Part shown: positions 1 through 60,837 of the stretch, piece by piece
Layout: each line of letters starts with the position of its first letter
Position numbering within the stretch: the first letter of the stretch is position 1
Assembly: GCA_030728245.1 (NCBI GenBank)
Contig: JANQZX010000109.1
Location: 9,037-69,873, forward strand
DNA length: 60,837 bases
Source of the DNA: Saprospiraceae bacterium
Lineage (GTDB): Bacteria > Bacteroidota > Bacteroidia > Chitinophagales > Saprospiraceae
Direction of reading: 5' to 3'
Made by a program: the position numbers and the translations under genes
The notes under the pieces: generated by a model
What the model was told of the DNA's origin: nothing
Seen by the model: only the letters and a program-made list of their open reading frames with translations
Database searches by the model: none

Positions 1-1951
1 CCTTAATCTTAAAAGTATGTTGAATACCATTATTTCCACCTTCAACCTTTAATTCGGGAACATAATACTCCTCACCAGTCGGATTATCAATGGTTTTCCA
101 ATTGAAAATCCTGTTTACCTCATTTTTTAAATCCACCTGGAAAATTAACCTGGATTTATCAGGATTTTCTAAATCTGCAATGGTTACAGAAGAATTAGCT
201 AATTGATACAATTTATAACCTTCAAAGGTATATAAGCTATCCTTTGCACCTGTTGGAATTTGTAAACCACGCTGAGCATAACCCTCGAAAGCATTATTAG
301 AAGTAATACTATCATTTGTAAATACCGCGATAATTTCTCTATCCAGTTCTATAAAATCAATATCCGGCGCATCAGGTCCGTCTGTTAATTCAAAACAATT
401 ATCAAATAATGCCTGAGCGATATCATCTGCTTCGAGCAATTTTGAGATATCAGGACATGGATATGTTTGATCTGCTACCCAAACTACCCCAATGATAAGT
501 TCATTTACAGCCCCCGGATCTAATCGAAAAGGACCTGAAGCCTGAATGGTACGACGATCACCAAATGGAAGATTTGAAGTACACATCGACCAGCCCCTCG
601 AATCATTTGGTGCATCAGAAAAAGCATATTTTACCTTAGCGCCATCTTGATAAGCATCATCTCCGAAAGTGAAAGGACTACCGTCACGCCAGGAACCTGA
701 TAAATAGTTATAGTACTCTTGTGCGGTAGCGGGATCAGTGGTACCAGGAGCTGGGCTGCCAACGCCTCCATTATTATAATAAGTAAAAGAAGACATACCA
801 ATTTCTTCTCCATTTTCGTCCAAAGGACCTCTAAAATAATCTACCCCCAAAATAGGAACTTCGTCACAATAGGTATTGACTCCTTGAGGACAAGCACAAC
901 CCGTTTGACCATCTAAAGCATCTTCATTATACATATAACCAAGACTTCTGGAAACATCACAGCCAACATAATCATCAGTAAAACAACCTAAGTCAGCATC
1001 GACCCACATAGCAAAAAACATGGAATCGATACTTTCAACGGCACGATTAATGAGTTTATACCGTTGAAAAGTCATATCATTTATTTCGTCATTGGTAGCA
1101 TAAGAGAAGGCTTGCACCTGCACTTCCATCTGAATAGGGTCACCTCTCGATTCTGAGTGGATGTTACCTGCGTCATTATAGACCCAGAAAATCATTTCAT
1201 CAGGAAATTGCGGTTTTGATACACAACCCCTTATTTCAATAACTGGGAAATCACCTCTGTCCGGGTTATATAATCCATCACCATCCTGATCCCAAAATGC
1301 AGCAAGGCCTTGAGAGGTATTAGGTAATTCAAAATTATGAATATCGAAGAAGAATTCATTCCCACGAGCTGGCCAGCCTTTTATATCTCTTGGAATATCA
1401 TCTGGATTATAAGCTACCCCACTTTTCTCCGCCAGTTGAAACTTTCTTATATGCTCTCTAATATTTTCTCCTTTAACAGAGAAAAAACGATCCCAACGGG
1501 AACATATCGCTTGATTCGTTTTTCCTGTTTCAGGATTAAGCGGACCAGGCCAGAAGTCAAAATCACCTGAACTACGACCATACGTTTGGGCAGCTAACTT
1601 TAAATTACCAGCGGGATCAACGCCACCTAACCATACAGCTCCGGCAAAAATAGAAGAAACCTCAGGAAGACCAGCGGGTACTTTAGGTACAATATAACGA
1701 CCGTCATTACTGTCCCACCAAACATCCCCTCCGGTAGTTAATCGTGCTCTTACATTATTAATAGCCTGATCAATCTGAGCTACTGCATTATTACAATTTT
1801 CAGCAAATCGCAGTTTTACTGTCGTATTGCCTCTTCTTTCTTTTAACAAAGGATTATTTCTGGCAGTCATTATAACAGGAGATAAAACAACCCCCATTAA
1901 AATGCTAAAAGAAACGATGCTAATTAACCTTTTATATACCATCCTACTCAT
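1..1951 (-). CDS. Large exported protein of the T9SS-associated 'AAQTYG' type, 3' end outside the window
   Basis: An open frame of 650 codons begins at ATG 1951 and runs without a stop to the left edge, so the C-terminus is missing. A hydrophobic segment at about residues 8-30 reads as a signal peptide. The mature start carries NNVRARLTTGGDVWWD, followed by AGAVWLGGVDPAGNLKLAA and DFDFWPGPL. I recognise these as hallmarks of a widespread, uncharacterised family of very large Bacteroidota proteins usually exported by type IX secretion; that assignment is from memory of the family. DQDGDGLYNPDRGD at about residues 217-232 looks like a calcium-binding loop. The start lies only 9 bases after the stop of the TonB-dependent receptor, so the two are probably co-transcribed. 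A second in-frame ATG at 1942 is possible. The T9SS sorting domain itself cannot be seen, because it would lie beyond the edge. Confidence 0.82.
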   Translation of the reverse strand, partial: MSRMVYKRLISIVSFSILMGVVLSPVIMTARNNPLLKERRGNTTVKLRFAENCNNAVAQIDQAINNVRARLTTGGDVWWDSNDGRYIVPKVPAGLPEVSSIFAGAVWLGGVDPAGNLKLAAQTYGRSSGDFDFWPGPLNPETGKTNQAICSRWDRFFSVKGENIREHIRKFQLAEKSGVAYNPDDIPRDIKGWPARGNEFFFDIHNFELPNTSQGLAAFWDQDGDGLYNPDRGDFPVIEIRGCVSKPQFPDEMIFWVYNDAGNIHSESRGDPIQMEVQVQAFSYATNDEINDMTFQRYKLINRAVESIDSMFFAMWVDADLGCFTDDYVGCDVSRSLGYMYNEDALDGQTGCACPQGVNTYCDEVPILGVDYFRGPLDENGEEIGMSSFTYYNNGGVGSPAPGTTDPATAQEYYNYLSGSWRDGSPFTFGDDAYQDGAKVKYAFSDAPNDSRGWSMCTSNLPFGDRRTIQASGPFRLDPGAVNELIIGVVWVADQTYPCPDISKLLEADDIAQALFDNCFELTDGPDAPDIDFIELDREIIAVFTNDSITSNNAFEGYAQRGLQIPTGAKDSLYTFEGYKLYQLANSSVTIADLENPDKSRLIFQVDLKNEVNRIFNWKTIDNPTGEEYYVPELKVEGGNNGIQHTFKIK

Positions 1952-1960
1952 AATTTCAAT

Positions 1961-4900
1961 TTAAAAATCCATAATCACACCGGCAAAAATCCTTCTCGGT
2001 AAGCTAAATAACCCAGGATTTAACAATGCCCACTGGTAAGACGCCAGATAAGCATCAACCACCCTATTTGAATTTACTATATTTAGTAGCTTGTCCTGAC
2101 CATTCGAGGAAGCAAGAAAACCGTCATCCTTTGGTGATCCTGTGGAGGAATATACATTTAAAATATTTTGTTGATTGAGCAGATTTGACACCCTGCAATA
2201 AATATTCATGCTTAAACCTTTACTTACTTGAACCACTTTATCCACTCGTAAATTAATGGTATAGTTCCATGGTTTGCGAGATCCGTTAATTGAACCAGCC
2301 GTTTGAGCACCTCCTAATTCAAGAGGAGTGATTGTTGCGGTGTAAGGACGACCAGAAACAGCAATGGCCTGTAAACTAAGACCTGCATTGGCAAGGATAT
2401 CAGTACCAAAAAGATTAGGACCATTGTAAAATTTTCCTGCCCCGAACCGGTAATCTAAATTCATATTTACGCGATGTCTTTCGTCAAAATTCAAGGGAAA
2501 CAGGGTCCGAAGATTACCTCTACTTGTCAAACCTCTCTGAGAATTAGCATCTGAACCTGTACCATCAGCAAACTGAAGAGTATAATTGGTAACTAATGAA
2601 AGGTTTCCCGTTCTGCGCATTTCATATTCAAAAGAGAAACCCTTAACGGTACCAAAATCCAAATTTCCGTAAGTCGTATATTGGTTAACGATGGGCACCG
2701 GAAAATAAGTCCTTTGCTGAATCATATCTCTCAATTCCTTATAATATGCCGCGATTTTTAACTTTGAAGTGGCTGATAACTTTTGTTGAAATCCTACTTC
2801 ATAATCTATTGTTCTCTCCGGTCTTAAATCTGGATTATTTCGAATAACCGACGGAAAATCAGTGAAGTAAAAATAATCTAACGCTGTGGCCAAAGTATTT
2901 GAAGGCGGCCGCTGAATAAGTACATCGTAGTGTGCAAAGAAGTTAGCGTCATCAGAAATAGGAAAAGAAAAGGCTAGTCGAGGCATAAAATTGACCTGAA
3001 CTTCATAATCCTTGAAAGAAACAGAGGGGTCAAATGCCTTATCTTTGATGTAGTTATTTATATTTTGTGCCCGGGGATCTTTGTACTTTGGAAATACTAA
3101 TCCTCCGGAAAAGATATCTATTGGACTATTAACGGGATTACCATTTGACCTATACCATAAGTCACCATCGCGATATGCCAACACATCCGTTCCACTGTCA
3201 TTTAGATAAACTTTATAATCATCTCCAATGCTACCTGGTTTTTCAGATGTTGTTTCTGGAAGATTATGGAATTCTGAAGCCTCCATAATGTCATATAACG
3301 AATATGGGTCTTTTAATACCCTGGTATTAGCATCATATCTATCCATACGCACGCCTAACCTGAAGATAATATCTCTGAATGTAAATTTATCCTGGATATA
3401 GGCCGCAGAATAAATAGGTCTGTTCGGAGCCACGGGAAAAGTTCTTACCCCATTTTCGTCAACTGTAGAAAAAAAATCTTCAAACGTACCATCAAATGGG
3501 CGACCTAAATAATCGTGGCCAAAATAACTTATAGCATTTTGATCATTTAATTCTTTTGCCGAAAACATATCTAACCTCAACTGATCGGGATCCAACCCAT
3601 CTACATTTACAAAAGTAGTAAGGGGTAAACCCAATTCTTCTCTGATAGATTTGTAAAACTTGTTATCCTCACTGTTTACAATAGATAAAGCGCGAAGAGG
3701 TGTTTTAGGGAAATTGGGTAAATCAATATAACCTATGGTATCTGCATTGGGGGCAATACCTTGAATATGATTATTTGCCTGCTGTCTGGCGATATCCCAA
3801 AGGCCTCTCGGAATAACCGAATAACTTCTATTTAAACGCTCCTCATAAATAAACCCAATTTGTATATTATGTCGGCCATTTTTCGAACTACCTGGAATCC
3901 AGTCAAAATTAGTTCTGGCATTAAATGAATATACATCATTTGTGGACCTTCCCGCCGTATTATATACCCAGCCAACATTGGTATGAAAACCCCATGAGTT
4001 ATTATAAACAGGGGATATAAATCCGTTGGGTGCTATAAAGTTGCCCAGGGAAAGTAAATTTTGACTATTGAAAAAATTAGATAATATATATTTTCCAACT
4101 TGTGGATTAATTCCCTCTCCCTGATTAATATTTAGCGCATTATTATAATTTGAAAGCACTGGATTTTGCTCTCCAGGGGTATATTTTCTAAGTACCTGCC
4201 TGTAATCTGTATGCTGCATAGCCACGCCTTGAGAAGCTGGATCAAAGGCCAGGGCAAAAGTAGGTACCCATTCCAAATCAAATTTTCCCACATACCCATA
4301 ATCAAAATAATTAAACCCATGACGTTGGTCAGCTTGTTCCCCTGTCGTTTTTTCGTAACCTCCCTGCAAGGTATAAGAAGCATTTTGAATAGCCCCTTTT
4401 TCTGAACCAGCGCCTCCACTTGAACCAAATCTTTGTCTTAATCTAAAATTGGCTCTATACGTTCTTCCTAAACTGAACGGATTATTTTTACTATTCAGAA
4501 CGCCCCAACCACCTGGGGTAAATTGATTTTTAGCATCGGTAAGCGACCCGGTAAGCGTCATATCAATAGATTCACCTAATCGCGCATCAATTTTACCTGT
4601 CAGATCAAGCCTTTCATTCGTTTCATTATTTCTGGCTTTCAAAATATCAACATCATCGGCAAGCAGGTTATCTGCGCTTATGATGAAACTTGACCCTAAT
4701 GCGGTTACTGGATTAGCCTCCAATTCAGCTAATTTATCCTCTTTAACCCTATAAATTGAGGTAGCTGGTGGATTATCCTCGTACTGATGCGTATAACGAC
4801 CTGAGAAACGATAACCCAAAATAGATTGACCCTTTTTATTTTTCAAAATGGGGCCGCTCAGGTTTACACCTATTAAACTGTTGCTATATGGATCAAGATA

Positions 4901-5620
4901 TTTTGATGATTCAACTTCTACTCCCCCGCTAAATTTATTTGATGGCCCCTTTGTTGTGATAGAGATAATTCCTCCGGTCACATCACCATATTGAGCTTCA
5001 ATCCCCCCCGTAATTACCTGAAGCTGATCTATTTCCGATTCCGGAATGAGATTACCCTGAATTCTAATACCGTCGATATAGTAGTTTGTAGCATCGGAAC
5101 GAGAACCCCTGATAGTTATAGCTTTCCCCTCATCGGCAGCGGCTAAACCTGCAGTGGTTGCAGCTAAAGCATTAATGTTTCTGGTAGGTAATGACCGTAT
5201 TTGATCGCTCGTAATAACCGAACCAGACGTGGTATTATCTTGCTCAATCAATGGCACTTTATATTCAACTATCGTAATTTCCTGCAACACAACCCCTCCA
5301 TCAGAACCAAGTTGAATATCTAACTTAGTTGACTTTCCGGCCAAAACTTTTACTCCCGTAATCCTTCTGGAGGTATAGCCAAGGTAACTGGCCTCAACGT
5401 CATAAAGACCTGGATCCATGTCGGGGAAATTAAAATATCCCTCTACATCTGTCTCCGTCCCAGTGACTAAAACCCCATTTTTAAACAAGGCAATAGTGCC
5501 GAAAGAGATGGGCTCTTTTGACTCTTCATCGATTACCTTCCCCCCTAATGAGGTTTGAGCCTGAAGAAAAACAACCGATAAACAAAGTAGAATAAAAGAG
5601 ATAAATAGAATTCTTTGCAT
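1961..5620 (-). CDS. TonB-dependent receptor with carboxypeptidase-regulatory-like N-terminal domain
   Basis: This 1219-residue outer-membrane receptor should take up a large substrate using TonB energy. A signal peptide covers residues 1-22 and ends VVFLQAQ. A CarboxypepD_reg-like beta-sandwich follows (about 23-110, starting LGGKVIDEESKEPISFGT). Then comes a plug domain (about 125-240, with IRGSRSDATNYYIDGIRI and GGIEAQYGDVTGGIISI) and a long beta-barrel ending in VIMDF with a terminal aromatic residue. It is larger than the usual 700-1000 residues. The longer frame starts at TTG 5641. I chose ATG 5620 because it opens directly with a signal peptide (MQRILFISFILL). The gene lies 85 bases after the Rieske gene and 9 bases before the large exported protein. 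It lacks the SusC signature of the receptor at 27274-30339, and no SusD partner is present. The substrate is unknown. Confidence 0.93.
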   Translation of the reverse strand: MQRILFISFILLCLSVVFLQAQTSLGGKVIDEESKEPISFGTIALFKNGVLVTGTETDVEGYFNFPDMDPGLYDVEASYLGYTSRRITGVKVLAGKSTKLDIQLGSDGGVVLQEITIVEYKVPLIEQDNTTSGSVITSDQIRSLPTRNINALAATTAGLAAADEGKAITIRGSRSDATNYYIDGIRIQGNLIPESEIDQLQVITGGIEAQYGDVTGGIISITTKGPSNKFSGGVEVESSKYLDPYSNSLIGVNLSGPILKNKKGQSILGYRFSGRYTHQYEDNPPATSIYRVKEDKLAELEANPVTALGSSFIISADNLLADDVDILKARNNETNERLDLTGKIDARLGESIDMTLTGSLTDAKNQFTPGGWGVLNSKNNPFSLGRTYRANFRLRQRFGSSGGAGSEKGAIQNASYTLQGGYEKTTGEQADQRHGFNYFDYGYVGKFDLEWVPTFALAFDPASQGVAMQHTDYRQVLRKYTPGEQNPVLSNYNNALNINQGEGINPQVGKYILSNFFNSQNLLSLGNFIAPNGFISPVYNNSWGFHTNVGWVYNTAGRSTNDVYSFNARTNFDWIPGSSKNGRHNIQIGFIYEERLNRSYSVIPRGLWDIARQQANNHIQGIAPNADTIGYIDLPNFPKTPLRALSIVNSEDNKFYKSIREELGLPLTTFVNVDGLDPDQLRLDMFSAKELNDQNAISYFGHDYLGRPFDGTFEDFFSTVDENGVRTFPVAPNRPIYSAAYIQDKFTFRDIIFRLGVRMDRYDANTRVLKDPYSLYDIMEASEFHNLPETTSEKPGSIGDDYKVYLNDSGTDVLAYRDGDLWYRSNGNPVNSPIDIFSGGLVFPKYKDPRAQNINNYIKDKAFDPSVSFKDYEVQVNFMPRLAFSFPISDDANFFAHYDVLIQRPPSNTLATALDYFYFTDFPSVIRNNPDLRPERTIDYEVGFQQKLSATSKLKIAAYYKELRDMIQQRTYFPVPIVNQYTTYGNLDFGTVKGFSFEYEMRRTGNLSLVTNYTLQFADGTGSDANSQRGLTSRGNLRTLFPLNFDERHRVNMNLDYRFGAGKFYNGPNLFGTDILANAGLSLQAIAVSGRPYTATITPLELGGAQTAGSINGSRKPWNYTINLRVDKVVQVSKGLSMNIYCRVSNLLNQQNILNVYSSTGSPKDDGFLASSNGQDKLLNIVNSNRVVDAYLASYQWALLNPGLFSLPRRIFAGVIMDF

Positions 5621-5662
5621 CTGAGCCTTATATTTTTTCAATAGCTAAAAATAAAAGTGCAA

Positions 5663-5688
5663 GTTAATTAAAATGTACTTTAATTAAC
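5663..5688. promoter_or_regulatory. Perfect 10-bp dyad upstream of the TonB receptor
   Basis: GTTAATTAAA (5663-5672) and TTTAATTAAC (5679-5688) are perfect inverted arms around a 6-base centre. On the minus strand the centre reads TACATTTT, one base from the Bacteroidota -7 element TAnnTTTG, about 50 bases before ATG 5620. It could be an operator over a promoter, or a hairpin that attenuates read-through from the Rieske gene. No T-run follows it, which argues against a simple terminator. Confidence 0.45.
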
Positions 5689-5726
5689 AGCAGATTAATG
5701 AAACTTATAGACAAAATACTATATTT

Positions 5727-6821
5727 TTAGTATTCTTGCTTATTCAATAGGTTTGAAATGATACGATGGAAGTGATGGACATTAATTTCCATGTTAACAG
5801 AATACCTTCCTCTACTATAATATCGGCCCTGCATTCCCATTTGAACAGATTCGACCACCTCTTCGTCTTCTAATTCAGTGACATCTAACTGGTTCTTTTC
5901 TCTATCAAATGAAGTTCCCTCAAAATAATATGAGCGGAATTTCACCACCGTCATTTGATGTCCTTTAGGTTCTACAACATTTAAGGATAAACCCCAGGGA
6001 TAGAAATTGAACATCAAATTTGGGAAAATCCAAAAATAATAGGCATATATTTTCTTGCCCTCATCCACATGCCCTATTGGCGTATTAAAATATGGTTCAT
6101 CGTCGGCCGCTACTCCTATTTGTAAATTACCCCATTCAAATAAATGATATTCATATTTTTCAAATTCTATGGCTTGATTCAACGCCGGATGTACAAATGG
6201 AATATGAAAACCTTCCAGATAATTGTCAACATATAACGCCCAATGCGCCCTTACATCGAAATCTTTAGAAGCATCAGGATTAAAGGTGAGGGTATGTAAA
6301 GGTAAAAATGAAACTCTATCCAACATAGGTTGAATGAAAGTGGCAAATGAAGCAAGGGGATTAATGGAGGTGAAGTACAAAGGGAAAAAAGTGGCCAGCG
6401 GCAATTGTTTCAAATGATCCCTTTCCGTTGGGAAATTTTCTGTCTGGTCAAATTCAGGCATACTTTTAAATGTCCCATTTAGTCTGAAACACCTTCCGTG
6501 ATAACCACAACGAAGTATCCGCTGTCCGGAACAGGAGGAAGAAACTACCAATTTACCCCTATGCGTACAAACATTCGATAAACAATATACCTCTCCATCT
6601 GAATCTGTGGAAAGGACAACAGGTTCATTTAAAACATCTGGTAATAAGACCATTGGCGTTAAAGTGCCAACCGGAGCCTGATCGGTATTATCCCCTATAA
6701 AAATCCAACATTTTTCCCAAATTTCAGATATGGATCGCTCAAACCACCGCCTTTCTCTATAAAAAGATGAAGGCAGTGTATCTGACTTTCTAATATCTTC
6801 ATCAATATGAAAAATCTCCAT
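5727..6821 (-). CDS. Rieske [2Fe-2S] non-heme iron oxygenase, alpha subunit type
   Basis: The 364-residue protein has the two domains of ring-hydroxylating or choline/carnitine-type oxygenases. The Rieske cluster ligands are C85-x-H87 (CTHRG) and C105-x2-H108 (CGYHGRCF). The catalytic domain has DNYLEGFHIPFVH, giving iron ligands H206 and H211, with E203 where the bridging acid normally sits. This arrangement resembles choline and carnitine monooxygenases more than naphthalene dioxygenases, but the substrate cannot be assigned. No beta subunit or dedicated reductase lies next to it. The start ATG 6821 is 5 bases after the stop of the DUF5916 gene, so the two are almost certainly one transcript. 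A PaaE-like reductase at 59073-60173 could supply electrons, but that is speculation. No signal peptide is visible, so it should be cytoplasmic. Confidence 0.9.
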   Translation of the reverse strand: MEIFHIDEDIRKSDTLPSSFYRERRWFERSISEIWEKCWIFIGDNTDQAPVGTLTPMVLLPDVLNEPVVLSTDSDGEVYCLSNVCTHRGKLVVSSSCSGQRILRCGYHGRCFRLNGTFKSMPEFDQTENFPTERDHLKQLPLATFFPLYFTSINPLASFATFIQPMLDRVSFLPLHTLTFNPDASKDFDVRAHWALYVDNYLEGFHIPFVHPALNQAIEFEKYEYHLFEWGNLQIGVAADDEPYFNTPIGHVDEGKKIYAYYFWIFPNLMFNFYPWGLSLNVVEPKGHQMTVVKFRSYYFEGTSFDREKNQLDVTELEDEEVVESVQMGMQGRYYSRGRYSVNMEINVHHFHRIISNLLNKQEY

Positions 6822-6826
6822 GCCAC

Positions 6827-9271
6827 TTATGAATTATGGCTGAAAATACTATTATAATCTAAGAAATAAATCATTTTCAGTGAAATAATATTTCTTTGTG
6901 GGTTTTCAAATAATCCATCCAGATTTGACCAATAATCAAGATCCGTCCTTTGTTGATTTTCCAAAATACTATTTTTCCAAACAACGTAAAGATCACTTCC
7001 AGGTGCAAACCGCCATCTGTAGATCATATCAATATTGAAAGCATTGAAATTGGCATTATGATTACCTTTATAATCTGTTGGAGCTAAGGTTCCATTTAGA
7101 TTTAGCATGGCAAAATTATCATAAGCTACTTTGGACCAATAATGCCTCATTCGGAAGGTCAATGACATGGTTGGAGTAAAATTATAAGCGGCAAACAAAG
7201 AGTTTTCCACCGTGGAAATATCCCTTATTCCAAAAATGATATCCTTCTCATCTGCATTTTTCGATACCTTATTTACGAAACCCACATCATTTGAAAAGAA
7301 ATTAACCGCGGTGTTAAATGAAAAATTGAATTGATCACTCACTCTCCAACGAGGTCCTATTGAAAATCTGAAAGTGTTTCTATCTTCTTCATCAAAATAC
7401 CTAAACCTTAAATTAGTTGTCAATAAAACCTCCTTTCGACTGTCGGTTGAAAGAAACATACCTACTCCCCGGTTGGTTGGATAACGATAGAAACGCCCAA
7501 CCGTTCTTGGCTCAAAATAATCGAAGGTTGCCCAGGGTTCCATAGAAACCCACGCATTCATTTCCCAGAATTTCTTCGTTTGTCCCCAAACATATACATC
7601 GCCACCTGCGTCATTGAAAACAAAAGGTTTATATAATCTCATATATCGCCATTCGGCGCCAGCACCATATCTGTTAAATATACCCCAGGGCTTCAATACT
7701 TTGTAGTTCAACTCCCCCTGAAGGCTTCTCTCATTATTATTAAATAAAAATCCAAGGTCTTTAGGGTCGTAAGTATTGCTCTCTTCGTTGTAAGCAATAT
7801 CAAAGGTAAATGCTCCTCCATTTTTTGCTATTTTAAAAGCGTAGGTATGCCCAAAATCCGCTTTTCCTATGAAATACTTTTGAGAAAGCGCCCCATTTCC
7901 ACTAAATGAATAGGCATTATCTTTTGTCCTTAGGTCAAATTCCATGGCAGAGACATTCGCATCATAGTCTTCACCAAACCGATAAACGGTGGTATTTATA
8001 AAACTTAGATAGGAGTTATTTTTTAAATTCTGGTCTAAAACAAAAATATTATAATTTGTTAATGGATCCGTTTCTACATTTCTTTCCTCCCCATTTTCCC
8101 TTTGAATAGTAGCATAAGATTTCAAGGACGTAGCATTAAATAGGCCCAATCCCAGGCCCGAAGGGGTTCGACCTGAAATTTTTGTTGCATTCACGATTTT
8201 CCCTCTTTGAGGATTATTCAATACTTTTTCACCCGGCAACAAACCTTCATAAGCTTTACCGTAATTTAAAGGGGTGCCACCAATTCGGCGAGAGTAAAAA
8301 ATATTCCCTTTGTTGAATAACTCGGTTCCTTCCGTAAAAAACTGTCTGTTTTCATCAAATCTAACTTCAAAAGGCGTCAGATTGAGCACTTGATTATCTG
8401 ATTGTGCCTCCCCAAAATCAGGAATCAACGTCATATCTAAGGTAAAAGCATCATTGATACCATATTTAATGTCCATACCTCCGCTAAATGAGGAACCATA
8501 AGCATTTTTTTGAGCTGCCGCCTTGTCTGTAAACTGTTGTCCGTAAACCGCAAAAAATGGCGTAGCCTGCAAACGTATTGGTGAAGAAATATTTTTTATG
8601 CCCGTTAAAATACCTGATTGATTGAGGAAACCAGAAATTAACGGATTAATTGTACTCCAGGATGATTTTTCCTGTTTTCTTTGATAAAGCCTTAGGAAGT
8701 TAATATGCCATTCCTGGTTTTCCTGTTTAGGAAACCTAATGGCCGAATAGGGAATTTTCATTTCAACAATCCAACCTTTGTCAGTGAAAGATACTGCACT
8801 TTCCCAAACAGCATCCCAACCGCTATCTTCGCCGTAAACGGAATATTTTACATCAAGCTGAACGCCACTTGCAGATACGATAAAACCAAGACCATTATTT
8901 CCATCCATGTAAGTATCTAAAATAACGGCAAACCAATCTGTATTTTGAATTTCATCTCGTTGCGATAACTGTTTAGGAATAGATACAGGATCACTGTCAG
9001 CGAGAAATGCGCCTATATAAAATCCTTCATTATCATATAAAACTCGTATTTGTCCATCTTCTGACGCTTTCAAACCAGGAACGGGCTGAAAAGTAACGAA
9101 ACTATCGGCAGCGACAGCCGATTGCCAGTCGTTTTCATCTAGTTTTCCATCAATTACCATTTTTCCTTCAACCCGCTTAGCTTCCATTATTTTTTTGGCA
9201 ATTGGGTCGTTGTTTTGAGCTATTAAAAAAGTGGAAATAAATAAAAGTAAATAACAATGAAGTCGAAGCAT
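6827..9271 (-). CDS. DUF5916 outer-membrane protein with CBM9-like N-terminal domain
   Basis: An 814-residue exported protein. Residues 1-18 (MLRLHCYLLLFISTFLIA) form a signal peptide. Residues about 30-210 form a carbohydrate-binding-module-9-like fold, shown by VEGKMVIDGKLDENDWQ, VLYDNEGFYIGAFLADSDP and NTDWFAVILDTYMDGNNG. The rest is DUF5916, rich in alternating aromatic strands that suggest a beta-barrel, with FDENRQFFTEGTELF and a REV/EVLLTTNLRFRYF-like strand pattern. The family is common in Bacteroidota and Gemmatimonadota and has no proven function; binding of a sugar or peptide ligand at the surface is a guess. It is the first gene of a transcript with the Rieske oxygenase. The intergenic space of 155 bases to the divergent cyclase gene should hold its promoter, but I could not pick a convincing -7 element there on the minus strand. 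Confidence 0.9.
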   Translation of the reverse strand: MLRLHCYLLLFISTFLIAQNNDPIAKKIMEAKRVEGKMVIDGKLDENDWQSAVAADSFVTFQPVPGLKASEDGQIRVLYDNEGFYIGAFLADSDPVSIPKQLSQRDEIQNTDWFAVILDTYMDGNNGLGFIVSASGVQLDVKYSVYGEDSGWDAVWESAVSFTDKGWIVEMKIPYSAIRFPKQENQEWHINFLRLYQRKQEKSSWSTINPLISGFLNQSGILTGIKNISSPIRLQATPFFAVYGQQFTDKAAAQKNAYGSSFSGGMDIKYGINDAFTLDMTLIPDFGEAQSDNQVLNLTPFEVRFDENRQFFTEGTELFNKGNIFYSRRIGGTPLNYGKAYEGLLPGEKVLNNPQRGKIVNATKISGRTPSGLGLGLFNATSLKSYATIQRENGEERNVETDPLTNYNIFVLDQNLKNNSYLSFINTTVYRFGEDYDANVSAMEFDLRTKDNAYSFSGNGALSQKYFIGKADFGHTYAFKIAKNGGAFTFDIAYNEESNTYDPKDLGFLFNNNERSLQGELNYKVLKPWGIFNRYGAGAEWRYMRLYKPFVFNDAGGDVYVWGQTKKFWEMNAWVSMEPWATFDYFEPRTVGRFYRYPTNRGVGMFLSTDSRKEVLLTTNLRFRYFDEEDRNTFRFSIGPRWRVSDQFNFSFNTAVNFFSNDVGFVNKVSKNADEKDIIFGIRDISTVENSLFAAYNFTPTMSLTFRMRHYWSKVAYDNFAMLNLNGTLAPTDYKGNHNANFNAFNIDMIYRWRFAPGSDLYVVWKNSILENQQRTDLDYWSNLDGLFENPQRNIISLKMIYFLDYNSIFSHNS

Positions 9272-9402
9272 AAGCTATTTTTAGCATTTTTAAATAATGC
9301 CACAAAAGACTATAAAAATTATTTTTCAGATGCACTTAATCGACCAATGGTTAAATTAAGAGGTAATAAGACCTTAGAAAGGTTACAAGTAAATAAAATC
9401 AT

Positions 9403-9410
9403 TACTTTTG
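9403..9410 (+). promoter_or_regulatory. -7 promoter element for the cyclase/AAA/TPR gene
   Basis: TACTTTTG matches the Bacteroidota -7 consensus TAnnTTTG exactly and ends 16 bases before the GTG start, which would give a very short leader. No TTG is seen at the usual -33 spacing, so the call rests on the -7 match and position only. Confidence 0.45.
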
Positions 9411-9426
9411 CATCAATAATAATATT

Positions 9427-12400
9427 GTGAGCATTATTGTACCCGACTTTATACTTGACGTATTTAAAAAAGAAAGATTCCATGGAGATTTGGATTCCTG
9501 GATCATGTACATTGATCTCACGGGATTTACCCCTCTAACGGCCTCCCTTTTGCAAGATGCGGGGGCTGGGGCGGAGGAGGTTTCAGATTTATTAAATGAT
9601 GTTTTCTCTCCTTTGGTAGATATTGTTTATCAGCACGGAGGCTTTATCCCTCATTTCGCGGGAGATGCATTTTTTGCCATTTTCCCAAAATCGACCACTG
9701 ATATATATGTTTTCACCGTGGCTGTTAAAAAAGTTCACGCTCATTTTAGGACAAAAAACGCAAAAAACAGGTCACTTCCTGTAAGTGTCAAGATTGGTTT
9801 AGACGTGGGAATACTCACTTGGGGAATTGTAGGAAAGGAACCCTATTCCTACTACTTTAGTGGTGAAGTTCTCAGAAATAGTGCTATTTGTCAACAAAAA
9901 GCAAGATTTCAGGACGAGGGCATCGTTTTTACCTCCAGTGTACGCGATTATTTTGAAACCATTGATCTTCATTCCGAGTCCATTGAAGAAAATTTTTATA
10001 CCTGGAAGTCGTCAGAATTAAAAAAAATCAAATTAAAGGAGGGATTAATAAAGACTAAAAAAAATACATCGCTTCTTGTTTCTGATAGTTCTCCCTTTCT
10101 ATCTCCTGTTTTTTCCCGACACATTCCTTCAGGAGAGTTTAGGTCCTGTATTGCTATTTTCATTGGCTTTACTCCCTCTGGGGACAAACAAATTTTTTCA
10201 GATTTCCTAAGTCAGATGGTCAAACATATCAATGAATATGGGGGCTACTGCAAAGAATTTGATTTCAGTGAGGAAATTCCCTGGTTAATTACCTTTTTCG
10301 GTGTTCCCCTCGCTTTTGAAAACCAGCTGGAACGGGCATTAAATTGTATTCACAGTCTTTTTCGTGACTTAAGAGAAATGTATGCGCCATTTGGAATAAA
10401 AATGAAAGCTGCCGTGACCAGCGGAACAGGCTATACTGGATTTATTGGCGGTAAAGAAATGCAACAATATAGTGTGGTAGGAAATTTTGTGAATCTTGCA
10501 GCAAGAATGATCAATCAAGCTCAATGGGGAGAAATAAGAACGGACAGGCAAATAGCACAATCGGACTTTTTCCTATTTGAAATAGCTGGTGAGATTAGTT
10601 ATAAGGGAATGCTTGAACCCGTAGAAACATTTCTTTTAAAAAATCAAAAGCCTGAAGGATTTCAAAAATTTCTGTACCCGCTGGTGGGAAGAGATCATGA
10701 AATGCGGGTCCTCCAAACTGAATTCAACAAACTTTTATCGACCAAAACCGGTCAGATTATTATTATTTCTGGCGATCCCGGGGTAGGTAAGAGTCGTCTT
10801 GTTGGCAGTTTAAGAGAAGAAACCATAAGAAATGGCAAGGCAAATTGGTTTTTCTGTCCATGTGATGCCGTTATAAAAAAACCATTCAATCCATTTATTC
10901 ATCTATTAAGGCATTACTTTAGTCAAAATATCAGAGGTCTTTCCAATCGGCATTATCAATATCAAAGACAATTTAAATCACTGATTAATAAGTTACATGC
11001 CATTTCCAGCACTGAGGGTTTTTCGTCTGTGGTTGCCAAAGATTTGATAGAAAAACTAAACCATTCCGATAATGCCTTTCGATTTCTGTTAGGTCTAAGC
11101 CTTTCTGCACCCGATTGGGATGATCTGGCCCCTCAAAGCAGGTATCAAATGGCAAAAGATGGCATTATTTCACTTATTTTAGCAGAATCTCTGTTACACC
11201 CTCTTTTATTACAAATTGAAGATTCCCATTGGCTGGACCCTTCTTCCAAAGAGTTACTTGTTTCTCTTTGTCAACAGTTACCCACCTTTCCAATCATGCT
11301 CGTAGTCACGTCCCGAAACGAGGCGTCAACGGAAATAAAAACATTTTTGCCCGCCAATTCCTCTTCACAGGCTGGCGTTTTTATACATCTTGAAAATTTC
11401 ACCAGAAAAACCTGTGCTCAATTTACCGAAATAATTCTTGGAAATGAGGCCAATGAGGCTCTATTAGATTATGTGGAGGTAACTACCAACAGAAATCCGT
11501 TTTACTTGGAGCAAATGGTTGAATTTCTAAAAGAAAAAGATTGGCTGACAACTTATCACGGCAAATGGACACTAAATACAGGTGAAATTGTAACTCCAGA
11601 AAAAATTGGAAATCTTCTAACCACCCGCATTGATAGTTTGAACCCTGAACTGCGTGAATTATGCAAAGTTGCTGCCGTGATAGGAAGGGAGTTTGACCTT
11701 ACCATTTTAGAAACTGTGTGGAAAGCACTTCATACCGATGCAAATATTCTTCTTACACAAATCGGTTTTATAGAAAACCTTATTAAAGCCGGGACAAGAG
11801 AGAATATTTGGCGACCGTTAACTAAAAGACGATTTTTATTTCAACACGCTTTACTTAGAGAGGCTGCTTATAATATTCAGCTGCCAGCTACCCTTCAACA
11901 GATTCATTTGCTTGTAGCTGAGGCTATTGAACTTCATTTTAAAGATCATATTGAACTGAAATTACAAGAACTAGCCTACCATTACGAGCTGGCAAATCAT
12001 ACCCAAAAAGCCAGTGAATTTTTGTATCTCGCTGCAGTTCAGGCAAAAAATAATTATTTGAATGAACATGCCCTTGGGTTTTTAGAAAAATTATTGCAAA
12101 ATATAAATTTAAATCAGCACCATCCATTCCGATTTAAAGCCCTTATTCTACAAGGTTCTATTCTAGAAATTACCGGTTATTGGGAAAGAGCAGAAAAAAT
12201 ATACCTTCAAGCCTATTCTTCCCTAAATGAGGGCTATTCCGGCGAATTAATCCCCATTCTATTTAATAATATAGGTCGGACGCAACTTTTCAAAGGGGAT
12301 TATTCGGCAGCCATGATTTCTCAAAAAAAGGCCCTTGCATACGCACAAAAAAATAATTTCCCTTCCCTTGTCCCACCAACCTTAGCCTTTTTGGGCAATG

Positions 12401-13473
12401 TTTATTTTAGAATGGGAAAATATGACGAGGCAAATTATTACTTTACCGAAAGCTTGAAGCTCGCCTCTCCGAAGGATAAAAATTATCCAACCACGCAGGT
12501 TTATGCAAAAATTGCTCTCACGCAGATGAATTTAGGTAAAAATGATCTTGCGTTAGAGACTTTAAACAAACAATTAATGCATTGCATTGAGGACAACGAT
12601 AAACTTGGTTTGGCAACCATTTATATTTATAAAGGCCTGGTGCACCTCGAAAAAGATGAAATTGAAGCAGCAAAAATAAATTTTAATGAAGGGATTGAAC
12701 TGGCAAATCAAACGGGCAACAAGCATTTACAAGCTATTGCCCTCGGAAATGTTGGCCTGATTTATGAAAAAGAAGGAGATTTTGACCGCGCGATGGCGCA
12801 ATATGAAAAAGACCTGGATTTATGCAAGGAACTAGACGACAAACAAGGCACCTCTATTGTATTATGCCTTATTGGTCAGTTACTTAATCTTAAAGGTGAG
12901 TTTATGGAAGCTATAAATCACTTACAAAAAGCGTTAACTATTAGCGAAATGCTAGGTTTCCAAAAAGGAATGGCAAAAGCGTTAAATACCTTGGGCGATG
13001 TTTATTATTTCAAAAATGAATATGAGCGTTCTATCCATTTTTACGAGCGGGCAATAACGCTGACAAGAAGAATAAATAATAAACTGGTTTTAGGCTATAG
13101 TCTCTTTGAACTGGCTATCGTCTTATTGGTTGACGGGCAATATGACAAAGTCAAAGCGCTATTAACAGAGGCTTCCGACCTTGCAAACGAATTATCCAAC
13201 GACGCTTTCAAGTTCGATGTTAGACTATTGGAAGCAAAATATACCCGGGCAAACGGAGAAAAAATCCAAGCCGCTGAAATCCTCGTTCAAATGGAAAATA
13301 TGCCGTGCACCCAAGAACAAGAAGCAGAAAGATTTTTTGAATGGGTTATGTTGTTTCCCCATGAAGCAACCCTGCGAGAAAATGCTAAAAATAAATACCA
13401 TTCTTTGCTGGATATGACGCCAAAGTATATTTATAAAGAACGGCTAAGAATTTTAAACACTTATATAAACTAA
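9427..13473 (+). CDS. Tandem class III cyclase domains + AAA/STAND ATPase + TPR protein, soluble adenylyl cyclase-like
   Basis: A 1348-residue cytoplasmic signalling protein with no signal peptide or membrane span. The first cyclase domain (about 25-200) keeps the two metal aspartates D30 (IDLTGFTP) and D80 (FAGDAFF) but has lost the Asn/Arg pair. The second (about 230-400) lacks those aspartates but keeps K276 (adenine-site lysine position), S349, and N356 and R360 in VGNFVNLAARM. One composite site at the interface would therefore make cAMP, as in mammalian sAC (ADCY10). A P-loop ATPase follows (GDPGVGKS 449-456; Walker B IEDSHWLD near 597), then TPR repeats from about 820 to 1330. GTG 9427 is chosen because the conserved ERFHGDLDSWIMYIDL lead-in would be cut by the next ATG (9505). 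The same domain order is also seen in bacterial regulators that sense bicarbonate or control transcription. The ligand and the cAMP target are unknown. Confidence 0.9.
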   Translation: MSIIVPDFILDVFKKERFHGDLDSWIMYIDLTGFTPLTASLLQDAGAGAEEVSDLLNDVFSPLVDIVYQHGGFIPHFAGDAFFAIFPKSTTDIYVFTVAVKKVHAHFRTKNAKNRSLPVSVKIGLDVGILTWGIVGKEPYSYYFSGEVLRNSAICQQKARFQDEGIVFTSSVRDYFETIDLHSESIEENFYTWKSSELKKIKLKEGLIKTKKNTSLLVSDSSPFLSPVFSRHIPSGEFRSCIAIFIGFTPSGDKQIFSDFLSQMVKHINEYGGYCKEFDFSEEIPWLITFFGVPLAFENQLERALNCIHSLFRDLREMYAPFGIKMKAAVTSGTGYTGFIGGKEMQQYSVVGNFVNLAARMINQAQWGEIRTDRQIAQSDFFLFEIAGEISYKGMLEPVETFLLKNQKPEGFQKFLYPLVGRDHEMRVLQTEFNKLLSTKTGQIIIISGDPGVGKSRLVGSLREETIRNGKANWFFCPCDAVIKKPFNPFIHLLRHYFSQNIRGLSNRHYQYQRQFKSLINKLHAISSTEGFSSVVAKDLIEKLNHSDNAFRFLLGLSLSAPDWDDLAPQSRYQMAKDGIISLILAESLLHPLLLQIEDSHWLDPSSKELLVSLCQQLPTFPIMLVVTSRNEASTEIKTFLPANSSSQAGVFIHLENFTRKTCAQFTEIILGNEANEALLDYVEVTTNRNPFYLEQMVEFLKEKDWLTTYHGKWTLNTGEIVTPEKIGNLLTTRIDSLNPELRELCKVAAVIGREFDLTILETVWKALHTDANILLTQIGFIENLIKAGTRENIWRPLTKRRFLFQHALLREAAYNIQLPATLQQIHLLVAEAIELHFKDHIELKLQELAYHYELANHTQKASEFLYLAAVQAKNNYLNEHALGFLEKLLQNINLNQHHPFRFKALILQGSILEITGYWERAEKIYLQAYSSLNEGYSGELIPILFNNIGRTQLFKGDYSAAMISQKKALAYAQKNNFPSLVPPTLAFLGNVYFRMGKYDEANYYFTESLKLASPKDKNYPTTQVYAKIALTQMNLGKNDLALETLNKQLMHCIEDNDKLGLATIYIYKGLVHLEKDEIEAAKINFNEGIELANQTGNKHLQAIALGNVGLIYEKEGDFDRAMAQYEKDLDLCKELDDKQGTSIVLCLIGQLLNLKGEFMEAINHLQKALTISEMLGFQKGMAKALNTLGDVYYFKNEYERSIHFYERAITLTRRINNKLVLGYSLFELAIVLLVDGQYDKVKALLTEASDLANELSNDAFKFDVRLLEAKYTRANGEKIQAAEILVQMENMPCTQEQEAERFFEWVMLFPHEATLRENAKNKYHSLLDMTPKYIYKERLRILNTYIN

Positions 13474-13474
13474 T

Positions 13475-14887
13475 TTATAGAGAGTCAACAAAACCAAGTA
13501 AGGATAATTCCCTTTCCTTGTTTGCAAAAAACTGAATGCCCAACGGTAAACCCTCCTCTGTAGGCTGAACGGGGATAGAAATAGCGGGAATACCCGTTAA
13601 ATTTGCATGAACAGTGAAAATATCGGCCAAATACATAGCAATGGGATCATCCAGACTTTCTCCAATAGGCCATGCAGGCCCAGGTGCGGTGGGCATTAAA
13701 ATAAAATCATACTGATTAAAAATCTCCTCTGTTTTTTCAATAATTAATCTTCTAACTCGCTGAGCTTTACCATAAAAAGCGTCGTAATACCCCGAACTTA
13801 AAACAAATGTTCCCAATAATATACGGCGTTTAACCTCTCTGCCAAAGCCTTCAGTTCTTGATAGTTTATAGGTTTCCTCTAAATTAGTGGCATTGGGACT
13901 TCTATACCCGAATCGAATACCATCATATCTAGATAAATTCGAAGAGGCTTCCGCCGTTGTCAAAACATAATACGCAGGAATCATAAAATCTAAATATTCA
14001 AAGTCAACGCCTTCGACGGAATGACCTTTACTTTTTAAATTTTCAATCATACTTTCACACCTATCCCGAACCGTTTTGTCTAAACTGGGATGTTCCAAGG
14101 CGGCTTTAAAGTACGCTATTTTTGCCTTTTTGGGTGCCGTAAGATGGTTTTCATACTTTTCAGGTATTGATGTCAACGCTGTACTATCATATTCGTCGGG
14201 ACCGGCAATAATAGAAAGTGTCCTTGCAATATCCTTTATATTATGAGCGAAAATACCAATTTGGTCAAATGACGATCCATAAGCCAGCAAACCATGTCGG
14301 GAAATTCTACCATACGTTGGCTTAAAGCCATTTATACCACAAAATGCAGCAGGCTGCCTGACAGACCCACCCGTGTCAGATCCTAATGCAACTAAACACG
14401 TGTCTGTTTGTACAGAAACAGCCGCGCCACCTGACGATCCTCCCGGCACTAAATTTGTATTAACCGCATTTCTAACCACGCCGTAAAAAGAAGTTTCATT
14501 GGTCGAACCCATGGCAAATTCATCGCAATTTGTGCTGCCAATGAGTATCGCGTCCTCAACCAACAATCTGTCAACTGCCGTAGATGAGTATAAAGATTTG
14601 AACCCACTAAGAATTTTTGACCCAGCGGTAACCGTATGATCTTTATAACATATAACGTCCTTTATGGAGACCACCATCCCGAAAAGTGAACCAACGCTCG
14701 TTTTATCTCTATCAAAAGCCGCTTGAAGTTCCTTAGCCCGGGTCAGTGATTCCTCTGCCCAAACTTCAACATACATATTTAGCTGTTTATTTTTTTCAAT
14801 TTGTTCGAGATAATTTTCGACCAATTGAGGTAGTGTTAACTCGCCCGAGTGCAAGGCCTCCTTTATTTCTTCAAAACTTCGCAGCAT
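13475..14887 (-). CDS. gatA: Asp-tRNA(Asn)/Glu-tRNA(Gln) amidotransferase subunit A
   Basis: GatA releases ammonia from glutamine or asparagine and passes it to GatB, which amidates mischarged tRNA. The 470-residue protein has the amidase-signature triad: lysine in SIKDVICYKD, cis-serine and nucleophile serine in PGGSSGGAAV, and the GSDTGGSVRQPAAFCG block. The extended frame begins at TTG 14905. ATG 14887 (MLRSFEEIKEALHSGEL) fits the family start. The stop codon sits one base from the stop of the convergent cyclase gene, so the two transcripts must overlap or end abruptly. gatB and gatC are not adjacent, which is common in this phylum. A stand-alone amidase is less likely given the full-length match to the GatA motif order. 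Confidence 0.93.
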   Translation of the reverse strand: MLRSFEEIKEALHSGELTLPQLVENYLEQIEKNKQLNMYVEVWAEESLTRAKELQAAFDRDKTSVGSLFGMVVSIKDVICYKDHTVTAGSKILSGFKSLYSSTAVDRLLVEDAILIGSTNCDEFAMGSTNETSFYGVVRNAVNTNLVPGGSSGGAAVSVQTDTCLVALGSDTGGSVRQPAAFCGINGFKPTYGRISRHGLLAYGSSFDQIGIFAHNIKDIARTLSIIAGPDEYDSTALTSIPEKYENHLTAPKKAKIAYFKAALEHPSLDKTVRDRCESMIENLKSKGHSVEGVDFEYLDFMIPAYYVLTTAEASSNLSRYDGIRFGYRSPNATNLEETYKLSRTEGFGREVKRRILLGTFVLSSGYYDAFYGKAQRVRRLIIEKTEEIFNQYDFILMPTAPGPAWPIGESLDDPIAMYLADIFTVHANLTGIPAISIPVQPTEEGLPLGIQFFANKERELSLLGFVDSL

Positions 14888-14969
14888 AACAAAAACTTTG
14901 TTCAAAAGTAAAATTCAATTTAAAGAACCAAATCTACGGCATTACTGTTAAGAAAACCAAAATGAGTTC

Positions 14970-15551
14970 ATGCAAATATTGATTTTATCAGGATCTTCCA
15001 GGAAAAACAGCAATTCATTGCTGGTTGCCAACTATCTAACCAAACAAAATAGCCATTCTTCAGATATACATTTTTCTGTGGTTGACTTAGCAGAAGAACA
15101 AATCCCAAACGTAGGACGAGGTAGTATAGACCCTGAAAATTTGTCCGATTTCCAAAAAAACCTCATAGAAAAATGGCATAATGCTGCATTAGTTATCATT
15201 ACCGCACCAGAATATAATTGGTCAACCAATGCAGAATTGATAAATTTGGCGCACCAGTTAGGCACTAAAAATCACGCTTATCTATTCAATAATAAAGTAT
15301 TTGCCTTTGTTGGAGTTTCTACGGGTAGAGGTGGCAGACAATCGGCATTGGAACAAATGATGATTTTTAATAAAATTATAAGTTTCACAAATAATCAAAG
15401 TATTGTTTGTCCTAAATTATGGGAATCGCATGAAACACACTTAAATATTAATAAGGAATCCTTACAGTCAGAGAACCAAATATATGCTGATAGTGCCCAA
15501 AACTTTATGGATTATGCCATTACCATGACAAAAAGATGGCAGGCGGTTTAA
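14970..15551 (+). CDS. NADPH-dependent FMN reductase family protein
   Basis: A 193-residue flavodoxin-fold protein. ILILSGSSRKNSNSLLVANYL (residues 3-23) is the FMN phosphate-binding loop. TAPEYNWSTNAELINLAHQL corresponds to the family's PEYNGSxxxxLKNAID motif, but with Trp for the Gly after Asn. FVGVSTGRGGRQSALEQM supplies the second flavin loop. Members reduce FMN, quinones, azo dyes or metals with NAD(P)H; the natural substrate here is unknown. It is transcribed away from gatA over an 83-base space and converges on the nuclease gene with 37 bases between stops. No obvious -7 element is seen in the short upstream gap. Confidence 0.87.
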   Translation: MQILILSGSSRKNSNSLLVANYLTKQNSHSSDIHFSVVDLAEEQIPNVGRGSIDPENLSDFQKNLIEKWHNAALVIITAPEYNWSTNAELINLAHQLGTKNHAYLFNNKVFAFVGVSTGRGGRQSALEQMMIFNKIISFTNNQSIVCPKLWESHETHLNINKESLQSENQIYADSAQNFMDYAITMTKRWQAV

Positions 15552-15588
15552 AAGGGCTTGATAAACCTGAGTATATCCTAAACGTAGG

Positions 15589-16452
15589 TTATTCTTCTCC
15601 TGGATTTTCTAATTCTGATAAACTCAAGCCAGTTATTTCAGACACTTTATTTAGTTCCATACCGCTTAAAACTAATTTTTTTGCCATATCTAAAATTCCT
15701 TCTTGTCTCCCTTCTTGTCTCCCTTTTATTTCACCATCGCTATAAGCTGTTGTTATTACATTATGTGTAACACGAAAATCCTTTAAATTTCCTTCGTAAG
15801 CATCCATCTCGCCTGGCTTAAACTTGGCAAGCTCTGCTTTTTCAAAGGCCTTTTCAAAAACTTCCGTTTTAAAAATCGAAGGAATTTCTTCAAAATTTTC
15901 TAAATTTTTGATGAAATATAACCACTTGTCTAACTGGGTTATTAGCTCAGATTCCTTCTTTATAAAATGAGGCAATTCTATGTAAATGTAGGTAAGCTTT
16001 TCATAAAATACCTTCCCATTCTGATTTTTTAACTTAATTTCATGAACTACCTCCTCAACATTTTCCTTTTTATTGTCAAAAGAAAAATCTAAAATACCAA
16101 TACAAAAAACCGCTTTTAAATTAAAGTCCCAAATACCCTTTTCTGCTTGTTCCATTATTGGGAAAGTAGAATAATAAACAGTCCTCTCCTTGAAAAAATT
16201 TTCTTTTGCTTTTTGTAATTCTACAATAAATCTTTCCCCTTTTTGGTTCATGCAATAAACATCAAAAATAGCTCGCCGCTCTAATTCCGTTCGGGGTAGA
16301 TTTTCTGAATTTCTAAGCGTTAAGCTTGAAATCTTATTTTCTTCAGGTAATAAAGTATTCAAAAAATCCATCAGTAAGAACTTACTTCCTTCTTCCCCAA
16401 ATATTTTCTTAAACCCAAAATCCGTAAACGGATTAACATACTTTGAAATCAT
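15589..16452 (-). CDS. PD-(D/E)XK nuclease family transposase / Rpn-like recombination nuclease
   Basis: The 287-residue protein begins YVNPFTDFGFKKIFGEE, the hallmark of the PDDEXK_2 family (PF12784 type), often labelled a transposase and related to Rpn recombination-promoting nucleases. The nuclease core is visible as FDVYCMNQKGERFIVELQKA, where D and E-x-Q would bind metal. The C-terminal hinge holds two copies of GRQE, encoded by a 12-base tandem repeat at 15699-15722. Rpn proteins of E. coli cut DNA and raise RecA-independent recombination; whether this one is active is untested. It stands alone: I saw no terminal inverted repeats, target duplication or second transposase gene, so there is no evidence of a complete mobile element. 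Such genes occur in many scattered copies in Saprospiraceae-type genomes. Confidence 0.88.
   Translation of the reverse strand: MISKYVNPFTDFGFKKIFGEEGSKFLLMDFLNTLLPEENKISSLTLRNSENLPRTELERRAIFDVYCMNQKGERFIVELQKAKENFFKERTVYYSTFPIMEQAEKGIWDFNLKAVFCIGILDFSFDNKKENVEEVVHEIKLKNQNGKVFYEKLTYIYIELPHFIKKESELITQLDKWLYFIKNLENFEEIPSIFKTEVFEKAFEKAELAKFKPGEMDAYEGNLKDFRVTHNVITTAYSDGEIKGRQEGRQEGILDMAKKLVLSGMELNKVSEITGLSLSELENPGEE
15699..15722 (+). repeat. Two tandem copies of a 12-bp unit inside the PD-(D/E)XK gene
   Basis: CTTCTTGTCTCC occurs twice head to tail and encodes the repeated Gly-Arg-Gln-Glu residues of the nuclease C-terminus. Copy number can change by 12-base slippage without breaking the frame. 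Confidence 0.9.
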
Positions 16453-16510
16453 TTTATCTGTTTAACATAGTAATATACATCAATTACGCCAAAGCATTCA
16501 TAATAAATGG

Positions 16511-18070
16511 CTATTGGCTAGCCCAATTTGCTCTATCTAAACTTCTAAAATGAATGGCCTCTGCCAGGTGCTCCAAACCAATTTTTTCATCACCTGATAA
16601 ATCTGCTAAAGTTCTGGCCACTTTTAATATTCGATCATAAGCCCTTGCCGATAACTGGAGTTTTTCCATCGCTTTTTTGACCAGTAAATTTCCCGCACTA
16701 TCTAAAACACAAATATTTCTCACCTGATTAGCTGGCATTTGCGAATTATTATGTATTTCGGGCGTAGAGACATATCTAAGCTGCTGAATTTCCCTGGCTC
16801 TAATAACTCTTTCGCGAATCATTTCACTTGTTTCCGCCTGAGATTTGGTAACAGCTAACTCATCATAAGATACGGGAGTAACTTCAACATGTAAATCAAT
16901 CCTATCCATTAATGGGCCTGAAATCTTATTCAAATATTTTTTTACTGCTCCGGCACCACAAACACATTCCTTTTCGGGGTGATTATAAAATCCGCACGGG
17001 CAGGGATTCATAGAAGCAATGAGCATAAACCCGGCGGGATATTCTACCGTTATTTTAGCGCGTGATATGGTAACCATATTTTCTTCCATGGGTTGCCTAA
17101 GCACTTCCAGGACACTTCTGCGAAATTCTGGTAGTTCATCTAAGAAAAGTACACCATTGTGAGACAAGGAAATTTCCCCTGGCTTCGGATTTGAGGTGCC
17201 TCCAGTCATTGCTGTATCACTGATAGTATGGTGTGGCGATCGGAATGGACGGGTATGTACCAGGGCTGTTTCAGGGGATAAAATACCAGCTACGGAATGA
17301 ATTTTTGTCGTCTCCAAAGCTTCTGCCAGCGTTAGAGGTGGCAAAATGGTTGGTAACCGCCTCGCCAACATAGTTTTTCCCGCACCCGGAGGGCCAATGA
17401 GAATGGCATTATGCCCACCAGCCGCAGCTATTTCAAGGGCTCGCTTTATGTGACTTTGACCTTTTACATCAGAAAAATCAACATTATGTGTTGTTTGATT
17501 TCTAAAAAAATCATCCCGAGTATCTACTTGGGTAGATTTGATATCTAATTCACCTCTTAAATAAGCCACTATTTCGGTTAGATTTTTCACCCCTATCACC
17601 TCCAGATTATTAACAATACCCGCTTCTCTGGCATTGGCAAAAGGCAAAATTAATCCGTGAAAATGCTCCTTCCTTGCCTGTATAGCTATGGGAAGAGCCC
17701 CTCTCAAAGGTTGCAAAGTACCATCTAATGATAATTCACCCATAACTAAAAAACGATCAAGTTTTTCCAAAGGTATCTGACCAGAAGAAGCCAAAATGCC
17801 AAGGGCTATGGGGAGGTCATAAGATGAACCCTCTTTTCTTAAATCTGCAGGCGCCAGATTTACAATAGTTTTAACACGAGGCATTTTTAGACCTGCATTG
17901 ATAATAGCTGCTTCAATTCGCTGAAAACCCTCCCTTACTGCGTTGTCAGGTAACCCAACCATATTATAATAGTTCGTTCCAGCTACTGGCTGTCCTCCAC
18001 TATTTACCTCCACAGTGATTGTCTTTGCACCAACACCCTGAACGGCACTGGCAAATGTTTTTACCAACAT
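16511..18070 (-). CDS. comM: YifB/ComM family Mg-chelatase-like AAA+ ATPase
   Basis: A 519-residue protein of the usual family length. The N-terminal 180 residues have the Lon-protease-like (ChlI) fold, including NLAPADLRKEGSSYDLPIALG. The central AAA+ domain has Walker A IGPPGAGKTMLARR and Walker B NGVLFLDELPEF, plus PCPCGFYNHPEKECVCG, a cysteine-rich zinc-binding segment. The Mg-chelatase C-terminal domain ends in SGDEKIGLEHLAEAIHFRSLD. In Vibrio, ComM is a hexameric helicase that drives branch migration during natural transformation; a similar recombination role is inferred here. The start is ATG 18070. The 191 bases upstream, to the end of the DUF4286 gene, contain no gene that I can support. 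Confidence 0.93.
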   Translation of the reverse strand: MLVKTFASAVQGVGAKTITVEVNSGGQPVAGTNYYNMVGLPDNAVREGFQRIEAAIINAGLKMPRVKTIVNLAPADLRKEGSSYDLPIALGILASSGQIPLEKLDRFLVMGELSLDGTLQPLRGALPIAIQARKEHFHGLILPFANAREAGIVNNLEVIGVKNLTEIVAYLRGELDIKSTQVDTRDDFFRNQTTHNVDFSDVKGQSHIKRALEIAAAGGHNAILIGPPGAGKTMLARRLPTILPPLTLAEALETTKIHSVAGILSPETALVHTRPFRSPHHTISDTAMTGGTSNPKPGEISLSHNGVLFLDELPEFRRSVLEVLRQPMEENMVTISRAKITVEYPAGFMLIASMNPCPCGFYNHPEKECVCGAGAVKKYLNKISGPLMDRIDLHVEVTPVSYDELAVTKSQAETSEMIRERVIRAREIQQLRYVSTPEIHNNSQMPANQVRNICVLDSAGNLLVKKAMEKLQLSARAYDRILKVARTLADLSGDEKIGLEHLAEAIHFRSLDRANWASQ

Positions 18071-18261
18071 ATTTCACACATATTTCTAAGTAAAAAATGA
18101 AAGGTAAGCCATTAAAGCCTCTCGAAACAATAAAAACGCAATGAATAGTTTGAAAATAAATGCTAAAAATATTTAAATAAATATTTGACATTCAATTATT
18201 TAAAAAGAAATCATGCTACTTAACGAGGTCAGAAAGAAGGACTTTTTGTCCACTAAAAGGC

Positions 18262-18573
18262 CTATCCTTCTAAATGTATTTCAAGAAGGGAACTAAAAGT
18301 GAGGACATCTTCACCAAACAATGACATCTGCTGTTCAAAAAATGTAGCCATATTGCCGTCTCTATATTGCAGAAAAGTTTCCCAACTTTCACATTTAAAT
18401 TGCAATGCATAGGTTTGTGCATCTACATTTTCTTCTCCTAAAAGAGCGCAAAATCTAAAACTGGAAAATAAACCCAATGACATGATAGAAGGAATATTTT
18501 TCTCTAAAACCCAACTTTTCCAAGCGTCGAAAACAGTATTTTCGACTCTATAAGTAATATTATATAAGTACAT
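18262..18573 (-). CDS. DUF4286 family protein
   Basis: A 103-residue cytoplasmic protein with the whole-length pattern of DUF4286: MYLYNITYRVENTVFDAWKS at the start, a QTYALQFKC strand, and YRDGNMATFFEQQMSLFGEDVL near the end. The fold is probably a ferredoxin-like alpha/beta barrel related to the ABM and YCII dimers, which is inference. The function is unknown. It starts 3 bases after the stop of the DUF4290 gene and is surely on the same transcript. This pairing of two phylum-restricted genes suggests a shared job. Confidence 0.85.
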   Translation of the reverse strand: MYLYNITYRVENTVFDAWKSWVLEKNIPSIMSLGLFSSFRFCALLGEENVDAQTYALQFKCESWETFLQYRDGNMATFFEQQMSLFGEDVLTFSSLLEIHLEG

Positions 18574-18576
18574 TTA

Positions 18577-19314
18577 TTAGATATTAGGTTTTCGCTTACC
18601 CGGTGCTACCGGATTACTGAAGCGCGGTCTTGATTTATTTTTATTGGCATTTTGAGGATAATTTGACCTGTTTCGACCATAATCGTTACTTCCATAAGAT
18701 TTCCCCATTGGACGTCTTCTTGCGTTTGAATTATTTGAAGGTTGACCAAAGGTATCAATGGAAGAGCCGTCCTCAACATAAAGTGTACCCTTAGAAATAG
18801 TCGCTAAATCATTTTTTATGGATTCGTCACTCACATAATTCTCCCTATTCCACGTTTTGTAAGCCAATTTCATGTAAGAAGCAATCGTATTTATCATCCC
18901 AACTTTTTTAGGACCTTCAGGCATTTCTTTTGCCTTCTTTATGAGCAACTGAATATGATGTCCATAATGCCTGTAGTTATTTTCAATCACAGGATAAGCC
19001 ACTTCTTCCGGATTTTCCCTTTTATCTTCATCTGAAAATACCACACCATCCGGAGGCGTTATCTTAAGTTTAAAACCAGAAATACGATAAGCATGTTTCC
19101 ATAGTTTACTTCTAAAATCCTCCACATTTCTACACTGAGGATTAATGACAATCATAAGATCTATAATTTTATCAACATATTTCCTCTGTTTGTCCAAATC
19201 CTCTATTTCCGCCACGTGGGCTAACATTTTTTGAATATTCCTTCCATATTCAGCAATGTTTATATCTACTCTTTGAGAATTATATTCGATTTCCGGTAAA
19301 TTCACTTTATTCAT
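18577..19314 (-). CDS. DUF4290 family protein
   Basis: The 245-residue protein matches DUF4290 over its first 180 residues: YNSQRVDINIAEYGRNIQKM, MIVINPQCRNVEDFRSKLWK, and NYRHYGHHIQLLIKKA with its histidine cluster. The last 60 residues are low-complexity and basic (many Asn, Arg, Ser, Gly), so the protein probably binds nucleic acid or another polyanion; that is inference. DUF4290 is confined to Bacteroidota and has no known function. There is no signal peptide. A good -7 element embedded in a dyad lies 39 bases upstream, and DUF4286 follows after 3 bases. Confidence 0.87.
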   Translation of the reverse strand: MNKVNLPEIEYNSQRVDINIAEYGRNIQKMLAHVAEIEDLDKQRKYVDKIIDLMIVINPQCRNVEDFRSKLWKHAYRISGFKLKITPPDGVVFSDEDKRENPEEVAYPVIENNYRHYGHHIQLLIKKAKEMPEGPKKVGMINTIASYMKLAYKTWNRENYVSDESIKNDLATISKGTLYVEDGSSIDTFGQPSNNSNARRRPMGKSYGSNDYGRNRSNYPQNANKNKSRPRFSNPVAPGKRKPNI

Positions 19315-19346
19315 TTTGCTGAATTGCAGCGGTTAAACAATAATAA

Positions 19347-19368
19347 ATACTACAAATGTACGTAGTAT
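19347..19368 (-). promoter_or_regulatory. DUF4290 promoter (-7 TACATTTG) inside a 7-bp dyad
   Basis: TACATTTG at 19353-19360 on the minus strand matches TAnnTTTG exactly, 39 bases before ATG 19314. It lies inside perfect arms ATACTAC (19347-19353) and GTAGTAT (19362-19368), so a dimeric regulator binding here would block RNA polymerase. No TTG is present at the expected -33 spacing. Confidence 0.5.
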
Positions 19369-19388
19369 AAAGTTTTCTTCCTGATTAG

Positions 19389-22300
19389 TTATCGAATTAT
19401 TTGCAATTTTTTAAATCCACGGATATTTTTTCCTTCAAATTTTAATAAATAACTACCCGTTGGGAAATTATTTACCGGAATATTTACCGTTTCATCCTTT
19501 TTCAGCCCTTTAGAAAAAATCCACTGCTGAAGTGATTTTCCATCCGCGTTCCAAAGACTTAGGATGACCTCCCCTTTTACATCTTCATTGGCTATTACCG
19601 TACAAAAGTCATTGACCGGATTAGGAAAAACATCAAACCTTTCGAGTCCCATTTCTTTATCGAATGAAAATACAGAGGTACTGGCAATACTTTTAATGTG
19701 ACCAATTTGCAAATCATCTTTACGATATTTGCCAACGGCATCGTCCTCCCAATTTATGATAAGTGGGTAAACCTTGTTTTCAGATTTTCTCCAAAGCTTT
19801 ATGCGAATATTTTCATTTTCAAAAAAACCATTTCTTCCCGAGCTATTCTGGCTATTTCCCCATGCAATGATTGCCAGATTTCCTGTATCTACCTTCGAGG
19901 CACCGAAAAGCAAGGTGTCATTTGCAAAAAGCCCTATTTCGTCCCCCTTTTTTAAATATTGAGAAGAATACCTAATTGCTATGGTACTATTATTTCCCGT
20001 ATTGATAATATTTCTTAGCTTGTAGTACTCTAAGGTATCAAGCAATGGATTGTGCTGAGTAACGGGAGGCATCATACCTGAAACATAATCATCTGGGTAA
20101 GTAAAGAGCACTTCCTTTTTTGCTTGAATAAAATATCCTTGTCCAGGATTTAATTGGCGCAAATGATTAATAGCTAATTCAGGAATAAAAACCTTTCCCT
20201 CATTATCCTTTATCAATTTAATTTCATTGATTATTGGCTTCAAAACTTCTGTGACCGGTCTGGATAAAAAACTGTAAAAAGGAATTATTTGAGATCCCTT
20301 TTTAATAAAAATAGGGTAAAATGATGGTTTAACGACAGAACCTTGTAACGTTAGATTACCCGCTGTTTCAGCAAATAGTTTGTATCCTTTTCTAATATCA
20401 AAATCAGGATAAATTGGATTCTTTTTCTCTACAAAATAAGTATTCCCCTCCTCATTTTCAATAGATTTGACGAAGGAAAATTTAGACCAATCTACTAAAA
20501 AATCAAAAGCCTTCAATTCAGGTATAACATAGCTTGAAATAGTATTCCAACCAGGATTTAAATAAATATTAATTTTAGCGGGAGTGAGGGTAAACATAGA
20601 TTCCACAGCACTTACACCGCCTGGCAAAAATGAATTTGTTGCTGTTACCACACCAAAAGTACCAACAGGTGCAAATTGACACAGCACATCAATATCTTGC
20701 GTACTATTTATAGGCCTAATCTTAAATCTAAGGGGTGAACCCGCTACATAACCTTCCGTTTCAGGGGTGCCGGGGTTATCGCCGTATATATTAATTACCG
20801 TGTTTTCATCGCGCCAAACAGCGTAACCAGCACAGGTTAACTGACTGCCCGTTTCAACAAACAAACCAATTAAATCTCCTGGAACTATTTTAACATTGGA
20901 GCCAAAATTAAAAGATGAATTTTTATAAATCAGTACTTGATGAATGGCATTTGTCGGTTTTACTTTCCAGTTTTCTGGTAAATTAACCTGTTTCGAATCT
21001 TGAATAACCTCTAGTGAATCCGTTTGATTATTACCCTTCCAAACAATAACCCCTTTACGATGTAAATAACTACTATTTAATTCAAAAGAAATTTTCAAGG
21101 TGTTTTCCCTCAGCATATAACTTGAATCACTTAGCGGTTGCGGTCCAGATACCCAGTCTGGCTTGGACTTCAATTGCCAGGGAATATTACTTTGTAACTT
21201 TAATAAAAATTGGCTGGCTGTATCAGGAATAGATATCATTCGAGTGGTCAATTTTAGCATTGGAGAGCCAGCATCCTGAAAAATCATAATGGTTACCTCC
21301 AACGTTTCATCTATTGATCTAATAACCAGGTTACCCTTTCGACTAATACCATTGAAATTGAATTCGTTAGAAACCATCAAGCTGTCATTTCCAACCCCTG
21401 CAGATTTATCAACATTAATCCAGGTAGGTTTAGCAACCACCTTCCAATTAACATTACCTTGAGTATAAATAAATTTACTGGCAATGGCAGCTGGAAAAAA
21501 AAGCGAATCAGAACTAACTAAAAATGTACCCCTTTTCGGAGCTTGTTTAATCAAAATTAACTTACTCAAAGTATCTCCGCTGGCAGCGTAAATCCGGATG
21601 GTATCAATTCTGGCTTCTTTCTGCGTATTTTCTAACAAAGAAATACTTAATCTATCGTTTTCCAATCCTAATGGATTATTTACCTGAATCCAAAAAGCAT
21701 TCGATTTTGCGCGCCAGTAAATATTTGATTTTACTGCGATAAGTTTATTTTGAGCATTTTCCGATACCTCATATTCTAAGGTATCAACTGCTAAAGAAGG
21801 CTTCGCTGGATCTTGAGAAAGAAAAATGGCCTTCGTTTTAACAGAACCTCGTAAAGTATAAGTATAGTTAAATTGTCTTCTAACACCTGTATTATTGCTA
21901 ACAAACAAAGAAACATTTAAACCATTTGGCGTGGCAGCCCAGCTCGGATAAGTCGTAGATACCCAGGAAGGCCTTTTTGTAACATCCCACCCTGTGGATG
22001 CTCTGACATTTGCTCTTAAAGTTGTATAAGTGCTCTTTAAAAATGCGGTATCCGGCGTTAAAAACATACTATCTCTGTTCTTTTTTATATTAATTCCGTA
22101 ATCCTCAACCTCTAAGACCTCCGGAGATATTTCGCAGACATTATTATCAGATTTATCGGTAGTTAACATTATACGCAGGCGAGTTAATCCTATAGGCACA
22201 TCTTGTGGAATAATAATATTTTTAAATACCCCTGTAACTGAGGTGAATTTTGGAATAACTGCGTTATAAACCTGCTCTAAAGTATCATTAAAGTCTTTAT

Positions 22301-24356
22301 CTCCATTAAAATCAATGAACATCTGCCAGCGATATAAATCTGTTTTGGAAAGAGAATTATGTTTACTTGCAAATTTGAAATAATGAATTCTGCCTTCTTC
22401 CACGTTACCAATGACATCCATTTTATTGGCATATCCAAGATTCTGCCCGGAGGTAAAGGATTTATCGCTGATGGTTACTGACTCAATCCAATCTGATTTT
22501 CCCGCTCCGTAAGAAAAACAATAAGGGTCATCACACCCTTCCGTTTTAAAATTAATTTCCGTTGACAGCGGGCTTTTTATATTGGCGCAAATGGCACTAA
22601 TCTGTACACCAAAAGTACTACAAGGATGCAAATTTGAGATATCAAAAGAAGTTCCCTGTATTGAATCTACCGTTGTCCATACTGAATCTTTTAGATTTTT
22701 ATACCTTATTTGATAAAAATTTGTGCCTCTGATTGGATTCCAGGCAATTTTTGCCCAGGTGTAATCTTTACTCGTAATTCTTAATCCGGTAGGAGCAGTG
22801 CACTCAGACAGAGGAATGGCATTTTGACTCACAGAAAGATTAAAAGTATTGGTACCCGTTGCAGAAATACTAAAATTTGCAGCACGCGGAAAAAACGTAA
22901 TATTTGAATCACAATTAAAGGTGAGATCCATATTTCCAAAAGATCTATTGGTAGGGAATTTTAACCAGGAAGGATTATTATTAACATTCCAAACGGTATT
23001 TGAAGTAATTTTAATGGTATTGGAACCACCTTCCTTTTCAAAAGAAAAATCGAGTGGTTTTACCTCTAACATTGGAATGATTTTGAGTCCTTTCACCTCT
23101 TTTTTATTCGAAAAGGCTCCTGATGTTCTAACCTCCTGTTCCGATGACCCACAATTTTCTTCGTAAAATAACTCCACATAATAATCGCCTGTGGCTAAAC
23201 TAATACCACCACTTGAGATGATCTGGTTAGCTGAAAATGATTTATTTGGAATTAAGGTCTCCGTTGGGTCTAAGGTGACCTTCGTCATTAATTGCCCTCC
23301 TACTTTAAACAGTTTTAAAACAATACATCCGTTAAAATCAGCATTTCCTATATTGGTAAAATTAGCTCTAACAGAAAAACCGTCATCACTAATGATTGGA
23401 ACAGGATCTATATTTATATCGGAAGCCATAGCTAAAACAGGCGCTGGAACAACCACAACGCCTCCACCTCCACCTCCGCCCGTGGACCCGCCTCCACCAG
23501 TGGAACCACCTCCGGTAGACCCGCCACCACCTTTAGCACAGGCAAGGGTAGGATAAATAGCATTTAAAGCTGCCACATCACCTCCACTCAGCCCACCTCT
23601 TTGACCAATAGACGTACCTGAAGCAGCAGGGGGCGTTCTCACACTAATAGTGGGCAAGCCATTTGAAGAAAAGGCAAAAGCGCCATAATGCATAATGGAT
23701 CCATAGTCATAAGCACCTGATTCAGTTCCCCAACCACCATATTTATCAAAATTACTACCGTATCCCGATTGAATATTTGCTGTATTTATGGTGACGTAAG
23801 TATCTCTATCATTCCTTGATTGCTCATGCCACATACCTGCTGCATGACATATTTCGTGAACGGCCGCACCAAATCCGCAAGCACTATGCACATTTATGGC
23901 TTGAGCACCACCAATTTGACCTACATAAGACCAACAGGCATAATCAGTATCTTGAAAAACAAGGTAATTCGATTGAGTTGTTCTCGGAACTAAACAAATA
24001 TTAGTACTTGCATTTACATGATCTATGGCGCTATTTATTATACCGGCACTTGCCAATCCTGGTGGAATCGTATAATAAATGATACCCCCAGTCCAGGCCC
24101 AGGAAGAAAAAGGAATAATTCCACCCTTCTCCAGTCGTCGAAGAATGTACTCTTCCTCTGAAAATAGTACAATATCTTCACCTACAAATACCTTTCCATC
24201 TCTGATATTGACAGTTAATTCAGAAGGCGTATCTCTACCATCAAATAAAATTTTTGCTTTTTCAAACCTTCCTCTGGTATTTTGAGCATTTACCATGCTT
24301 ACCATAGTCAAAAAAAAGCATAAACTTAAAGCAAGGCATAAAATATTTGTTTTCAT
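19389..24356 (-). CDS. Secreted astacin-type (M12A) metalloprotease with BACON, Fn3 and GEVED domains and T9SS sorting tail
   Basis: A 1655-residue exported zinc protease. The signal peptide is residues 1-25 (MKTNILCLALSLCFFLTMVS, ending NAQ). The astacin domain (about 85-270) has HEICHAAGMWHE at 167-178 and the Met-turn SIMHY with M222. A Gly/Ser linker follows (about 272-300). After it come a CARDB-like domain (to about 430), one BACON-like domain (437-515), an Fn3 domain (519-608), a GEVED-type domain (about 615-755, with FIDFNGDKDFND), and four tandem BACON-like repeats (about 760-1120). A region with GWNTISSYV-type repeats runs to 1570, and a type A sorting domain (last 84 residues, DVFPNPVNDF to LQIIR) ends the protein. 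BACON domains often bind mucin or glycans, so surface glycoprotein digestion is plausible. The longer frame starts at TTG 24380; ATG 24356 gives a clean signal peptide. A long stop-free frame opposite the Gly/Ser linker is only its mirror. Confidence 0.93.
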   Translation of the reverse strand: MKTNILCLALSLCFFLTMVSMVNAQNTRGRFEKAKILFDGRDTPSELTVNIRDGKVFVGEDIVLFSEEEYILRRLEKGGIIPFSSWAWTGGIIYYTIPPGLASAGIINSAIDHVNASTNICLVPRTTQSNYLVFQDTDYACWSYVGQIGGAQAINVHSACGFGAAVHEICHAAGMWHEQSRNDRDTYVTINTANIQSGYGSNFDKYGGWGTESGAYDYGSIMHYGAFAFSSNGLPTISVRTPPAASGTSIGQRGGLSGGDVAALNAIYPTLACAKGGGGSTGGGSTGGGGSTGGGGGGGVVVVPAPVLAMASDINIDPVPIISDDGFSVRANFTNIGNADFNGCIVLKLFKVGGQLMTKVTLDPTETLIPNKSFSANQIISSGGISLATGDYYVELFYEENCGSSEQEVRTSGAFSNKKEVKGLKIIPMLEVKPLDFSFEKEGGSNTIKITSNTVWNVNNNPSWLKFPTNRSFGNMDLTFNCDSNITFFPRAANFSISATGTNTFNLSVSQNAIPLSECTAPTGLRITSKDYTWAKIAWNPIRGTNFYQIRYKNLKDSVWTTVDSIQGTSFDISNLHPCSTFGVQISAICANIKSPLSTEINFKTEGCDDPYCFSYGAGKSDWIESVTISDKSFTSGQNLGYANKMDVIGNVEEGRIHYFKFASKHNSLSKTDLYRWQMFIDFNGDKDFNDTLEQVYNAVIPKFTSVTGVFKNIIIPQDVPIGLTRLRIMLTTDKSDNNVCEISPEVLEVEDYGINIKKNRDSMFLTPDTAFLKSTYTTLRANVRASTGWDVTKRPSWVSTTYPSWAATPNGLNVSLFVSNNTGVRRQFNYTYTLRGSVKTKAIFLSQDPAKPSLAVDTLEYEVSENAQNKLIAVKSNIYWRAKSNAFWIQVNNPLGLENDRLSISLLENTQKEARIDTIRIYAASGDTLSKLILIKQAPKRGTFLVSSDSLFFPAAIASKFIYTQGNVNWKVVAKPTWINVDKSAGVGNDSLMVSNEFNFNGISRKGNLVIRSIDETLEVTIMIFQDAGSPMLKLTTRMISIPDTASQFLLKLQSNIPWQLKSKPDWVSGPQPLSDSSYMLRENTLKISFELNSSYLHRKGVIVWKGNNQTDSLEVIQDSKQVNLPENWKVKPTNAIHQVLIYKNSSFNFGSNVKIVPGDLIGLFVETGSQLTCAGYAVWRDENTVINIYGDNPGTPETEGYVAGSPLRFKIRPINSTQDIDVLCQFAPVGTFGVVTATNSFLPGGVSAVESMFTLTPAKINIYLNPGWNTISSYVIPELKAFDFLVDWSKFSFVKSIENEEGNTYFVEKKNPIYPDFDIRKGYKLFAETAGNLTLQGSVVKPSFYPIFIKKGSQIIPFYSFLSRPVTEVLKPIINEIKLIKDNEGKVFIPELAINHLRQLNPGQGYFIQAKKEVLFTYPDDYVSGMMPPVTQHNPLLDTLEYYKLRNIINTGNNSTIAIRYSSQYLKKGDEIGLFANDTLLFGASKVDTGNLAIIAWGNSQNSSGRNGFFENENIRIKLWRKSENKVYPLIINWEDDAVGKYRKDDLQIGHIKSIASTSVFSFDKEMGLERFDVFPNPVNDFCTVIANEDVKGEVILSLWNADGKSLQQWIFSKGLKKDETVNIPVNNFPTGSYLLKFEGKNIRGFKKLQIIR

Positions 24357-24512
24357 AAGAGAGTGGTTGGTATGATTCAATTAAGATCCTAAAGGTATAT
24401 GTCTTTTACCTAAAAATTTGTACTCATCTAAATTTAACAATTTATATTAATTATTTAAGGTAAAAGAAAAGATAACTCATTTTTGAAGAACCGAGGAGTT
24501 TAATAATCCTGT

Positions 24513-24520
24513 TATCTTTG
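24513..24520 (+). promoter_or_regulatory. -7 promoter element for the LolC/E-type permease
   Basis: TATCTTTG matches TAnnTTTG exactly and ends 19 bases before ATG 24540. The only upstream TTTG (24482-24485) is 27 bases away, longer than the usual 19-23, so the -33 box is uncertain. Confidence 0.5.
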
Positions 24521-24539
24521 TTTTCTAATTATAGTGTCA

Positions 24540-25757
24540 ATGAATCTACCATTTAAAATAGCCCTTCGATATTTACTGGCAAAAAAATCGACCCAGGTAA
24601 TACAGCTTATTACTGGAATTTCCATTTTGGGACTGACGGTAGGTACGGCTGCTTTGGTATTGGTTCTTTCCGTTTTCAATGGGTTTGAGGATCTTATAAT
24701 GGGTATGTATGTAAAATTTAATCCTGATATTAAAATTACTCCAGTCTCTGGAAAATTTTTTAATGCTGACGCTTCACTGGTTTATAAAATATCAAAAATA
24801 CAAGGGGTAGAAGCTATTTCAGGTACGTTAGAAGAAATTGCCTTTTTTACCTACAAGGATAAACAAGATTTTGGCATGGTAAAAGGGGTTGACACCCTGT
24901 TTAGCGCTGTATCTAATATTGACTCATGCATTAAAGAAGGTGTTTATTTACCCAATCGTTCCTTATCATTTAACGCGCTCATCGGACTAGGCATAAGAAA
25001 TAAACTGGGCATTGATTTAGAAGATCCTTTTGCGTCACTCACTGTATATATGCCTAAAAACAAGGAAAATACACCTTTTGAAAATCCCTTCCGAAGTAGG
25101 AACCTTCAACCTGTTGGTACTTTTATGATTCAACAAGAGTATGATAATCAATATATTATAACTACTCTTAATGTTGCAAGAGAACTTATGGGAAACGCTA
25201 ACCTCCTTTCTGCATGGGAAATAAAGGTGCCACAGAACTACCCGGTAAAGAAGGTCGTTGCTGACATACAATCTATTGTAAAAGACAAATTTTATGTAAA
25301 GGATTATTATGCACAGGAGGAAGGATTTATTAAATTGATGCGGCTTGAAAAATGGCTCAGTTTCGCCATTGTAGGATTTATGCTCCTTCTCGTTGCATTT
25401 AATCTGATTGGCGCCTTATGGATGATTGTTTTAGACAAGAAAAGGGACATCTCTATTCTTAAATCTATTGGTTCCACAGATGTGGATATTCGAAATCTAT
25501 TTTTATACGAAGGCCTGTTTTTAACGGGTATTGGCTTAATTTCAGGTGTTTTTCTTGCTTTATTTATCTTTTTTTTACAAAAAAACTTTCATCTGGTAGC
25601 TATTCCTGGATCCTTCGTGGTCGATTCATATCCAATTAGTCTTCGCTGGGAAGATTTCATTACGGTAGCCATTACCGTTTTATTTATTGGTTTGCTCGCC
25701 TCCATTCCCGCTGCTTTGAGAGCCATGCGCATTTCTACCCACGAAAAAATAATATAA
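24540..25757 (+). CDS. FtsX-like ABC transporter permease, LolC/LolE family
   Basis: The 405-residue inner-membrane protein has one N-terminal helix (about residues 20-45, ITGISILGLTVGTAALVLVLSVFNGFE). A periplasmic MacB-like domain follows (about 50-265), then three C-terminal helices with the FtsX-loop motif KKRDISILKSIGSTD. The layout is that of LolC/LolE, which pull lipoproteins out of the inner membrane together with the ATPase LolD. No lolD is adjacent. In Bacteroidota one such permease often replaces the LolC/E pair, which is known generally but not proven here. GTG 24534 lies two codons upstream in frame; ATG 24540 (MNLPFKIALRYL) is the better start. A strong bidirectional hairpin follows the stop. 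Confidence 0.9.
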   Translation: MNLPFKIALRYLLAKKSTQVIQLITGISILGLTVGTAALVLVLSVFNGFEDLIMGMYVKFNPDIKITPVSGKFFNADASLVYKISKIQGVEAISGTLEEIAFFTYKDKQDFGMVKGVDTLFSAVSNIDSCIKEGVYLPNRSLSFNALIGLGIRNKLGIDLEDPFASLTVYMPKNKENTPFENPFRSRNLQPVGTFMIQQEYDNQYIITTLNVARELMGNANLLSAWEIKVPQNYPVKKVVADIQSIVKDKFYVKDYYAQEEGFIKLMRLEKWLSFAIVGFMLLLVAFNLIGALWMIVLDKKRDISILKSIGSTDVDIRNLFLYEGLFLTGIGLISGVFLALFIFFLQKNFHLVAIPGSFVVDSYPISLRWEDFITVAITVLFIGLLASIPAALRAMRISTHEKII

Positions 25758-25791
25758 TTTACCCATCTCGTAAACTTATCATTTAGGTATT

Positions 25792-25835
25792 AAAAAGCCT
25801 CCCCCAAATATAGAAATATTCAAAGGAGGCTTTTT
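25792..25835. terminator. Bidirectional terminator between the permease and susD
   Basis: AAAAAGCCTCC (25792-25802) and GGAGGCTTTTT (25825-25835) form a perfect 11-bp stem with a 22-base loop. A-runs and T-runs flank it, so it can end transcription from either side between the two convergent genes. Confidence 0.9.
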
Positions 25836-25863
25836 AAAAGTTTATGACTTTAAAAATAAAAGA

Positions 25864-27219
25864 TTAATATCCTGTATTTTGCGTAATCAGACCAGCTGAA
25901 GTTTGAACTTCTCTCAAAGGAATTGGCCAACGAGATCTAAAATCTTCGGTTAGTCCTGTTGCATTCCAACGACCTGTTCTTCTTAAATCTAGCCATCTTA
26001 AACCTTCGTGAGCAAATTCCACTCTACGTTCTTTCAAAATAGCATTAACTAAACCAGCAGTTGTGGTTTCTGCAGCATCACTTAAACCGGCACGCTTACG
26101 AATTACATTTAACTCTGTAAGCGACTCAGCGGTCCTGTTAAGGTTTGCATAAGCTTCCGCGCGAATCAAATGCATTTCAGCTAATCTGATGAGTAAAACA
26201 TTGTCTATACCGTTTACACGAGTATATTTCATTGTTTTATTGGCTGGTGCAGCACTAACATTTACTACCCTCCTGACATCCCCTGCTTCGTGAGCATCTC
26301 TCAAAGAATTAGAAGAAGTAAACTCATTTCTTCCTCCATTTGCGGTTGGGTAATACCAAAATGTAACAGAATTAGTATTATTAATATCAAATTGTAACTC
26401 CCAAATTGCCTCTGTTGAGTTCTGACTTAACCAAATATTCTGATAATTGGCAGTGGTAAGAAGAGTATGTCTTTTGGAATTAATTACTTCCGAAGCAGCA
26501 GCTTCAGCCAAAGCCCATTCATTACGCACAGCATGAACACGAGCTTTTAAAGCTAGTGCAACATTTTTATTTGCTCTACCATTACCATTGGTAACGGCTA
26601 AATTTGCCACAGCGAAATTTATATCCTCTAAGATTAACTTCCAAACCTCTTCCTCAGAAGATCTAGCTTTAGGTGCTGCATCTTCCGCAGAGAGAGTAGG
26701 TACAGTATAAATAGGTACACCAAGACCCCCCGCTTTATTGAATCCTGCAGGAGAACCACCAAATAGGGCAACCAGGTTAAAGTAATGGAAGGCACGTAAC
26801 AATCTCGCTTCTCCAATGGCATTATTGGCGTTAAAACTTGGATCCTTCACCGTAGGAACCGAAGCAATTACATTATTTGCACGATTGACACCAATATAAA
26901 CCTGATTCCAAAGTCCGCCAATATTAGAGTTATCAGCTAAGACCTGTCGGTTAAAAATTTGAGCATACGTTGGAAAAGTTCCTGTATGATTGATGTTATC
27001 AGCATACAAATCAGGTAAAACTTGAAACTGAAGTCCAAAATAATTACTGCTCTGAATAGCGTTATATGCGCCCAATAAAGCCGCATCAACGTCTTGTTTT
27101 GTTTTAAAACCAACTGATGCATCTAATGCAGTGTATGGCTCCAATTCCAGGTTATTATCACAAGCCTGGAAAAAACCAAAGGCCGAGATTAAAATGGATA
27201 TTTTAAATATGTTTTTCAT
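25864..27219 (-). CDS. susD: SusD/RagB family nutrient-binding outer-membrane lipoprotein
   Basis: The 451-residue lipoprotein has a signal peptide with lipobox FFQACD, giving lipidated C20. The typical SusD N-terminus follows (LELEPYTALDASVGFKTKQDVDAALLGAYNAIQ). The helical TPR-like core includes EARLLRAFHYFNLVALFGG, and the C-terminal RagB signature is LKERRVEFAHEGLRWLDLRRTG with a WPIPLREVQTS end. It lies 54 bases behind the susC-like gene and forms the lid of that transporter. The ligand is unknown: no glycoside hydrolase, peptidase or regulator gene is next to the pair. It is somewhat shorter than the 500-600 residues of most family members. Confidence 0.95.
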   Translation of the reverse strand: MKNIFKISILISAFGFFQACDNNLELEPYTALDASVGFKTKQDVDAALLGAYNAIQSSNYFGLQFQVLPDLYADNINHTGTFPTYAQIFNRQVLADNSNIGGLWNQVYIGVNRANNVIASVPTVKDPSFNANNAIGEARLLRAFHYFNLVALFGGSPAGFNKAGGLGVPIYTVPTLSAEDAAPKARSSEEEVWKLILEDINFAVANLAVTNGNGRANKNVALALKARVHAVRNEWALAEAAASEVINSKRHTLLTTANYQNIWLSQNSTEAIWELQFDINNTNSVTFWYYPTANGGRNEFTSSNSLRDAHEAGDVRRVVNVSAAPANKTMKYTRVNGIDNVLLIRLAEMHLIRAEAYANLNRTAESLTELNVIRKRAGLSDAAETTTAGLVNAILKERRVEFAHEGLRWLDLRRTGRWNATGLTEDFRSRWPIPLREVQTSAGLITQNTGY

Positions 27220-27273
27220 TTCAACATGTTTTCAATCTAAAAAAATAGAATTTAATCACAGGATTATACCTTA

Positions 27274-30200
27274 TTAGAATCCAATGTTCAATCCAACTAA
27301 CAACGATCTCGATTGTGGGAAAGTTAAGAAATCAGTGCCGGGCGCTGTATTCGTCTCTCCAAACGTACTTACCTCAGGATCGAAACCAGAGTAATTGGTA
27401 AAGGTTAACAAGTTTTGACCAGTAACATAAATTCTTGCACTACGCATTTTAACTTTCTCCAATAATTTTGTTGGGAAAGTATAACCAAAAGTAATGTTCT
27501 TTAAACGCACATAAGAAGCGTCTTCCACAAAACGATCAGAAACTCTTCTGTTGTTATTTGGGTCTCCGAACACAGCTCTCGGCATGGTCGTATTTGTATT
27601 TTCAGGTGTCCAGCGATTTTTAACTGTATTAGCCTGTCCGAATACACTATTCATTCCTTCAGAAAAAGCACGGGTATTGTTGAATACAAAATTACCGATA
27701 CTATACTGGAAAAAGAAGCTTAAATCAAAACCATAAGCCTGAATAGTGTTTGTAACACCACCATAATAATTAGGATTCGCATCACCTAGTATTTCTTGAT
27801 CGTCACTGGTAATAACTCCGTCATTATTTATGTCCTTGAACTGGATATCACCAGGTCTGGTAAGGGTTGATTGATAAACCGCTGTTGAACGTCCTGTCAA
27901 TTCCTTTGCCTTAGCATTCAACGCATCAATCTCTGCCTGTGTTTGGAAAATACCAACCGTTCTGTAACCTCTGAAGGATCCTAGTGCTTCACCCTCAGCT
28001 ACCCAACTGGCAAAACCAGCTGCGAATGGCGTTCCTGCTAATTTAAGAATTTCATTATCGAAAAATGAAATATTAAAGTTCGTTGTCCAAAGTATATTTT
28101 TAGTTTCGACATTAGTTGTTGTTAAACCTATATCAATACCTTTATTGCGAATAGAACCAATATTTTCCTGAATACCAGTGAAACCTGAAGCACCAACTAA
28201 AGGTCTGTTAAGCAACAATTGGTTAGTTGTTCCCTGATAAGCATCAACGGTTAATTCCAGTTTGCTCTCAAATAAAGCAATTTCTAGGCCTAAGTCAAAA
28301 TCTTCGCGTTCTTCCCAGGTAAGATTAGGATTCCCTAACTGAGTAGGCGCTAAACCAGCTCTTTGCAAATAATTTGAACCTGGAGCAATTAAAGCACGGG
28401 ATGCAAAGTTGGCAATATCCTGATTACCTCTTCTACCCCAACTTGCCTTTAACTTAACCTCAGATAATACCTTAGATTTTGGAAAGAACGACTCTTCAGA
28501 AAGTCTCCATGCTGCTGAAGCAGAAGGGAATACACCCCAACGATTATTTGCACCGAAACGGGAAGAACCATCGGCACGGATACTACCAGAAATAAAGTAT
28601 TTTCCAGCCCAGTTCATATTCAACCTGGAGAAATAACTATTAAGTCCCCACGCTGATTTTGAAGAAGTTACGTTCTTTTTTACAGAAGCTGCATTTAACT
28701 CGCGGATAGTTTTTCCAGGGTAATTCTCACCCTCACCATACATTGATTCGAACTGGCTTGTTTGAACAGAGTTTCCTACCAAAGCATCAAAGTTTAGTTT
28801 TCCAAAAGCCTTTCTGTAAGAAAAGTAATTTTCGTTAACCAAATTCAAATCCGATGAAAAACCTTGCTGACCACGTCCATTTACACCTGCTGCCTGAATA
28901 TGACTTGCCGGTGTAAAACGATCATCGCGTAAATTAAGATAATCAACGCTGAAGGAACTTCTAAAAGTCAATCCTTCTAAAATCGTTAATTCACCAAATA
29001 TGTTAGACAATAAACGGTTGGTATAAACATCATAAGTAGGCTCAACCGCATTGGCTACCGGATTTTCAATACTTGCGTTAGCGTCACGACCATACGTTCC
29101 ATCAGCATTCAACACAGGAATATGTGAACCCAACAATAATGCAGTACTCAATACACCGTAAATATTATTATCATTCTGAATACGTGTGTTATGAGAACGG
29201 CTAAATCCTGTACTTACACCAATCTTGAATTTGTCGGTAACTAAGTTGTCTAAATTCATACGGAAGCTGTAACGATCAAATGATGAACCTTTTACAACAC
29301 CTCCCTGATCGAAAACAGAGCCAGAAACAAAGAATTTTGTTCTATCTGTTCCCCCTGAAACGTTTAAATCAGTTTGAGAAATAGGTGCAGATTGAAATAT
29401 TTCATCGAACCAGTTCGTCGTTGGATAAGTACTTGGATCTGCATCCAGATTTCTTAATCCTAATTGACTTGGTTTAATGGTTGCACCGTATCTCGCTTTA
29501 ACACCTTCTTGTAAAAGAGCCACATACTCAGGACCTGTTAAAGGATCTATGGTTTTCCATACTTCCTGGGTTCCACGATATGTGTTTAACGAAATTTGTG
29601 TTTTCTGTTGCTTTCCTCTCTTCGTTGTAATGATTACAACGCCATTACTGGCTCTTGAACCATAAATACTTGCTGCTGCGGCATCTTTTAAAACGTCAAT
29701 AGATTCAATATCCGCAGGATTCAAATCAGCTAACGCGTTAGTTTGTTGTCCACCCACACCTATTTGAGAGTAGTTACCCGTATTAATTGGAATACCGTCC
29801 ACAACATACAACGGTTGGTTACCCGCTGAAATGGAAGACGGTCCCCTCACTCTGATAGATACAGAAGCACCCGGCGTTCCTGAAGCGGAAGTAACCTGTA
29901 CACCAGGAGCCTGACCTTGTAGCGCCTGATCCACACCGGTTACCGGAAGTCGGGCAATGGTTTCCGAAGTAATTTTACTCACAGAGCCCGTTAATTCCTT
30001 CTTGCTTTGGGTTCCGTAACCTACAATAACGATATCTGTCAAATCAATAGCTTCCTGTTCGAGCATCACATTGTAAGTGTTACTCGCCCCAATAGCAATT
30101 TCCTTTGAAGCATAACCTGTGTAACTGATTACCAAGGTGGTGCCATTAGCTGGAATAGAAAAGGAAAATGCCCCAGACACGTCACTTATCGTTCCCGTCG

Positions 30201-30339
30201 AAGTCCCCTTTACCAATACGGAAGCACCTATGAGTGGTTCCTTCTTGTCATCTGTAATTGTGCCGGAAATGGTTCGTTGAGCGATCAACGAGGCCATTGT
30301 CCCAAACCACAAAAACAAAACTAGTACTTGTTTTTTCAT
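27274..30339 (-). CDS. susC: SusC/RagA family TonB-linked outer-membrane transporter
   Basis: A 1021-residue TonB-dependent transporter. A signal peptide (MKKQVLVLFLWFGTMASLIAQ) is followed by a CarboxypepD_reg-like domain with GTITDDKKEPLIGASVLVKG. Both SusC signatures are present: DIVIVGYGTQSKKELTGSV and SIDVLKDAAAASIYGSRAS. The beta-barrel ends in SLLVGLNIGF. It works with the SusD lipoprotein downstream to import an oligosaccharide or peptide. The long frame opens at TTG 30381; ATG 30339 starts exactly at the signal peptide and is preferred. A -7-like TACATTTA lies at 30415-30422. No ECF sigma/anti-sigma pair or hybrid two-component gene is adjacent, so regulation is unclear. Confidence 0.95.
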   Translation of the reverse strand: MKKQVLVLFLWFGTMASLIAQRTISGTITDDKKEPLIGASVLVKGTSTGTISDVSGAFSFSIPANGTTLVISYTGYASKEIAIGASNTYNVMLEQEAIDLTDIVIVGYGTQSKKELTGSVSKITSETIARLPVTGVDQALQGQAPGVQVTSASGTPGASVSIRVRGPSSISAGNQPLYVVDGIPINTGNYSQIGVGGQQTNALADLNPADIESIDVLKDAAAASIYGSRASNGVVIITTKRGKQQKTQISLNTYRGTQEVWKTIDPLTGPEYVALLQEGVKARYGATIKPSQLGLRNLDADPSTYPTTNWFDEIFQSAPISQTDLNVSGGTDRTKFFVSGSVFDQGGVVKGSSFDRYSFRMNLDNLVTDKFKIGVSTGFSRSHNTRIQNDNNIYGVLSTALLLGSHIPVLNADGTYGRDANASIENPVANAVEPTYDVYTNRLLSNIFGELTILEGLTFRSSFSVDYLNLRDDRFTPASHIQAAGVNGRGQQGFSSDLNLVNENYFSYRKAFGKLNFDALVGNSVQTSQFESMYGEGENYPGKTIRELNAASVKKNVTSSKSAWGLNSYFSRLNMNWAGKYFISGSIRADGSSRFGANNRWGVFPSASAAWRLSEESFFPKSKVLSEVKLKASWGRRGNQDIANFASRALIAPGSNYLQRAGLAPTQLGNPNLTWEEREDFDLGLEIALFESKLELTVDAYQGTTNQLLLNRPLVGASGFTGIQENIGSIRNKGIDIGLTTTNVETKNILWTTNFNISFFDNEILKLAGTPFAAGFASWVAEGEALGSFRGYRTVGIFQTQAEIDALNAKAKELTGRSTAVYQSTLTRPGDIQFKDINNDGVITSDDQEILGDANPNYYGGVTNTIQAYGFDLSFFFQYSIGNFVFNNTRAFSEGMNSVFGQANTVKNRWTPENTNTTMPRAVFGDPNNNRRVSDRFVEDASYVRLKNITFGYTFPTKLLEKVKMRSARIYVTGQNLLTFTNYSGFDPEVSTFGETNTAPGTDFLTFPQSRSLLVGLNIGF

Positions 30340-30414
30340 TTGTGAAAATTTAAGTTTAAAAAAAGTATTGCTATTAATCAATTATTAAGTCCTTTTTTGA
30401 CTTTTTGTTCAATT

Positions 30415-30422
30415 TAAATGTA
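30415..30422 (-). promoter_or_regulatory. Candidate -7 element for susC-susD
   Basis: On the minus strand the bases read TACATTTA, one mismatch from TAnnTTTG, 76 bases upstream of ATG 30339. No -33 box was found, so this is a weak call. Confidence 0.3.
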
Positions 30423-30470
30423 ATTATATCACTTTTAATATTCTTAGTCGAAAAAACTTGTTTATCTGTC

Positions 30471-30478
30471 TATATTTG
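30471..30478 (+). promoter_or_regulatory. Candidate -7 element for the O-methyltransferase operon
   Basis: TATATTTG matches TAnnTTTG exactly but lies 122 bases upstream of ATG 30600. A second, one-mismatch site (TACATTTC, 30580-30587) is closer to the gene. Either could be used. Confidence 0.35.
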
Positions 30479-30599
30479 TTTAGCATATTTTTTATTAATT
30501 TTTCTCATCTACTTTAATCTTTAGTTAAGAAATTATTTAAAAAATATCAACAAATCCTGGTCAAGTGAAGTATTAAATTTACATTTCTAATTCCCTTTT

Positions 30600-31235
30600 A
30601 TGGATAAAATTTATCACGATTTAAATGAATATGCGGCAATGCATTCTTCAAAATCATCCGAACTATTGTACCAACTCGAAAGAGAAACGCACTTGAGGAC
30701 TTTGGCTCCAGTTATGCTTAGTGGTTCCCTCCAGGGTCAATTTTTAAGGCTTTTAAGTCTTTTGGTTAAACCTGAATTTATCCTGGAAATTGGTACTTTC
30801 ACAGGCTATGGTTCTCTTTGTCTGGCTGAAGGCCTTACCCAAACAGGTCAACTTCATACCATAGAACCTAATGCGGAAGTACTTTTTATTGCTGAAAAAT
30901 ATTTTAACCTTTCCCCATTTAAACATCAGATTTTTACCCATCTCGGGAAAGCTGAAAATGTAATTCCAAATTTATCCATTCCCTTTTTTGATTTGATTTA
31001 CCTCGATGGCGGAAAAAGGGATTATGCTATGCACTTCGACCTTATTATAGACAAGGTTAAGCCTGGTGGATTAATTCTCGCTGACAATGTCCTTTGGAGT
31101 GGGAAAGTGCTCGATCCTAAAGATGAAGATTCCCAAATCATTCATACCTTTAACACTAAAATTTTAGAAGACTCCAGAGTTGAAAATTTATTGTTACCCA
31201 TTAGAGATGGATTAATGGTCATACGCAGGACCTAG
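30600..31235 (+). CDS. SAM-dependent O-methyltransferase, COMT/CCoAOMT type
   Basis: The 211-residue class I methyltransferase has the SAM-binding motif EIGTFTGYGSLCLAEGL, an acidic loop HTIEPN, and the metal/catalytic block FFDLIYLDGGKRDYAMHFDL followed by KPGGLILADNVLWSGKV. The family methylates catechols, caffeoyl-CoA or related hydroxyls using a divalent metal. The usual IDADKxNY is LDGGKRDY here, a common Bacteroidota variant. It is the first of four closely spaced plus-strand genes, 18 bases before the epimerase. The natural acceptor is unknown. Confidence 0.9.
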   Translation: MDKIYHDLNEYAAMHSSKSSELLYQLERETHLRTLAPVMLSGSLQGQFLRLLSLLVKPEFILEIGTFTGYGSLCLAEGLTQTGQLHTIEPNAEVLFIAEKYFNLSPFKHQIFTHLGKAENVIPNLSIPFFDLIYLDGGKRDYAMHFDLIIDKVKPGGLILADNVLWSGKVLDPKDEDSQIIHTFNTKILEDSRVENLLLPIRDGLMVIRRT

Positions 31236-31253
31236 TATTTTAAAATATATATT

Positions 31254-31655
31254 ATGAAACTAGAGCATATCGGTATCGCCGTGAAAGATCTTCAACAGGC
31301 CAATTTGTGTTATGAAAAATTATTGGGTATAGCGCCCTATAAAATGGAATCTGTGACTTCGGAAGGTGTCAACACTTCTTTCTTTCAAACAGGTGATTCT
31401 AAACTTGAACTACTGGAGTCCTCCCATTTTCTCAGCCCAATCGCACGATTTATCGATAAAAAAGGGGAAGGCATTCATCATATCGCTTTTGAAGTGCCTG
31501 ACATTTATTCCGAAATACAACGCCTGAAAAAGGAGGGATTCGAATTTATAAATGAAAATCCTAAGCAAGGTGCCGATAATAAACTGGTTTGCTTTGTCTA
31601 TCCAAAAAATGCTCATGGCGTGTTAATTGAATTATGTCAAACTATTAAAGACTAA
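31254..31655 (+). CDS. mce: Methylmalonyl-CoA epimerase
   Basis: A 133-residue vicinal-oxygen-chelate enzyme that interconverts (R)- and (S)-methylmalonyl-CoA between propionyl-CoA or succinyl-CoA metabolism and methylmalonyl-CoA mutase. MKLEHIGIAVKDL gives metal ligand H5, GEGIHHIAFEV the histidine pair H75/H76, and GVLIELCQ the terminal ligand E126. The length and full motif order match the family. The mutase genes are not nearby. It sits between the methyltransferase (18-base gap) and the TauE-like permease (2-base gap), so co-transcription is likely even though the functions seem unrelated. Confidence 0.93.
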   Translation: MKLEHIGIAVKDLQQANLCYEKLLGIAPYKMESVTSEGVNTSFFQTGDSKLELLESSHFLSPIARFIDKKGEGIHHIAFEVPDIYSEIQRLKKEGFEFINENPKQGADNKLVCFVYPKNAHGVLIELCQTIKD

Positions 31656-31657
31656 TT

Positions 31658-32431
31658 ATGGATGTATTTCAATATGCTATTATTATAATAGGAGGAATTC
31701 TGGCAGGTATTATTAATACTTTAGCTGGAAATGGTTCAGCCATTACATTAACCATTTTAAGTGAAATGATGGGACTGCCAGGCAATATTGCTAATGCAAC
31801 CAATAGAATAGGTATCGTGGGGCAGAGTTTTACCAGTTTTACCGTTTTTCAAAGAAAAGGGTTGGTGGACTTTAGCAGAACCTGGCATTATTTAATCCTC
31901 ATGATTTTAGGGTCTCTCGGGGGAGTTTGGCTAGCATTAATGATTAGCAATGAGGCTTTTATTGAGGTTTTTAGGTTTTTAATGGTATTCATGCTCATTG
32001 TTATTTTAATTAAACCAGAAAGATGGCTGCGAGAAACTGATATCCACCATAAACCCTCCTTATGGATTTCTATTCCCGTTGCTTTGTTGATAGGTTTCTA
32101 TGGTGGTTTTATTCAAATGGGTATGGGTATTTTCTTCCTCATTATCATGGTACTGGGTGCTAAATTTAGTATCGCCGATGCTAATGTTTTGAAAATTGCT
32201 GGCGTAGGTATTTATACTTTTATCGCTTTGGCCATTTTTGCCTTTATGGGAATTGTCGATTGGGAAGCAGGTATCATCATAGCGATTGCACAGACGATTG
32301 GCGGATATCTAGGCGCCATATTTGCTTCAAACCATCCAAATGCCAATAAATGGGCGCATCGATTGTTGATTGCTATGGTCATTATATCTATCATACAGTT
32401 ATTTGACCTTACAAAATGGATTTTCATCTAA
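31658..32431 (+). CDS. TauE/SafE family membrane transporter
   Basis: The 257-residue protein has about eight hydrophobic helices and the two-fold layout of the TauE/SafE (DUF81) family. The first half begins IIIGGILAGIINTLAGNGSAITL, and the second half repeats the pattern with VALLIGFYGGFIQMGMGIFF. Family members export sulfite, sulfoacetate or other organic anions. The substrate here is unknown. It starts 2 bases after the epimerase stop. A gene for a small outer-membrane protein follows after 60 bases. Confidence 0.88.
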   Translation: MDVFQYAIIIIGGILAGIINTLAGNGSAITLTILSEMMGLPGNIANATNRIGIVGQSFTSFTVFQRKGLVDFSRTWHYLILMILGSLGGVWLALMISNEAFIEVFRFLMVFMLIVILIKPERWLRETDIHHKPSLWISIPVALLIGFYGGFIQMGMGIFFLIIMVLGAKFSIADANVLKIAGVGIYTFIALAIFAFMGIVDWEAGIIIAIAQTIGGYLGAIFASNHPNANKWAHRLLIAMVIISIIQLFDLTKWIFI

Positions 32432-32491
32432 TTTTTTTAATAGTAATGCAACCTCTCACTAAATTTACAGTCTTTACTAAAAAATTTATTT

Positions 32492-33085
32492 ATGAAAAAA
32501 AATTTCATTCTATTAGCCTTAGTCTTCGTTGCACTGGCTTTAAACGCACAGAAAACAGAGAGTTTATTTGGTAAGAGAAATTTCAAATTTACAGGAATCT
32601 GGGGTGGAAGAACCATGCATTTCGGCCTGCCCAGTGAAAGACAGTTTTATTTAAGAGGAGGAGAAATAGGCTTTGAATTCGATAAAAATTTTATTCTCGG
32701 ATGGTCCTGGCAAAAATCTAAAGAACCCATTGTTCCTATAAACAATCAAGCTGCATTTAATTTTAAAAATAGAGGTATTTTTATGAGCTATGTGCCTGGT
32801 TCACACAAAGTAATACATCCTCGATTCAACTTTTCAGCAGGAAGTAGTTTAGCAACAACGGTAGATAAAATAAAAGAACGCGGTATAAATTTTTCTCCAT
32901 CTATAGGAATAGAGGCCAATATACTTTCCTGGTTAAAAGTAGGTGCTGAAGGAGGCTATCGCATTCATAGTGATTTCAGAACCCCTGCCTTACTTCAAAA
33001 CTCATTATCAGGTTCTTTTTTCCAAATACAAGTAAGATATGGTGCCAGCTGGAATAAGTTTAATAATCGTAATCGCTGGGATTAA
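32492..33085 (+). CDS. Putative outer-membrane beta-barrel protein
   Basis: I do not recognise a named family. The 197-residue product has a clear signal peptide (MKKNFILLALVFVALALNAQ). It then shows amphipathic strands rich in Gly and aromatics (FKFTGIWGGRTMHFGL, QFYLRGGEIGFEF, GVGAEGGYRI-like spacing), typical of an eight-stranded barrel. The C-terminal aromatic is followed by a short Asn/Arg tail (NKFNNRNRWD). It is the last gene of the operon-like run beginning at 30600. A perfect 18-bp hairpin follows 19 bases after the stop. Confidence 0.75.
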   Translation: MKKNFILLALVFVALALNAQKTESLFGKRNFKFTGIWGGRTMHFGLPSERQFYLRGGEIGFEFDKNFILGWSWQKSKEPIVPINNQAAFNFKNRGIFMSYVPGSHKVIHPRFNFSAGSSLATTVDKIKERGINFSPSIGIEANILSWLKVGAEGGYRIHSDFRTPALLQNSLSGSFFQIQVRYGASWNKFNNRNRWD

Positions 33086-33104
33086 AACCTACCTGGATTA
33101 TCAT

Positions 33105-33149
33105 TTTATCGAATGAAAAGTATCCGATAGTTACTTTTCATTCGATAAA
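33105..33149. terminator. Bidirectional terminator with perfect 18-bp stem
   Basis: The arms 33105-33122 (starting TTTATCGAATG) and 33132-33149 (starting TACTTTTCATT) are exact reverse complements with a 9-base loop. The structure sits between two convergent genes. There is no long T-run, but the stem is unusually long. Confidence 0.8.
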
Positions 33150-33155
33150 TATAAA

Positions 33156-34043
33156 TTACTTTCCTGTAAAATGCTTAAGCATAATTATTTCTTGCGCGAT
33201 GAGTTTTCTTGTAAATCCCCTTGGTAAATCCTTTTTAGTTAATCCACCTAAATAAGTTCTATCCAATTTTACCACTTCATAACCAAGGTGTTCAAATAAT
33301 CTTCTAATAATTCTATTCCGACCAACATGAATAGCGATACTAACTTCTTTAAATGACCCTTCGGTTATAAAATGCAATGCATCAACGGGAACGGGCCCAT
33401 CTTCAAGAACAACCCCTTTTTGTATTTTCTCCACATCTGCTCCTGAAAGAGATTTATCCAGTGTAACTTGATAAACTTTCTTCATTTTATACCCTGGATG
33501 GGTCATTTTCAATGCCAAATCACCATCATTGGTTAACAAAAGCAGGCCCGTGGTCTCCCTGTCCAAACGCCCAACAGGAAATACCCTGGTCTTACCTTTG
33601 TCGGGAAGAATATCCAGGACCGTTTTTCGTCCTTTTTCGTCTTGCGCTGTAGTGATTACCCCTTTGGGTTTGTTCATTAAATAATATACTCTTTCTTCCT
33701 GGGGAAAAACCGATTTACCCTTAAAGCAAACCTTATCCTTGGCTTTAATAAGTAAAAAAGGTTCAATAACTTTCTGATCATTAACAGTTACAAAGCCCTC
33801 TTTTACATAATCGGCTGCCTGTCTGCGGGAACAAATACCACAATGGGCAATAAATTTATTCAGGCGCATTCCATCGCCTTCTAACTCTGTATTGCGATTA
33901 TTATTCATCAACTCCTCCTTATCTGGTTCAGCCTTTCGTCGGGGAGCTACATCAAATTGTTTTTTAGGATTAGTAGGCCTGCCGTAAGGAGGCTTATTCG
34001 GCCTAAGTTTAGGTCGTGATTTTCTATCATCAGAATACGCCAT
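33156..34043 (-). CDS. rluB: RsuA/RluB-family rRNA pseudouridine synthase
   Basis: The 295-residue enzyme converts a uridine in rRNA to pseudouridine. A basic, probably disordered N-terminus (residues 1-55, rich in Arg, Lys and Pro) precedes an S4 RNA-binding domain (MRLNKFIAHCGICSRRQAADYV). The catalytic domain follows, with the active aspartate in FPVGRLDRETTGLLLLTNDGD, and then GRNRIIRRLFEHLGYEV. The family is clear; RluB versus RsuA/RluF specificity is not proven. The extended charged N-terminus is typical of Bacteroidota members. It starts 31 bases after dnaB and is probably co-transcribed with it. Confidence 0.9.
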   Translation of the reverse strand: MAYSDDRKSRPKLRPNKPPYGRPTNPKKQFDVAPRRKAEPDKEELMNNNRNTELEGDGMRLNKFIAHCGICSRRQAADYVKEGFVTVNDQKVIEPFLLIKAKDKVCFKGKSVFPQEERVYYLMNKPKGVITTAQDEKGRKTVLDILPDKGKTRVFPVGRLDRETTGLLLLTNDGDLALKMTHPGYKMKKVYQVTLDKSLSGADVEKIQKGVVLEDGPVPVDALHFITEGSFKEVSIAIHVGRNRIIRRLFEHLGYEVVKLDRTYLGGLTKKDLPRGFTRKLIAQEIIMLKHFTGK

Positions 34044-34074
34044 ATCTATGTATTTGTTTGAATTTTATAATGAA

Positions 34075-35610
34075 TTAGAAGGGAATATCCTCGTCTTCAT
34101 TCATTTTTGAGGGACGGGTAATAATTTGGGAGAAAGGATTATCAAAGACATCATTTGGAAGACTTCCCATATCAAAATTTTCTAAATTTGAGAACCTTGC
34201 AAATTGCTCTGTAAACTTAAGTCTGACCGTATCTGTGGCACCATTTCTATGCTTAGCAATGATGACTTCTGCTACGCCTTTCAGAGGCATTCCATTTTCA
34301 TCTTCCGTAATTTGGTAATATTCAGGTCTATATATAAACCCAACGATATCAGCATCTTGTTCAATCGATCCAGATTCCCTTAAGTCTGAAAGCTGCGGCC
34401 TTTTGGGACCACCTCTACTTTCCACGGCACGACTTAGCTGAGATAGCGCAATGACGGGCACTTTAAGTTCTTTTGCCAAGCCCTTAAGTGCTCTGGAAAT
34501 AGCACTTACCTCTTGTTCACGATTACCCATTCTATTATTTTCGCTACTACCCTTCATAAGTTGCAAATAATCAATCACAATCAACTGTATATCGTATTGC
34601 AATTTCATACGTCGGCACTTAGCTCGGAGTTCAAAAATATCAATACCCGATGTATCATCAAAATAAATGGGTGCATCACCTATTCTTTCTATGGCACCGT
34701 GTAAATGCTTCCATTCGTCTTCTGACAATTTCCCTGTTCTCATTTTCGTTAGGGGGATCTCAGCATCCATGGAAATCAATCGTTGAGCTAATTGGACTGC
34801 GGACATTTCCAAAGAAAAAAAAGCAACGCCCATTTTAAAATCTACCGCAGCATTTTTTGCAATAGAAAGCACGAAAGAGGTTTTTCCCATACCCGGCCTT
34901 GCCGCCAGGATAATTAAATCGGAAGATTGCCAACCATTTGTCAGTCTATCCAAGGCACTAAATCCAGAAGGAATACCACTTAAACCTTCCTCTACGTCCT
35001 TTAAGTCTTCAATCTGTTTTAATGCTTTGGCCGCAAGAGAACTCATTGACTCAATGGACCTACTCATATTCTTTTCAGCAATACTAAATAATCCCTTTTC
35101 AGCAGTGTCTAATAATTCAAAAACATCTGTGCTATCTTCGTAAGCATCTTTTATAATAATATTGGAAACCCTAATAAGTTCTCTTTGAATAAATTTTTGC
35201 GCTACTATTCTTGCATGGAACTCTAAATTGGCAGAAGAAGCTACCTTGTTGGTTAGTTCAACCAGATAATATGCGCCACCAATCGCCTCAAGTTCTCCAG
35301 ACTTTTTTAACTCCTCTGAAACGGTAAGCATATCAATAGGTTGCGATTTTTCAAAAAGCCGCAACATTGCTTTGAAAATAAGTTTATGAGCATCGAGATA
35401 AAAAGAATCTGAGACAAGAATATCTAATACAACATTAATAGCTTCTTTTTCTAACAAAATAGCCCCTAAACTAGCCTCTTCTAAAGGTAAGGCCTGCGGT
35501 GGTTTTCTTCCATAAACGAATGTAGATACTTCCTCGTTTCTTTTTTTAGAAGAGGATTTACCTACATTCGTCAATGATAACTTAGGGGCAAAGCCCTTAT
35601 CTTCTGCCAT
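34075..35610 (-). CDS. dnaB: Replicative DNA helicase
   Basis: DnaB is the hexameric 5'-3' helicase of the replication fork. The 511-residue protein has the N-terminal primase-interacting domain (PLEEASLGAILLEKEAINVV, about residues 40-150). A linker leads to the RecA-like ATPase with Walker A AARPGMGKTS (about 232-241), the Walker B strand IQLIVIDYLQLM and arginine/DNA motifs near SQLSRAVESRGG and LRESGSIEQDAD. A short acidic tail (MNEDEDIPF) ends it. No intein is present, although this gene is a frequent intein site. A full promoter (TTG and TACCTTTG) lies just upstream. Confidence 0.97.
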   Translation of the reverse strand: MAEDKGFAPKLSLTNVGKSSSKKRNEEVSTFVYGRKPPQALPLEEASLGAILLEKEAINVVLDILVSDSFYLDAHKLIFKAMLRLFEKSQPIDMLTVSEELKKSGELEAIGGAYYLVELTNKVASSANLEFHARIVAQKFIQRELIRVSNIIIKDAYEDSTDVFELLDTAEKGLFSIAEKNMSRSIESMSSLAAKALKQIEDLKDVEEGLSGIPSGFSALDRLTNGWQSSDLIILAARPGMGKTSFVLSIAKNAAVDFKMGVAFFSLEMSAVQLAQRLISMDAEIPLTKMRTGKLSEDEWKHLHGAIERIGDAPIYFDDTSGIDIFELRAKCRRMKLQYDIQLIVIDYLQLMKGSSENNRMGNREQEVSAISRALKGLAKELKVPVIALSQLSRAVESRGGPKRPQLSDLRESGSIEQDADIVGFIYRPEYYQITEDENGMPLKGVAEVIIAKHRNGATDTVRLKFTEQFARFSNLENFDMGSLPNDVFDNPFSQIITRPSKMNEDEDIPF

Positions 35611-35629
35611 AATGATATACCGATTTTTA

Positions 35630-35661
35630 CAAAGGTATATTTATTTCCTCATCATTTACAA
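35630..35661 (-). promoter_or_regulatory. dnaB promoter
   Basis: On the minus strand, TTG at 35659-35661 and TACCTTTG at 35630-35637 are separated by 21 bases, matching the Bacteroidota sigma consensus with correct spacing. The -7 box ends 19 bases before ATG 35610. The promoter overlaps the 3' end of the upstream isomerase gene. Confidence 0.75.
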
Positions 35662-36572
35662 TCCACCTCTCTATATGCATTAATTAATGCTAATTCGCCT
35701 TCTTTTCCTGGTTTGGCATTTCCATGCTCCATGCCCATCACGCCACGGAATCCTTTCTTATGGTGTAAATGATTAAATATATGCTTGTAATTAATTTCTC
35801 CTGTGGTAGGTTCCTTTCTTCCTGGATTATCCCCAATCTGAATATAGGCAATCTCTTCCCAACATAAATCGATGGTATTAATCAGATTACCCTCATTTCT
35901 CTGCATGTGATACACATCATAAAGAATTTTACAAGCCGGACTATTCACCGCTTTGCAAATTTCAAAAGTCTGTGGGGCTGTTCTAAGGAATAAATCAGGA
36001 TTATCACTTAATGGTTCCAGAACCATCACCAGATTGTGAGGAGCTAAGATATCAGCACCAGCTCTTAAAGCATCAATAACATGGGCCGTCTGAAGACCAA
36101 TAGGCAATTTACGCTCATAAAAACCAGGCACGACGGTCATCCATTTTGCATTAACACGTTTCGCAATATCCACCGCCCTTTTACAGGTATCAACAAATAA
36201 TTGTTTGAACTCAGGTTTTCCGGTAGTTAAGGAAATTTTCCAATTATCCCCTCCGTCTATCACAAAAACGCCCATGTGCATACCCAATCTGCTCATAGCC
36301 GCAGCTATTCTCTCCTGCTCCTCGATAGGTCGTTTCATCATGCCATTGTCTTCCAGAGACCTGAAACCCTGATCAGCCATAAATTCGAGCTGAGAAACTA
36401 CATCCTTTCCGGCATGATTTTCAAACATTCCAAAGTGTGGGGCGAAATCACATACAAAGGTGGGCTGATTCAAGGTAGCTGATGGGAACCCCTTTCCAAA
36501 AACAGCGTTAGACCCTACTCCTAATGCCGTTCCCAATATCGCAGCATTGCGTATAAAACTTCTTCTTTCCAT
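35652..36572 (-). CDS. Tat-exported hydroxypyruvate isomerase-like TIM-barrel protein
   Basis: The 306-residue protein belongs to the AP-endonuclease-2-like sugar isomerase/epimerase superfamily. FEICKAVNSPACKILYDVYHMQRNEGN and IAYIQIGDNPGRKEPTTGEINY match hydroxypyruvate isomerase-type motifs, with the Glu and His metal ligands (VLEPL, DVYH, MEHG). The N-terminus MERRSFIRNAAILGTALGVG has the twin-arginine motif RRSFIR and a hydrophobic stretch, so it should leave the cytoplasm folded through Tat. A longer frame begins at TTG 36587; ATG 36572 places the RR motif correctly. Hydroxypyruvate itself need not be the substrate: many Bacteroidota homologues act on sugars or cyclitols in the periplasm. 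Confidence 0.87.
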   Translation of the reverse strand: MERRSFIRNAAILGTALGVGSNAVFGKGFPSATLNQPTFVCDFAPHFGMFENHAGKDVVSQLEFMADQGFRSLEDNGMMKRPIEEQERIAAAMSRLGMHMGVFVIDGGDNWKISLTTGKPEFKQLFVDTCKRAVDIAKRVNAKWMTVVPGFYERKLPIGLQTAHVIDALRAGADILAPHNLVMVLEPLSDNPDLFLRTAPQTFEICKAVNSPACKILYDVYHMQRNEGNLINTIDLCWEEIAYIQIGDNPGRKEPTTGEINYKHIFNHLHHKKGFRGVMGMEHGNAKPGKEGELALINAYREVDCK

Positions 36573-36636
36573 GATTATTTCTTTCAATGATTTAATTACT
36601 ACAATATAAGAAAAAAATATTTATTTAAATAAAAAA

Positions 36637-36661
36637 CACCCAAGACGATTAATCTTGAGTG
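36637..36661 (-). terminator. Intrinsic terminator after the ABC-F gene
   Basis: CACCCAAGA (36637-36645) and TCTTGAGTG (36653-36661) pair in eight of nine positions. Read on the minus strand the hairpin is followed by TTTTTT, as expected for a terminator of the S41/ABC-F transcript. The stretch 36662-36800 between it and the ABC-F stop holds nothing else that I can identify. Confidence 0.65.
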
Positions 36662-36800
36662 CTATAATTACTCCCAGTTATAAAATTCTTTCTCAACTAT
36701 ATTTAAAAAATTGATTTTCTGTTTCTTGTAAATGTATTAATTAGTTACGCATAAAACAAATAAAGAAAGGATAGTTTCTGCTATTAAAAGCGGTTAAAGG

Positions 36801-38660
36801 CTATCCATTCAAGGATAACCAATGAAGCTCTTTTTCTTCAATTAGCTGAGAAATGTCATTTAATTCCTTTGATAATTTTTGGATTTTCTCGGGGGTCAGC
36901 AGTGGATCATCAAAAGCGTTCGTTATTTGTTTCTTTTTTTCTTCAAGTTTTGAAATTTCTTTTTCGACTTTATTTATTTCTTTACGTTGTTCAAAAGTTA
37001 TCAATGAAGGCTTTTGAACCACTTCCTTAGACTGTTGGGCGACTACCTTCTCCTCTCTTTTTAAAACTTGTAATTTTTCCTTAGCCAACTGTCGGTATTC
37101 AGAATAATCGCCATTGAAGTCAATACATTGTCCGTCTCCTTCCAAGACAAACAAATGATCAACAATTTTATCCATAAAGTACCTGTCATGACTAACCATG
37201 ATGACACAACCGGGAAATTCCATTAAGAAATCTTCCAGAACATTCAGTGTAAGAATATCCAGGTCATTCGTAGGTTCATCCAGAATTAAAAAATTAGGAT
37301 TTTTCATTATGATAGAAAGAAGGTACAATCTTCTTTTTTCCCCTCCGCTCAACTGGCTGACATAAACTTGCTGTTGTTTTCGAGAAAACAAAAAGCGTTC
37401 TAATAATTGCGTAGCGGATAACTTGAGTCCTTTTTCCAGGGGAATATATTCTGCGATGTCCTGAATAACATCAATCACCCTTTTGTCTTCAACCCATTGC
37501 ATACCATCCTGGGTATAATAGCCAAAAACGGTGTTTTCCCCTAATATTACTTTACCTGAATCGGGACGAAGATTTGAGGTTAAAAGATTTATAAAGGTAG
37601 TTTTTCCTACTCCATTAGGGCCGACGATACCCACGCGTTCCATGGGTTTAAATTTATAGGAAAATCCATCCAGGATAATTTTTTTATCAAATGCCTTACT
37701 TACATTATGCAGTTCGAGCACTTTTTTACCCATTCTTTGACCCTTAATATCAATTTGCATTTCGGTTTCCACGCGAACTTTACCAACCTTATCCTTCAGG
37801 TCAAAAAATGCATCTACTCTCGATTTAGCTTTAGTGGTTCTGGCCTGCGGACTTCTATTCACCCAAGCTAATTCACGCTGCAGTAATTTTTTATTTTTTT
37901 CCCACTCGGCTCCTTCTGTTTCAATACGCAGCGCCTTTTTTTCTAAATAATCAGCATAATTTCCACTATATTTATAGAGTTTACCTAAATCTAGCTCAAT
38001 AATTTGATTACAGACGCGTTCCAAAAAATACCTATCGTGGGTCACCATTAAAAGAGTGATGTTTCCTTTTTTGAGATAATCCTCCAACCATTCCACCATT
38101 TCAAGATCCAGGTGATTGGTAGGTTCATCTAAAATAATAAATTCGGGTTCACTTAAAAGAATACGCGCGAGAGCCACCCTTTTCTTTTGTCCTCCCGAAA
38201 GAAGGGAGACTGGTTTTTCAAAGTCAGATAGATTTAACCGAAAGAGAATTTCCTGTACTTTGGCTTCCATGTCCCATGCCTTCAAGGCATCTAAATCTTG
38301 CAATGCTAATTGCAATGCCTGCTCGTCATCTGGGTGAAGCATAGCTAACCTATACTTTCGTACGGCACTCAATTGTGGGTCATCACTATCTAATGTAGCC
38401 TCTAATAAGTTATGTCTGTCAGAAAACTCAGGTTCTTGTTCTAAAAATGCGGAGCGAATACTTTTATTCATCCAAACCTTAGCATTTTCTCCTTCTACTC
38501 CTTCCATTCCTCCAACAACCCTCAACAAAGTGGATTTACCAGAACCATTTTTGGCTATTAGGGCAATTTTCTGACCCTTTGTTACTTGCAAAGAAAGGTT
38601 ATCAAACAATACTTTTTCACCGTATGTTTTAGTAATATTTTCAAGAGAAAGGTAGTTCAC
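36801..38660 (-). CDS. ABC-F family ATPase, Uup type
   Basis: The 619-residue soluble ATPase has two ABC cassettes and no membrane domain. Cassette 1 has AKNGSGKSTLL, SGGQKKRVALARI and IILDEPTNHLD. The linker with RSPQARTTKAKSRVDAF is the Uup-type signature. Cassette 2 has GPNGVGKTTF, SGGEKRRLYLLSI and LILDEPTNDLD. A C-terminal coiled coil (about 540-615, Lys/Glu-rich) matches the ABC_tran_CTD DNA- or ribosome-binding extension. ABC-F proteins act on stalled ribosomes; Uup has also been linked to transposon precise excision and 50S assembly. The start is GTG 38660, 7 bases after the S41 protease stop. No nearer ATG gives a complete first strand. Confidence 0.92.
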   Translation of the reverse strand: MNYLSLENITKTYGEKVLFDNLSLQVTKGQKIALIAKNGSGKSTLLRVVGGMEGVEGENAKVWMNKSIRSAFLEQEPEFSDRHNLLEATLDSDDPQLSAVRKYRLAMLHPDDEQALQLALQDLDALKAWDMEAKVQEILFRLNLSDFEKPVSLLSGGQKKRVALARILLSEPEFIILDEPTNHLDLEMVEWLEDYLKKGNITLLMVTHDRYFLERVCNQIIELDLGKLYKYSGNYADYLEKKALRIETEGAEWEKNKKLLQRELAWVNRSPQARTTKAKSRVDAFFDLKDKVGKVRVETEMQIDIKGQRMGKKVLELHNVSKAFDKKIILDGFSYKFKPMERVGIVGPNGVGKTTFINLLTSNLRPDSGKVILGENTVFGYYTQDGMQWVEDKRVIDVIQDIAEYIPLEKGLKLSATQLLERFLFSRKQQQVYVSQLSGGEKRRLYLLSIIMKNPNFLILDEPTNDLDILTLNVLEDFLMEFPGCVIMVSHDRYFMDKIVDHLFVLEGDGQCIDFNGDYSEYRQLAKEKLQVLKREEKVVAQQSKEVVQKPSLITFEQRKEINKVEKEISKLEEKKKQITNAFDDPLLTPEKIQKLSKELNDISQLIEEKELHWLSLNG

Positions 38661-38667
38661 GTGTGTT

Positions 38668-40773
38668 TTATTTTTTCAAACGGATATAATCATTCAGGAT
38701 TAAAAGTGATTCCTTCAAATAGATATCCTTCCCAACAGATTCTTTAAACGCTATATTTCGAGTAATTTTAGCGGAGTCAGCATTAATTTCAGCCAGATCA
38801 GTTGCCAAATTTTCAACGCTCTTTATTTGGTAATTTTTAAAGGCATCTCTAAATTCCTGCGCTTCTTTTTCCTGATTTTTAAGCAACTGCTTATAGGCAT
38901 TTAAACTTAGCGGCATAATGGATTGATCCCTTTGTTTTTTTATGCGAAGGGCATTTTTAAGAACCATCTGGAAGGAAGGATCTGATTTAACACGATCTTC
39001 ACTCTTTTTTCTTAGTAAATCAAGAGATTGTAGCCTTGACTTTTGGGGTTCGTACCCAACAGGGGCAATTTCTGTCCACTCCATGGCATAATCTTCTTCT
39101 CTTTCACCTATTTCCAAATAATGATATTGGTCAGGTAAAATAATATCAGGCGTTACCCCCTTCAACTGAGTAGAGCCACCATTAATTCTATAAAACTTTT
39201 GCGTTGTTATTTTTACTTCTCCCAAAGGTTTAAATTCTTCGTAACCTCTAAGCCCCATATCCAGATCGAAGAAACGTTGAACGGTCCCTTTACCGTAAGT
39301 CGATTTTGTTCCGACAATGATAGCTCTGCCATAGTCTTGCAAAGCTGCGGCAATGATTTCAGAAGCAGACGCACTCATATTATTAACCATGACAATCAGT
39401 GCCCCATCATATTGCGTTCTTGAATCAGGATCACGTAAAACATCCGCTTTACTTTCTTTTGATTTTACTTGAACGACAGGACCTGAAGGGATAAAAAATC
39501 CGGTCATTTTGACTACATCACTTAATGAACCACCTCCATTATTTCTTAAATCCAGAATAATACCATTTACGTTTTCAGCTTTCAACTTTTCAATTTCCTT
39601 TTCTACATCTGGCGCACAAAAACGACCTTTTGGGTCTTCGAAATCAGCATAGAATCTAGGCAAATAGATATACCCATACTTTTCATTTGGAAATTGGTCG
39701 TTTTTCAAAAGAAGCGATTTAGCAAAACCTTCTTCCAATTCTATGATATCCCTAACTATTTCAATTTCCTTAATGGTACCGTCAACCTTTTTAACCAATA
39801 AACGAACTTTCGTTCCTTTTTTTCCTCTTATTTGCTGAACAACATCATTGATCCCTAGTCCAGAAATATCTTTAAAATCAGCCCCTTCCTGAGCTACTTT
39901 TAAAATAATATCATTTTCAAATAATTCTTTTGATTTCCAAACTGGACCACCAACTACAACGGTAGCCACTTTTGTGTAATCACCAACGGTTTGCAGGGTT
40001 GCACCGATCCCCTCTAACTTCCCTGTAAATCTGATATCGAAATTTTGCTTTTCAATAGGCTCGAAATAATCGGAATGAGGATCATACAAGTGCGTCAAAC
40101 TATTTATATAGATACTTAATCTATCAGATCTTTTGGTTTTAAAGAGTCTTTCGTACCACTCGTCATATAATTTCAGCACAGCTTCCCTTGCTTCCTTTTC
40201 CAATTCATCGGTACTTTTTGCCTTTATTTCCGCACTCCCCTTGCCCTGTAATTCCAATTTCTCATTTACTCTGGAAATAATCTCATAAACGAGTAATTTT
40301 CGCCATACCTCTTTTAATTCTGCATCATTTGCTGGAAAAGGTCTTTTTTCGCTATCTGTTTCAAAAGTGGCATCTCCATTTAGATTAAATGGTTTAGAGA
40401 GTAAATCTCTATAAATAAGCTGTGTTTTACCCAGTGACTTATCCAATAAATCGATAGATAGGTCAAAAAAGGTAAAAGTGCCTTCGATAGCTTGATTATC
40501 CAGATTTAATCGGTGCTTTTCCAATAACGCAAGGTCTTCCTTGGTTAAAAAACGCTTACCACCGTCAATACTTTCTATATAATAGTTAAATAATTGTTCT
40601 GATAATTTGTCGTCCAAAGATTTGGGTCGGAAATGTAATTGTTCAACATAATTGAGCACCGTTTTTACCAACACCGCTTCTTTTCCTTCATTTTGAGATG
40701 GTTTCGGTAAAAATGAGGCAATTAATAGAATGCCGGCAAATAGCGAAACAATAATAAGACCTTTCTTTTTCAT
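38668..40773 (-). CDS. prc: Carboxy-terminal processing protease, S41 family (Tsp/Prc type)
   Basis: A 701-residue periplasmic serine protease that trims or degrades exported proteins from the C-terminus. The N-terminal hydrophobic segment (GLIIVSLFAGILLIASFLP) is an uncleaved anchor or signal peptide. The Tsp N-terminal domain (about 35-235) is followed by a PDZ domain (FTGKLEGIGATLQ to about 340). The S41 core has GIILDLRNNGGG, the catalytic serine in MSASASEIIAA and the lysine in YGKGTVQRF. A Lys/Glu-rich DUF3340-type C-terminal domain ends the protein. The length agrees with the Tsp class rather than the shorter CtpA class. The gene is followed after 7 bases by the ABC-F gene. Confidence 0.95.
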   Translation of the reverse strand: MKKKGLIIVSLFAGILLIASFLPKPSQNEGKEAVLVKTVLNYVEQLHFRPKSLDDKLSEQLFNYYIESIDGGKRFLTKEDLALLEKHRLNLDNQAIEGTFTFFDLSIDLLDKSLGKTQLIYRDLLSKPFNLNGDATFETDSEKRPFPANDAELKEVWRKLLVYEIISRVNEKLELQGKGSAEIKAKSTDELEKEAREAVLKLYDEWYERLFKTKRSDRLSIYINSLTHLYDPHSDYFEPIEKQNFDIRFTGKLEGIGATLQTVGDYTKVATVVVGGPVWKSKELFENDIILKVAQEGADFKDISGLGINDVVQQIRGKKGTKVRLLVKKVDGTIKEIEIVRDIIELEEGFAKSLLLKNDQFPNEKYGYIYLPRFYADFEDPKGRFCAPDVEKEIEKLKAENVNGIILDLRNNGGGSLSDVVKMTGFFIPSGPVVQVKSKESKADVLRDPDSRTQYDGALIVMVNNMSASASEIIAAALQDYGRAIIVGTKSTYGKGTVQRFFDLDMGLRGYEEFKPLGEVKITTQKFYRINGGSTQLKGVTPDIILPDQYHYLEIGEREEDYAMEWTEIAPVGYEPQKSRLQSLDLLRKKSEDRVKSDPSFQMVLKNALRIKKQRDQSIMPLSLNAYKQLLKNQEKEAQEFRDAFKNYQIKSVENLATDLAEINADSAKITRNIAFKESVGKDIYLKESLLILNDYIRLKK

Positions 40774-40796
40774 TCAATATTATTTACTTAAACGTG

Positions 40797-40804
40797 CGAA
40801 TATA
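40797..40804 (-). promoter_or_regulatory. Candidate -7 element (TATATTCG) for the S41 protease
   Basis: On the minus strand TATATTCG lies 23 bases before ATG 40773. It differs from TAnnTTTG at one position. Similar TAnnTTCG elements precede plsC, tatA and the mannose-1-phosphate guanylyltransferase gene. Confidence 0.35.
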
Positions 40805-40968
40805 GCTTTTTAAAGCCGCTTTTTATGAAAGAATGCTTTTAGTAAACGGTTTTTTTTGTAGCTTGTTTCAATATATGACTTTAACTTGTAAAAATCACCT
40901 TTTGTTATAGAATTATTACCTCAGAAAGAAGTTATACCCTTGCAGTTGTTGACTAAGAATATTTTATC

Positions 40969-41676
40969 TCATTTATTAAAATGCGTCAGTAATTGTTCTT
41001 TATAACTGGGCCCGACTGGAATTTTTTCTTTCCCTACCTGAAGGGTGTTGCCATCTAAAAAATCAATTTTATTGATTGCGACGATATAAGATTTATGAAC
41101 GCGTATAAATTGGGATGAGGGCAATTCCAGTTCAAGCGTTTTTAAAGCGCCCAATGACAATATACGACTACCATTTAAATGGAAAGAAATGTATTCACTC
41201 AAGCTTTGTATATATAAAATTTCAGATAACTTTAATCTGTGTATTCGATGTTCCGATTTTACTAATATAATTTCCTTATCCTGGCCTTCGTGTTCAACAT
41301 TAACCATTTCTTTCTTAAACCGGTGACGTTCCAATGCTTTATTTACAGCCAGCGTAAACCGTTCAAAACGTATAGGTTTTAGTAAATAATCAACTACATC
41401 GAGGGTGTACCCTTCTAAAGCATGTTCAGGGTAAGCAGTAGTTAAAATAATCAGAGGTTTGTAGGTTAATGATTTAATAAACTGCAAACCGCTCATTTCA
41501 GGCATTTGTATATCTAAAAAAATCAAATCAATTTCTTTCGTTTGCATTATTTGCATAGCCTCAAGAGGGTTTCTACATTGGGCAACTATGGTAAAACCTA
41601 ATCGTTGAACGTAGTTTTCAATGAGCATTCGCCCCAACTCCTCATCATCGACAATAAGACATCGCAAATTCATCAT
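40969..41676 (-). CDS. LytTR-family response regulator
   Basis: A 235-residue transcription regulator. The receiver domain (about 5-120) has the phosphoacceptor D55 in IDLIFLDIQMPEMSG, switch residue threonine in LTTAYPEHALEGY, and lysine in YLLKPIRFERF. The LytTR DNA-binding domain (about 140-235) includes ILYIQSLSEYISFHL, RVHKSYIVAINKIDF and the typical ending. Its kinase stops 1 base before this ATG (a longer frame starts at TTG 41691 inside the kinase gene), so the two are translationally coupled. The nearest candidate target is the divergent outer-membrane receptor at 42898. Confidence 0.95.
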   Translation of the reverse strand: MMNLRCLIVDDEELGRMLIENYVQRLGFTIVAQCRNPLEAMQIMQTKEIDLIFLDIQMPEMSGLQFIKSLTYKPLIILTTAYPEHALEGYTLDVVDYLLKPIRFERFTLAVNKALERHRFKKEMVNVEHEGQDKEIILVKSEHRIHRLKLSEILYIQSLSEYISFHLNGSRILSLGALKTLELELPSSQFIRVHKSYIVAINKIDFLDGNTLQVGKEKIPVGPSYKEQLLTHFNK

Positions 41677-41677
41677 T

Positions 41678-42703
41678 TTACAATTTTTCAATGATTAAAT
41701 CTACTGAAAAAATATGGTCTCGTTCTTCAATGTTTAGTTGAAACTGTTCTGGATAGATTAATTCCAGTTGTCGCCTTACGTTAACTAAGCCAATACCCCC
41801 TGTATCGTCTGTAGTATGGGATTTATCGGGCAAACTATTTTGGACATTCAAATGCAGGGATTCCCCCAGAAGCTGCAGCTTTATGTTAATCCATCCATTT
41901 GCTTTGTCCTCAAATTTACTATGTTTGAAGGCATTTTCCACTAATGGGATGAGAAGCATAGGCGCAATTTCAAGGTGATCAGGAATTTCACCACAATCAA
42001 AATTCACATTTAATCCCCGACTGTCTTTTAATAAATTGAGTGATATGAAATGCCTGATATACCCAATTTCTTTTTCCAGCCTTACCTTAGGCGCATTGCA
42101 TTCGTATAACATGTATCGTAACATATCGGAAAGAACAAGTAGATAGTCAGGTGCTTTATCCGATTTTATAAGCGTTAGTGTATAAATATTATTCAATGCA
42201 TTGAATAAGAAATGTGGATTCGTCTGACTGCGTAAAAATTTTAACTCAGTTTCCAGTTTTTCAGAGCGCAATTGAACGGATTCCTTTTCTTTTATGGCAA
42301 ATAAACGGGTTACTTGTAACAAAGTACTAAGAAGAAATGCCATAAATAAAGGAAAACTTCGACCCAGGAAGTACCACCACCTGGTTAATGTACTTATTGT
42401 TCTGACCCCACGAAAACGACCTCTTGGATAAAAATATTCCACAAGTTCCTGAACACCATAACTGATAGCCAGAATTAGGATAAAGCCAATAAACAAGTAT
42501 AAAAAATGCTTTTTCTTAAGGTAAAGCATTGGAAATAGAAACAAGGTATTAAAATATACCAAGATCATTTGCCCCAGTACTATAGTACCCGATTTTGGAA
42601 TCGTTTCCAGCATATTCTCACCTCCCCCAATCAAAAAGGTTTGTGTAAGAAGTATTCCCAACCAAAGCAATGCTTGAAACAATAATATTTGGAAACGAGG
42701 CAT
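41678..42703 (-). CDS. LytS/YehU-type sensor histidine kinase
   Basis: The 341-residue kinase has four hydrophobic helices in its first 150 residues and no periplasmic sensor domain. The His_kinase domain (PF06580 type) has the phosphoacceptor H164 in QTNPHFLFNALNNIYTL. The ATPase follows with N box LLIPLVENAFKHS and G box GGIGLVNVRRQLELIYP. It phosphorylates the LytTR regulator encoded next. What it senses is unknown; with so little sequence outside the membrane, a membrane or lipid-linked signal is more likely than a soluble ligand. It is transcribed away from the receptor at 42898 over 194 bases. Confidence 0.94.
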   Translation of the reverse strand: MPRFQILLFQALLWLGILLTQTFLIGGGENMLETIPKSGTIVLGQMILVYFNTLFLFPMLYLKKKHFLYLFIGFILILAISYGVQELVEYFYPRGRFRGVRTISTLTRWWYFLGRSFPLFMAFLLSTLLQVTRLFAIKEKESVQLRSEKLETELKFLRSQTNPHFLFNALNNIYTLTLIKSDKAPDYLLVLSDMLRYMLYECNAPKVRLEKEIGYIRHFISLNLLKDSRGLNVNFDCGEIPDHLEIAPMLLIPLVENAFKHSKFEDKANGWINIKLQLLGESLHLNVQNSLPDKSHTTDDTGGIGLVNVRRQLELIYPEQFQLNIEERDHIFSVDLIIEKL

Positions 42704-42897
42704 ATTATATAATTTTATATTCTACAATATTACCACATGTCTATGCTATTTTGTTATTTATTCAACAAAAGCCAGTTTATTATCAGTAAAACATTAAAAA
42801 GGATAATTTGTATTGATTGATAAAATATGGGTATTCGTTGAAAATATTTTTTAACCCTGGTTTTTAATCTTTCTTTTGTGGCATAAATAATATTATA

Positions 42898-45738
42898 ATG
42901 ATTAAGTACAGTTTTCTTATTTTCTTTTCTTTTCTTTTGACCGCAATGACGGCTCAAAACACTACCGTTACTGGTACAGTAATCTCCAACGGTGACGGCT
43001 CCTCTCTACCCGGAGCTCATGTTATATTAGTTCCTTCTGCAGGAGGTCCGGAACTTGATAATCTTACCGATGATAAAGGAAAATTTGTGGTTAATAATAT
43101 CAAACCAGGCGATTATCTACTAACAATAAGTTATTTAGGCTTTACAGATTATAAAAAGCAGCTTCAAATCACAAGACGCGGGCTCGAGCTGGGTGATATT
43201 AAATTGGTAGAATCAGCGTACGAACTTGGTCAGGTTCAAGTAGTTGGACAGGCAGCTCAAGCGACAAGTAAAGATGATACGCTCCAATTCAATGCCAGCT
43301 CTTTTAAAACAAATCCCGATGCATCTGCGGAAGAGTTGACGCGAAAGGTTCCTGGCATTGTTATAGAAAATGGAAGGATTCAGGCTCAAGGCGAAGATGT
43401 AAAAGAGATTTTAGTGGACGGAAAACCATTTTTTGGAAATGACCCCGCTGCGGCGCTAAAAAATCTTCCCGCTGAAGTGATTGATAAAATTCAAATCTTT
43501 GACAGACAAAGTGATCAGGATGCTTTCTCTGGCTTTAATAGCGGACAGACCTCAAAGTCGATTAATATCATCACAAGAAAGGATAAAAGAAATGGTGCTT
43601 TCGGTCGCTTATTCGGCGGGTACGGAACCGATGAAAGATACCAGGCCGGGGGAGCTGTTAATAGATTTAAAGATGACGTTAGATTTACTATTCTTGGACA
43701 ATTTAACAATATTAACGAGCAGAATTTTTCAAGCGAAGATCTTTCTGGCGTAAGTCAAGGTGGAGGTCGTGGTTCAAGAGGCGGTAGTTGGGGCGGCGGT
43801 GGCTGGGGTGGCGGAAATAATGATTTCGTCGTAGATCAGAAACAGGGAATTGCCAAAACCAATGCTTTTGGTATGAATTACTCCGATACCTGGGGGAAAA
43901 AACTGAAGATTTCAGGAAGCTATTTCTTCAACCAGGGCAATATTGTTTCTGAACAAAACCTTAACAGAGAACTCATTAATAATCGCAGTGATTTTTCTCA
44001 GTTCTATGAGGAGCACAATGAGGCCACCTCCGGCAATGTAAATCATAGAATGAATATGCGCATAGAATATGAAATAAATAAAAATAATTCGTTAATTATT
44101 CAGCCTCGTATGTCTATGCAAGATGCTGATGGAATGCAACTTATTACGGCCGAAAATAATACTCAGTTATTAAAACTGAACGATAGTAAAACAGATTTTT
44201 CTACCCTACTTGGAGCTTTAAATTTCTCCAATCAGGTTCTATGGAGACATAAGTTTAAAAAAGCCGGACGAACTTTTTCTGCAGAAGTGAATAATTCCAT
44301 TAGAAACCAGGACGGGGAGAGTAGTTTATACGCACTAAATAATAGTTTCGGCACTTTACTTCGGGCCGATACTATAGATCAGGAAAACAGACTGTTAGCT
44401 AAAGGTTCTACCGCTAGCGCCAATATTAACTTTAATGAGCCTATCAGTAAAAAGTCAGGATTACAATTATCCTATAATGTATCAAGACAGATTGATGATT
44501 CTGATAAAAAGAATTTTAACCTTGATCCATTGACCAATACCTACTCTGAACTCAATGGGGCATTATCTAACGTTCTTGGCAGTGAATTTCTAACTCAAAG
44601 AGCCGGTTTAGGTATCCGCGGTGGTAATGAGAAAATGCAATTTAATCTGAATACCAATGCACAGTGGGTGAACCAGGATGCCTCTCAGACGTATCCCTTA
44701 CAAGCGAATATTGAAAGAAATTATTTCAATGTACTACCTTTTGCCTATCTAAAATATGATTTTTCAAAGCAGAAAAGTATTCGGTTTTTTGGACGTGCAT
44801 ATACTAACGCCCCTTCAATAAGTCAATTACAAGAAGTGGTAGATAATAGCTCCCCTCTAAGATTAAGGACGGGAAATCCGGAACTTTTACAAAGCCTTGG
44901 ATATAATATGAGTCTTAGGTACTCTGCAACAAATCCTGCCAAATCCACTGTTTTATATTCTTATATCAGCGGAAACATCAATCGCAATCAAATCACAAAT
45001 AGCACCATTATTGCCACAGAAGATAGCTATTTGAATGGTGGTGTTTTGTTTCCACGGGGCGGACAATTAGTCGTTCCGGTAAATTTAAATGGCAATTGGA
45101 ACCTAAGAGCGTTCACAACTTATGGCTTTCCTTTGAAAATGATTAAATCCAATGCAAATCTTAGTTTGAATGCAAGCTATCAGGAACAACCTGGCATGGT
45201 AAATAAACAAATCAATACCTCTGAAACGACCACTTTGGGCTTTGGACTGTCTGTGACCTCAAATATATCTGAAAAGATTGATTTTACGCTATCATCCAGA
45301 ACCAATTGGAATCAGGCCATTAGTTCCTTAAATAGCTCATTAAATAGTATTTTCCTAAATCAACAATTTGAAGGCAGGTTAAACTTAATTTTACCAGGTG
45401 ACTGGACCTTTAGAAGCTCCATTATTAATCAGTCATTTAGCGGGCTGGGCGATGGTTTTAACCAAAACTATTGGTTGTGGAACGGAAGTATAGGAAAGAA
45501 ATTCCTAAAAGAAAACAAGGGAGAATTATCATTGGTTGTATTTGATTTGCTTAAACAAAATGTAAGCATACAAAGAAATGTGACTGAACTATACATTGAA
45601 GATGCACAAACGATTGTGCTACAACAATACTTTATGCTACGATTCAACTATCGTTTAAGTGCCATGGCACCTGCTACAAACAACCAGCAAAACAACGATA
45701 TGAGGCCTCCGGGAATGCCTTGGAGCAGAGGAAACTAA
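42898..45738 (+). CDS. Outer-membrane beta-barrel (TonB receptor-like) protein with CarboxypepD_reg domain
   Basis: A 946-residue protein. The signal peptide MIKYSFLIFFSFLLTAMTAQ is followed by a CarboxypepD_reg-like domain (GTVISNGDGSSLPGAHVILV to about 110). A plug-like domain (about 120-230) has ASAEELTRKVPGIVIENGRI, ILVDGKPFFGNDPAAALKNL and SKSINIITRKDKRNGAFG. The barrel belongs to the outer membrane beta-barrel (OMP_b-brl_3) group. A Gly/Trp/Arg-rich insert lies at about residues 287-302, and the end is Pro-rich (MRPPGMPWSRGN). Unlike true TonB receptors, no TonB box is evident and the terminus is not aromatic. Such proteins are often next to a LytS/LytTR pair, as here. A strong terminator follows. 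Confidence 0.9.
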   Translation: MIKYSFLIFFSFLLTAMTAQNTTVTGTVISNGDGSSLPGAHVILVPSAGGPELDNLTDDKGKFVVNNIKPGDYLLTISYLGFTDYKKQLQITRRGLELGDIKLVESAYELGQVQVVGQAAQATSKDDTLQFNASSFKTNPDASAEELTRKVPGIVIENGRIQAQGEDVKEILVDGKPFFGNDPAAALKNLPAEVIDKIQIFDRQSDQDAFSGFNSGQTSKSINIITRKDKRNGAFGRLFGGYGTDERYQAGGAVNRFKDDVRFTILGQFNNINEQNFSSEDLSGVSQGGGRGSRGGSWGGGGWGGGNNDFVVDQKQGIAKTNAFGMNYSDTWGKKLKISGSYFFNQGNIVSEQNLNRELINNRSDFSQFYEEHNEATSGNVNHRMNMRIEYEINKNNSLIIQPRMSMQDADGMQLITAENNTQLLKLNDSKTDFSTLLGALNFSNQVLWRHKFKKAGRTFSAEVNNSIRNQDGESSLYALNNSFGTLLRADTIDQENRLLAKGSTASANINFNEPISKKSGLQLSYNVSRQIDDSDKKNFNLDPLTNTYSELNGALSNVLGSEFLTQRAGLGIRGGNEKMQFNLNTNAQWVNQDASQTYPLQANIERNYFNVLPFAYLKYDFSKQKSIRFFGRAYTNAPSISQLQEVVDNSSPLRLRTGNPELLQSLGYNMSLRYSATNPAKSTVLYSYISGNINRNQITNSTIIATEDSYLNGGVLFPRGGQLVVPVNLNGNWNLRAFTTYGFPLKMIKSNANLSLNASYQEQPGMVNKQINTSETTTLGFGLSVTSNISEKIDFTLSSRTNWNQAISSLNSSLNSIFLNQQFEGRLNLILPGDWTFRSSIINQSFSGLGDGFNQNYWLWNGSIGKKFLKENKGELSLVVFDLLKQNVSIQRNVTELYIEDAQTIVLQQYFMLRFNYRLSAMAPATNNQQNNDMRPPGMPWSRGN

Positions 45739-45777
45739 AAAATAGTGTTTTATTATAATTGTACCATAGTTGATTAA

Positions 45778-45804
45778 AAAAGCCCGGAATTTTTCCGGGC
45801 TTTT
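45778..45804. terminator. Bidirectional terminator
   Basis: AAAAGCCCGGAA (45778-45789) and TTCCGGGCTTTT (45793-45804) form a perfect 12-bp stem with a 3-base loop. A- and T-runs lie on both sides. It separates the receptor gene from the convergent desaturase gene. Confidence 0.93.
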
Positions 45805-45807
45805 ATT

Positions 45808-46791
45808 TTATCCTTTAACACCAATCCAACTAAATTCATACGGCAGATTAGGTACTTTGATTCTTTCTGCAATTCGCTGTAATCTTGCAGGCAAAGCCAT
45901 TACATAATCTCTGGCCTTCTCTCCCTGAGCATTAAGATTAGTTACATTTCCAATTTTCCACTCCTCAAGCAATCCCTGCATGATATCAATATAGTCTTGC
46001 GTTGTATAAACACCGATTCTTTGTGCGGCATCTGAAAAATGACTGAAAGTTTCCCCCATTTTGATACCTGTTTCTCTTAAAAAGAGAGCGGGCATAACAA
46101 TTTTTTTCCTCATCATATCTTCCAGGGCCACCATCATTTCAGAAGGATCCACCTCTAAAATTCTTGTAACGAACGATTTGTAAGCTCTTGCGTGTCTTAA
46201 TTCGTCTGCTGCAATAACACCACACATTTTAGAGAGTAACTTATTTCCGTATTCCTTTGCCAACGTGGCCGTTCTTCTGTGAGAAACATTGGTTGCCAGC
46301 TCTTGAAATGAGGTATAGATAAAATTGCGATACGGATCTGAACCCGTTCCAATATCAAAACCATCGTGAATCAAATATTGAGTAGAGACCTCCATAGCTC
46401 TCATATTAATCCTTCCAGATAAATATAAATATTTATTTAGCAAATCACCATGTCTGTTTTCTTCTGCAGTCCATGCCCTAATCCAGCGACTCCATCCTTC
46501 ATTTTTCTCTTGATTAACCCCATCAACACTCATTAACCACGATTCGTAGGTTGGGAGAGCTTCCTCGGTAATACAATCACCGATCAAAACCACCAGGTAA
46601 TCATAAGGTAATTCCTTAGCCGTTTCCCTTAAAATTTTTACATCGTCAAAAAAGTTTTCACTATTGGAATCTGGCAAAAAATCCGTAGGTTGCCAAATTT
46701 TATCAACAGGCGTAAGGTATGAATCAATGATATCATCCATGTTCTTAGCCAGGAATTGCATCACTTCGATGCGATTAGGAGATAGTTGCAT
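45808..46791 (-). CDS. Acyl-ACP desaturase (stearoyl-ACP desaturase family)
   Basis: The 327-residue soluble di-iron enzyme inserts a double bond into an acyl chain bound to acyl-carrier protein, using O2 and reduced ferredoxin. The two iron-binding pairs are visible as AEENRHGDLLNKYLYLSGR (near residue 110) and AADELRHARAYKSF (near 195). The length and motif spacing match the plant and actinobacterial FA_desaturase_2 family. It probably sets membrane unsaturation. The gene is divergent from plsC, and their 106-base gap carries a dyad over the desaturase -7 element. The ferredoxin partner is not encoded nearby, but a PaaE-type reductase lies at 59073-60173. Confidence 0.93.
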   Translation of the reverse strand: MQLSPNRIEVMQFLAKNMDDIIDSYLTPVDKIWQPTDFLPDSNSENFFDDVKILRETAKELPYDYLVVLIGDCITEEALPTYESWLMSVDGVNQEKNEGWSRWIRAWTAEENRHGDLLNKYLYLSGRINMRAMEVSTQYLIHDGFDIGTGSDPYRNFIYTSFQELATNVSHRRTATLAKEYGNKLLSKMCGVIAADELRHARAYKSFVTRILEVDPSEMMVALEDMMRKKIVMPALFLRETGIKMGETFSHFSDAAQRIGVYTTQDYIDIMQGLLEEWKIGNVTNLNAQGEKARDYVMALPARLQRIAERIKVPNLPYEFSWIGVKG

Positions 46792-46824
46792 GAAATATGT
46801 TATTGGTGTTTTTGGAATTTTGAT

Positions 46825-46840
46825 TTGTACAAATGTACAA
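46825..46840 (-). promoter_or_regulatory. Desaturase promoter overlapped by a 6-bp dyad
   Basis: TTGTAC (46825-46830) and GTACAA (46835-46840) are perfect inverted arms around AAAT. On the minus strand the dyad contains TACATTTG (46830-46837), an exact -7 box, 38 bases before the desaturase ATG. A repressor bound here would shut the desaturase off and could also affect plsC on the other strand. Confidence 0.55.
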
Positions 46841-46856
46841 CTTTTATAAGTAATTA

Positions 46857-46864
46857 ATAATTTC
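46857..46864 (+). promoter_or_regulatory. Candidate -7 element (TAATTTCG) for plsC
   Basis: TAATTTCG is one base from TAnnTTTG and lies 33 bases before ATG 46898. It is the plus-strand counterpart of the desaturase promoter in the same divergent gap. Confidence 0.3.
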
Positions 46865-46897
46865 GCACCGTTTATACTTAAAATATAGTATTAAAAA

Positions 46898-47644
46898 ATG
46901 AGAAAAATTATCGATTTTATTCTTAGTGCCCTTTGTATGGGTTCTTTTTTTCTGCTTTTGGTTATTTTTCACCCTATCCAATGGATTGCTTATCAGACCA
47001 TTGGAGAAAAAGCACAAAGAAGGGTTGTTGAAATATTAAACTTCTTCCTTGTTGGCACCCTTTTGTATATTTTTTCTAAAATATCGTTTACCTTTCTTGA
47101 AAGACCGCCTTTGGACAGGCGTATTATTTTTATTGCCAATCATCAAAGTATGCATGACATACCAGCATTGATTTGGTTTCTCAGAAAATACAAACCTGTT
47201 TTTGTTTCCAAAATCTCTTTAGGAAAAGGCATTCCCAGTATTTCATACAATTTACAAAAGAGTGGCGCGGCACTCATTGACAGAAAAGATGGTAAACAAG
47301 CTATAAGAGAAATAGTGCGAATGGCGGAACAGGTGGTTGAAAAAAAGCAGGCTACGCTTATTTTTCCGGAAGGAACCAGAGCTACAACAGAACAATTGTT
47401 ACCTTTTATGACGGGCGGTATTGCCGCATTGGTAAAGAAAATACCCAATGCATGGATAGTACCCATAGCCATAAGTGGCAATGCAACCATGAACCCCAAG
47501 GGCCTTTTTCCTTTAAAATCAGGCCAAAATTTAAGCTGGACTGTATTACCTGGTTTTTCCACCGATCAACTCAATGCAACTGAAATTTGTCAAAAAGTAG
47601 AATCTCAAATTAATAACTACAGGCAATTACTTCATCAGAAATAA
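46898..47644 (+). CDS. plsC: 1-acyl-sn-glycerol-3-phosphate acyltransferase
   Basis: The 248-residue membrane-bound enzyme adds the second acyl chain to lysophosphatidic acid, giving phosphatidic acid. The catalytic H-x4-D motif is NHQSMHD with H82 and D87. The acyl-acceptor motif is LIFPEGTRA (around 155). VPIAISGN and similar strands complete the PlsC fold. An N-terminal helix (about residues 8-35) anchors it in the inner membrane. It is divergent from the acyl-ACP desaturase, so chain unsaturation and phospholipid assembly may be co-regulated. tatA follows after 62 bases with its own promoter. Confidence 0.92.
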   Translation: MRKIIDFILSALCMGSFFLLLVIFHPIQWIAYQTIGEKAQRRVVEILNFFLVGTLLYIFSKISFTFLERPPLDRRIIFIANHQSMHDIPALIWFLRKYKPVFVSKISLGKGIPSISYNLQKSGAALIDRKDGKQAIREIVRMAEQVVEKKQATLIFPEGTRATTEQLLPFMTGGIAALVKKIPNAWIVPIAISGNATMNPKGLFPLKSGQNLSWTVLPGFSTDQLNATEICQKVESQINNYRQLLHQK

Positions 47645-47656
47645 CCTACTTTTAAA

Positions 47657-47687
47657 TTGTACTTTATTATTTAATTTCGTATATTTG
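47657..47687 (+). promoter_or_regulatory. tatA promoter
   Basis: TTG (47657-47659) and TATATTTG (47680-47687) are separated by 20 bases, matching the Bacteroidota promoter consensus in sequence and spacing. The -7 box ends 19 bases before ATG 47707. A second -7-like TAATTTCG lies immediately before it at 47672-47679. Confidence 0.8.
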
Positions 47688-47706
47688 AATTTCTAAAACT
47701 AAAATA

Positions 47707-47925
47707 ATGAATCTTCATCTTTTTATTTTCGGTCAAGGTCCTTGGGAAGTAGTTCTCATTTTTGGTGCCGTTCTCCTACTTTTCGGTGGCAAGAAAATTC
47801 CTGAGTTGATGCGTGGCATTGGAAAAGGTATCCGCGAATTTAATTCCGCTCGTTCTACTTTAGAAACTGAATTAAAGGAAGGTACCAAAGAAGCCGAACG
47901 TGCTCGTTTGGAAGAACAAAAATAA
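47707..47925 (+). CDS. tatA: Twin-arginine translocase subunit TatA/TatE
   Basis: A 72-residue protein that assembles the pore of the Tat pathway for folded proteins. One transmembrane helix (about residues 11-26, [17 protein letters not shown]) leads through the FGGKKIPEL hinge into the amphipathic helix [14 protein letters not shown] and a charged tail. The length is typical of small Bacteroidota TatA proteins. tatC is not adjacent. A likely Tat substrate, the isomerase at 35652-36572, lies in the same window. Two hairpins follow the stop. Confidence 0.95.
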
Positions 47926-47939
47926 ATGTTATTAAAATA

Positions 47940-47956
47940 AATAACCGCTGGTTATT
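47940..47956 (+). terminator. Intrinsic terminator of tatA
   Basis: AATAACC and GGTTATT form a perfect 7-bp stem with a 3-base loop, followed by GTTTTTAT, 14 bases after the tatA stop. Confidence 0.7.
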
Positions 47957-47970
47957 GTTTTTATATCTAT

Positions 47971-48008
47971 AATATACACATTATATGTTTTCATATATTG
48001 TGTATATT
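47971..48008. terminator. Second, longer hairpin between tatA and the transglycosylase
   Basis: Seventeen-base arms 47971-47987 and 47992-48008 pair with one mismatch around a TTTT loop. A run of eight T follows on the plus strand. It probably backs up the tatA terminator and also ends the convergent transglycosylase transcript. Confidence 0.7.
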
Positions 48009-48037
48009 TTTTTTGATTTATGTACCTATTTAAGATT

Positions 48038-49471
48038 TTACTTCTCCTGAACTTGCTTCTTTACCTTGATGGTACGACCTGGACGGAGTATAAAGTTTCT
48101 GTCTAACTGGTTCCACATTAACAAATCGGAAAAAGTTACCCCTTCAATTTTCATGGCAATTTCAAAGAGAGATTCTGGTTTTTGAACCTTATAAAGAATA
48201 AACTCCTCTTTCTTGATACTGGCTGCCTCTCTTGAAAACCTGTAGGTTAGATTTGACTCTCCCAATTGGTTAGGTAAGTCCATGTTTGTTAATTCATTTA
48301 CATTGGGCCCTCCTTCCCTATCCTGATGAATTACCACATCATCTGTATGATAAACCAATATGGGTTGGCAGTAGTCAAGGGTTCCATTTTTTATTTTATT
48401 CCAGGCCTTTAATTGAGCAATGCCACACTTAAATAGTTCAGATAAGTCTTCCAGACTTTCTCCATGGTGGGTGTAATAAATAGTTTTATTATAAGGCGCG
48501 TTCATATCCTCTTTAGGAAGTTCAATATGAATAGGATTAGAGGAAATAGAAGCAAACTTATCTGCATCTGGCAATTGGGAATTCAACCATTTATTTACCA
48601 GAGGTCCAACTCTTCTTGGAAGAAAGATATCAAAACCCTTTTCCGAAGCGGGAATGACACTTTTCCGAAAAGAGGGATTGAGTAATTCTATCGTTTCCAG
48701 AGAAAGCCCAGTCAGTTTTGCAATCGTTTCGAAACTTATACCACTATAAATTTTAAAAGCCTGGGTTAACTGCAAGTCCAATGGGGGAAGCTCAGGATCA
48801 AGACCATGCGCTTCAGCAAAAGTAGAGAGGTAGTTAGCTGCAATATAACCTGGAACATAATTGGCCGTTTCTTTAGGCAAATAATTTCTAATCTCCCAAT
48901 AATCAGTACTTCTTCCTCTCTTTACAGCTCTAATTACTCTTCCACTTCCACTATTATAAGCCGCAATAGCCAATTCCCAGGAACCAAACTGGGCATATAA
49001 ATCTTTCAAATATTTAACAGCTGCCTTAGTTGAAGCTCTGGGATCACACCTTTCATCTACTTGACTGTCAACACGTAGTCCGTAAAATCTGCCTGTTGGC
49101 GCCATGAATTGCCAAAGACCTACAGCACCTGCATGAGAAAGTGCCCGCGGCTCCAGGGCTGATTCTACTACGGCGAGATATTTTAAATCTTTTGGCAAGC
49201 CTGCCTCCTCGAGATAATCCTCGAACATTGGAAAGTACAATAACTGTTTTCCTAGCATTCTTTCTGCACCTCGTCTTCCTCTAACGGTGTAAGTCTTCAA
49301 ATAACTCTTAACAGCTACATCGTATCTTGCCTTAATCACCTCATTATTCATAGTAGCTAAACGAGCTATTATTCCCTCTTCATCATAAGGAACCGGCTCA
49401 GCTTCCGGTGTAAAGGAAGCCAAACTTAGGACCATAAGAACAGCAAATCCTATAATTTTGATTCGCATCAT
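48038..49471 (-). CDS. MltD-like lytic transglycosylase with two LysM domains
   Basis: The 477-residue envelope enzyme cleaves peptidoglycan between MurNAc and GlcNAc, leaving a 1,6-anhydro end. The signal peptide (residues 2-20, MRIKIIGFAVLMVLSLASF) precedes an SLT domain (about 85-220). Its catalytic glutamate is E103 in AVVESALEPRALS, followed by AGAVGLWQFMAPTGRFYGL and ELAIAAYNSGSGRV. Two C-terminal LysM-type domains (about 345-390 and 425-475; the second with LYKVQKPESLFEIAMKIEG) hold it on the cell wall. The arrangement matches MltD. No lipobox was found, so it may be soluble rather than a lipoprotein. The preceding codon (also Met) could serve as an alternative start. Confidence 0.92.
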   Translation of the reverse strand: MMRIKIIGFAVLMVLSLASFTPEAEPVPYDEEGIIARLATMNNEVIKARYDVAVKSYLKTYTVRGRRGAERMLGKQLLYFPMFEDYLEEAGLPKDLKYLAVVESALEPRALSHAGAVGLWQFMAPTGRFYGLRVDSQVDERCDPRASTKAAVKYLKDLYAQFGSWELAIAAYNSGSGRVIRAVKRGRSTDYWEIRNYLPKETANYVPGYIAANYLSTFAEAHGLDPELPPLDLQLTQAFKIYSGISFETIAKLTGLSLETIELLNPSFRKSVIPASEKGFDIFLPRRVGPLVNKWLNSQLPDADKFASISSNPIHIELPKEDMNAPYNKTIYYTHHGESLEDLSELFKCGIAQLKAWNKIKNGTLDYCQPILVYHTDDVVIHQDREGGPNVNELTNMDLPNQLGESNLTYRFSREAASIKKEEFILYKVQKPESLFEIAMKIEGVTFSDLLMWNQLDRNFILRPGRTIKVKKQVQEK

Positions 49472-49588
49472 TTTAAAACTTTATTCAAAAGGCTTAAAAG
49501 TACAAAAAAATATGTTTTTATACTGATATTAGTCCTAAATAATGCGTCATAATCTTTTAACTCCTGAAAAATTATGTATAGAATTATT

Positions 49589-49596
49589 TATATTCG
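49589..49596 (+). promoter_or_regulatory. Candidate -7 element (TATATTCG)
   Basis: TATATTCG ends 14 bases before ATG 49611 of the mannose-1-phosphate guanylyltransferase gene and differs from TAnnTTTG by one base. It is identical to the element upstream of the S41 protease on the other strand. Confidence 0.35.
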
Positions 49597-49610
49597 CAAA
49601 AATTTAAGAG

Positions 49611-50681
49611 ATGGAACTAAATAAAAATACTTTTGTAGCCATTCTAGCCGGAGGAATTGGCAGCAGATTTTGGCCTGCGAGCCGAGAAGATCGACCAAAA
49701 CAATTTCTTGACATAACGAATTGTGGAAAATCATTACTTCAATTAACTTTCGATAGGTTCAAACACATTTGTCCCGAGAATCAAATTTATATTGTAACAA
49801 ACGAGCAATATGTACCCTTAGTTAAGGAACAATTGCCCCAGGTTCACTCTGACCAAATCATCGGAGAGCCAGGTAGAAATAATACCGCACCCTGTGTTGC
49901 TTATACTGCCTTTAAAATACACGCACAGAACGAACAGGCAAATTTGATTGTTGCTCCTTCTGATCATCTTATTATGCAGGAATTTTCCTTCATCAAAACC
50001 ATAGAGGAAGCATTATCTTTTAGCGCATCCAATGATGCCCTGGTAACATTGGGTATTCAACCAGTCCGACCGGATACAGGTTATGGTTACATACAAAAAA
50101 TTAAAACACCCGTAGAGGGCAATGTTTATAAAGTTATCAGATTTGCTGAAAAACCACCCTTAAATACTGCAAAAGAGTACGTTGAAAGTGGTGATTATCT
50201 GTGGAACGCAGGTATATTCATCTGGCGAACCAGTATATTGTTAAAGGCATTTAAAAATTATGCACCGGAAATTTATTCTATATTACATGCCGGAGCAGAC
50301 CTTTATAACACTAGTGCCGAAGATGCTTTCATCAAAAGAGAATATCCAAAAACGCCTTCAATTTCCGTTGATTATGCTATTATGGAAAAAGCAGATAATG
50401 TTTTTACACTGCCCGGAGATTGGGGTTGGTCCGATTTGGGTACCTGGGCATCTTTGTATGCAGAATCTCCTAAAAATAGTCAAGGAAATGTAAATACAAA
50501 TGAAAACTGCTTGCTTTACAATACAACGGGTTGCCTTCTACGGATTCCAGAATATAAAAAATTGGTTGTCAAAGACTTACACGATTTCATGATTATTGAT
50601 GAAGGAGATATTCTCCTGATTCATCCTTTAAATAAAGAACAGGAAATAAAATCGATAGCAGAAGATGTTAAAAATCTTTGA
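49611..50681 (+). CDS. manC: Mannose-1-phosphate guanylyltransferase
   Basis: The 356-residue enzyme makes GDP-mannose from GTP and mannose-1-phosphate for surface polysaccharides and glycoproteins. The nucleotide-binding signature is AILAGGIGSRFWPASRED with RPKQF (residues 11-33). The metal and sugar loops follow in GEPGRNNTAPCVAY, APSDHLI and RFAEKPP, and YLWNAGIFIWR is typical of the family. This is the short monofunctional form: the phosphomannose isomerase cupin of bifunctional ManC/AlgA is absent. No polysaccharide genes adjoin it. A candidate -7 element lies close upstream and an A/T-rich hairpin lies downstream. Confidence 0.94.
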   Translation: MELNKNTFVAILAGGIGSRFWPASREDRPKQFLDITNCGKSLLQLTFDRFKHICPENQIYIVTNEQYVPLVKEQLPQVHSDQIIGEPGRNNTAPCVAYTAFKIHAQNEQANLIVAPSDHLIMQEFSFIKTIEEALSFSASNDALVTLGIQPVRPDTGYGYIQKIKTPVEGNVYKVIRFAEKPPLNTAKEYVESGDYLWNAGIFIWRTSILLKAFKNYAPEIYSILHAGADLYNTSAEDAFIKREYPKTPSISVDYAIMEKADNVFTLPGDWGWSDLGTWASLYAESPKNSQGNVNTNENCLLYNTTGCLLRIPEYKKLVVKDLHDFMIIDEGDILLIHPLNKEQEIKSIAEDVKNL

Positions 50682-50694
50682 TTATATCCGTTTT

Positions 50695-50745
50695 AAACAT
50701 TTATTCTCAATTTTCATTATATTAAAATTGAAATAATAAATGTTT
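50695..50745. terminator. Imperfect nested hairpin after manC
   Basis: Outer arms AAACATTTATT (50695-50705) and AATAAATGTTT (50735-50745), and inner arms TCAATTTT (50707-50714) and AAAATTGA (50724-50731), give 19 pairs with one small internal loop. TTTTT follows within 20 bases. It may terminate manC; the stem has almost no G-C pairs. Confidence 0.4.
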
Positions 50746-50806
50746 TAACCGATTTTTATTCAAAAATTGTTTAATTTTAGAGAAAGTCACCTTCAACAAA
50801 TATTTA

Positions 50807-53032
50807 ATGACCCCTCTCAATAGTATCGAAAACATGGTTTTTGCAAAAGAAGATCTTTATTTTTCCCTTCAAAAATTCTTTGGCTTCGATCGCTTTAAAG
50901 GTAACCAAGAAGAAATAATCCAAAGTGTTCTCTCAGGTAGAGATACTTTCGTTATCCTTCCTACTGGTGGCGGAAAATCACTCTGTTACCAACTCCCCGC
51001 TTTAATGCTTGAGGGAACGGCCATTATTATCTCTCCGCTCATTGCATTAATGAAAAATCAGGTTGATTCCATTCGCGGACACAGTCAGACCGATGAAATT
51101 GCTCATTTTCTAAATTCTTCCCTGAGCAAAGTTCAAATGAAACAGGTCAAGCAGGATATAGCCGATGGTAAAACCAAAATGCTTTTCATCGCTCCGGAAA
51201 CCTTGACTAAAGACGAAAATATAGAGTTCTTTCAGTCCGTAAATGTATCCTTCGTTGCTATTGATGAAGCGCATTGTATTTCCGAATGGGGACATGATTT
51301 CAGACCAGAATATCGAAGAATTAAAGCAATGCTCGATGCTATTAGAAAAGAGGTTCCCGTGGTTGCATTGACAGCAACAGCCACTCCGAAAGTGCAGTCC
51401 GACATAGTGAAAAATCTCGATATGCGCGGTGAAAATATTTTTATCGATTCATTTAATCGTACGAATCTGTACTACGAGATAAGACCTAAATTACAACCGG
51501 AACAAACGATAAAGCATATTGTCCAGATTATTAAAGCCCACCCAAATCAGTCAGGTATCGTTTATGTTCAAAGTAGGCGCGCTGCCGAGGAAATAGCGAA
51601 AACCTTGTTGGTCAATGATGTGAAAGCAGCGCCTTACCATGCAGGTCTCGACCCTAAAGTAAGAAGTAAAACCCAGGACAATTTCCTGATGGAGGAAATT
51701 GACATCATTGTCGCAACCATTGCCTTTGGTATGGGTATTGATAAACCCGATGTTCGATTGGTTATCCATTATGATATTCCTAAAAGTATAGAAAATTATT
51801 ATCAGGAAACAGGTCGTGGTGGACGAGACGGCCTGGAAGGAAAATGTATAGCCTTCTTTTCCTACAGAGATATTTTGCGTCTTGAAAAGTTTTTACGCGA
51901 TAAACCTGTCGCTGAAAGAGAAATGGGCATGCAACTTATGCAGGAAATAATGGCCTATTCAGAGACAGCTGCCTGCCGTAGAAAATTCTTACTCCATTAT
52001 TTTGGTGAAGAATTTGATGATACCCATTGCACTAATATGTGCGATAATTGCAAATTCCCTAAGGAGAAAAAGGAGATAAAAGAAGAAATGAAAACGGCTC
52101 TATTGTCCGTTTTAGATCTGAAACAGAATTTTGGCATAAAAATCCTCGTAGAATTTATTCTCGGGGTAGATAATAAAGAAAATAGAGACTTTAATTTCAA
52201 TAAACTGGAGAGATACGCCTCTGGAAAAAATCAAGAGGCTAATTTTTGGTTCTCTGTTTTCAGACATGCCCTCCTGAACGAGTTTCTTTATAAAGATATT
52301 GAAAGTTATGGTCTTCTAAAAATGACCGATAAAGGAAAGCAGTTTATTCAGGAACCTTTTTCTCTACAAATACCTATTAATCAAAATTTTTCAGCTTTAT
52401 CAGCGGAATTTATCGAGGAATCTTCCAAGCATGCAGCCCTTGATACCGTCTTATTCAGTTTACTGAAAGATCTACGTAAGAAAGAGGCAAAGCGCCTTTC
52501 CCTGCCTCCTTTTGTCATTTTTCAAGAGGCGTCTTTAGAGGACATGGCTACTCAATATCCTATTTCCTTAGATGATATGACGCTGATCGCTGGCGTCAGC
52601 AGAGGAAAAGCTATACGTTATGGAAAACCGTTTATCCAACTCATAGCCAAATATGTTGAAGAAAATGAGGTGGAAAGACCCGACGATATTCTAATCCGCC
52701 AGGTAGCAAATAAATCAAAAGTAAAAGTGCAGATTATTCAGGGAATTGATAGAAAAATGCCGCTTGATGATCTGGCAAAATCTAATCAACTCTCTTTAGA
52801 TGAGCTTCTTACTGAGATGGAGGCTATTGTTGAATCTGGTACCAAATTAAATATAGATTATTATATCGAAGAGGCTATTGACGAAGGTGCAAGAGATGAA
52901 ATTTATGATTATTTTATGGAGGCAGAAACAGATTTACTCAAACCAGCTATTAAATCGTTGCAAGAAGAGGATATCACAGAGGAAGAAATTAGAATTTTTA
53001 GAATTAAATTCCTTTCTGATCTGGCAAATTAA
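50807..53032 (+). CDS. recQ: ATP-dependent DNA helicase RecQ
   Basis: The 741-residue 3'-5' helicase acts in recombinational repair. The helicase core has LPTGGGKSLCYQLPAL and DEAH at 153-156 (AIDEAHCISEWGHDF). Motif VI includes YYQETGRGGRDG. The RecQ zinc site has four cysteines in CRRKFLLHYFG and CTNMCDNC, followed by the winged-helix RQC domain (about 410-520) and an HRDC domain (about 525-610). The last 110 residues form an extra helical domain of the kind found in long Bacteroidota RecQ proteins, where E. coli RecQ would have ended at 609. aroQ starts 10 bases downstream on the same transcript. Confidence 0.96.
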   Translation: MTPLNSIENMVFAKEDLYFSLQKFFGFDRFKGNQEEIIQSVLSGRDTFVILPTGGGKSLCYQLPALMLEGTAIIISPLIALMKNQVDSIRGHSQTDEIAHFLNSSLSKVQMKQVKQDIADGKTKMLFIAPETLTKDENIEFFQSVNVSFVAIDEAHCISEWGHDFRPEYRRIKAMLDAIRKEVPVVALTATATPKVQSDIVKNLDMRGENIFIDSFNRTNLYYEIRPKLQPEQTIKHIVQIIKAHPNQSGIVYVQSRRAAEEIAKTLLVNDVKAAPYHAGLDPKVRSKTQDNFLMEEIDIIVATIAFGMGIDKPDVRLVIHYDIPKSIENYYQETGRGGRDGLEGKCIAFFSYRDILRLEKFLRDKPVAEREMGMQLMQEIMAYSETAACRRKFLLHYFGEEFDDTHCTNMCDNCKFPKEKKEIKEEMKTALLSVLDLKQNFGIKILVEFILGVDNKENRDFNFNKLERYASGKNQEANFWFSVFRHALLNEFLYKDIESYGLLKMTDKGKQFIQEPFSLQIPINQNFSALSAEFIEESSKHAALDTVLFSLLKDLRKKEAKRLSLPPFVIFQEASLEDMATQYPISLDDMTLIAGVSRGKAIRYGKPFIQLIAKYVEENEVERPDDILIRQVANKSKVKVQIIQGIDRKMPLDDLAKSNQLSLDELLTEMEAIVESGTKLNIDYYIEEAIDEGARDEIYDYFMEAETDLLKPAIKSLQEEDITEEEIRIFRIKFLSDLAN

Positions 53033-53041
53033 CAGCTCAAT

Positions 53042-53479
53042 ATGATGGATCTGCTTATTATAAATGGCCCTAATTTGAATCTTCTCGGCAAAAGAGAACC
53101 CTCCGTGTATGGAAGTCAATCTTTCGATGATTTTTTTTCTTCTCTCAAACTAAAGTACCCTTCATTGAACCTGTCTTATTTCCAAAGTAACCATGAAGGT
53201 GAAATTATTGACAAATTACATGAAAAAGGGTTTGATTGTCAAGGAATTATTCTAAATGCAGGTGCTTACACTCATACTTCTATTGCTATTAGAGACGCCA
53301 TCTCTGCCATTACAACGCCTGTCATTGAAGTACATATTTCAAATGTTCACGCCAGGGAACCTTTTAGACATCATTCTACCATTTCACCCGTTTCAAAAGG
53401 AGTTATTATTGGTCTTGGATTAATGGGTTACACGTTAGCTATTGACTATTTTGTTGACAGCTTGAGTACTCAACCTTAA
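53042..53479 (+). CDS. aroQ: Type II 3-dehydroquinate dehydratase
   Basis: The 145-residue dodecameric enzyme catalyses the third step of the shikimate pathway. IINGPNLNLLGKREPSVYG supplies the substrate-binding Asn and the catalytic base Y23. ILNAGAYTHTSIAIRDA carries the second block, and EVHISNVHAREPFRHHS the active-site histidine and arginines. The length is exactly that of the family. No other aromatic biosynthesis gene is nearby. It is coupled to recQ by a 9-base gap. A second ATG at 53045 is in frame and could be used. Confidence 0.96.
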   Translation: MMDLLIINGPNLNLLGKREPSVYGSQSFDDFFSSLKLKYPSLNLSYFQSNHEGEIIDKLHEKGFDCQGIILNAGAYTHTSIAIRDAISAITTPVIEVHISNVHAREPFRHHSTISPVSKGVIIGLGLMGYTLAIDYFVDSLSTQP

Positions 53480-53554
53480 TGTTTAGAAATATTCCAAATT
53501 ACAGTGTCTGACTACTTGTTACAATTGTATGACAGTTCTACCATTTCTATGGAT

Positions 53555-53562
53555 TACATTTG
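53555..53562 (+). promoter_or_regulatory. -7 promoter element for hemA
   Basis: TACATTTG matches TAnnTTTG exactly and ends 19 bases before ATG 53582, in the 102-base gap after aroQ. No TTG occurs at the usual -33 distance (the nearest is 27 bases upstream). Confidence 0.5.
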
Positions 53563-53581
53563 TCAACAATTTTAAAGTATT

Positions 53582-54811
53582 ATGCTCTCACATTATAAGA
53601 TTATAACGCTTTCTCATCAACACACTAATCTTAGAGATTTAGCTAAATTTGTATTGCCTGAACTAGAGCAAACGATAGTTCATTTGTTGCAAAGTGCTAA
53701 AGAAAATTTCAATATTCAAGAGTTATTTTATGTTTCTACCTGTAATAGGGTTATGTTTTTGTTATATGGTGAGTTTAATGCCGATGAAAACACTGTCATT
53801 CCCTTTTACCGTCACTTTCTTCCTCAATTAACTGCGTCAGATTATACTATATTAAAGGAAAATGTTAAAATTTTCCAGGGAACAGACGCGGTGTCTCATC
53901 TTTTTAATGTCGCTTCTTCCGTTGATTCTTTAGTGGTTGGTGAGCGGCAGATTCTTTCACAATTAAGGGAAGCTTACGAATTTACAAGAACCCAGGGCTT
54001 ATGCGGAGATGCAATGCGCCTTTTGATGGACCAGGCCGTCCTAACCTCTAAAGAGGTGTTTTCAACTACCCGAATTGGGGAAAAGCCCGTTTCAGTTGCT
54101 TCTTTAGCTGTTTTAAAATTACTTAGATACGCTCTTCGACCCGATGCCAGAATTCTTTTAATTGGTGCCGGACAAACTAATGGTATTGTCGCAAAGATAC
54201 TTCATAGTAATGCCTTTACCAATGTGCATGTTTTTAATAGATCACTACCAAAAGCACAATCGATAGCCAAATTATTTCCCAACGGAAAAGCTTCGCTTCT
54301 TAGTGAGTTAAATGAATTTTCTCAGGGTTTTGATGCTTTAATTGCCTGTACCTCTTCTCCGACACCTCTCATTGACCTTCACGTATTTACTTCGTTGGTA
54401 CAAAATGAAAAAAACCCCAAAGTTATCATAGATTTGGCCGTTCCCAATAATGTAACGATGGAGGTAGCAGAACTAAAACAAGTTCATTACGTCGAAATAG
54501 AGACGCTTCGTCAGGTTGCCAGTGAAAACATGGCCTTCAGAGAGGCAGAAGTTATTAAAGCAACCAAAGTTATTGACTCAAATATTGAAAAATTCAGCAG
54601 ACTTTTTAAACAAAGAAAAATTGAAAAAGCTTTTAGCTCGCTTCCAGATGAGATAAAAGCTATAAAAGAAAAAGCCTTGTCCGAAGTTTTTAAAAAGGAT
54701 CTTGCTGAGCTGGACGAACCCACCAAGGAACTTATTGAGAAAATGCTCACTTATATGGAAAAAAAGTGTGTGGGCGTTCCAATGAAAGCCGCCAGAGAAA
54801 TATTATTGTAA
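53582..54811 (+). CDS. hemA: Glutamyl-tRNA reductase
   Basis: The 409-residue enzyme reduces glutamyl-tRNA(Glu) to glutamate-1-semialdehyde, the first committed step of C5 tetrapyrrole synthesis. The catalytic cysteine is C54 in YVSTCNRVMFLLYG. SVDSLVVGERQILSQLREAY is the conserved substrate loop. The NADPH-binding domain has ILLIGAGQTNGIVAKIL and HVFNRS. The C-terminal dimerisation helices run from about 310. The family start would be near Met1, and no signal is present. hemC, hemD and other haem genes are not adjacent. A hairpin follows the stop. Confidence 0.95.
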   Translation: MLSHYKIITLSHQHTNLRDLAKFVLPELEQTIVHLLQSAKENFNIQELFYVSTCNRVMFLLYGEFNADENTVIPFYRHFLPQLTASDYTILKENVKIFQGTDAVSHLFNVASSVDSLVVGERQILSQLREAYEFTRTQGLCGDAMRLLMDQAVLTSKEVFSTTRIGEKPVSVASLAVLKLLRYALRPDARILLIGAGQTNGIVAKILHSNAFTNVHVFNRSLPKAQSIAKLFPNGKASLLSELNEFSQGFDALIACTSSPTPLIDLHVFTSLVQNEKNPKVIIDLAVPNNVTMEVAELKQVHYVEIETLRQVASENMAFREAEVIKATKVIDSNIEKFSRLFKQRKIEKAFSSLPDEIKAIKEKALSEVFKKDLAELDEPTKELIEKMLTYMEKKCVGVPMKAAREILL

Positions 54812-54827
54812 TTACTGAAAATATATA

Positions 54828-54862
54828 GATACTTGTTACCCCCCTTTGAGATAACAAGTATC
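54828..54862. terminator. Bidirectional terminator between hemA and aspS
   Basis: GATACTTGTTA (54828-54838) and TAACAAGTATC (54852-54862) form a perfect 11-bp stem around a 13-base C-rich loop, between two convergent genes. Confidence 0.75.
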
Positions 54863-54869
54863 ATAAGTG

Positions 54870-56627
54870 TTATTTTATATTTAATTTCAAGGCTAACTCA
54901 TCTAATTGTGCTGATGCAATTTCAGATGGGGCGTCTATCATCATATCTCTACCCTGATTATTTTTTGGGAAGGCTATGAAATCTCTGATAGAATTCTGGC
55001 CATTTAATACGGCACACAGTCTGTCGAATCCAAAGGCAATACCTCCATGTGGTGGCGCACCATATTCAAAAGCCCCCAATAAGAACCCAAATTGGTTTTC
55101 TGCCTCCTCCGGTGTGAATCCAAGTAATTTAAAATTCTTGGCTTGCAAGGCTCTATCGTGAATCCGTATAGATCCACCACCAATCTCCACACCATTAATC
55201 ACCAAATCGTAAGCATCGGCACGAAGGTTTTTAAGTACCTCCCTGTCATCACTTGCCATAGCCTCAATCTGCTCCTTTTTGGGGGATGTGAAAGGATGGT
55301 GCATGGCATAAAAACGCTGAGTATCATCATCCCATTCTAATAAAGGAAAATCAAGCACCCAAAGAGGTTTGAACTCTCCTTTTTTCATTAAATCGAGGCG
55401 ACGTCCCATTTCTAAACGAAGCTCTCCCAACTGCTTTCTAACCTTATCCGTTTCGCCAGACAGGATAAGCATTAAATCTCCCTGCGTGGCTCCAAATAAT
55501 TCTACCCATTGCTGTAAAGCATCCTGGTCATAAAATTTATCTACCGACGATTTAATTCCGTCCTGGTTATAACGAACCGATACTAACCCTTTTGCACCAA
55601 TTTGAGGTCTTTTTACCCAATCCGTAAGTTCATCGATTTGTTTTCTGGTCATATCAGCTTTACCAGGAACTTTTATCCCGATAATCAACTCGGCCTCATC
55701 AAAAATACTAAAGCCCTTATTTTTTACAACCTCATTTAATTCAACAAAAACCATATCAAATCTTAGATCTGGTTTATCAGAGCCATATAATCTCATGGCA
55801 TCGTCATATTTCATACGAGGAAAATCCCCCAATTCTAAACCAAGGGTATGTCTGAATAAATGTCTTGTCAAACCTTCAAAAGTATTTAGCACCTCTTCCT
55901 GGGTAACAAAAGCCATTTCGCAGTCAATCTGTGTAAATTCAGGCTGCCTGTCAGCTCTTAAATCTTCATCTCTGAAGCACTTCACTATTTGAAAATACCG
56001 GTCATAACCAGCCACCATTAAAATCTGTTTAAAGGTTTGTGGCGATTGAGGTAATGCGTAAAACTGTCCGGCATTCATTCTACTTGGAACCACAAAATCT
56101 CTGGCTCCTTCCGGCGTAGATTTTATAAGAAAAGGCGTTTCAATTTCAGCGAAATCTAAATCTGATAAATACTTTCTGGTCTCCAGAGATAGTTTTGAAC
56201 GAAATAGAATATTCTTTTGAACTGGACTTCTTCTTAAATCTAAATATCTATATTTCATTCTAATGTCATCACCACCATCGGTATCGTCTTCAATGGTAAA
56301 AGGAGGAACCTTAGAAGAATTCAGGATTTGTAACCCATTCACCTGAATTTCAATTTCTCCGGTATCCCTATTCAGATTTTTATTGGTCCTTTCCCTAACT
56401 TTCCCATCTATCATGATGACAAATTCTCTACCCAATTTCCTGGCAGATTCACATAACTGTTTATCTTCTTCCAGAGAAAAAACGATTTGAGTGATCCCAT
56501 AACGATCTCTAATATCCATAAACGTCATTGCCCCAAAATCTCTATTTGCCTGAACCCAGCCACTAAGTCTAACTTGTTTACCAACATCAGAAATTCTCAA
56601 CTCCCCACAATTATGCGTACGGTACAT
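54870..56627 (-). CDS. aspS: Aspartyl-tRNA synthetase
   Basis: A 585-residue bacterial-type class IIb synthetase. The N-terminal OB-fold anticodon domain (1-105) has [23 protein letters not shown]. The catalytic domain contains motif 2 in [19 protein letters not shown] and motif 3 in [15 protein letters not shown]. The bacterial GAD insertion lies at about 285-410. The position equivalent to E. coli Leu30, involved in telling Asp from Asn anticodons, is F31 here, so its discrimination cannot be read from the usual Leu/His rule. It is transcribed toward hemA. Confidence 0.97.
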
Positions 56628-56658
56628 ATTAAAACATTTAACATAAGGTAAATAAATG

Positions 56659-56666
56659 CAAAAATA
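56659..56666 (-). promoter_or_regulatory. Candidate -7 element for aspS
   Basis: On the minus strand TATTTTTG matches TAnnTTTG, 31 bases before ATG 56627. A TTG 14 bases further upstream is too close for a standard -33 box. Confidence 0.4.
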
Positions 56667-56679
56667 TAAAAAACAAAGG

Positions 56680-59064
56680 TCAACTTCGATAAAAAAAACG
56701 AATCAATACCTGAATAGGTAAGTTATTATTCGTCATCCTTTCTGCATTTTGCGAGAGATAAATATTTCGTCGATCTGCGCCTATTCCAGACATTTCAAAA
56801 AAGGTATTTATGAATCCCAGGCGTTTTTCACCAATTTCTCTGCTTTCCTTTAAAAAAACACCCCCTCTGTCCTGGACCTGAACAGCTAATTCAACGCCCA
56901 AACCTGGATATTCAGAGAGTATTTGCCGAATCCTGTGCAGTTCAAAAAATCCAGGGGCATCCGGTTCAATGCTATCCGTTGGAAAAAATGGTACATTTAG
57001 GGGAATCAATTCGGTATAATAAAAAGGGTATGCCACCACATTTATCTGGGTGTCTCTTACTATCTTTAATGGCTGATAATTCAGGGTATCTTTGAGGACA
57101 TAATCCTTATTTCTGCCACGATTTCTCATTTCTAATGCCTCCATTCTAAGTGAAATCTCACCTCTGTTTACTAAAAGCAACTGTTTCTTTTCCTTTAAAA
57201 ACTGTAAATAATACTGTTGACTTAGCAAATCAATCATGGGCATTTTAAGCTTATTCGTTATCTCCCGCTCAATCAATGGCTTTAACCTTAAGCTTACTTC
57301 ATTGAAAAATGGAAGCTGTAATGACTTTTTAACAGGCCAGCTTAGATTTTTAACCACCTCATCATTGGGAATACTATAAAAAATAGATGTTTGTTTCGTT
57401 GACGCTAATTTATTAAGATACTCCTCCATTAAAATTTGCGAAAGAGCTAAGTCATCCATTGACAATAACTTTTTTAGTCCTTCTAACGCTTCTTTTTTAT
57501 ACTCCGCTTCTACTTCTTTTACATATTCAAGTTGATTGGCATACCATTGATAATTAATGATATCCTTCACGAATAATTGAAAATTTTGTATGGTATCCTC
57601 ATCTTCTTCCACTGCGTTTTTTGCAGCATACTCATTTTTCCAAAATTCAATACGATTGATTCCCTCTGAAAAGGCAACATTCATATTAGGTTTCTTTTCC
57701 GACGTTAATTTTAAGGTAAGTGAGTAAGAATTCGAAAGAATTTTTAATTCATTTTCAATAGGCTTCAAGTCAATGTCAGATAAATCTCTGATATTTGCCC
57801 AAATGGCCGATGTACTTAATTCAACCTTTTGGAGCAATCCGTCGATTTCGCTTTGAACATCTAAAATAAGATTATTCTGATCCGATAATTGCTTTTCAAG
57901 TCTTACAAATTCTATATCAAACTCTTCCAGATAACTATTTCGTTGAAACTTTCCCGTATAAATATTTCCGCCTTCCCTTATCGGTAATTGAACAGAAGGA
58001 ATGAAGTATTCAGGTTTAACCGACACTAAAAGGATATCATCCCATTTTGGAAGGAAAGTTGTTGACCCAAATGAAAGAGGTTCGTTATTTATAACATGCA
58101 ACGTATTCTCCTTTCGGTTAAAACCATAAAACTTTATTTCACCGTCAAAAAACTCATTTTTTGAAAAAATCTGACTGCTTGCTTTTATCGCAAGGACAGG
58201 CTCAGTTTGAAGTTTATCGGGTAATATCGCCTGATAAATCGATTCAACCCCATCCCTGTCTTTCACGGCGAACATAATTTTTCTTCTGTCCGCTGATAAG
58301 GTAGGTTCATATTCGTCCAATAAAGAATTAATCTGAAGACCAATATTTTCTGGTTCTGACCAATTTAACCAACCCTCCGTTGTTCTTTTCGAGGTAAAAA
58401 TATCAAATCCTCCATAGCTTGAATCACCTTCTGCGCTAAAAAAAATCGTTCTATTATCCAAAGAAATCATGAGGTCTTTAACCTGTTTGAATTTTTCAAA
58501 ACCCTTTAACTCCTTAGGAGTTGTCCAGGTAAAGGTTGAATCAAGAGAAGAAACAAAAATTTGCTGCTGGATTGAATCCCCTATTCCAAAAAAACATACC
58601 GTTTTAAAATTATTGTAGGTAATCCACTTTGCCGCCGGATAAAATGGAGGTGTGGGAAAAATATCACTTTCCACCCATATTCTACCATTATAGTCAAAGA
58701 AAGACGAGTATAAACTATCGGATTCCCTGCGTACCAAAAGAATATCTGACTGATTAAGCAGGGCCACCGCGCATTCATCTTCCCCAGAGTTTACATCACC
58801 TGACAATGGAAAAGGTTTTGACCATTGCCCGGAATTACCCGTTCTTTCGCTCACCCAAATATCTTTTCCTTTATTTAGGCCAACATTAATGGGGTGTTTG
58901 TCAACGCTAAAAAACAATTTATTCCCGTCATGAGACAAGACTGGTGCTGAATGAGCGTAATTTAAATTTGGAAAAACACGAATTCTTGATACAGTAGATT
59001 GAGCGGATAGGCTTATAGTACAGCATAAGAAAAAAAACTGGATACTAAAGCCTATTTTGTTCAT
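56680..59064 (-). CDS. PD40/WD40-like propeller protein with OmpA-like C-terminal domain
   Basis: A 794-residue envelope protein. The signal peptide is [22 protein letters not shown]. Residues about 30-290 form a WD40-like PD40 propeller with repeats such as [35 protein letters not shown] and [16 protein letters not shown] long Lys/Glu/Leu-rich, probably coiled middle region (about 390-660) has no clear match. The last 90 residues (from [13 protein letters not shown]) resemble an OmpA peptidoglycan-binding domain, with [17 protein letters not shown] in place of NxxLSxxRA. Related PD40-OmpA proteins attach T9SS or gliding components to the wall (PorE is the best-known example), but the long middle region makes this one unusual. 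It starts 8 bases after the reductase gene. Confidence 0.78.
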
Positions 59065-59072
59065 GACTCTTT

Positions 59073-60173
59073 TTAAACTTTATAAGTAATCTCTAATTCT
59101 TCGGAATTAGCCCGCGACTGACAAGTAAGAATATACCCCTGTTCAATTTCCTCCGGATCTAAAGCATGGCAAACATCCATAATAACGGAACCAGAAATCA
59201 CTTTGGCCATACAACTTGAACAAGCGCCTGCGGTGCATGAATAGGGTGGATTTTTCTTGGCGGCGATAAGAACTTGAAGAATTGTTTTTTGTGCGGGTAG
59301 TTCCAGGGTAAGAATTTCATCGCCCAATTCGACTTTCATAACGGCATTTACCCCATTTTTATTACTCTTTGAGCTTGATACGTCCCCAGATAAAAATAAC
59401 TCTTTATTTATATTTTCTTTTTTTATTCCATCTTCAATCAATGAAGTTTCTGCGGTAGCAGCTAATTCTTCAGGTCCACAAATAAAAAATTCACTTTTCA
59501 CACCCGACGCCACATTTTCCGATCTAAAACGCTGAATCATTTTTTTATCAATTCTCCCTATTTCACCATCCCAGGTGAGTTTGCCCTTTGAAAACAAACC
59601 ACCCAAACCTCCTGGTTTTTCTCTTTTAGGCTGAGAAAGGGTTAGGGTACAGAAAAATTGCCCGGCGTACCGCTTTGTCATTTGATCCAATTCATCCCTG
59701 AAAATAATGGATTCTTCGTTTCTATTACCATAAAGCAGGTAAACTGAGCTTTGAGGTTCCTCTTCAAGCACCACTTTTGCGATGGAAAAAAGAGGTGTTA
59801 TACCGCTACCAGCACCAATCAGGAAATAATTTTTCCTTTGTTCCGGATTTAATTCAGGATGAAAATTCCCTTCTGGTTGAGATACCTCCAAAAAATCACC
59901 CTTTGTAAGATTGTCCGCAAGGTAGTTTGAAACTAACCCTTTTTTAACCCTTTTGACCGTGATGCACAAATCAGTTTCCAGGGGACTGGAGCTCATGGAA
60001 TAAGAGCGCCTGACTTCCTTACTTTTAATATTAAGTTTTAGCGTCAAATATTGTCCCGCCTGATAAACGTAATAATCTTTTAATTCATCAGGAACTATTA
60101 ATTTTATAGTGAAAGCCTCTGGGGTTTCTTCTTTTACCTCTTTGACTTGTAAACGGTGAAAATGCTGACTCAT
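59073..60173 (-). CDS. PaaE-like ferredoxin-NADP+ reductase with C-terminal 2Fe-2S domain
   Basis: The 366-residue electron-transfer protein has an FAD-binding barrel (RRSYSMSSSPLETDLCITVKR). The NAD(P) domain follows, with FLIGAGSGITPLFSIAK and FFICGPEELAATAETSL. The C-terminal plant-type ferredoxin domain has cluster ligands in YSCTAGACSSCMAKV and the final Cys in YILTCQSRA. This is the domain order of PaaE and HCP reductase. PaaE feeds the phenylacetyl-CoA epoxidase, but no paaABCD genes are seen. It could instead support the acyl-ACP desaturase or the Rieske oxygenase of this window. The long frame begins at TTG 60206; ATG 60173 (MSQHFHRLQVKEV) is chosen as the family start. The PD40/OmpA gene follows after 8 bases. 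Confidence 0.92.
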   Translation of the reverse strand: MSQHFHRLQVKEVKEETPEAFTIKLIVPDELKDYYVYQAGQYLTLKLNIKSKEVRRSYSMSSSPLETDLCITVKRVKKGLVSNYLADNLTKGDFLEVSQPEGNFHPELNPEQRKNYFLIGAGSGITPLFSIAKVVLEEEPQSSVYLLYGNRNEESIIFRDELDQMTKRYAGQFFCTLTLSQPKREKPGGLGGLFSKGKLTWDGEIGRIDKKMIQRFRSENVASGVKSEFFICGPEELAATAETSLIEDGIKKENINKELFLSGDVSSSKSNKNGVNAVMKVELGDEILTLELPAQKTILQVLIAAKKNPPYSCTAGACSSCMAKVISGSVIMDVCHALDPEEIEQGYILTCQSRANSEELEITYKV

Positions 60174-60397
60174 GACCCTTTTAAGTTTATTTAATACATA
60201 ACGCAATTTCTAAAGTAGGGTTTAAAAGAAAGGGAGGATTGTAGAAACAATAGACTTTCCTACTTTTAGCACAAGATCAACTTAAACGCCTAATATATGA
60301 GTTATGAATATTTTTTAAAAATTAATAAGCTGATATACAATTTATTATGCTTTCCTCAAGGAGTATATTTTACATGATAACAATTGAAATAATTGAT

Positions 60398-60405
60398 TAA
60401 CTTTG
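60398..60405 (+). promoter_or_regulatory. -7 promoter element upstream of the small ORF
   Basis: TAACTTTG matches TAnnTTTG exactly and ends 23 bases before the ATG of the 49-codon frame. The nearest TTG (60384-60386) is only 11 bases upstream, too close for a -33 box. Confidence 0.4.
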
Positions 60406-60428
60406 TATGACTAAAAACTATATGAGAG

Positions 60429-60578
60429 ATGACATCTAACATATCCTTTCAGGAACGAGCCAAGTTAAGTGCCACCATCTTATCCAAACAACCTGCAGTT
60501 ACCTTAAAGGAAGCCAAGGAGCAAGTTCAATGGTTAAAAACCAACAGCAGTACAAAGAAGAAGAAACAAAGAGATTAA
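60429..60578 (+). CDS. Possible small protein, 49 residues, function unknown
   Basis: I do not recognise this protein. The frame runs from ATG 60429 to TAA 60576-60578. It begins MTSNISFQERAKLSATILSK, continues with a predicted helical stretch (TLKEAKEQVQWLKTN), and ends in a basic tail (STKKKKQRD). It is therefore positively charged at the C-terminus, which suggests nucleic-acid or ribosome contact if it is real. Support comes from a matching -7 element 23 bases upstream, a coherent amphipathic helix and an even codon composition. The flanks 60207-60397 and 60579-60837 hold no other frame that I can support. Confidence 0.45.
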   Translation: MTSNISFQERAKLSATILSKQPAVTLKEAKEQVQWLKTNSSTKKKKQRD

Positions 60579-60837
60579 TTCAATTTGTAAACGATAATAA
60601 TCTTTGGGTAGATAATCTCAATTAACCCCGAATCAATCTTCCATATTACCACCCATTTTGGTAAATATATGTATAAGAGAAGGTTTATTTTATTTCTAAT
60701 GTGTAATCCGGTGAAATTTCATCCAGATTTTACAATATGCCTGCAATTATCTGCACTCGTTTTGCCTACTAAAGGTGTTAATAGCAGTAGAAATACCTGT
60801 AAAAGTTCGTGTATTTGGTAAAAAATGATCCACCCCC
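60579..60837. other. Right-edge stretch with no supported feature
   Basis: All forward frames are interrupted by stops. On the minus strand, short open runs of 19 to 38 codons enter from the right edge, but none shows a motif, so I cannot tell whether one is the tail of a gene beyond the window. Confidence 0.6.

Follow-up and report, generated by a model that had tools for sequence, protein, structure and literature searches.

A receptor, an exported protein and a PorV-family barrel encoded together: a candidate surface capture-and-uptake unit in Saprospiraceae and their relatives

In a Saprospiraceae bacterium, a TonB-dependent receptor, an exported protein with a T9SS-type C-terminal domain and a PorV-family barrel are encoded one after the other, and this triad is strongly kept across the order and has related counterparts in other classes. 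The explanation that we favor, and regard as probable, is that the three genes encode a single outer-membrane complex, in which a private barrel holds the exported protein as the surface partner of the receptor. That the three proteins physically associate, that the C-terminal domain is retained, that uptake takes place and that the ligand is of a glycan type is what we infer from gene order, domain content and predicted folds. The triad looks like an undescribed way of building a capture-and-uptake complex. The window, i.e. the whole stretch of 60,837 nucleotides that was analyzed, holds part of the unit, the remainder lying to its left on the same contig (C109):

2..1951, minus strand: exported protein, N-terminal 650 aa; open reading frame cut by the window edge
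1952..1960, minus strand: spacer of 9 bp between the receptor and exported-protein genes
1961..5641, minus strand: TonB-dependent receptor, 1226 aa; open reading frame, Pfam domains and triad-receptor profile
C109:5791-6837, outside the window, minus strand: PorV/PorQ-family gene; NF033709 match

The left edge of the window is an assembly gap of 100 Ns that interrupts the exported-protein gene and is flanked on both sides by an identical overlap of 55 bp; the gene runs on leftward across it to C109:6858, and a further spacer of 20 bp, outside the window, separates it from the PorV-family gene. The pairing of receptor and exported protein proposed in a preliminary description of this DNA is real, both minus-strand reading frames being present with 9 bases between them, and the PorV/PorQ-like gene predicted there beyond the left edge was found. 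The receptor starts at a TTG at 5641, the previously given 5620 being an internal ATG. That description also held both proteins to be much larger than their common relatives; in fact their sizes are ordinary for the family, with receptors of about 1200-1300 aa and exported proteins of about 1260-1620 aa in the sampled triads of the order.

The complete exported protein is 1324 aa long in a genome of the same genus, where it is 99% identical over the 650 aa. Judged by eye, its N-terminus resembles a signal peptide and there is no lipobox, the first cysteine being residue 53. Neither half has a Pfam match above cut-off (the sole match below it is to Lipoprotein_15, E 0.13), and a profile of the family found no PDB sequence at E <= 0.1. 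The motifs AGAVWLGGVDPAGNLKLAA and DFDFWPGPL, which had been singled out as conserved, are present and lie within conserved alignment blocks. The exported protein is widespread in the order, where the profile matches 194 of 298 genomes (own genome counted) and several times in a number of them. In its own genome it was supposed to have paralogues, but a single copy is seen at the sensitivity of the search, the other match being the gap overlap.

In the AlphaFold model, the N-terminal half has a fold like that of a domain found in glycan-active enzymes, called the beta-supersandwich in the matched GH94/GH15/GH116-type structures (Z 16-18 over about 235-270 residues, identity about 10%). In enzymes of this type the supersandwich is followed by a defining (alpha/alpha)6 catalytic barrel. 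The exported protein differs in this respect: both AlphaFold halves are mostly beta with short helices, and in neither is a helix-rich catalytic barrel visible. Taken alone, the supersandwich does not demonstrate ligand binding. Fold matches of the C-terminal half concern mainly the last domain, which filled the list ahead of the region between it and the supersandwich.

This last domain (model residues 560-678) is an Ig-like T9SS domain. In a Foldseek search of the PDB with the C-terminal half, PorZ was the only match below 1e-3, and the domain superimposes on the PorZ C-terminal domain with Z 9.9 over 91 residues at 2.8 A; further structural matches are PorU (Z 8.8), mirolase (7.5) and domains of RemA/RemZ (about 7), a Z under 8 alone being judged insufficient to assign a T9SS C-terminal domain. 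The likeness is limited to this domain, since the full-length models of PorZ (22 bits, cut-off 260) and PorU (16.5 bits, cut-off 420) are far from reached. The sorting domain anticipated beyond the left edge is thus present as a T9SS-type domain, though not as a clean type A or B one: the own C-terminal half reaches 16.9 bits against the 23 required by the type A model TIGR04183, and the type B domain is absent from the NCBIfam matches of the own, order and other-class members. Among order members, the commonest match at E <= 0.05 is to the PorZ model (18 of 22, against 8 of 22 for TIGR04183), and among other-class members the two are jointly commonest, with 17 of 19 each. A C-terminal domain of the PorZ/PorU kind is by itself no proof of retention, because the cleavable domain of mirolase is reported to be likewise closest to PorZ and PorU (PMC11285876).

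The third gene passes the PorV/PorQ family model NF033709 with 117.8 bits (cut-off 90), and reaches the cut-off of none of the equivalog models for PorV, PorQ and PorV2 (NF033710, 46 of 250 bits; NF033711, 62.7 of 220; NF052325, not among its matches at E <= 0.1), nor that of the PorP/SprF model TIGR03519 (22 of 90.55). No PDB sequence matches the triad PorV at E <= 1. In a quick tree of 74 rows, 41 triad PorVs, drawn from the order, one genome of the same class and other classes, form one side of a branch with an SH-aLRT of 99. The barrel is an additional one, because the own genome also encodes a PorV next to PorU, a PorQ and a PorV2 as separate genes.

The receptor contains the Pfam domains CarboxypepD_reg, Plug and OMP_b-brl_3 and is by far the best match of the triad-receptor profile within its genome. 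It has no match to TIGR04056 (SusC/RagA) at E <= 0.01 or to PDB sequences at E <= 1e-6, and the receptor of a paralogous triad matches TIGR04056 below cut-off (97.6 of 368.25 bits). A signaling role was considered for it and set aside, its Pfam matches including no STN-type domain.

The adjacency of receptor and exported protein, which the preliminary description had proposed to count across genomes, holds up with the complete triad: it is kept for 55 of 64 exported-protein reading frames in the order (the 60 regions being hand-picked for spread among the places matched by the profile), for 68 of 84 from genomes that carry a name, and at 19 of 19 other-class loci, of which 18 are the genome's best listed match and one (G298) the second-best, two candidates having been scored per genome. 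Culturable bacteria with the full triad include Neolewinella (L113, L115 and L132) and Membranihabitans marinus (L110). The spacers have medians of 25-62 bp. Sampling was confined to the window's own phylum, and one contig-wide profile search comprised the best 80 matches. Occurrence also follows the T9SS: the exported-protein profile finds matches in 212 sampled genomes, each of which also matches SprA, including the own genome (G000; 2368 bits), which thus has the translocon, and the profile is matched in none of the 81 genomes without SprA.

Such conservation might reflect plain gene order with no shared function, which we consider very improbable. At many loci of the order, greA and HIT come next after the triad, and part of the synteny is therefore plain gene-order inheritance. 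However, the other-class triads persist with neither greA nor HIT recognized beside any of the 19, the triad PorVs form a clade of their own and the triad receptors a distinct group, and distances within the triad remain correlated (partial r 0.72-0.83 over 98 loci) once those of GreA and HIT are taken out, a weak test in that species history and protein length confound the correlations.

An alternative to which we give a small but appreciable chance is that the PorV-family barrel is a mere secretion shuttle, with PorU cleaving the cargo for release or attachment to lipopolysaccharide, and the receptor an independent operon neighbor. PorV does act as a shuttle in Porphyromonas gingivalis, as set out in PMC5562754, the own PorU-PorV pair and PorQ could process the exported protein, and type B cargo genes mostly cluster with cognate PorP/SprF barrels, as stated in PMC10202324. 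Against this, relatives of the N-domain do without such a gene: among the matches listed from 12 other-class genomes, a PorV-family gene lies within 500 bp of 53 of 60 with the triad-type C-terminal domain and within 4 kb of 0 of 64 without it, rows matching only the middle of the profile being left out of both counts and two N-domain rows checked afterwards, with no PorV within 4 kb, being included in the latter. A private shuttle therefore seems dispensable for export of the N-domain. The shuttle alternative also leaves unexplained the tie of the receptor to PorV-family genes, as 18 of 19 listed receptors with the triad-type barrel, in two genomes, sit upstream of one. Two of these 18 pairs are 234 and 365 bp apart, leaving no room for a cargo gene between them, and count against the favored explanation; so do six copies without a PorV of their own in one genome, and a few full-length lone copies without receptor or PorV (L050, L062 and L159).

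It is rather improbable, in our estimate, that the triad instead serves the structure or biogenesis of the cell surface, as a scaffold, a coat or a platform for assembly, with a receptor that acts as a barrel anchor or secretion aid and not as an importer. Its broad occurrence in the order beside greA does resemble housekeeping, and BamG-BamH of the Bacteroidota BAM complex (PMC12578637 and PMC12611786) provides a FadL-type barrel that holds a surface protein for biogenesis; this is an analogy only, and BamH differs in being a lipoprotein complexed with BamA and BamD. The receptor, however, retains its plug and CarboxypepD_reg domains, and in two other-class genomes a triad-type receptor lies upstream of 11 and 9 PorV-family genes, and a triad-type C-terminal domain precedes 5 and 8, which suggests substrate specialization.

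SusCD systems consist of a TonB-dependent receptor with a CarboxypepD_reg domain and a large co-encoded exported partner, and some genomes hold several copies. The triad resembles them in all these features: its receptor also carries CarboxypepD_reg, is co-encoded with a large exported partner and is found in multiple copies in some genomes. It is nonetheless distinct, as previously proposed, in that the receptor lacks the SusC/RagA match, the partner has a T9SS-type domain in place of a SusD-type lipoprotein character, and a PorV-family barrel belongs to the unit. With PorU-PorV and PorZ-PorQ the triad shares the combination of a C-terminal-domain protein, closest in that domain to PorZ and PorU, with a PorV/PorQ-family barrel, and with the own porU-porV also the order of cargo, then barrel. 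In contrast to these pairs, the barrel forms a separate clade, the cargo resembles PorU/PorZ in the C-terminal domain only, and a TonB receptor is added, all in a genome that has PorU, PorV and PorQ besides. The clustered cognate cargo and barrel genes recall type B cargo with PorP/SprF, whereas the barrel falls well short of the PorP/SprF model and no type B sorting domain is among the NCBIfam matches.

Capture at the surface and uptake, as first suggested for the receptor and its neighbor, fit the anatomy of the triad as read from its sequences. Under the favored explanation, the exported protein would be made with a signal peptide and carried over the outer membrane by the T9SS by way of its C-terminal domain, whereupon its own PorV-family barrel would take it over. 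The barrel would retain the C-terminal domain and so anchor the protein at the surface, comparable to PorV/PorU and PorQ/PorZ; barrel-bound C-terminal domains have precedents in PMC5562754 and PMC10202324. The surface-anchored supersandwich part could then serve as the capture partner of the co-encoded receptor, as SusD does for SusC, with no lipid anchor.

More tentatively, at somewhat short of even chances, the triad may stand beside SusCD as one more general plan by which Bacteroidota and sister classes organize uptake at the surface, a plan in which the kind of C-terminal domain sets permanent display or sortase processing. Display would go with a PorZ/PorU-like end and an own barrel, and processing with an ordinary type A end and no barrel; on this reading, some lineages have diversified the triad until one genome holds several paralogous versions. 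If uptake is indeed the function, SusCD-based annotation misses a nutrient system at the surface of many environmental Bacteroidota and their relatives. Among the open-licence PMC papers listed in the literature searches, none describes the triad in its title or abstract, which falls short of proving its absence from print, and nothing on triads was found in the accessible portion of the Caldithrix paper PMC5317091. Perhaps the triad was overlooked since several large sampled families (e.g. f20 and f25) lack the exported protein or match it weakly; our guess is that these families include the well-studied model organisms.

According to the 2023 review PMC10202324, how the PorZ C-terminal domain escapes cleavage is not known, and cognate PorV-like barrels are suggested to protect it. 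The triads offer many cargo-barrel pairs, together with a built-in control in the same genomes, namely relatives of the N-domain that end in an ordinary type A domain and lack a neighboring barrel, and thereby make this question testable. In the distance test, with the same confounding as above, PorV distance follows that of the C-terminal domain less closely (partial r 0.24, N-terminal part removed) than that of the N-terminal part (0.50), which speaks against a tight link between C-terminal domain and PorV.

The receptor and the exported protein are encoded side by side at the left window edge with 9 bases between them, and the ORF reading of the window gives:

2-1951, minus strand: exported-protein ORF, cut by the window edge
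1961-5641, minus strand: receptor ORF

The window covers positions 9037-69873 of contig JANQZX010000109.1 (C109), in a source genome of 3.9 Mb in 157 contigs. Just left of it, positions 8937-9036 of the contig are 100 N, and the 55 bp on either flank overlap with full identity (locus L003, 8882-9091). This stretch is an assembly gap inside the exported-protein gene; an artefact of scaffolding, it interrupts the gene and accounts for the window edge. The reading frame runs on past the gap, whose two sides were treated separately, to position 6858 of the contig, and a same-genus genome has the gene uninterrupted as a 1324-aa ORF (99% identity over 650 aa). Twenty bases past the exported-protein gene lies a 348-aa PorV/PorQ-family gene (NF033709, 117.8 bits versus a cut-off of 90). 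The preliminary description had expected a PorV/PorQ-like gene or a type A/B sorting domain just beyond the left edge, and reading that sequence, which holds the rest of the exported-protein gene and then the PorV-family gene, bears out this anatomy. As for the sorting domain, the C-terminal end does have T9SS-type matches, to PorZ (4.9e-5), PorU (1.2e-3) and the type A sorting domain (4.7e-3); all are sub-threshold, including that to type A. The specific models for PorV, PorQ and PorP exclude the new barrel from each of these, and the PorV (adjoining a 1294-aa PorU), PorQ and PorV2 of this genome are located elsewhere, the last, a little-known member of the PorV family (NF052325), on contig C4 (locus L199 of G000). 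The PorV-family gene is followed by greA and then a HIT protein gene (L003, 4733-5615 of C109, left of the window), a pair that also comes after the triad at many of the order's loci; neither was recognised beside or behind the 19 triads from other classes.

The exported protein occurs in 194 of the order's 298 genomes, its own among them. Sixty regions, hand-picked for spread out of those matches with short ORFs kept in, contain 64 ORFs or pieces of the exported protein, and 55 of these sit directly between the receptor gene upstream and a PorV-family gene downstream. Of the other nine, L050 and L062 are stand-alone copies; L060, L061 and L064 are second copies that lie behind PorV; L072 contributes one fragment of a split gene and L075 two fragments of another; and L080 is truncated at a contig end. 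In the best-match loci (79 loci, titles mostly Saprospiraceae), which may overlap with the order sample in genomes, the triad is complete for 68 of the 84 ORFs. The remaining 16 consist of seven that reach a contig end, four fragments from two split genes, three second copies, one solitary gene and a Saprospira grandis case (L175) in which PorV is present and no receptor was recognised upstream. The triad is likewise present at 19/19 loci from other classes of the phylum, taken one per genome (18 best and one second-best among the matches listed). Two same-class genomes were included; the triad is present in one, and in the other a contig end follows receptor and exported protein. Median spacers are 25-62 bp. 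The receptor/exported-protein adjacency is conserved; the finding is real, and larger than first stated. Searches of open-licence papers listed none whose title or abstract describes the triad. In L072 and L075 the N- and C-terminal parts are two consecutive ORFs, L072 keeping receptor and PorV. The second genes directly behind PorV are full length in L061, L105 and L141, cut by the contig end in L060, and short (about 840 aa) in L064 and L111, where most of the middle part is missing.

AlphaFold models of residues 30-650 and 640-1324 (alignments of 37 rows, proteins from the best-match loci) have mean pLDDT of 85 and 83. The N-terminal half gives Foldseek matches at E about 1e-6 with low TM (0.2-0.3), and structurally aligns with dextran dextrinase (Z 18.1, 254 residues, 3.3 A), glucodextranase and cellodextrin phosphorylase (both Z 16-17); we take the shared fold to be the beta-supersandwich domain known from enzymes of the GH15/GH94/GH116 type. 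Neither model shows a helical catalytic barrel, and it is from the fold that a glycan ligand is proposed. For the C-terminal half PorZ is the single Foldseek PDB match below 1e-3, the alignment covering the C-terminal domain of PorZ (Z 9.9, 91 residues, 2.8 A, 29% identity), with PorU second (Z 8.8). Mirolase (7.5), RemA (7.2) and RemZ (7.0) follow amid unrelated Ig-like folds of similar Z, and values below 8 may reflect a common arrangement. In the main clade the proteins extend about eight residues past the last strand, and the final residue is L, F or Y in 56/59, 72/78 and 18/19 complete ORFs of the three samples; the private barrel might recognise its cargo by this tail.

In a quick tree built from 74 PorV-family proteins, one branch (SH-aLRT 99) sets the 41 triad PorVs apart, and canonical PorVs group separately with one other PorV among them. 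Ten other PorVs neighbour the triad group, several from further triads, four long branches making some placements unsure. A profile of triad receptors scores 1332.7 bits on the window receptor versus 125.8 on the next match in the genome. In two genomes of other classes (G325 and G358), 19 of the receptors listed match the barrel part of this profile, and 18 of them have a same-strand PorV-family gene downstream within 8 kb; the gap is 2.3-4.2 kb for 16 of these, enough to fit a cargo gene, and below 400 bp for the other two. Among the PorV-family genes listed, a triad-type receptor lies upstream of 11/16 in G325 and 9/15 in G358, and a triad-type C-terminal domain precedes five and eight, respectively. 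Twelve more PorV loci came from 12 genomes. Eleven were selected for that domain preceding PorV, and in every one a receptor gene lies upstream of that for the cargo (with an intervening ORF in L237 and L241); these cargoes match the N-terminal profile weakly, and 11/11 end in A(L/I/V)(I/V)K. At the twelfth, L244, a receptor precedes PorV and no cargo was recognised.

Relatives lacking the triad-type end provide a natural control. A PorV-family gene follows the triad-type C-terminal domain within 500 bp in 53 of 60 matches listed (12 other-class genomes), six of the seven exceptions being from one genome, G583. Among the listed N-domain matches without that domain (62 in the main count and two checked additionally), 0/64 have one within 4 kb downstream. 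The ends of such relatives read in L245-L247 resemble standard type A domains, and one relative's end that was tested passes TIGR04183 (37 bits, cut-off 23). The triad-type domain precedes 0/12 top-scoring PorV-type genes among the matches listed.

In a 392-genome sample of the phylum, 311 match SprA (310 above its cut-off) and 212 the exported-protein profile, and SprA is matched in 212/212 of the latter, some of whose profile matches are weak or partial and which are not independent genomes. Excerpts of PMC5562754 describe sub-complexes of PorU with PorV and PorZ with PorQ, and much reduced membrane-fraction PorZ without PorQ; PorU and PorZ retain their C-terminal domains, according to a portion of PMC11285876, and a section of a review proposes that cognate PorV-like barrels protect such domains (PMC10202324). 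The triad has the same cargo-barrel layout, and its cargo has a PorZ/PorU-like domain; we therefore propose that its barrel would hold the exported protein, which would then serve as the surface partner of the receptor. Two observations caution against a hasty reading of this kind: the mirolase domain, though cleavable, is also closest to PorZ/PorU (same portion of PMC11285876), and in a distance test of 98 loci PorV is followed more closely by the N-terminal part than by the C-terminal domain. Uptake by the triad is proposed from the receptor class and its co-inheritance; the function of the triad as a whole is a hypothesis with support.

Locus L245 (contig C96 of G538) contains a head-to-tail array of eleven genes, each of about 555 aa (one cut), which combine the N-domain of the exported protein with a terminus that resembles a standard type A sorting domain; neither a receptor nor a PorV was recognised in its 19 kb. 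In the window, a Rieske-type ring-hydroxylating oxygenase and a CBM9+DUF5916 protein are encoded upstream of the receptor on the same strand (5727-9271), and there is a 1348-aa ORF (9427-13473) whose translation, by eye, resembles a nucleotide-cyclase domain, an ATPase and TPR-like repeats.
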